Below are positions 1 to 35,965 of a stretch of 35,965 nt of DNA, one piece after another. Source of the stretch: a virus; the IMG/VR virus record IMGVR_UViG_3300043543_000234, positions 1 to 35,965 of that record. One strand, 5' to 3'. Under the pieces are notes generated by a model. The model saw only the letters and a list, made by a program, of their open reading frames with translations, did not search any database and was not told where the DNA came from. Made by a program: the position numbers and the translations under genes. Each line of letters begins with the position of its first letter. Positions within the stretch are counted from its first letter, which is position 1.

Positions 1-33
1 AAGTCTAAAATTTAGATAGCGACGGTGGCTTCC

Positions 34-192
34 ATGAGGCTAACAGCGAATCATGCGATTATTACAGGGATAATCGCGGTTTTTGTTCTAACCTTATTGC
101 AGAAGGATTTGCCCCCCAACATCACACGCATAATAGACGTGTCCCTAGGGGGGATTTTAGGGCTGACTGTTCCAAAAGAGGGCGGCAAATGA
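34..192 (+). CDS. Small two-helix membrane peptide, holin-like
   Basis: This short frame encodes 52 residues. Two hydrophobic stretches are visible, about residues 9-22 (IITGIIAVFVLTLL) and 33-46, separated by a short polar loop with a double proline, and the C-terminus is Lys/Gly-rich. Small two-helix proteins of this kind are typical of class II holins, which time phage lysis by opening the inner membrane. A GGTGG element lies five bases before the ATG. Its stop overlaps the start of the next gene as ATGA, which suggests translational coupling. Holins have little conserved sequence, so the call rests on size, topology and context only. It could instead be a small membrane partner of the downstream protein. 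Confidence 0.5.
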   Translation: MRLTANHAIITGIIAVFVLTLLQKDLPPNITRIIDVSLGGILGLTVPKEGGK

Positions 193-884
193 TTTTGATT
201 AGCCAACAAGCCCCCGCCCCTGCCAAAAAGGACACAGAACAGCATATTATCGATTTGGTCTCGGTAAAGCTGACTGTTGTAATTACGCTGCTTTTGATAT
301 TAATCGCCAAGAATATCTACTCCTACGTTGAGAAGCAAATAGCCGCGTGGATAGAGGCTGATGCAGATCGAGATGTTTTAATATCTGGTCTTTTGAATCA
401 GATAATGGCCTACACTGAGGCGGATCGTGTATTGGTGGGGCTGTATCACGACGGGGATGTATTTATTAACAACACGCACTACCTTAAGCTCTCTGTTGTT
501 TTTGAGGTGACAGGCTCAGGCGTTAGTCGAGTTTCACGGGCGATTAGGAACATCCCGTTAACGTGCATGTTGTCTGACTTGCAGAGTATCCGTTCCGCAG
601 CGGGGTTTTTTGCTATTAGCACAAAGGACATAGGGGGTGACTGCGCTAAATACCTAGAATCTATTGGTGTAAATGGCAAGCTAGACCACATGATTATGTG
701 GAAAAAGAAAGAAATAGGGATATTGAGTCTCCATTTTGTAAAAACCACGCTAACTGAAGCAAAAATAAAATCAGTTAACAGCGACGATCGCGTTAGAGCG
801 GCCGTTAATGAGTTAACACTGCTATTAGCCCCGCAAAAGCCTAGCATCTGGGGGCAACTGTCAAAGATAGCAAGGGGGATCTAG
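189..884 (+). CDS. Membrane-anchored protein of unknown function, GAF-like C-terminal part
   Basis: The product has 231 residues. A polar, Pro/Ala-rich N-terminus precedes one transmembrane helix at about residues 27-46 (VKLTVVITLLLILIAKNIYS). The soluble remainder begins with a helical stretch and then alternates strands and helices. The segment around ADRVLVGLYHDGDVFINN recalls GAF-like sensor domains and phage membrane proteins of similar layout, but I cannot assign a family firmly. The start is supported by GAGGGCGG five bases upstream and by ATGA coupling to the 52-aa peptide. The stop overlaps the convergent gene by four bases. It is more AT-rich than the virion genes, as accessory (moron) genes often are. 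It may be a lysis regulator, an exclusion protein or a sensor. Confidence 0.75.
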   Translation: MILISQQAPAPAKKDTEQHIIDLVSVKLTVVITLLLILIAKNIYSYVEKQIAAWIEADADRDVLISGLLNQIMAYTEADRVLVGLYHDGDVFINNTHYLKLSVVFEVTGSGVSRVSRAIRNIPLTCMLSDLQSIRSAAGFFAISTKDIGGDCAKYLESIGVNGKLDHMIMWKKKEIGILSLHFVKTTLTEAKIKSVNSDDRVRAAVNELTLLLAPQKPSIWGQLSKIARGI

Positions 885-1276
885 ATTATCGATACAAACG
901 ATTCGGGCAAATTGGCCGCTTGAGCATACCCTCTCCACACTGCACGTATGCCATCGCTTGCCCCGCCTGCTTCAATCACTACTCTATAGACCTGCTCAAA
1001 CTGACTAACCCCGTGGGTTGCCACTTGCGCCAATGCCGTCGGTAACCCAACCGCTGCCGCTGGGGCTGCTGTTAGAGCGGCGGTTAAGAGTTGGTTAAAG
1101 TCAGGGTCTATTAGCATCTGACCAACGAACTGTTCCCAGTTTGGCTGGGGCGTAGGTTCAGGGGTGCTGCTTGCGACCAACTCACGGTAGGCTTCCTCAG
1201 ATATAGGCTCAGTGTGTTGCCCTTGAGGAACAGCTAAGGCACCAGATAGTGGGTCTTGCGGGTTGTAGTAAAGCAT
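881..1276 (-). CDS. Small protein at the end of the tail-fibre block
   Basis: This 131-residue protein is unassigned. It begins MLYYNPQDPLSGALAVPQG, has a Pro-rich hinge at about residues 40-48 (TPEPTPQPNW), then an Ala-rich, mostly helical C-terminal half. I chose the ATG at 1276 over a GTG six bases upstream because AGGAG sits five bases before the ATG, whereas it would abut the GTG. It lies nine bases downstream of the tail-fibre-like gene on the same strand. Small genes in that position often encode fibre-assembly chaperones, and the size fits, but no specific motif confirms this. Its stop overlaps the stop of the opposing gene at CTAG. Confidence 0.7.
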   Translation of the reverse strand: MLYYNPQDPLSGALAVPQGQHTEPISEEAYRELVASSTPEPTPQPNWEQFVGQMLIDPDFNQLLTAALTAAPAAAVGLPTALAQVATHGVSQFEQVYRVVIEAGGASDGIRAVWRGYAQAANLPESFVSII

Positions 1277-1284
1277 ACGCACTC

Positions 1285-2124
1285 CTACAGGGAAATATCA
1301 GTATAGCCGTGTACTTGGAAAGTAGTTTGAAAAGTTGCTGAATTGTAATTGCCAGCGCGCCTAAAGTATAACTGCCCTGACGTGTTAGTAAGTCGGTGTA
1401 TATCATTGGGAGTACCGCTTAGAATATATATACTTCCATTATGGGCATACACACCCCAACCAACTGTACCATCAAAAGCTGAATAAGCTGAATTTGTGTA
1501 AGTAACTGAATCTGTTAAATCACCATCTAAAACTAGAATCGATAAATGTGACCAATTATTAAATATTGATTCTGGTGTTCCCGCGCTCAGTGTCCCGTAA
1601 ACCTGCACTCTGATACCTATAGGAACGGGCATTGTGATCAGCTCACCTGCTGTGGATACTTGGTAGCCATTCAGTGCCCGTATTCGGGTTGGATATTGAA
1701 AATAGTTGCTAATCTGCCTAAATTGGCGATTTGCGCCTGCTATTCGCGTAAATGATCCAATACGTCGATAGTGGGTGAACCCCGCGGGCAATGCTGGAGT
1801 CAAAGACGCGCTAAATAAGGCATCGGTGGTGTTTGTCGTTGGATTGTGTATTGCAAAGCAGTGATAGGTTGCATCTGTTGCTGTACCAGTATCTAGCCCC
1901 CCTTGGTTGTTACCTGCCGCCCATGCTCCAGTGATTAGTTTGGTAAGGTCTGTACTCATTGCACAGACTAGCAGACCGCCGTCATTGTTCCGTACGACGC
2001 ATCTTCCAGAGGCAATAGTTATTCCATTTTCCGTGTTCCCTGTTGTGTTTGACAGGGTCATTCCCTCAATTGCCCCCATGACAAGGGGGGATTGTGTAGG
2101 GGCGGCTAATACATACCCACTCAT
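1285..2124 (-). CDS. Tail fibre or tip virion protein
   Basis: The 279-residue product is rich in Thr, Ser, Asn and Gly and looks entirely beta-structured, with no signal peptide or membrane segment. The segment FSASLTPALPAGFTHYRRIG resembles a motif seen in many phage tail-fibre and virion proteins (roughly 'LPSGYTxYRRIG'), followed by the body domain. Its start overlaps the upstream gene's stop as ATGA, so the two are probably translated together. A role in host recognition or as an external virion appendage is inferred from composition and neighbours. The receptor and the position on the particle cannot be read from the sequence. Confidence 0.7.
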   Translation of the reverse strand: MSGYVLAAPTQSPLVMGAIEGMTLSNTTGNTENGITIASGRCVVRNNDGGLLVCAMSTDLTKLITGAWAAGNNQGGLDTGTATDATYHCFAIHNPTTNTTDALFSASLTPALPAGFTHYRRIGSFTRIAGANRQFRQISNYFQYPTRIRALNGYQVSTAGELITMPVPIGIRVQVYGTLSAGTPESIFNNWSHLSILVLDGDLTDSVTYTNSAYSAFDGTVGWGVYAHNGSIYILSGTPNDIHRLTNTSGQLYFRRAGNYNSATFQTTFQVHGYTDISL

Positions 2125-2537
2125 AGGTAGCTAATCTCGCAGTAAATGCCAGTTGATGGCGCGGTAGTGCTGCTGTCTGCCAAACCAGTTACGCAAGCTG
2201 CACTTAGCCCGCTACTGAAGGACAAGATAGCGTTGTCCATCTCTAACACGATGGTTCCGTTAGCAGGAACCAGTAAAACCATTATCGGCGGGGTTGTTCC
2301 TACCGTAGGGGTTCCGTCGTATAGCTTCAGGTACACGGCGGCGGAGCCAGTGTTAATTGCGTTATATCCATACAGAGACCCGCTCCCGCTTTTTATTGAG
2401 GCGGGGCTGTTGGATAAGCTAGTGTTGCGATACCTTAACTTGTTAACTCCAGTTGAAATAGCGGCCTCAACTGGTACTTTGCCCCCAACTAGCGGGGGCA
2501 ATCGAGAAAGCAATTTCTCATAGAAGTTACTTTGCAC
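2121..2537 (-). CDS. Small beta-rich virion protein
   Basis: This 138-residue protein has a Gly/Ser-rich beta-sandwich look. The stretch LYGYNAINTGSAAVYLKLYD followed by VGTTPPIMVLLVPANGT matches the general pattern of small phage structural proteins found beside capsid or fibre genes, in which an 'INT..AVYLKLYD' strand pair is recurrent. It starts at GTG (2537), overlapping the stop of the 102-aa gene by 11 bases, and ends ATGA-coupled to the fibre-like gene. Its place directly after the capsid block suggests head decoration or tail-tip decoration. I cannot tell which. Confidence 0.7.
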   Translation of the reverse strand: MQSNFYEKLLSRLPPLVGGKVPVEAAISTGVNKLRYRNTSLSNSPASIKSGSGSLYGYNAINTGSAAVYLKLYDGTPTVGTTPPIMVLLVPANGTIVLEMDNAILSFSSGLSAACVTGLADSSTTAPSTGIYCEISYL

Positions 2538-2835
2538 GCCGTTCAGCCTCCACGATTAAATCAATGGCACTATCCCACCCCGCAGCGGGGCGTTCAATGC
2601 CGTATTGATCTGCTAGGCTTTTGATTGCACGCCATCCCCCTTGCCGATATAGCGACCTTAGCTCTGCTGCTCTGTCAGGGGGCGGGGCAATATCGCCCTC
2701 CCCCTGCTGCTCTGGATGTTCTGCCAGTTTGTGAACAGCGGGGTTATAGTCATGTTTCGCGATTAACAGGCTGTATGACGGATTGTCTGGATGGACAATC
2801 CGTATAAGTTCATACTCCTGCGGGGGTTGGCGCAT
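2527..2835 (-). CDS. Small protein with HeH/SAP-like C-terminal helices
   Basis: The protein has 102 residues. The N-terminal third is strand-forming (EYELIRIVHPDNPSYSLLI), the middle is Pro/Glu/Gln-rich, and the C-terminus from about residue 60 (LYRQGGWRAIKSLADQYGI) resembles the short helix-extended loop-helix (HeH/LEM/SAP-like) modules that sit at the end of small phage proteins next to capsid genes. An AGGA element lies about eight bases before the ATG. It starts four bases after the capsid gene ends, so it is surely co-transcribed with it. Head-associated function is inferred from position. The fold call is tentative. Confidence 0.7.
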   Translation of the reverse strand: MRQPPQEYELIRIVHPDNPSYSLLIAKHDYNPAVHKLAEHPEQQGEGDIAPPPDRAAELRSLYRQGGWRAIKSLADQYGIERPAAGWDSAIDLIVEAERRAK

Positions 2836-2839
2836 GGGT

Positions 2840-3970
2840 CTATCCTAGTATCCGCACCGCTAGTTGCGGCCGTAATGCCAACACCCCCCACAAGCAATCA
2901 AGCGAGAAGTAGGTTCGCTTGTATTGCCGTGTGACTTCTAGCCGTAGTGTGATCCCTGTGATGGGGTCAGTCATGGACAAGAAGACGTTAGGGTCTGGTA
3001 GGTCTGCAATTGGCCGTGAGGCAAACGCGAACGCTTCACGGTGGAACGCCAAGTTGGCGGTATGGGCAGCAGTCACTGTGATCGCGGTGTTGTTGGGAAC
3101 TGCAACTGCCAACGCGGGGCTGATGCCAACCGCTGCATTGGAGGTGGCGGGGGTATAGCTCGTCACCACGTATTGTTGGCTGTGGTTTGCGAACTTGATA
3201 ATATCACCCACAACTAGCGGGGCGGGCAATCCACCAGCCCCGTTATTCACGGTGACGGTAACAGCGGCGGCAGTAGCTGCGGCCGCGGTTGCATATGTGC
3301 CTGTTGCAGTTGTTGTGTGATTAAGAACGTTCTGGTTCTCGTGCCATTCGTACCCCATCAGGCGGGTAATGCGCCCTTCTCTGAGGGTTTCGCTGCTCCC
3401 CGCCTCATTGACCCGCTGTAGTGTAGGAATGCCCATTGCGTTATAGTACGCGAACTCATCCAGCACCATATAGCGATCTGTTGGCGGCGCTAGGTTACTG
3501 CTTAGGACACGGGACACCTGCTGGCATTCGATTAACGAGCTGCCAAACGGGGTAGTTCCCGCGGTTCCTACCGTTTGATAGACGTGTTTATATAAGCCAA
3601 GAATCGATTTATCGATCTCATTGGCTAGGGTTCTTACCGCCTGCTCCATCTGCCGCGGTAGGAACTCAGGAGACACGCGGGCGATTTCAGAGTCTGTTAG
3701 AAAGAACGGAACCTCTTTAAAATGGTCGAGGCGTAGTTGCCTAACTGCGGGCTTAAGTGCGTTCTGGGTTGGCACTTCAGGCGCTGTTGGCGCGGGGGTG
3801 ATGTCCCTAGCCGACAACTCTGTCGTCTCGAAAAGGTCGATAGTCGCCCCTAGTTGGCGGGCTTCATCCCCGTAAGCGTTATATACTAACCGCGGGGTGA
3901 TGGCGTTTTCCCGCAGTATTGATAGCCCGCCCGCCAATAATTGCGCCATTGCGGGTGCTAAATCATTCAT
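2840..3970 (-). CDS. Major capsid protein, P22-coat-like
   Basis: The 376-residue product would form the icosahedral shell (HK97 fold). It opens with a helical arm (LAPAMAQLLAGGLSILREN). It then has 'LRLDHFKEVPFFLTDSE' and 'LANEIDKSILGLYKHVYQTV', which correspond to the helical spine region of P22-like coat proteins. A Thr/Ala/Val-rich insertion lies at about residues 228-305, likely a surface domain. The C-terminal segment LAFHREAFAFASRPIADLPD followed by 'LRLEVTRQYKRTYFSLDCLWG' is characteristic of coat proteins of this group. An AAGGA lies eight bases before the ATG. It is first in the (-) block and separated from the divergent (+) tail genes by 89 bases. It is about 9 kb from the scaffold gene and on the opposite strand, which is unusual. 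Confidence 0.88.
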   Translation of the reverse strand: MNDLAPAMAQLLAGGLSILRENAITPRLVYNAYGDEARQLGATIDLFETTELSARDITPAPTAPEVPTQNALKPAVRQLRLDHFKEVPFFLTDSEIARVSPEFLPRQMEQAVRTLANEIDKSILGLYKHVYQTVGTAGTTPFGSSLIECQQVSRVLSSNLAPPTDRYMVLDEFAYYNAMGIPTLQRVNEAGSSETLREGRITRLMGYEWHENQNVLNHTTTATGTYATAAAATAAAVTVTVNNGAGGLPAPLVVGDIIKFANHSQQYVVTSYTPATSNAAVGISPALAVAVPNNTAITVTAAHTANLAFHREAFAFASRPIADLPDPNVFLSMTDPITGITLRLEVTRQYKRTYFSLDCLWGVLALRPQLAVRILG

Positions 3971-4004
3971 TTCTCTATCCTTATCTGTGAGGGTTGCATG
4001 GTTG

Positions 4005-4019
4005 CTCTGCCTCGCAGAG
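4005..4019. promoter_or_regulatory. Small hairpin in the capsid/tail divergent region
   Basis: CTCTGC and GCAGAG form a perfect six-base-pair stem around a CTC loop. It lies 35-49 bases upstream of the capsid start codon, probably inside the capsid mRNA leader, where 5' hairpins commonly stabilise highly expressed messages. Function is inferred from position only. Confidence 0.35.
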
Positions 4020-4045
4020 GGGCGGCCTCGCCTGCCTAGCTCTAG

Positions 4046-4053
4046 TATAAAAT
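4046..4053 (+). promoter_or_regulatory. Candidate -10 element TATAAAAT just before the tail gene start
   Basis: TATAAAAT ends seven bases before the ATG at 4060, and no Shine-Dalgarno sequence precedes that ATG. A promoter here would start the transcript at or near the ATG, giving a leaderless message. The other strand of the same region carries TATACT, a possible -10 for the capsid gene. No convincing -35 is visible for either. Confidence 0.35.
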
Positions 4054-4059
4054 GTTGTC

Positions 4060-4620
4060 ATGATCAATAAGTTACAAGTTTGGCTCAAACTAGCCGCAGG
4101 GGCAAGGTCAAGGTACCAGCATCAATTCAAGATTGACTGGTCACAGTCTAGCAGTGCCTCAGCATACGATTATTTGTTTGATTCAGCAAACAACTATTTA
4201 CGGCTAGATGTTGCCCCTGAAGATTACCAAGTAATTAACAACTATGAGGGTGAAGGAACACGGCTAGTAGCAGGATTTAGCCGAACCATCCCTACGGTTT
4301 CCCTGTTGCGGCGGACGATACGGATTAGGGTTGCAGACGATCGCGCTCTAATCCGTTGGCTAGTAGAAGACACCGCCCGCATTAGCAACAGCACCGTTTA
4401 TAGCGGTACATTTACTCCAATTGAGTTAATAGATTATGTTCGCCCTGAGTATGTGGATGTAGCTGCAACTCCACAGGGGCAAACGCCCTACACAGTTCGG
4501 TATGGCATGATTCCCCTAGGTTCGATTGAATCTGGGGGAACATGGGCATGGCGTAATGACTACCGCCATCAAGGCGGGTTCAGTTTTGAGTTCATCGAGG
4601 CGGTACAGAGGGTTGGGTAA
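4060..4620 (+). CDS. Distal-tail-like protein (candidate)
   Basis: The product has 186 residues and is strand-rich: 'HQFKIDWSQSSSASAYDYLF', 'RTIRIRVADDRALIRWLVED' and 'GGTWAWRNDYRHQGGFSFEF' alternate beta segments with short helices. I recognise no family with certainty. Its size and its position directly before a 1001-residue tail protein, which starts inside its stop codon (TAATG), fit a distal tail protein that links the tube to the hub. It has no visible ribosome-binding site and a TATAAAAT box immediately upstream, so it may be translated from a leaderless transcript. Confidence 0.72.
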   Translation: MINKLQVWLKLAAGARSRYQHQFKIDWSQSSSASAYDYLFDSANNYLRLDVAPEDYQVINNYEGEGTRLVAGFSRTIPTVSLLRRTIRIRVADDRALIRWLVEDTARISNSTVYSGTFTPIELIDYVRPEYVDVAATPQGQTPYTVRYGMIPLGSIESGGTWAWRNDYRHQGGFSFEFIEAVQRVG

Positions 4621-7600
4621 TGTGGCTTGTTGATGGCGCTGGTATTATCCCGTTATCAGGTATTGATGGTGTCCCTGTTGTTATTGCCCGCCCAACCCCC
4701 AATACAGGGGTAGCGCTCTACTCAATGGCGGCAGAGGAGACGATCGCCCTCCCCGATCCAGATGTAACCGTAGATGTCATTGAAATACGGCCGCCTACTG
4801 GTAGCGGCCTAAGTGGGACATTTACTATTGGCAGTACAGAGTTACCGTTGGGCACCTATACCCTGCTTGTTTATGGGGCATCCAACCTACAAATTTCGCC
4901 CGTAAATAGCACAACATTTAGCGTAACTGGATCACTAAGCGGGGCAACTATAGAGGTTGTCTTGGCATCAGGCACTGTAACTTCACTAACAGGAGTTACA
5001 AGCCCGTTGATTATTTCTGGGGCGCAAGCATCCTTAACCCCTTCCCTTGCGTTGACAACCGTTCCCGTCAACGCCCCGCCATCTGGGGTAGCTCTAGGCG
5101 GGTCTGCACTAGCTCCTATTGCGGGGGTTAGGCCTCGAATTGGGCAATACGTTTACAACCCGCGGAGCGGAACGATTACGCTGTTACGCCCCATCCATGC
5201 GCCTAGTGTTGCGGTGAGATACCGCCCCCAACTATCAGATAACCTACTAATAAACCCGTCCCTGTTGCCACAATGGCTTACCGCCCTGAATGCTGAAGGG
5301 GAAATTATCATCAACAGAGAGTTTGAGGAGCATCCTAGCGGGCAGTTATCGTTCAGGATTCAGCACCGTTACCTTGACGAAGTGCTTGAACTGTTGAGAC
5401 CTAAAACAGAGCTTACTATCCTAGGCCTCCCTCTGCGCATTGAAAGACTAAATGTAACAGAGGAGAAAGCCACCTCTTCTGCGCTGAGAGAGTGCATCGT
5501 CACTGCAGAGCTTGGCGGCCGATGGAATAACTACACTTCACCTGTACGCCTTGCCCCAATGCAGCAGTCCACAACCACAACTAGCACATCATCCACAAAC
5601 ACAACTAATACGTCATCCACAACCAACCAACCCCGAACACGAGTAATTCGCCAAACAACAGTACAGCAATTGGCCGCTATGGCGGGGGCGGTGCTTGACT
5701 CTCCAACAATAACAGTTGAGATTGGGGACAATGACTACGAAAACAACACCGAGGTTGAATGGGCATCAATCCTTCAGGAGAGGGTGCGGAACTATCGGCG
5801 GTTTACCTTTTGGAGCGATCCGTCGGCCGTCCGTGCAGTAGAGCTAAGCGCTGTTCCGCATCACTATTTAACCGAAGATGACATCCTATCCCCTATTCAG
5901 TCGTCTTACCCTGTAACTAAGCTTCCATCCCAACCGCTTGGCAACACGCCAAACAGGGCGATCGCTATCACCCCTGGTCCGCTCCCATCCGCCCCACTGT
6001 CACCCCCGCCGTTAGAGCTACGGCAAGAACCCGATACAGGGTTTCCAGAATGGTACACGGGGCAGCTATGCAAGCTCGATAAGACTGAATCCGACGATGA
6101 GGATAACCAGATAAGCGAACCCGCGGGCTTTGATCATCCTACATGGGATCGCATCCCCCCTGTTATGGCAGTAGTTCAGACGGGGGATGCGCTGCCCCCC
6201 AACATATCAACCCCATCAACTCCAGAAGTTGGGGGGAATATTAACCTTAACCCCTATACAGCACCACCACCCCCTGGTCGGGACACGTCCCTTAATTTCG
6301 ACCAGTCCGGGCCCACAAAAACGAGAGTTACCCAATGGTTGGTAAACGGGGTGGTAATAAGAGAATTGGTTGAGATTTTCGGGTTTGCGTTTTTGTCAAA
6401 GCCCGCCTCTGGTGGCGGTTGGCAGCAAGTTGAGAAAAGAGACCGTCGCAACTACTATATTGACGGGTATTATGTCGGCTCTAGGACAACGGGTTGGCGA
6501 TTAATGCGGTACCGAGTTGAGACCAGTGGTAGAGAAACAGTTGATCTTTCTGGTGATGAACTGAAAGAGTACGAGTTCTTTAGGGTGCCAATTGCAGATG
6601 GCGAGAATGTCGTCTTGTTGCAGTATGGAGACTACTACCCAAGGGATACAAGCGGGTTATACGAGATTGTCCTTGACAATAACGGTGTCCCGCGCGTTTT
6701 CTTTAACCCCAACTGGTACGAGCCAATGTTTGTGCGGCAACGGCGCACAGGCACGTTTGCCCATTCGGTCAAACCAGCAGAATCTGAAAACGAGCCTCCC
6801 CTAAAAGCAGGGCTAGAAAGCATCACGGAAGAGAACAATATACCAATCCCAATGTTCTATGCCCCGTGGCTAAGGCCTCAAAGCAGCTTCTCTTCCGCAG
6901 ATTTGGCGGCAATGCAGCAAGGGGAGGTGTACGTCCAATCATCCCATTCTTTCTCTGCTCAAGATGACGGGTACCGCAACTCTGCGGAACAATCCCAAGC
7001 TGGGGTTGTCAAAGGGCGGCCGCCTGAAGGGCAACGTCTCCCCGATGCCTATGTTCAAGGGCGGGGATGGAGCGGTAACCGCAGCTCAGCGAATAAATCC
7101 ATCATTGCTAACACAACTAATGGCGCTGACTCAGAATGGTACCTCTACTCGTCTAACTACAAAGGGGTTAGCCGCGGCTCAATCAGCTTCCCTGGTGCCA
7201 AGAATTTTACCGATGTACGTAATGCCGCTGAGTCGGTGCTGTACGTGAACGCGCTGAAATCGGGTCAAACCGACTCTTTCGAGATACTGTTTAACCCTAA
7301 CCTCAAAGAGGGCGATCTGTTAACCTATGTTGCCAATGGGGTAATTCGCCGCCGTCGGATAATGAAGATTACCCATCGCCTGAAAATACTAGGGGCGGCA
7401 GAAGGGCGGCCATTTGTTGAGGGGCGCACAGAGCTACTGCTGGCAAGGGACTATGACCTACCAGCGATTACTTTCTTAGGCAAGGGCAAATTAAAACAGC
7501 CACCTAACCCGTCTGATGGCGCTCCATCTTATGCCGTGGTCATTACAAACCCGCCATATTACGTTGGGCGGAGGCTTTCTGGGGGGATTGATGTCTTCTT

Positions 7601-7625
7601 CCCCCCGCTTGGTCGATGGTCATGA
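4620..7625 (+). CDS. Large tail-tip/hub protein (candidate)
   Basis: This 1001-residue protein follows the distal-tail candidate with a one-base overlap. The first 160 residues look like Ig- or carbohydrate-binding-type beta modules. Residues about 210-310 (NREFEEHPSGQLSFRIQHRY, then LRPKTELTILGLPLRIERLN) look like a tail-hub fold. A Ser/Thr linker at 316-345 separates this from a long Pro-rich, beta-rich centre. Near the C-terminus, 'FEILFNPNLKEGDLLTYVAN' and 'RRRRIMKITHRLKI' form a conserved-looking beta domain. Length, composition and order fit a tail hub or tip protein that positions fibres. No peptidase or lysozyme motif was found. The exact family is not identified. Confidence 0.75.
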   Translation: MWLVDGAGIIPLSGIDGVPVVIARPTPNTGVALYSMAAEETIALPDPDVTVDVIEIRPPTGSGLSGTFTIGSTELPLGTYTLLVYGASNLQISPVNSTTFSVTGSLSGATIEVVLASGTVTSLTGVTSPLIISGAQASLTPSLALTTVPVNAPPSGVALGGSALAPIAGVRPRIGQYVYNPRSGTITLLRPIHAPSVAVRYRPQLSDNLLINPSLLPQWLTALNAEGEIIINREFEEHPSGQLSFRIQHRYLDEVLELLRPKTELTILGLPLRIERLNVTEEKATSSALRECIVTAELGGRWNNYTSPVRLAPMQQSTTTTSTSSTNTTNTSSTTNQPRTRVIRQTTVQQLAAMAGAVLDSPTITVEIGDNDYENNTEVEWASILQERVRNYRRFTFWSDPSAVRAVELSAVPHHYLTEDDILSPIQSSYPVTKLPSQPLGNTPNRAIAITPGPLPSAPLSPPPLELRQEPDTGFPEWYTGQLCKLDKTESDDEDNQISEPAGFDHPTWDRIPPVMAVVQTGDALPPNISTPSTPEVGGNINLNPYTAPPPPGRDTSLNFDQSGPTKTRVTQWLVNGVVIRELVEIFGFAFLSKPASGGGWQQVEKRDRRNYYIDGYYVGSRTTGWRLMRYRVETSGRETVDLSGDELKEYEFFRVPIADGENVVLLQYGDYYPRDTSGLYEIVLDNNGVPRVFFNPNWYEPMFVRQRRTGTFAHSVKPAESENEPPLKAGLESITEENNIPIPMFYAPWLRPQSSFSSADLAAMQQGEVYVQSSHSFSAQDDGYRNSAEQSQAGVVKGRPPEGQRLPDAYVQGRGWSGNRSSANKSIIANTTNGADSEWYLYSSNYKGVSRGSISFPGAKNFTDVRNAAESVLYVNALKSGQTDSFEILFNPNLKEGDLLTYVANGVIRRRRIMKITHRLKILGAAEGRPFVEGRTELLLARDYDLPAITFLGKGKLKQPPNPSDGAPSYAVVITNPPYYVGRRLSGGIDVFFPPLGRWS
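5577..5624 (+). repeat. Two 24-bp tandem units in a Ser/Thr linker
   Basis: Two adjacent 24-base units, beginning ACAACTAGCAC at 5577 and ACAACTAATAC at 5601, match at 20 of 24 positions. They encode the Ser/Thr/Asn linker around residues 320-335 of the large tail protein. The repeat has probably expanded by slippage. Confidence 0.7.
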
Positions 7626-7668
7626 CCAATAGATACTGTACGATGAACACAAGAGGAAGGAGCACCGT

Positions 7669-7833
7669 ATGGAAAGTACCGACAAGATAGCCGAACTTTT
7701 GGCAGACGCGATCCGTCAAATGAAGATCGTAGTGAGCGACAATCGCACCCATATTCAAATTAGGCAGGGACGGGAGGTTGCACGGATACCGATCGCAGAC
7801 AACAACACCCCGCGGTTGGCTAGGTACCGCTGA
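7669..7833 (+). CDS. 54-residue protein between two tail genes
   Basis: This short gene encodes 54 residues starting MESTDKIAELLADAIRQMKI. It has an N-terminal amphipathic helix, then a strand-forming half (IVVSDNRTHIQIRQGREVAR), and ends basic. A strong AGGAAGGAG ribosome-binding site precedes the ATG by about six bases. Its TGA overlaps the next start as TGATG, which supports a real, coupled gene. No family is recognised. Small genes at this place in a tail operon are often assembly factors or minor virion parts. Confidence 0.65.
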   Translation: MESTDKIAELLADAIRQMKIVVSDNRTHIQIRQGREVARIPIADNNTPRLARYR

Positions 7834-9956
7834 TGTACGCCCAACTAGCTAGCTTCAGGCAGACGTTGCCCGCCCCCTCGATTTCTGCTGTGAGCGGGGG
7901 GTCGCTGTCTGCTGGGACACGGTGGTTTCGCGTTCAGTTCCGCAACCTAGTTGGCCTCAACATAGGGACGGAGCTAGTGTCTTTGTCTTTCTCTGCGGGG
8001 CAGAGGATTCAGTTCTCCTTCCCCGCAAACTACCGCGGCGCGGCGGAAGATGTGCATTTCATCGTGATTAGCGCTGGAACCGCCGCTGTAGCAAGTACCC
8101 TAGTACAGATTGCCAAAATCAAGATACGCAACACGGATGGCACGTATGTGCCGTTCCCGTTGAATTTCTTTTTGTCAACGGATGAACACATCGCCCTAGC
8201 CCCGTCTGTTGCCAACCCAGCGGCGCTACCTAGCGGTGTTGTTAACGGTGCTGTTCGCAGTGTCTCAAGCCTTGGTGCCTTTTACGAGTACCGCGCAGAT
8301 AGTACAGCGACTCCTGATGGAGACACTGTTTTGTCTGCGGGTACGGGGCGGTGGCATCGAATCGAGACCCCCTATACGTTTGTTACAGATACCGTTATGA
8401 ACAACGGGGCAGATCAAGCCCTTAGTGAGATTGCCCCAAACGAGATCGACGTACCGCCGTACCCAGGGGATGGTACCCCTGGTCGCTCAATCAGGGTATG
8501 GTGCCGTAATGGATTTGTGGCTGGGGCGTTCCCCGCGATTGAGCAGGGAATGCGGCTAGGCCTACAGGTATTTGTAGATGGTGTGCCCTATTCCCGTGCA
8601 TTCTCTGGCAAGATGCGGTGCATCTTCAGGGGGTATGCCAACACTATCACGGGGGCGTTGGATAGCTCCCTTGACGGGGTGGGCGTAGAGCGGGTGATTT
8701 ATTTCGGTAAAGGGGATGCGATGGTGCTGCCATCCGATTTACCGCCTGCTTGGGCTGCTGTTTGGGATATTTTCCCCCAATTCAGAGCCAACGAGTTGGA
8801 GGGGTTCCTGGGGCAGAACTCAGTTGTATCGTTTAACATCACCATCTATCCAGTTAGTGCAATAGAGGCTCCATGGGGGTCATTGACTGGTGATTTTGTG
8901 ACAGACGCTGGCGATCGCAGGCGGGTGTATCCAGACACTAGCCAAGCAATAATCACTAGCGGGCAAGTACTGATTGACCAGATGCTCTCACCAGTCAGGG
9001 CTTCCCAACTGCTGCCATTGAGTCCTAACGCCTACCCCCAATACGTCGTCACCAACGGGCAAGGCACAGTATGGCTAACAAATAACACATCAGAGTTATC
9101 AGCCTCTGAGCGTGTTAGGGCGATCTGCGGAACCCAGACAGGGCTAGGGATTCGTTCCGCATGGTCAGATTGGGTTGCTGTTAGTAATAAGGCGTTGGTC
9201 ATAACCATTAACCACCCAGTTACTTCTGCGGGGAACGGGGTGATTAGGCTAGACTATCCAGATGTGGTAGCGGGGAGCGGCAACGGCAAGTTTAACGCTA
9301 CTAATGTAGTTATTTATGTACAGAGGTTGGGTGATGGAGAAATTCGCCGCTGGGTGGTTGCTGCCGATAACGCGCCAACTCAGACAGTCACCATTACTGA
9401 TTTTGGGGGTGTCATGGTACCAACTCTGCCTTCTGACCCTCCTAGTAATTTTGGACTGTTTAGCCCTTTCGGTCTTGACCTATCGCCTAGCTCTGGCGGG
9501 TCTATAAGCGGCTCGTACAGGGTATCGGTAGCGTACGAGTACACAGGGGCGGCGTTAACGGTTATTTCCCACAGGGTAGAGGATGGATGCCTCCCTGAGC
9601 TAGGAGTGCCAATAGCTGAGTTTTCTAGTCACATCGCAAGGATAGACACCATCCAGACACAGGTCACTAGTTTTAGCCAGTTACTAGGCAGGGTCTTAGA
9701 TATTGATGAACTTAGAGGGCTTACTCCTATTGATGGTTGGCGGCGGCTTGTGCTCACCCCTTCCCCCCGCGAGTACTACTACAGCTCTAGCCTGACGCTA
9801 GATGATGACGGCGTAGCTGTCATTAAGCCATCATCAATACCAAGTAGCCAACCTGGCAGATGGCGGCTGATAACAGGGAGCGGCTCTACGGGAAGCCCTG
9901 GTAGTGGAGGGGATGTCTCACTAACCCGTATTATCATTGGGGCGATGTTGGCGTGA
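7833..9956 (+). CDS. Large beta-rich tail protein
   Basis: The product has 707 residues. An N-terminal domain of about 140 residues (LPAPSISAVSGGSLSAGTRW, then FRVQFRNLVGLNIGTELVSL) looks like a fibronectin-III-type fold. Around residues 150-180 a short 'LGAFYEYRADSTATPDGDTV' motif leads into the central domain. A second fibronectin-like region starts near residue 430 (GTQTGLGIRSAWSDWVAVSN). The C-terminus has a Gly/Ser-rich hinge (GSGSTGSPGSGGD) before a short hydrophobic tail. This domain style is common in tail-tip and fibre proteins. The start is TGATG-coupled to the 54-aa gene. No enzymatic motif is visible, and the precise structural role is inferred. Confidence 0.75.
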   Translation: MYAQLASFRQTLPAPSISAVSGGSLSAGTRWFRVQFRNLVGLNIGTELVSLSFSAGQRIQFSFPANYRGAAEDVHFIVISAGTAAVASTLVQIAKIKIRNTDGTYVPFPLNFFLSTDEHIALAPSVANPAALPSGVVNGAVRSVSSLGAFYEYRADSTATPDGDTVLSAGTGRWHRIETPYTFVTDTVMNNGADQALSEIAPNEIDVPPYPGDGTPGRSIRVWCRNGFVAGAFPAIEQGMRLGLQVFVDGVPYSRAFSGKMRCIFRGYANTITGALDSSLDGVGVERVIYFGKGDAMVLPSDLPPAWAAVWDIFPQFRANELEGFLGQNSVVSFNITIYPVSAIEAPWGSLTGDFVTDAGDRRRVYPDTSQAIITSGQVLIDQMLSPVRASQLLPLSPNAYPQYVVTNGQGTVWLTNNTSELSASERVRAICGTQTGLGIRSAWSDWVAVSNKALVITINHPVTSAGNGVIRLDYPDVVAGSGNGKFNATNVVIYVQRLGDGEIRRWVVAADNAPTQTVTITDFGGVMVPTLPSDPPSNFGLFSPFGLDLSPSSGGSISGSYRVSVAYEYTGAALTVISHRVEDGCLPELGVPIAEFSSHIARIDTIQTQVTSFSQLLGRVLDIDELRGLTPIDGWRRLVLTPSPREYYYSSSLTLDDDGVAVIKPSSIPSSQPGRWRLITGSGSTGSPGSGGDVSLTRIIIGAMLA

Positions 9957-10318
9957 TGTTTCCAATCGTATTAGAAGGCAGCGACAAACTCTGGGCAAGC
10001 GTATTTATAGACACTTTTTTTACCTTTGTTTGTACCTATATTGAGGGAGAACAGATCAATACAATAGTTGAGACACCGTCCTTATCAGCCAGTGGAACAA
10101 TCCTTCTAGAAGCTCCAACGACGGGTAGTCGCATTATCCGACAAGTGATTCTAAGGCCAGTCTTTTATGACAATACCGTAACGCTACTGCTGGGTGATTC
10201 CCCTCCCGTGCCCATTGCTCGTTTCTTTGTGAAGCGTCAACATACGCTGACGTTAGGGGGTGTCTATGATGCAAGTGGACGGCTTAATGTTACGTCATTC
10301 ATAGGTGATTTTTATTAG
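9956..10318 (+). CDS. Small tail protein, paralogue of the next gene
   Basis: The product has 120 residues from the ATG at 9956, whose first base is the last base of the previous stop (TGATG). A GTG at 9953 is an alternative start adding one residue. It is beta-rich. Its body, CTYIEGEQINT followed by LLEAPTTGSRIIRQVILRP and YDASGRLNV, aligns along its length with the first ~110 residues of the following gene. Together with its place after the 707-aa tail protein, this suggests a tail-tip or fibre subunit. I know no named family for it. Confidence 0.7.
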   Translation: MFPIVLEGSDKLWASVFIDTFFTFVCTYIEGEQINTIVETPSLSASGTILLEAPTTGSRIIRQVILRPVFYDNTVTLLLGDSPPVPIARFFVKRQHTLTLGGVYDASGRLNVTSFIGDFY

Positions 10319-10327
10319 GAGAATGGG

Positions 10328-10990
10328 ATGTTCCCGCTAGCATTGAGTCCAGGTCTTGATTTCTCGATAGCAGCAAACACGGGGTTTAACTGCTCTTTTG
10401 CCTGTACTTACATAGAAGGGGATGAGTTGCACACAGCATCAGGGGTAGTGACGCTGTCAAGCAGTAATACGTTGCTTCTACCTGCTCCAACAACTGGCGC
10501 TAGAATCGTAAGGCAGTTAATACTGTACAACCACGACACAGGGGCACGGCGTGTCTCTTTCTGTCTAGGGGGCAAGTACATTGCCGACATTCGCTTGCTA
10601 CCACAGCAAACCTACACACTAAGCGGAGCATACGATCTCCGCGGGCGGCTGAATTCGCTAAACGCCGCTGATATGTGGGGCACCACAGAAACAGTCGTCC
10701 TCACAGGGATTCCCTCAATAAGCGCTCCTTATGATTTGATTGGGCGGTTCTTTGTGTTCAATAGCTCAAGCACGGTAACGTTCGATATCTTCCCCTCCTA
10801 CTCTACTGGACTGCCAGTTGGGGCGAGGTTTTACGTAGCTAACGTTGGGACAGGGAATGTTAACTTGGTTCCTAGTGGCTCGGTTCGTTTTAACGAGTCA
10901 ACGGCTACCGTCACTTTATCGCGGTGGCGGCTAGCCACCTTGCACCTGTACGATACCAACAAGTGGCTATTAAACATCGGAACGCCATAA
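10328..10990 (+). CDS. Tail protein with duplicated N-terminal domain
   Basis: The 220-residue product has two parts. Residues 1-110 repeat the fold of the preceding gene: CTYIEGDELHT, LLPAPTTGARIVRQLILYN and YDLRGRLN are clear counterparts. From about residue 117 a second beta domain follows (VVLTGIPSISAPYDLIGRFF, then 'FYVANVGTGNVNLVPSGSVR'), of the kind used in fibre and virion-surface proteins. 'AGGAGAATGGG' before the ATG supplies a ribosome-binding site. The pair probably arose by tandem duplication with gain or loss of the C-terminal domain. Host-binding is plausible but not shown. Confidence 0.75.
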   Translation: MFPLALSPGLDFSIAANTGFNCSFACTYIEGDELHTASGVVTLSSSNTLLLPAPTTGARIVRQLILYNHDTGARRVSFCLGGKYIADIRLLPQQTYTLSGAYDLRGRLNSLNAADMWGTTETVVLTGIPSISAPYDLIGRFFVFNSSSTVTFDIFPSYSTGLPVGARFYVANVGTGNVNLVPSGSVRFNESTATVTLSRWRLATLHLYDTNKWLLNIGTP

Positions 10991-11863
10991 GTGCTGAATC
11001 GTTACCGCCGCCGCCGCCATTCTCCGCCCCCTGTGTTTGGGTGTTTCCTTGGTTACGATTATTACGACCGTTTGTCTTATGACCCTGAGGCTGTTTTCGA
11101 TCCCGTCAATGAAATTTATGAAGGGCGAATTACAGATTTTGAAGGACGGGTGAGTAATTTATCGCTGTGGTTTTTAAGCGAGAATAAATGCTTTAAGGTT
11201 AATGAGCAGTTCCCTGGTTTTTTTCAAGATGTACTTGAATCTAGAGAAATAAGCGGCTTTGATTTGGATGCCTATATATTTTTTTCTAGCGATTATGTTT
11301 ATTTTTGGGCGTTTTCGCACTGGCGCGATGGCGAGAATGTGTGGGACAACAACGAAGTAACGCTTGGCCGCCACCTTGCATTATTCAAGTTCACTAAAGG
11401 TATGAAATTAATGAAAGTGTGGGAAGATAGGGCTACTCAAATCTACCACCAATACGAAGGCTACAGAGAGCCACATCCCTTATACAGCGATATCCTAATT
11501 GAAGAGTTTGGCAGTAGGGGGCATGAAGGTCAAAGTGGGTTTTATTCTGTACAGATACCAATTTACTTAGTCAGAGGTGCCCTCAATTATCTATCGGAAG
11601 CAAAGGTGATCAGGTTTGGAGAACGGCGTACTGCCACTACCCAGACTGTGAGATACCGCTACGACGATCAATTCAACTATGAGTGGGAAGGGATAACAGA
11701 AGCCAAAGACATCCCCTACAAATCAATGATCCGCCACTTTGACCTACCGATAGAATCCTACGCTATGGTGGATTCTGATTACCCTAGGCATTATTCATCC
11801 AATTTAAAACTCCGCCACATACTCTTTGCGACTGACACCGATAGGAAAGTTCACATCATTTAA
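10991..11863 (+). CDS. Unknown AT-rich protein rich in aromatic residues
   Basis: The 290-residue product is unassigned. It starts at GTG (10991), the base after the previous stop, with an Arg-rich leader (LNRYRRRRHS). The body is unusually rich in Tyr, Phe and Trp (AYIFFSSDYVYFWAFSHWRD). No signal peptide, membrane helix or catalytic motif is evident. Codon use is visibly more AT-rich than in the flanking tail genes, suggesting later acquisition. Its last ~20 codons lie on the first copy of a 37-base direct repeat and its stop lies on the second, so its C-terminus was probably created by a recombination event. Position suggests a virion-associated or accessory protein. Confidence 0.65.
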   Translation: MLNRYRRRRHSPPPVFGCFLGYDYYDRLSYDPEAVFDPVNEIYEGRITDFEGRVSNLSLWFLSENKCFKVNEQFPGFFQDVLESREISGFDLDAYIFFSSDYVYFWAFSHWRDGENVWDNNEVTLGRHLALFKFTKGMKLMKVWEDRATQIYHQYEGYREPHPLYSDILIEEFGSRGHEGQSGFYSVQIPIYLVRGALNYLSEAKVIRFGERRTATTQTVRYRYDDQFNYEWEGITEAKDIPYKSMIRHFDLPIESYAMVDSDYPRHYSSNLKLRHILFATDTDRKVHII

Positions 11864-11894
11864 AACTCTGTAACATACTCTTTGCGACTGACAC
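11802..11894. repeat. 37-bp direct repeat, two copies 56 bp apart
   Basis: Copy one is 11802-11838 and copy two 11858-11894. They match at 34 of 37 positions, with a further shared CGATA shortly after each. Read on the reverse strand, both encode the same protein end: VSRKEYVAEF-stop in copy one and VSRKEYVTEF-stop in copy two. The repeat is therefore best seen as a duplicated 3' end of a reverse-strand gene. Confidence 0.8.
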
Positions 11895-12030
11895 TGGCCG
11901 ATAAGAACGATCGCAATTCCCTATGGCTTGTCTTGATTGCCCGCGCGATGTCCTCTTGCGTGATGATAACTACTGGGTCATCATCCAAGAAGCTAGGATC
12001 GGCGGGGCGGTAGGTGGTCTCGGTTGACAT
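11860..12030 (-). CDS. Candidate 56-residue protein on the reverse strand
   Basis: A short frame begins MSTETTYRPADPSFLDDDPV and ends SVSRKEYVTEF. It has a disordered N-terminus, a hydrophobic centre (VVIITQEDIARAI) and a basic C-terminal helix, a composition like a real small phage protein. It fills the gap between two (+) genes. Its stop overlaps the upstream (+) gene's stop by four bases, and its start overlaps the next (+) start by 17 bases. The same C-terminal codons recur in the neighbouring repeat with protein-conserving changes (GTT to GTG, ACA to GCG), which favours coding. No ribosome-binding site is obvious. The function is unknown. Confidence 0.45.
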   Translation of the reverse strand: MSTETTYRPADPSFLDDDPVVIITQEDIARAIKTSHRELRSFLSASVSRKEYVTEF

Positions 12031-12757
12031 CAGGAGCGGTCGCTTTAGGGATGAGCGGGGAAGGGTTATTTCCGCCGCTAGGGTTGATGCGCTAGTTACC
12101 GCTGAACAGCAGCGGCTAAGTGTTAGTTTAGCAAGGCTAACCGATGCCATGCTAAACAACGACATCCGTTTGGTTGACTGGCAGCTACAGTTCCGAGACC
12201 AGATTAAGAACACCGTTATACGATTAGCCCTACTTGGCAACTTTGGGCAACCCATGGATGAGGCAGCATGGGGTGCAGTTGGTGTCTTCTTGCGTAGAGA
12301 GTACAGATACCTGCGGCGATTCGCGGCAACTATTGCCTCTGGACAGCTAACCCCCGCGCAAATCAAGGCGCGGGCGCAACTGTACGCAGGAGTTGCGCGT
12401 CGCATCTACGAGCGATCGCGCAAGCGGTGGCATCTCAAAAATGGGTTTACTGAAGCAAAGCGAACACTAGACCCCAACGCGCAGCATTGCCCAGAATGCC
12501 CAATGTATGCCACCGATTGGACGAGTGTTGAGGACATCGTCCCCGTTGGGGCGAATTGCTCCTGCGGTGGTAGGTGTCGATGCAGGATACAGTACCGACG
12601 GTCTCTCCGTCAGCTCAACTACACGGCGGCTTTTGCAGATGCAATTCTATCTGAAGAGGATAGGAGAAGGGGCGAATTTGAGCAGGTGTTAAAATTAGTT
12701 GAAGGGCGGTTAAATCTACCAAAAAGACCGCGGCCGAGAGGTTTTGGGAATGGATGA
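12014..12757 (+). CDS. Head morphogenesis (minor head) protein, SPP1 gp7-like
   Basis: The 247-residue product is mainly alpha-helical for 150 residues. Near the C-terminus it has a metal-binding cluster: H158, C159, C162, then C182, C184, C188 and C190 (HCPECPMYATDW ... NCSCGGRCRCRIQYR). A C-x2-C plus downstream C-x-C elements after a helical body is the signature of Mu F/SPP1 gp7-type head morphogenesis proteins, which associate with the portal in early capsids. The start is a GTG with a weak GGGGCGG upstream. A TAG immediately precedes it, so the frame cannot extend further. It overlaps the scaffold gene by eight bases. The portal gene it should partner lies 9 kb away on the other strand. 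Confidence 0.75.
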   Translation: MVSVDIRSGRFRDERGRVISAARVDALVTAEQQRLSVSLARLTDAMLNNDIRLVDWQLQFRDQIKNTVIRLALLGNFGQPMDEAAWGAVGVFLRREYRYLRRFAATIASGQLTPAQIKARAQLYAGVARRIYERSRKRWHLKNGFTEAKRTLDPNAQHCPECPMYATDWTSVEDIVPVGANCSCGGRCRCRIQYRRSLRQLNYTAAFADAILSEEDRRRGEFEQVLKLVEGRLNLPKRPRPRGFGNG

Positions 12758-13496
12758 GAAAGAACTTGATCTAGAGGCGGTAGATAGTCTGCCAGACACC
12801 CTACCAACTGAGGATGTCAGGGGGTTAAAAAGTACGCTCCAAAAGCTCAAGAAAGAGCTGGCAGAAATGAGGATGCAAGCCAAACTAGCGGAACGTTACC
12901 GCCAAGCACTGGATAACATCTCTCCTGAAGAGGCGGAACGCCTCAAAGCAGAGCTGCAATCCCAAAAGCAGCTAGAAGAGGAGCTGCTGCGGGTTCGCTC
13001 TGAGGTTGAGCAAAAGATTAGGTCTGAGTATGACCAACAACTAGCCGCAACATCGGCAAAGCTAGAAGCAGAGGCAAAGGCGCGGCAAGAGTTGGAGAAA
13101 AGAGTCGCTATAGAGCGGGTGTTCAATGGCAGCGGCGGCAAAGGGGGCGAATTTGATGTGTTCTACACCCTTATTGCCAACCGTGTAGAGTATGACCCTG
13201 AATCACGGCAAGTGACCCGCGTCCTCGATGACTCTGGAAAGCCAATGTACCATGACGGCAAGCCTATCAGCCTTGAGGAGTTTATGGCTCTAGCGCGGCA
13301 AGGACGCTGTGGTAGCGTCCTACAGGCCGCATTCGCCCCCTACAATCAGGCTACAGGGGCAGGGGTTCCATCAGGGACAATTGGCGGGGATGGTGTCCTC
13401 TACCTCCGCCCAAACCAACTAGCAGACTTCATCAAGGGTGACCCGCTAGGCGCTCCTGAGAAGATACGGAAAGGAATCGTAAAATTCATTAGCTAA
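12750..13496 (+). CDS. Scaffold protein
   Basis: The 248-residue product has an acidic N-terminus (MDEKELDLEAVDSLPDTLPT) and a long Lys/Glu/Gln-rich coiled coil from about residue 25 to 120. A compact C-terminal domain follows (FDVFYTLIANRVEYDPESRQ, then LRPNQLADFIKGDPL). Coiled coil plus small C-terminal region is the usual design of internal scaffolds that direct capsid assembly and then leave. I prefer ATG 12750, which has GAGAGG upstream and overlaps the previous stop, over the TTG at 12744. It sits in a head block with the morphogenesis and connector candidates, but the capsid gene is on the opposite strand at 3-4 kb. Confidence 0.75.
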   Translation: MDEKELDLEAVDSLPDTLPTEDVRGLKSTLQKLKKELAEMRMQAKLAERYRQALDNISPEEAERLKAELQSQKQLEEELLRVRSEVEQKIRSEYDQQLAATSAKLEAEAKARQELEKRVAIERVFNGSGGKGGEFDVFYTLIANRVEYDPESRQVTRVLDDSGKPMYHDGKPISLEEFMALARQGRCGSVLQAAFAPYNQATGAGVPSGTIGGDGVLYLRPNQLADFIKGDPLGAPEKIRKGIVKFIS

Positions 13497-13501
13497 ACAA
13501 A

Positions 13502-13879
13502 ATGTTTACAGAATCAGAGATAAAAGCCATTTGGCGAATGTTCGGATTGCATGTTGACGAACTCCTCCCAGAGTCTAGGTTCAGGGGGTTGCTTGGAGAG
13601 ATTGAGCGCCTAGACAATAGGTACGGGCTAAGCCTTGTCGCAGAGGTCAGGTCGCTACTAACTCAGATCGACGCTATCGATGCTGACTTAGCCTCTGCAA
13701 ATGCAAATATTCGCCGTGAGACGGTGGATGGGGAATACACCATTGAATACGGCGATGGTGGCAAGAGCGCGGAAGCAGTCGCTTCCCGTAAATCGCTAAT
13801 CGGGCGGCTCTTGTACATCATTGATCCAACCCTATCTTTGCAGGGTCAGTTTGGACATGGACATGTCTATGCGTCGTAG
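13502..13879 (+). CDS. Head-tail connector candidate
   Basis: This 125-residue protein is mostly helical (MFTESEIKAIWRMFGLHVDE, then LVAEVRSLLTQIDAIDADLA), with a short Gly/Asp-rich turn (YTIEYGDGGKSAEAV) and a C-terminal helix. It lies five bases after the scaffold gene and just before another ~125-residue gene. Two small proteins after scaffold or capsid are usually the head-tail adaptor and head-closure proteins. The helical content fits an adaptor. This is inference from position and secondary structure, as no family motif is certain. There is no evident Shine-Dalgarno, so translation may be coupled to the scaffold. Confidence 0.65.
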   Translation: MFTESEIKAIWRMFGLHVDELLPESRFRGLLGEIERLDNRYGLSLVAEVRSLLTQIDAIDADLASANANIRRETVDGEYTIEYGDGGKSAEAVASRKSLIGRLLYIIDPTLSLQGQFGHGHVYAS

Positions 13880-13881
13880 CT

Positions 13882-14256
13882 ATGCCCCATCCCATCGTTA
13901 AGCAGAACTCTATATTAACCTTTGCAATCAGCGCTGTTACAGCCGCTGACCCTGTTCTTTATGGCGGTCAGCCCTACGCGGTAACGGTGACACAGCTAGT
14001 CATCCCATGTTGGCTCAAGCAAGCCCGCCCTCCCAATGTTGAGCTACGGGAAGGCGTGGATAGGCAGCATTTCTGGCTGCGGGGTGTGGCATTAGTGGAC
14101 GATCGCCCTCCATTGCCCCATGGCATCGAGGGCAAGCTAGAGATGGACGGAAAGACCATGAAATTCCGCTACCACGAGCGCGTGATAGCGGAACTAGCGA
14201 CTGTACAACGTCTAACGGGAGGTTACCCAATCCAAGGTTGGGCAATTCTAGACTAG
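13882..14256 (+). CDS. Head-closure or neck candidate
   Basis: The 124-residue product is beta-rich: 'SILTFAISAVTAADPVLYGG', 'YAVTVTQLVIPCWLKQARPP' and 'GIEGKLEMDGKTMKFRYHER' suggest a small barrel. Its size and position after a helical adaptor candidate match the head-closure (stopper) slot. The start lies two bases after the previous stop. Its own stop overlaps the convergent winged-helix-like gene by nine bases. No diagnostic family motif is visible, so the role is inferred from order. Confidence 0.65.
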   Translation: MPHPIVKQNSILTFAISAVTAADPVLYGGQPYAVTVTQLVIPCWLKQARPPNVELREGVDRQHFWLRGVALVDDRPPLPHGIEGKLEMDGKTMKFRYHERVIAELATVQRLTGGYPIQGWAILD

Positions 14257-14490
14257 CCTATACATCCCCGCGTAAGCCCCCGTTGCCCGCTCGATGACCC
14301 CCTCATTGAGCAGTTCCGCAAAGGCCGCTGCAAACTCTGGATCATAGCGGCGATCTTCATACATCATGCGGCGGTTGACATTCACGCCGCAGGCAACGGC
14401 GATCCTGTCTTTGGGCAACGGTGAGCAAAACTTTAGCCGTGCTATGATTTTCTTCTTCATCATCTCTTTGGTGGGGTCTGTTTTCTTCAT
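14248..14490 (-). CDS. Small winged-helix-like protein
   Basis: The 80-residue product is basic at the N-terminus (MKKTDPTKEMMKKKIIARLK). It then has a helix-turn-helix-like order: 'LPKDRIAVACGVN', a Tyr/Arg-rich linker, helix 'PEFAAAFAELLNEGVIE', and a C-terminal hairpin (RATGAYAGMYRLV). That ending resembles the wing of a winged-helix domain. It is the last gene of the replication block, and GGAG lies six bases before the ATG. It may regulate transcription. A terminase small subunit is also possible, since none is otherwise found. Confidence 0.6.
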   Translation of the reverse strand: MKKTDPTKEMMKKKIIARLKFCSPLPKDRIAVACGVNVNRRMMYEDRRYDPEFAAAFAELLNEGVIERATGAYAGMYRLV

Positions 14491-14500
14491 GTCGTGCTCC

Positions 14501-14962
14501 TTAATCTAAGAACTTTTGCGCCCGCGCCCATTCCAAGATGCACAGGGCATCGGCCATGCCATCATGGGGAACGCGGCATCTAGGGAGAACCAAGTTAACG
14601 TTAGGGAACACACGCCTACAGTAGGCGATCGCGGCGGCCTTGTCTTTTGCCGTACCGCATAACACCAACTTCTTCCATTGCTGCGATTGCACTAGCCGTA
14701 CGGGTATTTTCAGTGCAGCGGCGATGCCCAACAAGCCGCCGTAGTGCTTGCCAAAGGAGAACATGGAACGCACCCCTTGGTTTGGCATTGAGTGCACCTT
14801 CTCGATGGCAATCAGGGACAAGTTCCAACCCTTGATCCAATCGGCTAGTGTCACCAAGTCCACCTCATCGCCTATTACTGGTAGGGGATACGCGCTGACC
14901 TGCTGTTGGTAATAAACAGCGATCGCGCCCCTAAGCCCCGGATCAATTGCAGCTATGTTCAT
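14501..14962 (-). CDS. RuvC-like Holliday junction resolvase
   Basis: The 153-residue product is an RNase H-fold nuclease. The acidic catalytic residues are visible: D7 in MNIAAIDPGLRGAIAVYY, E54 in LIAIEKVHSMP, and H133, D134 and D138 in VPHDGMADALCILEWA. The FGKHYGGLLGI segment between them is typical of RuvC-type proteins in phages and cyanobacteria. I chose ATG 14962 because GGAGG lies about seven bases upstream and the conserved first strand starts at residue 2. A frame extension up to 15046 would add 28 residues that overlap the primase gene. It overlaps the primase 3' end by 20 bases. It likely resolves branched DNA before packaging. Confidence 0.85.
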   Translation of the reverse strand: MNIAAIDPGLRGAIAVYYQQQVSAYPLPVIGDEVDLVTLADWIKGWNLSLIAIEKVHSMPNQGVRSMFSFGKHYGGLLGIAAALKIPVRLVQSQQWKKLVLCGTAKDKAAAIAYCRRVFPNVNLVLPRCRVPHDGMADALCILEWARAQKFLD

Positions 14963-17528
14963 CGATAACCTCCATGATGTCATTCCGTGCGCAGGCAACC
15001 CGCCTAGAGGACTGCAGCACCTTGCAAATGACCACGTGCCCGTCAACGGTTATGACTTCTGCTATCCCTTGCAGCTCATGGAACACGGGGTATTCCACCG
15101 CAGACAAAGGCACCCAATCCGCCCGTTGGTGTTTTCGCGCGATTGACTCAAGGGGAACCGATGACCGCCCCCTTAAGATCGCAACATAAGGGGGGATGTA
15201 CACCTTTTGCCCCCGTTTGAGCTGCTCAGGGGGGCGCTCTATGATTTTGTAGTCTGGGGGCGCTGACTCTACGGTCGGTTGCGGTTCGGCTTGTTCTTGT
15301 GGCATAGGTTGCTCCTGTTCTTGTGGTTTAGGGGGTGTTGGTGCTGTGGGTGGCTCAGGTTGCGCTTGTTCGGTGACCCCGTCAAGCGATAGGCCTTGCA
15401 GATAGACCGTTCGGGTGACAGGGTCAACCACCCGCTTAGCCTTGGGGAATATTTGCAGGAATCGCTCAACGATCAGGCGATGGTGCTTGATTGTGCGATC
15501 GTGTTTTGCCCCGTCGTCTAGCCATAGTATGCGTCGCTTGCCATTAGCGCCTGTTTCTTCCACAGCGTGGCCGTTGGCTAAGTACCAATCCAGTAATTCA
15601 CCCCATAGTTGGGATACAGCGACGCGGTGGGCATCGCCCGCATAGGATAGCCCCCTGTCTTGTGCGAACTGAATTAGGTGGCTTGATTGCCGCTGTAGAT
15701 CATCCAGTTCTGCTTGCACCCCTGGGTAGTTGATTCCCTCTGTTGCCACAATCTCGGCGCGTTCCAATAACGCATTGAGGAACGCGGGGAGGATATGGGC
15801 ATCGATAAAGTTGGTATCATCCTTAAACCGCGGGTCAATGGGCAATTCACCCGCGGCTAGGTTGGGGTTGCGACTAAACGTCTTGCGGAATGGGATAATC
15901 GCCCAACGGCTCGCTTCTGCGGGGCGCTGTGCGATTAGTTTCGGTAGGTCATTGCAACTGAAGACGAAAACAGCGGCGGGGGTACCTATCCACGCGGGCT
16001 TGTTCTTCTGCTCAAACAGGATGGGGTCTCCTGAGATAGCAGATTTCACAACTTGGAGTTGTTCTAGCCGTAGGGCGTTCGCATTCTCGGAACTCCAGTT
16101 TAGGGCGGCTGTTGCTAGGGGATGCAGGTTGAACTTACGCCCCTGATCGTACTGTTCAAAATCTGACAGCCCGCAACAGGCCGTCCGCTGTGAGCCAAGC
16201 AAGCGGAACGCGATGGCTCGTAGCGTATCTTTCCCGTTACAACCCGCGCCGTATGCCAACAGGGCGCGAATACGCCCTATCTTGCGCCTGAAAAATGGCA
16301 CGTCTAGGGTACACGCTAACGTGCGTAACAGAATTTCCCGCGGCTCTGGATCGAGACACTCTAGCACGCGGTCTAGGTGGGAGCGATCGGCCGCGGGGTC
16401 ATACTTGACCACGGGCGCCTCTAGAAACACCATCGATGGGTCATGGGGAAGCAATGTTTTAGTCAGGCGATCGCCTGACCATTCAAGGCGTAGTACCCCG
16501 TTGGTACAGTTGAAATAACCGCGGGGGGATACTTGCCGCGGGTCAATCCCTGACCGTTGGCGTATCCATTCATAAATGCGATTAACCCATTTAGGGTCAG
16601 CCAACGGATAAGAGCCATCTATGGTGAAGCGATCGCAAAAGTCCGCGATCCGCTTCTTCTCAACGGCTTCAGGCACCCACTCGTAATGAGTGCCTGACCA
16701 GCGATACAATTTGTCCTCAACGCACACTACGGGCTGCGAGGCGGGGTACAACGCCTCGGTGGCTTGCTGCAACAGCGCGGCCTTTTTGGGTGGTGAGGAA
16801 GTAGCGCGGACATCATCCCGCCATTGTTCGATGGGGATAGCGTTAGTCATTAGTTCCTCTATATCGCCTCCCCCTGCTACTAGGTAGTCATCGATGCCCT
16901 TGTAATCAGTTGTCCACTGGCAAACGCGGACAACACCGCCTGTGCTTTTGAGTAGCCCCCCAAGCTGCAACAGGGCGCGTGCAACTTGGGGGTTTTGGTG
17001 TTGGTCAGAATCAAACGCAAGGAACCACACCCGCCCCACTGTGGCAAAAAGCCGTAGGAGAGGGTGCAGTTCCCCTTTCTTTTGCCCGTTGAACACTCCA
17101 GGTAAGGATACGGCCGCTTGCCCGCGTGACATCAGGCAAGCCGCCTTTTTGGCGCCCTCGGTGAGCCATATCGGCTCACTGGCTCCCATGAGGCTAGGCC
17201 AATAGTCAGGTTCCCCCGTGTCTAGGAACAGGGGGGCTGATGGAACCCCGCTAGGGTTCAGATACTTTAACGTTCGCCCCTCAATTGTCTGAGGGGCATC
17301 TGGTTTATACTGCGCCCCCATCAGCCAAGGTTGGCCGGTCTGGGGGTTAACCCCGCTGACCGCCCACCCCGGAACAATGGAGTCAGAATGCCTCCATCGG
17401 GCGTTGGTGTTACGCCCGAGGAGCTGATCCGCCTCCCGCGAGTCTTCAATTGACCTAAAGTTTAGGTCAATCAAGTACTCCTCAATACCGCTATTGAGGA
17501 GTTCTTGCCTATGCGACGGGAGCAGCAT
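14943..17528 (-). CDS. Primase-helicase: DUF3854/Toprim-like plus SF3 (P4/D5-type) helicase
   Basis: The product has 861 residues. The N-terminal ~240 residues form a DUF3854/Toprim-like part, with WLTEGAKKAACLMSRG supplying the conserved Glu and FLAFDSDQHQNPQ the acidic pair. A D5-type linker domain follows (VEDKLYRWSGTHYEWV). The helicase has Walker A LAYGAGCNGKDT at about residue 425, an ASRWAIIPFRKTF sensor region at about 540, and the typical FVFSCNDLPK strand. A Pro/Gln/Glu linker precedes a ~100-residue C-terminal domain. ATG 17528 has AGAGG seven bases upstream. Upstream Met codons at 17549 and 17543 lack a site. It overlaps the annealing-protein gene by 20 bases. It should prime and unwind phage DNA. 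The Asp after the Walker Lys is a variant of the usual Ser/Thr. Confidence 0.85.
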   Translation of the reverse strand: MLLPSHRQELLNSGIEEYLIDLNFRSIEDSREADQLLGRNTNARWRHSDSIVPGWAVSGVNPQTGQPWLMGAQYKPDAPQTIEGRTLKYLNPSGVPSAPLFLDTGEPDYWPSLMGASEPIWLTEGAKKAACLMSRGQAAVSLPGVFNGQKKGELHPLLRLFATVGRVWFLAFDSDQHQNPQVARALLQLGGLLKSTGGVVRVCQWTTDYKGIDDYLVAGGGDIEELMTNAIPIEQWRDDVRATSSPPKKAALLQQATEALYPASQPVVCVEDKLYRWSGTHYEWVPEAVEKKRIADFCDRFTIDGSYPLADPKWVNRIYEWIRQRSGIDPRQVSPRGYFNCTNGVLRLEWSGDRLTKTLLPHDPSMVFLEAPVVKYDPAADRSHLDRVLECLDPEPREILLRTLACTLDVPFFRRKIGRIRALLAYGAGCNGKDTLRAIAFRLLGSQRTACCGLSDFEQYDQGRKFNLHPLATAALNWSSENANALRLEQLQVVKSAISGDPILFEQKNKPAWIGTPAAVFVFSCNDLPKLIAQRPAEASRWAIIPFRKTFSRNPNLAAGELPIDPRFKDDTNFIDAHILPAFLNALLERAEIVATEGINYPGVQAELDDLQRQSSHLIQFAQDRGLSYAGDAHRVAVSQLWGELLDWYLANGHAVEETGANGKRRILWLDDGAKHDRTIKHHRLIVERFLQIFPKAKRVVDPVTRTVYLQGLSLDGVTEQAQPEPPTAPTPPKPQEQEQPMPQEQAEPQPTVESAPPDYKIIERPPEQLKRGQKVYIPPYVAILRGRSSVPLESIARKHQRADWVPLSAVEYPVFHELQGIAEVITVDGHVVICKVLQSSRRVACARNDIMEVIDEHSCN
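16462..16479. repeat. 18-bp perfect palindrome with HIP1 core
   Basis: GTCAGGCGATCGCCTGAC reads the same on both strands and contains GCGATCGC at its centre. It lies inside the primase gene. HIP1 sites are common here, but this one is extended by five symmetric bases on each side. Confidence 0.6.
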
Positions 17529-18237
17529 CTTGTACCTCTTCATCCTCATCTACGGTGAGGCTGATTACCTCTTCATAGATTTCTGGATACAGGGTCAAAG
17601 GGATTTTTTTGAAAGTATTGATTCCATAGCGACCTAGTAATTGCCGCATCTGCGGCTCGCCCATACGGGCGGCTTGAGCGGCCGCCCATAGGCGTTTTTG
17701 TAGTTCAGGTGAGGCGTACTCCGGCTCAGGGGATTTATCCCCTGCTGGAATAGCGATAGGCTCTGGTCGGGCGTTTGGTATAGTTTCGGTTTCGGTCTCG
17801 TCAAGGATGCCAAGACCACAAAGGCTAAGCGTTGCCCGCCGCTTTGCCTTTGTCTCTGCCTTCATCAGGGCATTGGCCAATGCCTCGCCTTTGAGGCCAG
17901 CGATTGGCACTGCCCCGATCGCTTCATCGGTTCGCCCGTCACGTGTGGTTGCGCGGGCTGTTACCACGTAGAGGCCAACTGCATCAAGCATCTCGCGGGC
18001 AACGATCGAGATGCTAATCCCCCGAACAGACCGCAACTGATCCGTCGCCCCTTTGAGGGCGTACAAGGTCAGCTTGTTATTCAACCTGATATACTCAAAC
18101 GGCTTGGTCATCGGGTTTAACCCCAATGACTCACACACCGTGAGATAATATTTCACCCGCTCCTCTTCCGAGAGAGCGGACAGGTCGCCTTTTATGAGGA
18201 CGCTCTCAATGCGCCCCGTAGTAACGATTTCCGACAT
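17509..18237 (-). CDS. Putative single-strand annealing protein (RecT/Red-beta-like)
   Basis: The 242-residue product starts MSEIVTTGRIESVLIKGDLS. The segment YYLTVCESLGLNPMTKPFEY, then RLNNKLTLYALKGATDQLRS, with the later ALMKAETKAKRRATLSLCGL followed by GILDETE, follows the general pattern of RecT-type recombinases. In these proteins an 'AxTKAxRRAxLxxxGLGxLDE' helix is a hallmark. The C-terminal third is charged and probably disordered. It follows the HTH gene and precedes the primase, with overlaps on both sides. ATG 18237 has AGGAGG three to four bases upstream and was preferred over 18279. Red-beta/RecT partners anneal single strands during replication and recombination. No exonuclease partner is visible here. 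The assignment is by motif and position, not by search. Confidence 0.6.
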   Translation of the reverse strand: MSEIVTTGRIESVLIKGDLSALSEEERVKYYLTVCESLGLNPMTKPFEYIRLNNKLTLYALKGATDQLRSVRGISISIVAREMLDAVGLYVVTARATTRDGRTDEAIGAVPIAGLKGEALANALMKAETKAKRRATLSLCGLGILDETETETIPNARPEPIAIPAGDKSPEPEYASPELQKRLWAAAQAARMGEPQMRQLLGRYGINTFKKIPLTLYPEIYEEVISLTVDEDEEVQDAAPVA

Positions 18238-18442
18238 ATCCCTCCTTGCTCTCTTGTAATTGCCGACGATATTCAACAAACGCCAGCACTTGAGCTGGCG
18301 TTATGCCAAAACGATCCGCCAAGCGGCGGATCGTTCTCTCCGTCATTGACTGACGGTGTTTTATATAGCGATTCCATTGAGACGGGTAAATCCCCGTCTC
18401 CTTGTACAATCGCCTATATGAGGCGTGCAATAGGTGGTGCAT
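18206..18442 (-). CDS. Small HTH DNA-binding protein
   Basis: The 78-residue product has a helix-turn-helix-like segment at residues 34-56 (TERTIRRLADRFGITPAQVL), preceded by a Tyr/Arg-rich region (SQWNRYIKHRQSM) of the kind seen in Cro/XRE-type proteins. GAGGG lies four bases before the ATG. It heads the replication genes, 53 bases after the terminase gene on the same strand, and overlaps the annealing-protein gene by 32 bases. It may control this block, possibly by binding the imperfect palindrome directly upstream. Confidence 0.65.
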   Translation of the reverse strand: MHHLLHASYRRLYKETGIYPSQWNRYIKHRQSMTERTIRRLADRFGITPAQVLAFVEYRRQLQESKEGYVGNRYYGAH

Positions 18443-18464
18443 AAGCCCTCACAAGTAGTACACC

Positions 18465-18483
18465 AATACATTAACACAGTATT
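18465..18483. promoter_or_regulatory. Imperfect palindrome upstream of the HTH gene
   Basis: AATAC and GTATT flank nine bases in the 53-base gap between the terminase and the HTH gene. This is a plausible operator for autoregulation. No clear -35/-10 pair is visible in the gap. Confidence 0.25.
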
Positions 18484-18495
18484 TCCATAAATGCA

Positions 18496-19923
18496 CTACC
18501 CCCATTTAACAACGCTTTCGGCATAGTGGGATGGCAGGACATTCGTTAACCATGCAAACGCTACAGCCGCGGCCATCACGCAGTCATCATGGCCAGACAT
18601 TGCCTGTCGTGGCTCTAGGCCAAATTGGCGCATTTCATTTATCCCGTGCCAATCCCGCGGGTATTGCAGCATATGGCGCTGCAACATATACGCCAACCTA
18701 TCCGTGTTAATTCGCTTACTAGCGTGAGTGTGGACAACCCCTTCAACGCGAACATCAGGCAACGCCATAATCAATTGCTCACGCAGAACCGCTCCCCCTG
18801 AGTTGGTCTCAATTGCTACTACCGCGGGGGAATAGCGGCGAATGAGATCAACAACCCGCGCTTGGCTAGCAACGATGCTTAGTGTGTTATCGCGCCATTC
18901 TGCCACCAATCGGTACGGCAAATTATCAACACGCCATACTTGCGCAACAAAATAATCGCCCCCCGTCCCAAACGCGGGGTCAATTCCCATTACATATAGC
19001 CCCCCTTCAACTGGTTCCTCCCAGCGGCCTGTAGCGAATCGGTTGATGGTGTCCGCGTTAAACAGACCCGCCCCATGGCGGCGTACGCGCCAATTCCCCC
19101 CTAGTAGCCGCTCTCTATCGATGGGATGCAGCGCCATCAGGTTCGCGATGTAGTCTGGGTTGGTCTCAAGCAAGATCGGGTTGTCGTGGATTGCTGCGGG
19201 GATAAACGTTACCGACCTAGGCTGAAGGTCAGGGAACTCTTCTTTAAGTTCCTCTTCAGAACCAGCCCATACTAGCTGCGTGTCAGGCCGAACAAACCAT
19301 CGCAGCTGACCTGACCTCTCATGGATTGGCAGTCCATCTTCTCCAATCCACCAATCCAGTAGCCGCGCAACCCATGAGTCCGCGTCTGGGTTGCAGGTCA
19401 GGCGCATTAGGGGCTTAATGCCGCTAGTGCTACGACATCGAGACAGCAAATACCAGAATTGCTCCTCTTCAAAGAGGGTCGCTTCATCAAAGGCACACCT
19501 TGTAAACTGCGCCCCTTGATAGCTGTACACATCTGATGGGCGCTGAATATGGCGGAGCGCAATCTTAGCGCCTGATGGGAACGTCCACTGTAGCGGGTTA
19601 AGGGTTAGCCGCCCCCCTAGTAGGTAGTAGAGCTTTTGGCTCTCTGACAGCAACCCCCCAGGGTTGGTGATTTCTGGATAGGTACGCCTGAAAATAACCG
19701 CCTCATAATGCGGGTTTGCTAGTAAGGCTGGCTGTGCAAAATCTAGCAGCAAGCCCATCGTCTTCCCGCCTCCAGCGCTGCCCCCGTAAACGGTAATGTC
19801 GGCTGTGCTGTTCAAGAACGCCCGCTGTCGTGGCTGAGGGTCTGGCAGTCTTGGCGCGGGTTCCTTTGCCATCTTTAGAACCGTTCGGCACCACAGGGGC
19901 GCGTTAGAGTAACCCCTCGGCAT
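18496..19923 (-). CDS. terL: Terminase large subunit
   Basis: The 475-residue product is the packaging ATPase-nuclease. Walker A is GGSAGGGKT (residues 47-55), and Walker B is RCAFDEAT with D146 and E147. The RNase H-like nuclease has D315 in MGIDPAFGTGGD, E372 in VAIETNSGGA, and D446/D447 in SGHDDCVMAAA. Length and motif order are normal for a TerL. ATG 19923 has GAGG about eight bases upstream and overlaps the preceding gene by 20 bases. No terminase small subunit is recognised next to it. The small HTH protein at 18206-18442 and the winged-helix-like protein at 14248-14490 are weak candidates. Confidence 0.93.
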   Translation of the reverse strand: MPRGYSNAPLWCRTVLKMAKEPAPRLPDPQPRQRAFLNSTADITVYGGSAGGGKTMGLLLDFAQPALLANPHYEAVIFRRTYPEITNPGGLLSESQKLYYLLGGRLTLNPLQWTFPSGAKIALRHIQRPSDVYSYQGAQFTRCAFDEATLFEEEQFWYLLSRCRSTSGIKPLMRLTCNPDADSWVARLLDWWIGEDGLPIHERSGQLRWFVRPDTQLVWAGSEEELKEEFPDLQPRSVTFIPAAIHDNPILLETNPDYIANLMALHPIDRERLLGGNWRVRRHGAGLFNADTINRFATGRWEEPVEGGLYVMGIDPAFGTGGDYFVAQVWRVDNLPYRLVAEWRDNTLSIVASQARVVDLIRRYSPAVVAIETNSGGAVLREQLIMALPDVRVEGVVHTHASKRINTDRLAYMLQRHMLQYPRDWHGINEMRQFGLEPRQAMSGHDDCVMAAAVAFAWLTNVLPSHYAESVVKWG

Positions 19924-20338
19924 CGGTTAACCTCAACACAGCACGTTCTAAGGTATCGTAATCGGGCTGGGATTGCCCAACCAATGACAGCCGCCCGCCC
20001 CAAAACTGGATTAGCCGCGTTATCGCAGGGTCAAGACTCCATAAGATGGGGATAGCGTTACTGCTAGGGTCTATGTCCCGCGGCTGCCAAAGGTCAAGTT
20101 GGATTGTGTAAATTTTCGTTAAGCCTGTATCCTGATTGCCATCAACAAATCCACGGCCGCGAATATTAGGCGCGCGTTGGATTACGCACTCGATGCCCGC
20201 GCTGTTGCGGGTAGTTCCAGGGGGCGGTTCCCCTATCCAGATAGCAGGGATAATTTGACCGCTCGGCACTTTGTATGTTGCTAGCCACTCTCCAATCAAC
20301 GAGAGGATGGCGGCTCTGACATCTTGGATCTCTAACAT
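19904..20338 (-). CDS. Tail-terminator or tail-completion candidate
   Basis: The 144-residue product alternates helices and strands: MLEIQDVRAAILSLIGEWLA, then 'IPAIWIGEPPPGTTRNSAGI' and 'LTKIYTIQLDLWQPRD'. The alpha/beta order with an initial long helix and a central 'YTIQLDLW' strand is reminiscent of small tail-terminator proteins. It heads the (-) packaging/replication block and overlaps terL by 20 bases. It diverges from a second tail-completion candidate across 34 bases. No Shine-Dalgarno precedes the ATG. The function is inferred. Confidence 0.6.
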   Translation of the reverse strand: MLEIQDVRAAILSLIGEWLATYKVPSGQIIPAIWIGEPPPGTTRNSAGIECVIQRAPNIRGRGFVDGNQDTGLTKIYTIQLDLWQPRDIDPSSNAIPILWSLDPAITRLIQFWGGRLSLVGQSQPDYDTLERAVLRLTDAEGLL

Positions 20339-20372
20339 GGAGATGATGGGTGAGGTACTACAAAACTAGCTT

Positions 20373-20750
20373 ATGGCCATAGAGATTAACACTGACCGCA
20401 TAAACGCCCGCATTAATCGGGCGTGGGCTTCAACCAATGAGGCCTTGTCCACACAATTTAAGGCAGAAATTGAGGCGGTGCAGTGGCCATGGCCAAACGC
20501 TACCGCGCGTCGCAACGGGCAAGTAGTCACTAGCCCCCGCGATATTGTTGATCTAGGCGAACTACGAGACAGCCAATCTCTTACACAAATTGACCCTAAC
20601 GCCTACGAGCATCGCTGGGATGCCCCCCATGCCGCGGCGGTGCGATTAGGGTACAGAACCCGCAACGGCCGCTCAATACCAGGGCGTGATTGGGTTTCCG
20701 CTGGATTGCAAAACTTTGATGTCGCACAAGAAATGAGTAAGAGACTATGA
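20373..20750 (+). CDS. HK97 gp10-like tail-completion/neck candidate
   Basis: The 125-residue protein has an N-terminal helix (NARINRAWASTNEALSTQFK) and then DIVDLGELRDSQSL. Near the C-terminus is 'AAAVRLGYRTRNGRSIPGRD' followed by WVSAGLQ. The pattern of 'A..V..GY.TR.G...PGR.W...GL' is typical of HK97 gp10-like neck proteins, which complete the tail before it joins the head. The start has no close Shine-Dalgarno. Its stop overlaps the C39-like gene as ATGA. Confidence 0.7.
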   Translation: MAIEINTDRINARINRAWASTNEALSTQFKAEIEAVQWPWPNATARRNGQVVTSPRDIVDLGELRDSQSLTQIDPNAYEHRWDAPHAAAVRLGYRTRNGRSIPGRDWVSAGLQNFDVAQEMSKRL

Positions 20751-21310
20751 TCCAAAGACTAATCAGCCGCGTTAGGGCAACCAACATTAGCCAACCAGAC
20801 GCGGTAACATGCCAGAGCGCATGTATCGCGATGGCGCTCAATCAGCCATCCTCAGCCGTGCCAAGCATCCGTTCCGCTTTGTTGGCGCGGGGAACACCTG
20901 GTGACCCTAACGTGATGGGTAGGTACCTACGGGAACGCATTGGTGACCGTTACATTTTGTCCTTGGATGCGTCAATCAGCGACTGCTTGCGATGGATTGC
21001 CGACGGGGAACTCCTCATCACCCATGGATGGTTTACCCGTAGTGGACATGTGATCTGCCTTGACGGGGCAGCTATGCACCCGTCAGAACTCAGTATTAGG
21101 TTTGATGTCAAGGATCCATGGGGTGAGTTTGACTTTCCAAAATGGCGATACATATCGGGTACAACTTTCTACGATGGGTTTTACTCTGCCCGTGGAATCT
21201 ACGCAGCTTGTGTGGCGGGGTTGTCCTCACAGGATGCCTACGCTAGGTATCTTAGGGGTGAGCTAGACACTAAAAGAGGTGGGATGTGGGTACACAGAAT
21301 CAAGCCGTAG
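20747..21310 (+). CDS. C39-like cysteine peptidase, candidate endolysin
   Basis: The 187-residue product shows the C39 catalytic layout: oxyanion Gln16 and nucleophile Cys22 (SQPDAVTCQSACIAMAL), His101 (RSGHVICLDG) and Asp123 (FDVKDPWGEF). The order Q, C, H, D and the spacing fit papain-like C39 peptidases, used in bacteriocin processing and in some phage lysins. No membrane or signal segment is present, so export would need a holin. It is ATGA-coupled to the previous gene and overlaps the following lysozyme-like gene by 25 bases. A cell-wall peptide cross-bridge is a plausible substrate. A virion-maturation role cannot be excluded. Confidence 0.75.
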   Translation: MIQRLISRVRATNISQPDAVTCQSACIAMALNQPSSAVPSIRSALLARGTPGDPNVMGRYLRERIGDRYILSLDASISDCLRWIADGELLITHGWFTRSGHVICLDGAAMHPSELSIRFDVKDPWGEFDFPKWRYISGTTFYDGFYSARGIYAACVAGLSSQDAYARYLRGELDTKRGGMWVHRIKP

Positions 21311-21873
21311 TTTCCCTACAGGTTGACCTACAGGCAAGCCTAGCTAGTCCAGATGGGATAGTGGCTATTGCCGTAGGCTATGCAGAGGGCAACCGAACAA
21401 TTGACGGCGGGCGGACAAAGGGCTACTACGGGCATACAGACCCCGGCAATGGCAGACTCAACATTGGCTCGTTCAGCTATCAGGCATACACAGGAAATAT
21501 TACAAACCCTGAAGCCGCTGATTACGAGTGGCTTAGTCAACTACGCAAGCGATTATTGCCCCGCTATATCGCTAGTTGCAGTAGGCATCAATTGCCGCAG
21601 GATAACGCCTTCTTGTGGGTTAGCGCTTGCGATTTATACACACAAGCACCCGCTGCGGTAGTGTTGCGCGGCGGTCTCTTAGACCAAATGGCACGCCCTG
21701 ACCTGATGACGATTTCTGGAATGGTGACTGCACGGGTGGCATCGTACTATGAGCCTGACGGGCGGCTCAATGCCCCCGGATTCGGGAACAACCCCGCGCG
21801 GCTACGTACGGATCAAATGCGCCGTACCCTAGCAATCATTGATGCACTCAAGCGGTGGTCTCAGGGGCAGTGA
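21286..21873 (+). CDS. Lysozyme-like glycosidase candidate (endolysin)
   Basis: The 195-residue product has a Glu (E34) in VGYAEGNRTIDGG followed by YYGHTDPGNGRLNIGSFSYQ, which resembles a lysozyme/transglycosylase-like motif recurrent in cyanobacterial and cyanophage proteins. The remainder is helical (EYEWLSQLRKRLLP-type segments). It starts at GTG 21286 within the C39-like gene, with AGAGGTGG upstream. Its stop overlaps the portal gene by 26 bases on the other strand. Paired with the C39-like peptidase, it would attack glycan strands while the peptidase attacks the peptide. Catalysis is not proven from sequence. Confidence 0.65.
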   Translation: MGTQNQAVVSLQVDLQASLASPDGIVAIAVGYAEGNRTIDGGRTKGYYGHTDPGNGRLNIGSFSYQAYTGNITNPEAADYEWLSQLRKRLLPRYIASCSRHQLPQDNAFLWVSACDLYTQAPAAVVLRGGLLDQMARPDLMTISGMVTARVASYYEPDGRLNAPGFGNNPARLRTDQMRRTLAIIDALKRWSQGQ

Positions 21874-23182
21874 CCCCCATGGGGGTATGCTCCCTAGGCA
21901 ACCACCCAATCTCTGCAAGCTTGGCAAGGGCAACGTCACGGTCATAAACCCCTTGCACAAATCCATCAAATATAACGCCTACGTCACGGGAACTAGGCGG
22001 AATCTTCAGGCTATCCTCTTCTACTTCTACCCATGCCGACGGCACCTCAGATGGCGTTGCCAAGTCAGACCAGATCGCGAATATCTGCTGAGAGCAGGAA
22101 CGCTTGCGCTCCGCCATCCCTGAGAGGGTGGCTTTGGCTTGTCCGGCCTCAATAATCGCCTCGGTGGCGGTGCGCTCTACCTCTCCTCCAGTCAGGAAAG
22201 CGCGGGCTTCTTTGTCCATGCGCTCTTCCCGATTCTTTTGGCGCTCATAGGTGATGGATAGCGCCGTTCCCGCAGGCTCAACAAATCCAATCTCTCCCCC
22301 TTGCGGTACCTCAATCACCCTATTAGGACCAGTCAACAGCGGCTGGGGATGCTCTGGCACGCCGCTAGGCCATCGGCGGTATGGAGTAGGGCTGTTGCAT
22401 TTAGACTCTACAGCGTCTAGCTCTGACTCCTTGTTGAGATGGCAGATGTTTAGTTCGCACAACGCCATAAATGGAGGAGTGGCGGGCTGGATTAGTGAAC
22501 CGTTAACAACTGTGTAGTACACCGCGGGGATGTATGATAGCGGCTGCCCTTTGGCGTTCCGCAGTTCGCGGCGGTCTTTTATCCCAATTACACCGTTAAC
22601 CTCTTCATAAATCGTTACTGTTCCTTGCGTGTACTCCCACCATTGGTACTGAATGCCGCCATCTCGAATCACGGCGCGTTTGACGGTGATTTGCGTAAGG
22701 GTTGGCGCCCCGCTGACTAGCTCTACGCAAGGGTTGTAGATGTCAATCAACGGTACCAGCGCTAAGTATGGGTACCGCGTCGCATACTGGTTTTGTTGAT
22801 TTATTGGTTCAATGTCCACAAACACCATGCACCCGCCATCCCGTAAGGCAAGAGTATCGGCATTCAGAAAGAATGTCTTTATGCTGTTCCCCTGATTGTC
22901 GATGTTGTCGATTTTCTGTAGGAGTAGGTCGCTGGGGTTAACTAGCCTTATTTCACTCAAAAGCCCCGCGTGGCTATCAACCGTAGGGCGGAACCGATTA
23001 TTTAAGTAACTGTTCCGCAATCTGATCTGGTATGCCTGATCTGGTTCGGCCTCTTTTTGCACTAGGTAGCGCCGCCTCACGCTTTCGTCGTGTAGGCCGT
23101 TGTAAATATCTTGCGTCTTAGTAAGCAGTATCCGTAACTGCTGCCAAGACCTTGGCAGTCGCTCTAGTCGTTGTTTGTCCAT
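21848..23182 (-). CDS. Portal protein, DUF4055-type
   Basis: The 444-residue product is of normal portal length. Landmarks are RYLVQKEAEPDQAYQIRLRN, FRPTVDSHAGLLSEI, 'YLALVPLIDIYNP', 'SYIPAVYYTVVNG', 'LNICHLNKESELDAVESKCN' and 'GGEIGFVEPAGTALSITYER'. These agree with DUF4055-type portals, in which a 'L...Y.......HW' helix and a 'IG.I.P.G.A...' strand form the core. The portal ring is the vertex through which DNA enters and to which the neck attaches. It is the only gene on its (-) block, flanked by (+) genes on both sides. The upstream start region faces the tail tube gene across 107 bases. Ribosome binding is supported by AGGAG about 12 bases upstream. Confidence 0.88.
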   Translation of the reverse strand: MDKQRLERLPRSWQQLRILLTKTQDIYNGLHDESVRRRYLVQKEAEPDQAYQIRLRNSYLNNRFRPTVDSHAGLLSEIRLVNPSDLLLQKIDNIDNQGNSIKTFFLNADTLALRDGGCMVFVDIEPINQQNQYATRYPYLALVPLIDIYNPCVELVSGAPTLTQITVKRAVIRDGGIQYQWWEYTQGTVTIYEEVNGVIGIKDRRELRNAKGQPLSYIPAVYYTVVNGSLIQPATPPFMALCELNICHLNKESELDAVESKCNSPTPYRRWPSGVPEHPQPLLTGPNRVIEVPQGGEIGFVEPAGTALSITYERQKNREERMDKEARAFLTGGEVERTATEAIIEAGQAKATLSGMAERKRSCSQQIFAIWSDLATPSEVPSAWVEVEEDSLKIPPSSRDVGVIFDGFVQGVYDRDVALAKLAEIGWLPREHTPMGVTAPETTA

Positions 23183-23210
23183 ACCGCGCCTCTACTCCTA
23201 GGTATCATCT

Positions 23211-23239
23211 TTGACATTTTCGCTTTATCGTGGTAGTGC
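23211..23239 (+). promoter_or_regulatory. Candidate promoter for tail genes
   Basis: A perfect TTGACA (23211-23216) is followed after 17 bases by TAGTGC (23234-23239). The -35 is ideal and the -10 poor, which is common for activated late promoters. It lies about 50-80 bases upstream of the tail tube start in the only gap of this size, and would drive tail tube, chaperone and tape measure. Confidence 0.4.
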
Positions 23240-23267
23240 CAACAATGGGGCAACGATGCCAAAATTG
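23237..23267. promoter_or_regulatory. Direct and inverted repeats in the portal/tail-tube gap
   Basis: TGCCAA occurs at 23237 and 23257, exactly 20 bases (two helical turns) apart. The second copy also forms the right half of GGCA-ACGA-TGCC (23249-23260). This arrangement could be a binding site for a dimeric regulator of the divergent portal and tail promoters. Confidence 0.3.
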
Positions 23268-23289
23268 AGATAGAGTTGGGGATTTTTAG

Positions 23290-23979
23290 ATGTCAAAGAG
23301 TTTTATTATCGGGCGGGGGAGCAGCATTAAGTTAGCCCTCCCCGGCCCCGATGCCTCAGTAGAACCAGTAGCCGCAACAGTAACGCTCACCGCAGCGGCC
23401 GCGGCGGGGGCAACATCGCTGTCAGTTAGCGCCCTTCCAACAGGATCGCGCATCCCCGCTGGGAGTTTCCTACAGTTTGTTGATTCGGCAACGGGAAAAG
23501 AAGTAGTTGTACAAGTCACAGCGACTGCTTTGGCTACCGCAACAACCCTTACCGTCGCGGCCATCCCTGAAGCTATCCCCAATGGCTCTACGGCGGCATG
23601 GCCTGTATTGCTGCGAGCTAGGGAAACGGCCAACATCAGCCGCCAAGGAAACCGCGTTACGTCCTTTACGTTTGATAACGACGGATACGAGGACGGCCTC
23701 ACGGCAACTATCACTAATGGCATCACCGCCAACGGTAACTACCTACCGCTAGATGCTGGATACCGCCTAGCAGAGTATGCCTTCCTTGAATTTAAGGAGG
23801 TGTACGCTTGGCTAGAGTTGCCCCCACCATCGGCGGCCTACGCCAAAGGCATGACCTACAAAGGGCGGGCATCGATTACCTCTATCCCGTTGGACATCCC
23901 AGCCGATAATATCGTGAAGGCCAACATTGAGATGGCCTTCAACGGTAAGCCTGTCATTGTACAGCCTGTACCGGTCTAG
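23290..23979 (+). CDS. Major tail tube protein
   Basis: The 229-residue product is beta-rich. Landmarks are MSKSFIIGRGSSIKLALPGP, the centre region 'TSFTFDNDGYEDGLTATITN', 'AGYRLAEYAFLEFKEVYAWL', 'GMTYKGRASITSIPLDIPAD' and 'IVKANIEMAFNGKPV'. The closing 'K.NIE....GKP' strand and a 'GRASITSI..D.P...I' strand are normal for tail tube proteins. It would polymerise around the tape measure into the tail tube. It leads the (+) block with chaperone and tape measure. GGGG sits about nine bases before the ATG. A terminator-like hairpin follows it, which may keep its dose above that of downstream genes. Confidence 0.82.
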   Translation: MSKSFIIGRGSSIKLALPGPDASVEPVAATVTLTAAAAAGATSLSVSALPTGSRIPAGSFLQFVDSATGKEVVVQVTATALATATTLTVAAIPEAIPNGSTAAWPVLLRARETANISRQGNRVTSFTFDNDGYEDGLTATITNGITANGNYLPLDAGYRLAEYAFLEFKEVYAWLELPPPSAAYAKGMTYKGRASITSIPLDIPADNIVKANIEMAFNGKPVIVQPVPV

Positions 23980-23988
23980 CCTGAATAA

Positions 23989-24006
23989 AGGGGCGATCGC
24001 GCCCCT
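23989..24006 (+). terminator. Seven-bp hairpin after the tail tube gene
   Basis: AGGGGCG and CGCCCCT pair around the tetraloop ATCG; the loop region coincides with a HIP1 octamer. It starts ten bases after the tail tube stop and ends 22 bases before the chaperone. No U-run follows, so it is not a classic terminator. It may be an attenuator or a 3' stability element for the abundant tail tube message. Confidence 0.45.
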
Positions 24007-24027
24007 CATCATCACTAAGAGGTTGCT

Positions 24028-24639
24028 ATGCTCCCTTACAAAACCACGCCCAAATGCCCCACTGTAACCATTGGGGCAGAAGATATTGGGGAACTAGAGC
24101 TGCCCGTGTTGTACGGTCTGACCGTCAACGAGAGGCAGTATATAGACGAGCAGACAAAAGACTTGCCAGACACGCAGAAGTTATTGATTAGCTTTGCAGA
24201 GCGGCTCTCTAAAGAGCTTAGCAAGTTACAGAAAGACGATGAAAACGCTGAGGAACTAGGCAAGTACTCCGTGGCATCCATTGCCAACGAAATCGCTACA
24301 GGCATCAGCGATACGTTGCGTAAGTATATTTACGCCCATCATCAAAAAGAGTTTGAGGCGCTACGGGACGCATTCGCTGAGCGTAACAAAGCCGAACGGG
24401 CGGCGTACGCATCAGCGATGATTATTTATCGTTTGGGGGTTTCTGGATGGGAGCCTAGCTTTATCGATGACCCCGAAAAAATCCGCCCCCCGCTTGTAGA
24501 TGAGCTGTACCAATTCGCGGTCAAGGAAGAGCTAGGTTTCCGTGACCCCAAAAACGAGAAGTACACCGATGAAACGGTGGGAAAATCAGAGACGAAGAGC
24601 GCCAAAGCCCAGACTGGGCGCTCATCTTCTGGAAACTAA
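24028..24639 (+). CDS. Tail assembly chaperone, upstream product (gpG-like)
   Basis: The 203-residue product is helical and charged (PDTQKLLISFAERLSKELSK, then FAERNKAERAAYASAMIIYR) and ends in a Ser/Lys-rich tail. It sits between the tail tube and tape measure genes, the standard place for the tail chaperone that coats the tape measure during assembly. At codons 185-186 the message reads G-GGA-AAA, a slippery site. Slippage by -1 there adds 215 residues from the next frame, giving a 401-residue fusion (gpGT-like). The reading frame otherwise stops at 24639. GAGG lies about six bases before the ATG. Confidence 0.85.
   Translation: MLPYKTTPKCPTVTIGAEDIGELELPVLYGLTVNERQYIDEQTKDLPDTQKLLISFAERLSKELSKLQKDDENAEELGKYSVASIANEIATGISDTLRKYIYAHHQKEFEALRDAFAERNKAERAAYASAMIIYRLGVSGWEPSFIDDPEKIRPPLVDELYQFAVKEELGFRDPKNEKYTDETVGKSETKSAKAQTGRSSSGN
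24579..24623 (+). promoter_or_regulatory. Programmed -1 frameshift signal
   Basis: The slippery heptamer GGGAAAA (24579-24585) is in the correct phase, read as G-GGA-AAA in the chaperone frame. Eleven bases later, GAGCGCC (24597-24603) and GGCGCTC (24617-24623) form a perfect seven-base-pair stem with a 13-base loop. Heptamer, spacer and stem together fit the lambda-type -1 frameshift in tail chaperone genes. Confidence 0.85.
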
Positions 24640-25232
24640 GGAGGTTCTTCCCAAACGATACACGATTTGATCACGAAAACTTTGGGAATCAGCCGGTGTG
24701 GTTAGTTATGCAGGCGCTTGAATGCGGGGAAAGGTTCTACTACCAAGACATCCACTTTTCAAGTATTGGGTTGTCTATCCTGACCGCGGCGTTCTGCAAT
24801 GCCAACCGAGACCCCAAAGGCAGGGCGTACAGGCCGACCGACTTTCAGCCCTTCAGGGAGGCCTACGAAAGGTTTGAACCGCGGCTAATCCCCGCCCCCG
24901 TATGCAACACGTTCTGGCATCTGGTCAAGACGAACAAGCTGGCAAGTTGGGTTCCCAACGTTGCGCCTATTGACGAGTTGCGGCGCGGTAGGCATGGCGA
25001 CCAACTGTGCGATCCAATGTTTTGGGTGTCACGCGGCGTATGCGCTATTGCCCCGTGCATATCGGGGGATGTGGTGTGTATTGAGCTGTTGATTGTTGAT
25101 GAGGGGGTTAATGGAGTAGTCCACCTGTACGACGGGTTGACGCTAGAGCTGCAAGCATCGATTGAGTTGCCCCCGCAGTCAGGCGCTTATTACGTGCTGG
25201 AGGCAGAGTACCCATGTCTGACGGCACCGTAG
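24585..25232 (+). CDS. Tail assembly chaperone, frameshift extension (gpT-like)
   Basis: This is the C-terminal part reached after the -1 shift: 215 residues beginning IRDEERQSPDWALIFWKLRR and continuing with FFPNDTRFDHENFGNQPVWL. Its frame opens at 24573, just after a TGA, and overlaps the upstream gene through the slippery site. Its sequence before the first GTG (24696) is clearly protein-like, so independent initiation there would discard ~37 plausible residues. The T extension of such chaperones is thought to recruit the tail tube subunits to the tape measure. The last 19 bases overlap the tape measure start. Confidence 0.8.
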   Translation: MRDEERQSPDWALIFWKLRRFFPNDTRFDHENFGNQPVWLVMQALECGERFYYQDIHFSSIGLSILTAAFCNANRDPKGRAYRPTDFQPFREAYERFEPRLIPAPVCNTFWHLVKTNKLASWVPNVAPIDELRRGRHGDQLCDPMFWVSRGVCAIAPCISGDVVCIELLIVDEGVNGVVHLYDGLTLELQASIELPPQSGAYYVLEAEYPCLTAP

Positions 25233-28200
25233 TACTACGCCTAGAACTAGACAGGGAGGCGTTCGATCGCCAACTATCAGGGCTACAGCAGGAGCAGTTG
25301 CAGCCCTTGCGGCAGTCTATCCAAATAGATAGCCGCCGCCTACAGCAACAGTTCGCCCAAATACAGCTACCCCCATTACAGGTGAGGATAGAGGCAGACC
25401 GTCGGAGCATTGGGGCGCTGTCACAGTCCATAAAGCAGGCCACAGCGAACCGCATAGCCAAAATCACCCCCGCGGTAGATCACCGCCCCCTCACAGAACT
25501 TAACAAACACCTAGACCGCAAAATACAGCACGCAAGAGCTGTTAATCGGTACTTTGCAAGCAACCCGCTTACTCCTCGAACCGACGAGAAAGCGCTAGCG
25601 CGGCTGAATCAGCAGCTAAGCGCGGTGCAGCGGCAGATGGGCGCTATCGTCGCTCAACAGGGGCAAGCCAAGCAAGTATCAACAGAAATCAACAAAATAG
25701 TTAACTCATCAAAGGTTCGAGATTTTGGCGGGGCAATACGGGTTGAGAATATTTACCGCGGTCAGTTGTACTCTGACTCCATAGACCGCGGCCTGATGGC
25801 GTTCGCGAAAGAACTGGATGATATGCTGTCACGGCAGCGACGCGGTGGGTTCCTACAGCGAACGTTCGCGATGGGCAAGGGAATCGTGGACTTTGCCCTT
25901 TCCCCAATCAAAGGGATTACAGGGATTGCAAGTCAAATCACAGGGGGGATATTGCAGGCGGTATCGGTTGGGTTGGCAACAACGATCGCCAATGAAGCCG
26001 CAAAAGGTTTAACCCTAGGCACAAAAGAAGAGCTGCAAGCCCTAGCCGCTCAAATAGACAAGTACATACGACGGCGGGGAAGCATCACGGGTGCTGCATT
26101 GGCGGGGTTCTTTGGCTACCCGTCGATGGACGAGCTAAAGAAAGACATAACGTGGTTGGGGCGGTACCTTGACAGTTGGATAGACCCGCAGGGGTTCTCC
26201 CGCAACATGGATCAGGTAGAGTTGCGGCTTGCCAAGTTTGTTGACTTGTTGCGGCGCGGCCAAATATTCGAAGCGTTTGGCGGGGCGATTGAAACGCACA
26301 TTACAAAGCCAATCGCCCAAGACATCGAGCAGATGATGAATCTGGCACAACTCCTGACCAACCCATCCTCTAAGAACGTCAGAAAGTTAATCACACGGCT
26401 AGGGGCGGCCGCCCCCAAAATGTACGAGTATCTGCCAGAAGAGGAAAAGATACGGGCGTTTAACCAAGAAATCAGGTCAACCAAACTAGCAAAAGGGGCA
26501 ACTCAGATCGAGCCTTACTTGGCGTTCTACCGTGCGATTGGCTCAGGCAAACTAGCAAACACCCCCGAACAGAAACTAGCTAGTGAATTTGCGGCGTTCT
26601 TTAACCAACTAAAAGACCCCGCCTTTAGGGCAAAACTAATCGAAGACCCTGTAGTACGGCGCATTACAACGGGGAGCAAAGAGCAACCAGTACTAGAAAA
26701 ACTGGCAGAGCAGGTATTTATTGCCAGCAAATATCAAGAAAAGCTTGGGCTTGGGGTAGATAACGTTGATGACATCGTCAAATACGCAGAAGAGCTTAAA
26801 GACATCGTCAACAAGGCGCAACAACAATTTATCGAAGGGCTACAGGAGCGCAACAAACAACTTGATAGCATCCTATCTGAAGCGTTTGGAGAAACCCCTA
26901 CTGACTTGTTGGCTGACCTAAAAAAGGTCAGGGAATCACGGGGAAAGTCAGTCACAGAAGCAGAGCAACAGCTCATCCAATCCCTTAGCACAGAAGATAT
27001 TCATCGGGCGCGATACCTATCAGCGGCTATTCGCACGCAGACCGCAGACCTTACGCCTGAAGTTATTCAGGCAAATGCAGAATCTGCTATTGCCAGCGTG
27101 CGCAAAGACAAGAAGCTAGACGAGCAAGGCCGCGCCGCGGAAATCGAACGGATTAACCGCCGCACCCAAGCAGAACTAGCGGCGGCTCAATTCCTACGGG
27201 AAAGACAAGCCAACCCCATCTGGCAGATGGAAATAGGCGAATTGGATCGCCTGTTTGTGCGAAACCAAATGGGTAGCGCCGCAGCGGTAAGCAACATTAA
27301 AAACATGCCAGGGATGCAGACCCTGATTGAGCGCTACCAAGCGTTAGCGATGCGGCTTGCCCTTGAGGAAACAGGGGATGGAACAACCCCCGGCTTGCCT
27401 AAGCGGCTACTACGTTTAGCAAGGGCGGGGGCTAACATTGGCGGCGCTCTTACATCCTTTCCTAAACGGTTGCAGTCTGTGGCCAGCGGGCAGATAGCAG
27501 AGCAGATGGCAGAGCAGATGGTATCTGAAATCCCCCGCGGCCAACCAGGGCTGATTTTCACGGTAGGGGGGCGTGAGTTTAAGGGGGGAGAGGGTAGTTA
27601 TGCTTTGGCGCAATACGCCAAGGCAAGCTTTCCCACTGCATATACTATTCCCGTTCCCAACAGTGAGGCTGATTTCCCCGCCAACCCGCAATTGGCACAG
27701 GAGCGGCGCAATCGAGACCCCATACTCAGCTTCCTAACCAAGGTCTTCCCAGACCTAGAAAGCGGGGTTAACCTAGGGAACACGTTGGCCAACGTAACGA
27801 CGCTCTTCTCTAGCGCTACATTCAGCCCTAGGGATAAAGACGCTGAGAAGTTAGCGGCCAACATCTTAGCCGCTATCAAGGCTGGATACTCGCAGGAGCA
27901 AATATCGGCGATGTCGTTCAGCCTAGGCGGAGCTACAGTCCAGAACGCCCTTGCAATCCTTAAAACGTTAGGCGTTGACAAGGTTAAGGGGTTGTCCACC
28001 GCCTACCCATACCTAGGGCTGCAAACACGAGACCTACAGAACTACAAAGCAGGCATCCTAACCCCTGACCCGCTGTCGTTCCCCCTTGTATCGCGGTTGG
28101 TTGAGCCACCCTCGAACGCTGTCTTGATGCAGGCTAGAAGCAATCTACCCACCGCAGACCAGCACTCCCCGCAACACTGGATCGAGTCTCCAGATAGCCC

Positions 28201-31200
28201 CGCTCTACTCAAATGGCTTAACCCGCAGCTATACCGACCAATTAACACCCCTGAGACAGTCTCTGATACCGCCTTTCATGGACACGTTGCCCAAACGATT
28301 TATCGGGGATACTACGGCGGCAAGCTATCGGATGCCCTAAAGCAATTCCTCGAAGGGAAAGACTTGGTAGAGGTTGACGAGCAAGGGGTAAAAAGCCTAC
28401 TTAGCAGTTTCGAGAAGGAAATCGGGAATGACGTACTGCTGAGGGTCTATAAACCCGCTAGTATCTACGCTGAGGTTGCAGACTTTCTCAAGAAAACCCC
28501 CAAAGAGCTAGACATTAGCACCCCTGAAGGTTCCCAGCTTCTACGCTCTATCGCGGGTAGCAGCAACCCGCAGGAGTACGAGCAAATACTATCAGCGATG
28601 GAAACCATCGCCAAAACTCGCAAACAGTTTGAGGCGTACGGGGAATACCTGTATGGCACTGGTGTTACAGGAGTTACCGAACCTGGGCTATTTCCAGAGG
28701 AATACAAGCAACAAGCGACAGAGCTAGTGTCTGCGGTACAGGAAGCAGACCAGCGGTTGCAGGACACACTAGCGAAACTATCCCAAGCATCACAGGCCGC
28801 GCTTGATCCTGATGCAGTGCAGCAGCTAATGCCTGTAGGAGACGTAGAGGCAATAGCAAATCGAATCGAGTCTGCACTATCTGAAGACTTTACTAGGAAC
28901 CTAGTCGAGACGAAAGCGCAACTTAAGGACTACCTCGATTATTTGCGCGCTATCCAATCCGAACTAGAGAAAATCCAAGGCGTTGATCTTACACAACAAA
29001 CCATTGGCGAAATCAACGTTAAGCGGGTAGCGCCTCCAGAAGAGGCAAAATTCCCAACGTTTAACTTTGACATCCCCGAAGAGTGGCAGGCAACACCCGC
29101 TACTCAAGCGATGATGGTGTTTCCGTTCGCCAAGATTGGGGATGAAGCCCGCAAGCTACAGGCCATCCAGAAATCGATGTTAACGGGGGAACCACACCCT
29201 GACAACTGGTTGTATCACCCCGATAATCCAGAGCGAACAAAACGACACCTTGAGTTTGACCTCCCTAGAGCCATTGAATACTTTGAAAGTCGAGTTATTC
29301 GCCCTGAGTATTTCCAAGGGCGGGCTGACTTGTACGAGCAGTCAAAAGAACTGATCACGTTCTACAAGATGCTAGAACGGGAAATCAAAGCAAAACTAGA
29401 AAACCCCAACTATGAGTTCTCGCAACAATTTAGAGAAACGCGCCTGTCTGTACCAGAGTTCCCCTATCCTCTCAAATACCCTGGGGAATCAAACATTGTC
29501 TCGGTTCTAGGGGATATAACCAAAACAAACAAATCGCTAGACCAACTGCTAACTAAGCCCCCCGCAAACATGACGATGTTTGTCGAGCAGGTTAATCTGT
29601 TCGCAGACGCAATCGTAAATGCGGCTAGGTCTGTACAAGAGGCGATCGCTACGGTTGAGTCTAGCCCCATAGCACCGCAGGAAGAGACCCCATCGATAAT
29701 ACAGCCGTTAGTTGAAAAGATACGGCAAGAAGTAGGGAACATAGGGACAAAGGCGCGGCCGCCTGAATCAAACGTGGTGGAGGTTCCGCCTAGCACAGCA
29801 TCGCTGCTTGATGCGATCGCAAGGGAAATAGAGCAACCTAGCAAAGCCAAACCAACCGTTGAGAAGGTAGCGGCTGACATAGAGCCACACACTAAGGGTA
29901 GCGTTGCTCCCCCAATACGAGACACTACCCCTAGCCCTATGCAAGGGGCAATGCAGAATCTGGCGGGTTCAATCGCCGTTGGGTTTAGGGATGGCGCGAT
30001 CGCGGGGATTGAGGCGGCAACGCCTAAAATCGGTCAGATTGCCAAGGTAGTAGGCAAAGAATCCATCGAAGGGATAGCAGCGGTTGCTGAATCCGTCGCT
30101 AATCGCACGGCTGAAGGTAGAGAGGCGTTAATCCAAGGCACAGGGGCGATATTAGGGGAAGGCCTCAACGTTGCGGGCAAACTTGGAGGGGCAACGCTAT
30201 CGGTTGGCGCAAGCGCCTTAAAAGGCGGTACTACATTCTTACTAAACGCGGCACAAGGGGCGGCTCAAGGCGCATCGCAGGTGGCAGTAGGCGCGGTTAG
30301 TTGGCGGGCGGCTCAACTGCGAGGAGCAGACCCGATGGCGCTACCAGGAACAGCAGCACAAGGGGGGATTGCCCGTGATTTACAGACAATCGCCGCGGCA
30401 GACACTGTACAAGCAATCAAGGGGTTAGCGTCTGCTATAAAAGCCATCGCTGGTGGGGTGTCTGGATGGGTCAACAAAGGAAGCAGGGCAAGCAGGCGAA
30501 ATGCTGACCTATGGGATGACGAGCCAGGACAAACAATTGACATTGACTATGAGGTGATGACGGATGAGATCGACAACATAGTTAATGACATCCGCGATGG
30601 GGGAATGAACGTCTCCCAAGAATTGCAGCACCTAGCAGAAACGCTGCATAGGGACGCATCAGAAGGGGTTACAGACGCATCAGCCGCCGCTGTTGCCCTA
30701 GGCGCGATTTCAAAAGAGCTGAAGAGCCTGTTTGAGCAGTTGTCACAGTCAGGGATAGGCCTCCGCGTATCCCAACTGCAGGCCGTGCCATTTGCACCAG
30801 ATGCAACCCTTAGCGCGGAAGACATACAAGGGCTAAGTGAATTAGCGATAGCAGTTAATCTGTTAAACGCGAAAATCGTCGAATCACAGCGGCAGCTAGA
30901 CACCCTAAAACCAATGGCTGAAGACAGAGAGTCTCAGTTCTTGGTAACTGAAATCGAATCATTCCTAGCAGGGCTAAGAAGGCTACGCTCTAACACTATT
31001 GAGGTCTTGCAGCAGTCATGGCCAGCGATGCAACGCGCACAAGCGCAACAGGTAGAGCAAGGCCAAATGGTTGGTGGAGCTGAACGCCCCGCATTAAAAG
31101 GAGACGCTACCGAACAACTCGAAGTAAGGGCGATTCAGCGTCGAGAACTAGAAGGCAAGCCAACCGCTGCAATAGCAGGTACACAGCAGCTATCCTTGCC

Positions 31201-34200
31201 AGCGGGTGAGCAATTATCGCTACCAGCGGGTGAGCAATTATCCCTACCAGCGGGTGAGCAATTATCGCTACCAGCGGGTAAGCAGGACATCCAGACCGCG
31301 GAACCGGTACTAGATGTACCTGCTACAAGCGCTCCAACTACCCCGCCATCGCCGCCCGCCCCTAAGACAGAGCCACCCCCGCCGCAAACAGCGACGGCCG
31401 AAGTAGGCACGCTAGGCGGGGTAGAGCGCAAGCTAGACAGCATCTTGACGCTGTTAGAGCGTACCAACGCGCTATTGTCGCAAATTGCATCAGGCGGGCA
31501 GCCGCCAAGGGGAACATCAGCCCCTGACCCATGGGATGACAGCGACATCGCCCGTGTACCAGTAACATATACAAGCAAATCTGGTCGCAAAGAGACTAGG
31601 CAGTTAGCATTACCGCCGCTCATCCCAAAACGCAAGCGCGAAGGAGAATTAGTCCTCTATCAGCGGCCGCAAGTCCTAGGGGCTATTGGAGAAGGAGTTC
31701 AGCAAGGACTAGCAGACGTAGCCCCGAGCCTCAAACAGGCAACGCAAACCGCAGGAAAAGCGCTGACATCAGGAGTGGCATCGGTTGTCAGCAGCGGCAT
31801 TAGCGTAGGCGGGCAAGCGGTCGGTGGCTTAGGGAAAGCGGCAGGGGCTACGGTTGAGGGAACATTTGCCGTACTCTCAGGGGCAATTAGCGGGGTTGGT
31901 GAGGCCATATCCGATGCGATCGAACAGCGGGCATCCTCACTCTCAGGAGAAGGAACGGCCGCGGCAGAAGGAGTATCGAATCAGTTAGAGCGGCTTAAGA
32001 AAATCGCCGCCAATGACACCCAGAAAACGGTAGAGTTTGTCGCTAGTTCCGCAAAAACTCTTCTAGGGGCGATTGGGGCGATCGGCGAAAAGATTAAAGG
32101 CTCACAAGAAGCAGTGCAAGCAGAGGCAAGCCAAGATATTCCCCCTGAAGCGCTGCGCAACGAGCTAGAGGAGATGGCGAAAGAGTTAGCCACAGTCAGG
32201 GAAAGGCTACGTGTTGAGCTAACTAAACTTCTGCGAAGCGCCCTAACAGGCCAACTACCAGAGGATGACTTAGCCAGCGTTATTGACGATGTCTTGTCCT
32301 CTAAGGGCAACAAAATCAGCAAGCCAGCAAAGAACAAACTAAGGGCGGCACCATTAAACAATCCAGAAGTAGGGCAATTAGCGGGGGTGCTTAGCGCGGA
32401 TGACCTCATCCAAGCAGCACAGCTCAAATCAGCAAAACTCCAAATACGAGCAGCAGATACACCAGAAGGATTAATTCCCGATAGAACCGCGTTATTGGGG
32501 CGCATTGGAGAAGAGAAACAAGAGCTAGGAAAGCTAAGGTCTAAAGCCTTTGAAATCATCCGTGAGCTTGCGCCTACCATTAGGGAAATGGCAGATGCTG
32601 GCTCTGATGCAGCGCTAGGGTTCAAGTCTGGATTCGAGAGCAAATTTAAGGAGATACCCCCAACCGCTTCCCAGAAGGTCAAAAAGTTAATCGCCGACAT
32701 CAAAGACATACTAGGGATTGCCTCTCCATCCCGTGTATTCGCCGAAATCGGGCAAATGATCGTCGCTGGCTTGGCCTTGGGGATGGATGCAAGCAAAGTA
32801 CAGCAACTAGGGCGCAACCTAGCCCTATCCTTGCTTGATGCCTACTCCGCAGAAGCCAATAAGCCACAGCAGCTAGACCAGTTACCAGAGGTTAGGAGTA
32901 GCAGCATCCCCGATGCCATGGACCCAATCAAGATAAGCGATATTTTTGCAGGGCTAGATCAGGAGTCATTCGAGAACCTAGGGATTGAACAAGCAGACGA
33001 ATACATCCGCGCATGGAAGCAATCCCTAGAAATTGCATCCCCGTCGCGCGTATTTACCAGAATCGGTGAAGCTATCAGGGACGGCTTAAAACAAGGAGTT
33101 GATGGTGGAGAGGTTGGGGCTGAAATTGGAGAAAGCGTTGCCAAAGGGGCGCAAAAGGGAACGCAGAGGTTCGAATGGATAATCGATAAACTGCGTGGGA
33201 TGGGTTGGGGCGGCAAATTGGCCGCCGACGGGCTAATTTTGGCTCGTAACGCGCTAGTTAGTCTGTTCGCGGGGCATGTAATCTTTGAGAACGCCCAGCG
33301 ACTAATCGGTTGGCTAAGGGAGGCCTACCGCGTTGCGGTTGAGTTTGAGCGGGTTAAGGTCGGGTTAAGGTTCACGCTAGGCGCAGAGACTGAACGAGCG
33401 AATAAATTCCTGAAGGAACAAAGCCTCCAAACAGGGACACCGTTAATGGAGGGTATGTCTAGCTATTTAGGGTTGGCGGCGGTTACCCGTAATACAGCCA
33501 TCAAAGAGGCAGACAGAGAGGAAATCTATAAAGCAGTTGCAGAAGCAAGCGCTGTTTTTGGTCTCGATCGCCAACGTACACAGCTCGCGTTTACAGCGTT
33601 AACCCAAATACTTAGCAAAGGTAGGGTTTCCGCAGAAGAGCTACGGCAACAGTTAGCCGAACACCTCCCAGGGGCATTTCAAGTTGCTGCACGGGCAATG
33701 GGGGTCACAGAGCAGCAGCTCAACGAAATGCTCCAACGTGGAGAAGTCCTATCTAGTACATTCGTTCCCCGATTCGCCCGCCAACTGCGGGTAGAAATGG
33801 CGGGGTCGTTGCATCTAGTAGATGAGTCATCGCAGGCGGTATTAAACCGTCTCGAAAACGCGCAACTGCAACTGCAAGAAGGGGTAGGTAGCGCATTGTC
33901 TCCAGTAGCTAATACAGCAATGCGCGGGATGGCAACAGGGCTAGAAGTAATTAACAGCAACCTTGCATTAGCGGGGACAATCGCAGGGGGTGCAGTGCTT
34001 TCAGCCTTCACTCGCTTACTGCAGCTAATGCGAGACTTTTTGCCTGACATTGCAGATAGGGTCTGGTCTGTCGCGAAAGGGTTAATCTCTTGGCGGGATA
34101 TGTTCGCAGCAGTTGCCAAGTCTGCGGTCAGGGTGGGGGCATGGGTTGCGCTGTTTAGTAGTGCTCTTTCCGCAGGTAAAGTCCTATCAACGATGGGCGG

Positions 34201-35965
34201 CGACGAGATAACAGGCCAACTCCGATCTGGCATCAAATGGATGGAGCAAAACCGCGGCCAACCATTGCCAAACCTTCCAGACAAGAAAAGTTCAGCTTTT
34301 GACCTCATACTGCGGGTAATTAAGCCTAGCTTTTTGGGCTTGGAAGCCGCCATAGAACCTGTTGTAGATATGTTTAACCGACTATCTGCAACAATCCGTG
34401 ATGTTGATATTGAGATTAAGCGTAGGTTAAATAGCGCAAAGGATGCGCTGTTGTCTGCGGGTAGCTCGTTACTGCAACTAGACGTAACAACTGCAATAAG
34501 AGAGTTCCGCGGTGTTACGTCTAGTTTGTGGGGGAATGCAGATAGTAGGTTTGGAGAAGACGGCCTAGCAGCGCAGGTTGCCCGTAATCCGATGCTGTTT
34601 GCGATGCCCGCAGTAGGAATTGCCGCCTCACTTATCGATACTGCTACAGGCAGAGCGCCTACAATCCGACAAGAGGCCAACCGCGCCAACGAGATCGCCT
34701 TAGCTGAATGGAACGACAAGATTAGGGCGGAAACAGACGCGCTAATGGAAACCATCGCCCTAAAACGAGCAGGCGCAACAAGACCAAAAGAAGAAGAGAT
34801 TAAAGCAGCTCAACAACTACTGGATTCAGGCAGAGGAACCGCCGCTGAACGGGAACAAGCAATTAGAACCCTACGAACCGCCAACCTGCTAGACCCAGAC
34901 GAAATCAACAAGAGGGGGGCTGCCCTGATGGCCTTGGCTGAAGCACAGGAGCGCCTAGCCGCCGCGGCAGAGGCTGAAGGGGACATAGACCGCGCCCGTA
35001 TGCACAGAACAGATGCTGAGAACCTCAGAAAGATCGCGGCCGCGGCAAACTCTGCGGCAGCGGGGATGACTAAGTTCTTGGATGCAGTAAAAAGCCTAGA
35101 ACTGGTCTTGCTGCGGTTAGACACAGAGCAACTACGCCGTCAACTCGCAGTTGTAACGGCACTGAATGAAGGGAGCATTAACGAGTTTGGGTACAACGAA
35201 GGGTTGATCCGTTCGCAGGAGATATTACTGGAAAGCAGAATCGCCGAACAGCAAAAGAATCTAGACGAGTTGCGCCGCTTCATGGCAACAGAAGAATACA
35301 AGACAATGCAAGACCAGCAAGCCAAGGACGAGATGGAAGAGCGCGCCTTGCGAATGGAGCAGTCAATAATGCAAGACCAGATACGGCTCCAAGAGCTAAA
35401 AAATGAGCGCATACAGCAAGAAATACAACTACTAGAGAAACTGTTTGGCTACCGCCGCAACCAGATCGCACTAGAGGCAACAGTAAGCCGCCTTACCGTT
35501 GAACGTAACCGCGCTAGTGGGAAGCTGTCAGGGGAAGAATACATACTACAAAGCGCCAAAGCGGAAAGCGATCGCATTGCGGCGGAAATAGCAGCAACCC
35601 GTATCATGATTGAGGAGTACAAAAAACAGCTAGATAAAACCAAAAACCCCGCCCTACGAGGGGAAATAAGCGACAAAATAGTACAGTCTCAAACACAATT
35701 AGCAAACCTTGAACTAGAGCAACTAAACGCCTCAATTGAAAGAAGCATTAAGCTGATCGAGTTCCGAACAGAACAACGCCGCCGTGAAGTAGAACTAGCC
35801 CAAGAAGAGCTGCAAATAACAGAGAAAATTAACAACGTCATAAATGACATAGTCTCTTCATCTAGAGAACTAACTGAATCGCGGCGGCAATTTGTAACTA
35901 CAGGGTTAAGGGCAATCTTAGAGGCCAACAACACAGGCAACCCTAACGTTCAGCTCAACGAACGA
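25214..35965 (+). CDS. Giant tape measure protein with embedded lipase-like domain (partial, runs off the right edge)
   Basis: From ATG 25214 (GGAGG ten bases upstream) the frame stays open for 3584 codons to the window end. N-terminal ~120 residues are Gln/Leu/Arg-rich coiled coil. Residues about 780-1000 look like an alpha/beta hydrolase: strand GLIFTVGGREFKGG, nucleophile S903 in AMSFSLGGATV, D952 in LTPDPLSFP, and H984 or H988 in DQHSPQHW. An LSLPAGEQ repeat lies at 1993-2024. Two SPSRVF motifs (residues 2504 and 2609) and the segment about 2712-2856 (EQSLQTGTPLMEGMSSYLGL, then AAVTRNTA) are recognised tape measure elements. Hydrophobic helices occur near 2917-2940 and 2965-2992, then coiled coil to the edge. 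It sets tail length and probably enters the envelope on infection. The hydrolase call is by motif only. Confidence 0.88.
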   Translation, partial: MSDGTVVLRLELDREAFDRQLSGLQQEQLQPLRQSIQIDSRRLQQQFAQIQLPPLQVRIEADRRSIGALSQSIKQATANRIAKITPAVDHRPLTELNKHLDRKIQHARAVNRYFASNPLTPRTDEKALARLNQQLSAVQRQMGAIVAQQGQAKQVSTEINKIVNSSKVRDFGGAIRVENIYRGQLYSDSIDRGLMAFAKELDDMLSRQRRGGFLQRTFAMGKGIVDFALSPIKGITGIASQITGGILQAVSVGLATTIANEAAKGLTLGTKEELQALAAQIDKYIRRRGSITGAALAGFFGYPSMDELKKDITWLGRYLDSWIDPQGFSRNMDQVELRLAKFVDLLRRGQIFEAFGGAIETHITKPIAQDIEQMMNLAQLLTNPSSKNVRKLITRLGAAAPKMYEYLPEEEKIRAFNQEIRSTKLAKGATQIEPYLAFYRAIGSGKLANTPEQKLASEFAAFFNQLKDPAFRAKLIEDPVVRRITTGSKEQPVLEKLAEQVFIASKYQEKLGLGVDNVDDIVKYAEELKDIVNKAQQQFIEGLQERNKQLDSILSEAFGETPTDLLADLKKVRESRGKSVTEAEQQLIQSLSTEDIHRARYLSAAIRTQTADLTPEVIQANAESAIASVRKDKKLDEQGRAAEIERINRRTQAELAAAQFLRERQANPIWQMEIGELDRLFVRNQMGSAAAVSNIKNMPGMQTLIERYQALAMRLALEETGDGTTPGLPKRLLRLARAGANIGGALTSFPKRLQSVASGQIAEQMAEQMVSEIPRGQPGLIFTVGGREFKGGEGSYALAQYAKASFPTAYTIPVPNSEADFPANPQLAQERRNRDPILSFLTKVFPDLESGVNLGNTLANVTTLFSSATFSPRDKDAEKLAANILAAIKAGYSQEQISAMSFSLGGATVQNALAILKTLGVDKVKGLSTAYPYLGLQTRDLQNYKAGILTPDPLSFPLVSRLVEPPSNAVLMQARSNLPTADQHSPQHWIESPDSPALLKWLNPQLYRPINTPETVSDTAFHGHVAQTIYRGYYGGKLSDALKQFLEGKDLVEVDEQGVKSLLSSFEKEIGNDVLLRVYKPASIYAEVADFLKKTPKELDISTPEGSQLLRSIAGSSNPQEYEQILSAMETIAKTRKQFEAYGEYLYGTGVTGVTEPGLFPEEYKQQATELVSAVQEADQRLQDTLAKLSQASQAALDPDAVQQLMPVGDVEAIANRIESALSEDFTRNLVETKAQLKDYLDYLRAIQSELEKIQGVDLTQQTIGEINVKRVAPPEEAKFPTFNFDIPEEWQATPATQAMMVFPFAKIGDEARKLQAIQKSMLTGEPHPDNWLYHPDNPERTKRHLEFDLPRAIEYFESRVIRPEYFQGRADLYEQSKELITFYKMLEREIKAKLENPNYEFSQQFRETRLSVPEFPYPLKYPGESNIVSVLGDITKTNKSLDQLLTKPPANMTMFVEQVNLFADAIVNAARSVQEAIATVESSPIAPQEETPSIIQPLVEKIRQEVGNIGTKARPPESNVVEVPPSTASLLDAIAREIEQPSKAKPTVEKVAADIEPHTKGSVAPPIRDTTPSPMQGAMQNLAGSIAVGFRDGAIAGIEAATPKIGQIAKVVGKESIEGIAAVAESVANRTAEGREALIQGTGAILGEGLNVAGKLGGATLSVGASALKGGTTFLLNAAQGAAQGASQVAVGAVSWRAAQLRGADPMALPGTAAQGGIARDLQTIAAADTVQAIKGLASAIKAIAGGVSGWVNKGSRASRRNADLWDDEPGQTIDIDYEVMTDEIDNIVNDIRDGGMNVSQELQHLAETLHRDASEGVTDASAAAVALGAISKELKSLFEQLSQSGIGLRVSQLQAVPFAPDATLSAEDIQGLSELAIAVNLLNAKIVESQRQLDTLKPMAEDRESQFLVTEIESFLAGLRRLRSNTIEVLQQSWPAMQRAQAQQVEQGQMVGGAERPALKGDATEQLEVRAIQRRELEGKPTAAIAGTQQLSLPAGEQLSLPAGEQLSLPAGEQLSLPAGKQDIQTAEPVLDVPATSAPTTPPSPPAPKTEPPPPQTATAEVGTLGGVERKLDSILTLLERTNALLSQIASGGQPPRGTSAPDPWDDSDIARVPVTYTSKSGRKETRQLALPPLIPKRKREGELVLYQRPQVLGAIGEGVQQGLADVAPSLKQATQTAGKALTSGVASVVSSGISVGGQAVGGLGKAAGATVEGTFAVLSGAISGVGEAISDAIEQRASSLSGEGTAAAEGVSNQLERLKKIAANDTQKTVEFVASSAKTLLGAIGAIGEKIKGSQEAVQAEASQDIPPEALRNELEEMAKELATVRERLRVELTKLLRSALTGQLPEDDLASVIDDVLSSKGNKISKPAKNKLRAAPLNNPEVGQLAGVLSADDLIQAAQLKSAKLQIRAADTPEGLIPDRTALLGRIGEEKQELGKLRSKAFEIIRELAPTIREMADAGSDAALGFKSGFESKFKEIPPTASQKVKKLIADIKDILGIASPSRVFAEIGQMIVAGLALGMDASKVQQLGRNLALSLLDAYSAEANKPQQLDQLPEVRSSSIPDAMDPIKISDIFAGLDQESFENLGIEQADEYIRAWKQSLEIASPSRVFTRIGEAIRDGLKQGVDGGEVGAEIGESVAKGAQKGTQRFEWIIDKLRGMGWGGKLAADGLILARNALVSLFAGHVIFENAQRLIGWLREAYRVAVEFERVKVGLRFTLGAETERANKFLKEQSLQTGTPLMEGMSSYLGLAAVTRNTAIKEADREEIYKAVAEASAVFGLDRQRTQLAFTALTQILSKGRVSAEELRQQLAEHLPGAFQVAARAMGVTEQQLNEMLQRGEVLSSTFVPRFARQLRVEMAGSLHLVDESSQAVLNRLENAQLQLQEGVGSALSPVANTAMRGMATGLEVINSNLALAGTIAGGAVLSAFTRLLQLMRDFLPDIADRVWSVAKGLISWRDMFAAVAKSAVRVGAWVALFSSALSAGKVLSTMGGDEITGQLRSGIKWMEQNRGQPLPNLPDKKSSAFDLILRVIKPSFLGLEAAIEPVVDMFNRLSATIRDVDIEIKRRLNSAKDALLSAGSSLLQLDVTTAIREFRGVTSSLWGNADSRFGEDGLAAQVARNPMLFAMPAVGIAASLIDTATGRAPTIRQEANRANEIALAEWNDKIRAETDALMETIALKRAGATRPKEEEIKAAQQLLDSGRGTAAEREQAIRTLRTANLLDPDEINKRGAALMALAEAQERLAAAAEAEGDIDRARMHRTDAENLRKIAAAANSAAAGMTKFLDAVKSLELVLLRLDTEQLRRQLAVVTALNEGSINEFGYNEGLIRSQEILLESRIAEQQKNLDELRRFMATEEYKTMQDQQAKDEMEERALRMEQSIMQDQIRLQELKNERIQQEIQLLEKLFGYRRNQIALEATVSRLTVERNRASGKLSGEEYILQSAKAESDRIAAEIAATRIMIEEYKKQLDKTKNPALRGEISDKIVQSQTQLANLELEQLNASIERSIKLIEFRTEQRRREVELAQEELQITEKINNVINDIVSSSRELTESRRQFVTTGLRAILEANNTGNPNVQLNER
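31190..31285 (+). repeat. Four 24-bp tandem repeats in the tape measure gene
   Basis: Four head-to-tail units encode LSLPAGEQ (the last reads LSLPAGKQ). The units differ at single bases, mostly silent (TCC/TCG, TTG/CTA). They lie in a Pro-rich linker between helical parts of the tape measure protein and may vary in number among related phages. Confidence 0.9.

Follow-up and report, generated by a model that had tools for sequence, protein, structure and literature searches.

Enzyme domains embedded in tape measure proteins (TMPs) are known from mycobacteriophage TM4 and from SPbeta, in which they are peptidoglycan hydrolases. The viral locus described here likewise places an enzyme-type domain within a TMP, but the TM4 and SPbeta domains have other folds and act on peptidoglycan, whereas the present domain is predicted to be a lipase-type serine hydrolase. 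A closer match in fold is the mycobacteriophage LysB, a phage-coded, cutinase-like alpha/beta-hydrolase with Ser, Asp and His as its catalytic residues (PMC6116114). However, LysB is a separate enzyme of the lysis cassette that acts when the phage leaves the cell, while the domain considered here is internal to the TMP frame. In the MuF polymorphic toxins and polyvalent proteins, enzyme modules are attached to virion proteins and their delivery into the host has been proposed (PMC5576092, PMC5512222). A term search of the texts of these two papers returned neither a lipase nor a tape-measure case, and no precedent was found among the open-access papers listed for tape measure proteins with lipase, esterase, cutinase or phospholipase.

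The tape measure frame and its N-terminal extension

The stretch of DNA that was analysed is the 35,965-base virus record IMGVR_UViG_3300043543_000234, a single metagenomic record, and we will use the term "window" for its whole length. The features discussed below are the following:

23290..23979, + strand: major tail protein homologue, two genes upstream of the TMP (PHROG 1407)
25214..35965, + strand: TMP frame of 3,584 codons, stop-free and running past the 3' end of the contig
25214..33013, + strand: extension of ~2,600 residues N-terminal to the ordinary TMP core (approximate boundary, placed by BLASTP)
27446..28243, + strand: predicted alpha/beta-hydrolase domain, residues 745-1010 (DUF676 match, family profile, AlphaFold2 model, VIA-align)
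27551..27571, + strand: LIFTVGG, residues 780-786, first predicted strand and Gly pair; probable oxyanion-hole loop
27914..27931, + strand: SFSLGG, residues 901-906, predicted nucleophile elbow with Ser903 at 27920-27922, aligned to GHSAGG/GYSAGG of the relatives
28067..28069, + strand: Asp952, predicted catalytic acid (model position and alignment column)
28163..28165, + strand: His984, predicted catalytic base, in the alignment column of the His that most relatives keep
33323..33874, + strand: TMP_3 core domain (PF20155), residues 2704-2887 (69.7 bits against a cut-off of 41, E 3.5e-19)

Judged by its core domain and its tail-gene neighbourhood, the 25214-35965 frame is a TMP. It matches ten PHROG families described as tail length tape measure protein, and TIGR02675 matches residues 2777-2848 with a score of 57.7 against a cut-off of 21.35. 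The major tail protein encoded upstream is 47% identical over 232 residues (BLASTP) to its counterpart in L013, a related viral contig. The core region of the window TMP begins near residue 2,660. By BLASTP, the same core is found at residues 89-346 in the TMP of BcepGomr, at 117-300 in that of yong1 and at 254-480 in that of L013, and in ordinary TMPs it lies inside the first few hundred residues. Since the core follows only after ~2,600 residues here, the hydrolase domain is located in a giant N-terminal extension. This extension also contains four near-identical seven-residue repeats, SLPAGEQ/SLPAGKQ, at residues 1994-2021 (window 31193-31276).

Two window proteins have homologues in Nodularia and Planktothrix phages, and for one of them a homologue is also present in an Aphanizomenon phage. 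A cyanobacterial host is therefore likely. The domain itself was not found in bacterial host genomes in two genome scans.

Sequence evidence and predicted fold of the domain

The domain was noticed in a preliminary description of the window, which placed a class-3-lipase-like alpha/beta-hydrolase domain inside the TMP from the order of a few motifs. Translation of the frame confirms these motifs and their positions: LIFTVGG at residue 780 (27551), SFSLGGATV at 901 (27914), TPDPLSFP at 950 (28061) and DQHSPQHW at 982 (28157), with Ser, Asp, His and His at residues 903, 952, 984 and 988. The order of the motifs by itself has been dropped as an argument for a hydrolase because a loose S...DP...H pattern is too frequent in shuffled sequences. 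It occurs in 22 of 1,000 sequences (2.2%) when the whole TMP is shuffled and in 30 of 5,000 when the 280-residue region that holds the domain is.

Better evidence comes from profiles. The Pfam family DUF676 (PF05057, putative serine esterase) matches the isolated 280 residues with 21.0 bits (E 2.6e-4), just above its gathering score of 20.3, but the full-length frame scores 16.6, which is below it. A profile of 12 family members, built without the window sequence, gives the window TMP 45.9 bits (E 5.3e-13), while the best of 2,000 shuffles reaches 9.3. In a pairwise BLASTP comparison, the window TMP matches gp048 of Aphanizomenon phage vB_AphaS-CL131 over residues 726-936 with an E-value of 3e-7. 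The domain is divergent, being 17-23% identical to its relatives. Used alone as a direct query, its sequence had no convincing match among viral contigs, genome contigs, phages or plasmids, and nothing meaningful among the sequences of solved structures. PHROGs has no family for it, and NCBIfam has none for the window domain, for the relative L011_1 or for that of L013, apart from one Pks13 thioesterase match below the cut-off.

The class-3 lipase label is not the best one for this domain. Lipase_3 (PF01764) does not match the window domain in the profile search, and by fold the domain is closest to cutinases and minimal lipases. No match to Cutinase (PF01083) is listed for the window domain either; two relatives, P0007 and that of L022, score 32.0 and 29.9 bits against the cut-off of 25.9. 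Taken together, the relatives exceed the gathering scores of DUF676, Cutinase, Lipase_3 and DUF900, with Lipase_3 matched above its cut-off by relatives in CL131, L011 and L022.

Residues 745-1015 of the window TMP and 11 relatives were used as the AlphaFold2 input. The resulting model of the window domain (mean pLDDT 76.8, pTM 0.79) has the element order of a compact alpha/beta-hydrolase, with the hydrolase sheet present in the prediction; structure prediction and a fold search had been proposed in the preliminary description. Foldseek against the PDB retrieves acyl-protein thioesterases, carboxylesterases, cutinase, PETases and CALB with probabilities near 1, at modest E-values (best 2.3e-3, probability 1.00). 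In VIA-align, every row among the matches listed is a hydrolase of the alpha/beta fold, and the top rows are cutinases and lipase A with Z-scores of 12-13 over 153-166 residues, including 13.0 for cutinase 5x88 (164 residues, 3.2 Å) and 12.3 for Bacillus lipase A. A canonical relative from the contig L014 was modelled with a pLDDT of 86.2 and a pTM of 0.86, and reaches a Z-score of 14.6 against a lipase and of 14.2 against lipase A. When viral models were searched by fold, the deposited protein A0A7G9A4H1 ("Tape measure domain protein [Bacteriophage sp.]", BFVD) matched both models, with E-values of 7.7e-8 and 3.0e-9. The likeness of this TMP to the window domain is one of predicted structure. 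The preliminary description knew of no lipase-type TMP domain; this agrees with the open-access text searched, but not with deposited models, in which a TMP of matching fold is present.

The predicted catalytic residues occupy the expected places in the model. Ser903 (model residue 159) lies between the strand 153-158 and the helix 161-174, Asp952 (model residue 208) just past the strand 200-205, and His984 (model residue 240) in a loop after the last strand and ahead of the helix 242-247. The modelled elbow S901-F-S903-L-G905 fits the small-x-Ser-x-Gly pattern between a strand and a helix. In an alignment of 14 family sequences, the Asp is present in 14 of 14, the Ser in 13 of 14 and the His in most; the family consensus at the LIFTVGG site is FVVGGF. 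Ser903, Asp952 and His984 can thus be regarded as the predicted catalytic triad, in the right order and in the right topological places. His984 and His988 had both been suggested as the triad His; the family alignment retains His984, which is conserved, and not His988.

Most relatives in CL131 and the IMG/VR contigs have the canonical elbow G-H/Y-S-A-G-G, whereas that of the window is S-F-S-L-G-G. The Ser at the first elbow position had been read as a possible sign of degeneration. It is not a good sign of decay, since the relative at L014:18028-18834 also has Ser there (SHSVGG). Bacillus lipase A has Ala and CALB has Thr at this position. With the family profile, the predicted fold and the placement of the triad in agreement, the proposal of an alpha/beta-hydrolase domain inside the TMP is well supported. 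By sequence and model, TMP residues ~745-1010 appear to form a real lipase/esterase-type domain whose predicted catalysis is probably active.

Relatives of the domain and their carriers

The relatives were reached through the neighbourhood of CL131, which carries a homologue of the window protein 7833-9956. Scans of viral contigs with the CL131 domains gave the IMG/VR contigs L011, L013-L016 and L022. One of these scans used an alignment that included the window, and its matches were confirmed by tblastn with an L011 sequence. The homologous modules of CL131 gp047/gp048, L011, L013, L014 and L022 have the same motif order and are likewise coded among virion structural genes. However, they are part of separate multi-hydrolase or Mu F-fused proteins, while the window module is inside the TMP.

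In CL131, four hydrolase domains are found in gp047 and gp048, the two genes before the TMP gene, and large multi-hydrolase proteins directly precede the TMP gene in three records (CL131, L011 and L014). In L013, the only domain match of the whole record is in P0010, where the hydrolase (residues ~367-599) is fused to Phage_Mu_F (PF04233, E 1.5e-9). The gene for this fusion is upstream of the major tail protein and TMP genes, and the L013 TMP is without the domain. The same Mu F-hydrolase arrangement is seen in broken frames in L015 and L016, in which the gene is split by frame breaks (L015:9577-10627 and L016:8825-10703) that reflect either real decay or assembly error. The L022 carrier has two hydrolase domains, and its gene comes after a Mu F gene, with virion morphogenesis genes on one side and capsid genes on the other. 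Unlike the L013 protein, the window TMP is without a detectable Mu F domain, and Phage_Mu_F (PF04233) is absent from the window record, which is a fragment.

The window TMP is the only TMP containing the domain among the loci examined. The domain is absent from the giant TMPs of Nodularia phage 2AV2, CrV-01T and Cr-LKS4 and from the TMPs of PaV-LD and Microcystis phage yong1. In two Cylindrospermopsis phages, stand-alone 200-residue "class 3 lipase" genes (L023:11737-12339 and L024:8737-9339) are close to giant TMP genes. They were rejected as relatives, as their similarity to the family is limited to 46 residues around the elbow and they are small genes separate from that of the TMP.

The relatives are under purifying selection, with dN/dS values of 0.02-0.17. 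The third hydrolase copy (CL131 gp048 residues 1475-1760 and L011_5, L011:13532-14389) has Gly in place of the nucleophile (AHGYGG), and it is the most conserved, at 0.02 against 0.07-0.17 for the other pairs. The copy at L014:18028-18834 is without the triad His. Judging from these sequences, not every copy of the family can be a classical enzyme; the window copy keeps all three residues. The sequence comparisons place the window domain in a divergent hydrolase family in phages related to cyanophages, and the Mu F fusion, the multi-hydrolase proteins and the TMP placement together suggest that the module moves between virion-protein carriers.

Other domains were observed around the hydrolase genes. 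DnaJ J-domains (PF00226, above cut-off) are present with or near the hydrolase modules and before the TMP gene in L011 (P0008, residues 854-909) and L014 (P0011, residues 1491-1549, and L014:890-1780). A repeated Cys motif, CKxGKxCGxxCIPKxxKC, is found near the start of the hydrolase modules or between them in the carriers of L011, L014, L022 and CL131. In L022, the proteins encoded immediately ahead of the Mu F and hydrolase genes (L022:79-1485 and L022:1482-2996) have sub-threshold matches to PI3/PI4-kinase and HipA-like kinase. These kinase-like proteins are another possible virion cargo.

Possible role and delivery

From the computed homology, fold, triad placement, TMP context and carriers, we infer the catalytic activity, virion presence, delivery and substrate of the domain. 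In the main reading, to which we give a probability of roughly 65%, it is a virion-carried serine esterase/lipase, belonging to a family of virion-associated modules, that is expelled with the TMP and cuts host ester bonds. During tail assembly the domain would be built in with the very long N-terminal extension to which it belongs, and it would be expelled with the TMP when the tail opens. It had been suggested that the domain exits first through the tail. This now seems wrong, as the domain falls within the N-terminal quarter, and in the siphophage 80alpha it is the C-terminus of the TMP that sits in the tail tip (PMC7048315), so that an N-terminal domain would trail. It would emerge only once the C-terminal part of the TMP has left the tail, further into the envelope or inside the cell. 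There, it would cut ester bonds of membrane lipids or acyl/acetyl esters of the envelope, helping infection, with thioester hydrolysis as an alternative reaction. One point against this reading is that the tail tube of a siphophage has a narrow lumen, perhaps too narrow for a folded domain of such size; the divergence of the window domain and the end of the contig inside the TMP also count against it.

The carriers of the relatives bear on this reading. The presence of the module on Mu F and TMP proteins is consistent with an enzyme borne by the virion. The enzyme fusions of Mu F proteins, which are head proteins, are regarded as effectors that the phage delivers to its host (PMC5512222), and the head-protein and other carriers in related phages favour a delivered enzyme. 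More tentatively, the window domain may be a TMP-borne hydrolase of membrane lipids, and the module a swappable serine-hydrolase cargo, carried on a Mu F head protein, on stand-alone TMP-adjacent proteins or on the TMP, and delivered to cut host lipids or acyl esters at entry.

Action from outside the cell is an unlikely alternative, in which the domain would open an outer lipid or acylated-polysaccharide barrier before DNA passage, as tail-tip esterases do; the preliminary description had proposed such a barrier-opening role. The TMP leaves the tail ahead of the DNA, and the nearest folds of the domain are lid-less cutinases. The tail tip of 80alpha also has a hydrolase domain of the GDSL/SGNH type, whose presumed target is the cell wall (PMC7048315). 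However, TMP C-termini are at the tip while the domain is in the N-terminal quarter, and a Mu F-type head protein, on which relatives have the domain, would be a poor site for outside action. Somewhat less probable still is a catalytically dead or structural domain, with the fold retained to bind lipid or another virion protein. That a fold of this family can be kept for a non-catalytic role is indicated by the Gly-nucleophile copy of CL131 and L011, which is conserved at a dN/dS of 0.02, and this speaks against the main reading; the missing His in L014:18028-18834 and the SFSLG elbow of the window point the same way. Against a dead domain, the Ser, Asp and His of the window are all in register, and activity tolerates a small non-Gly residue in the first position of the elbow, as in lipase A and CALB.

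Cleavage of the extension from the TMP during assembly is a more serious alternative, although we consider it doubtful as well; the hydrolase would then be a separate virion protein or a morphogenesis factor that shares the frame. The hydrolase protein and the TMP are indeed encoded by separate neighbouring genes in L011, L014 and CL131, and 3,584 uncut residues at 1.5 Å per residue would span ~540 nm, against ~150 nm for the core alone. On the other hand, long TMPs without the domain exist, such as that of 2AV2 with 3,404 residues. An artefact, in which a chimeric contig or a frame fusion joins an unrelated hydrolase gene to the TMP, is very improbable. The window is one metagenomic record and has the sole domain-bearing TMP among these loci, but the single frame is open for more than 3,500 codons with an even composition along its length (GC 0.50-0.55), and the independently deposited TMP A0A7G9A4H1 has the same fold.

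TMP enzymes that cut peptidoglycan and Mu F enzymes as putative injected effectors are already known; what is new is a lipase-type hydrolase family common to Mu F, TMP and other virion carriers. Such a hydrolase, common to TMP and Mu F carriers, would link both enzyme classes. Since the family is attached to other virion proteins in related viruses, the sequences suggest that related phages carry a fat- or ester-cutting enzyme into the host. A hydrolase of this kind would also be a testable candidate for how phages handle lipid or acylated barriers, or host lipids, in cyanobacteria.
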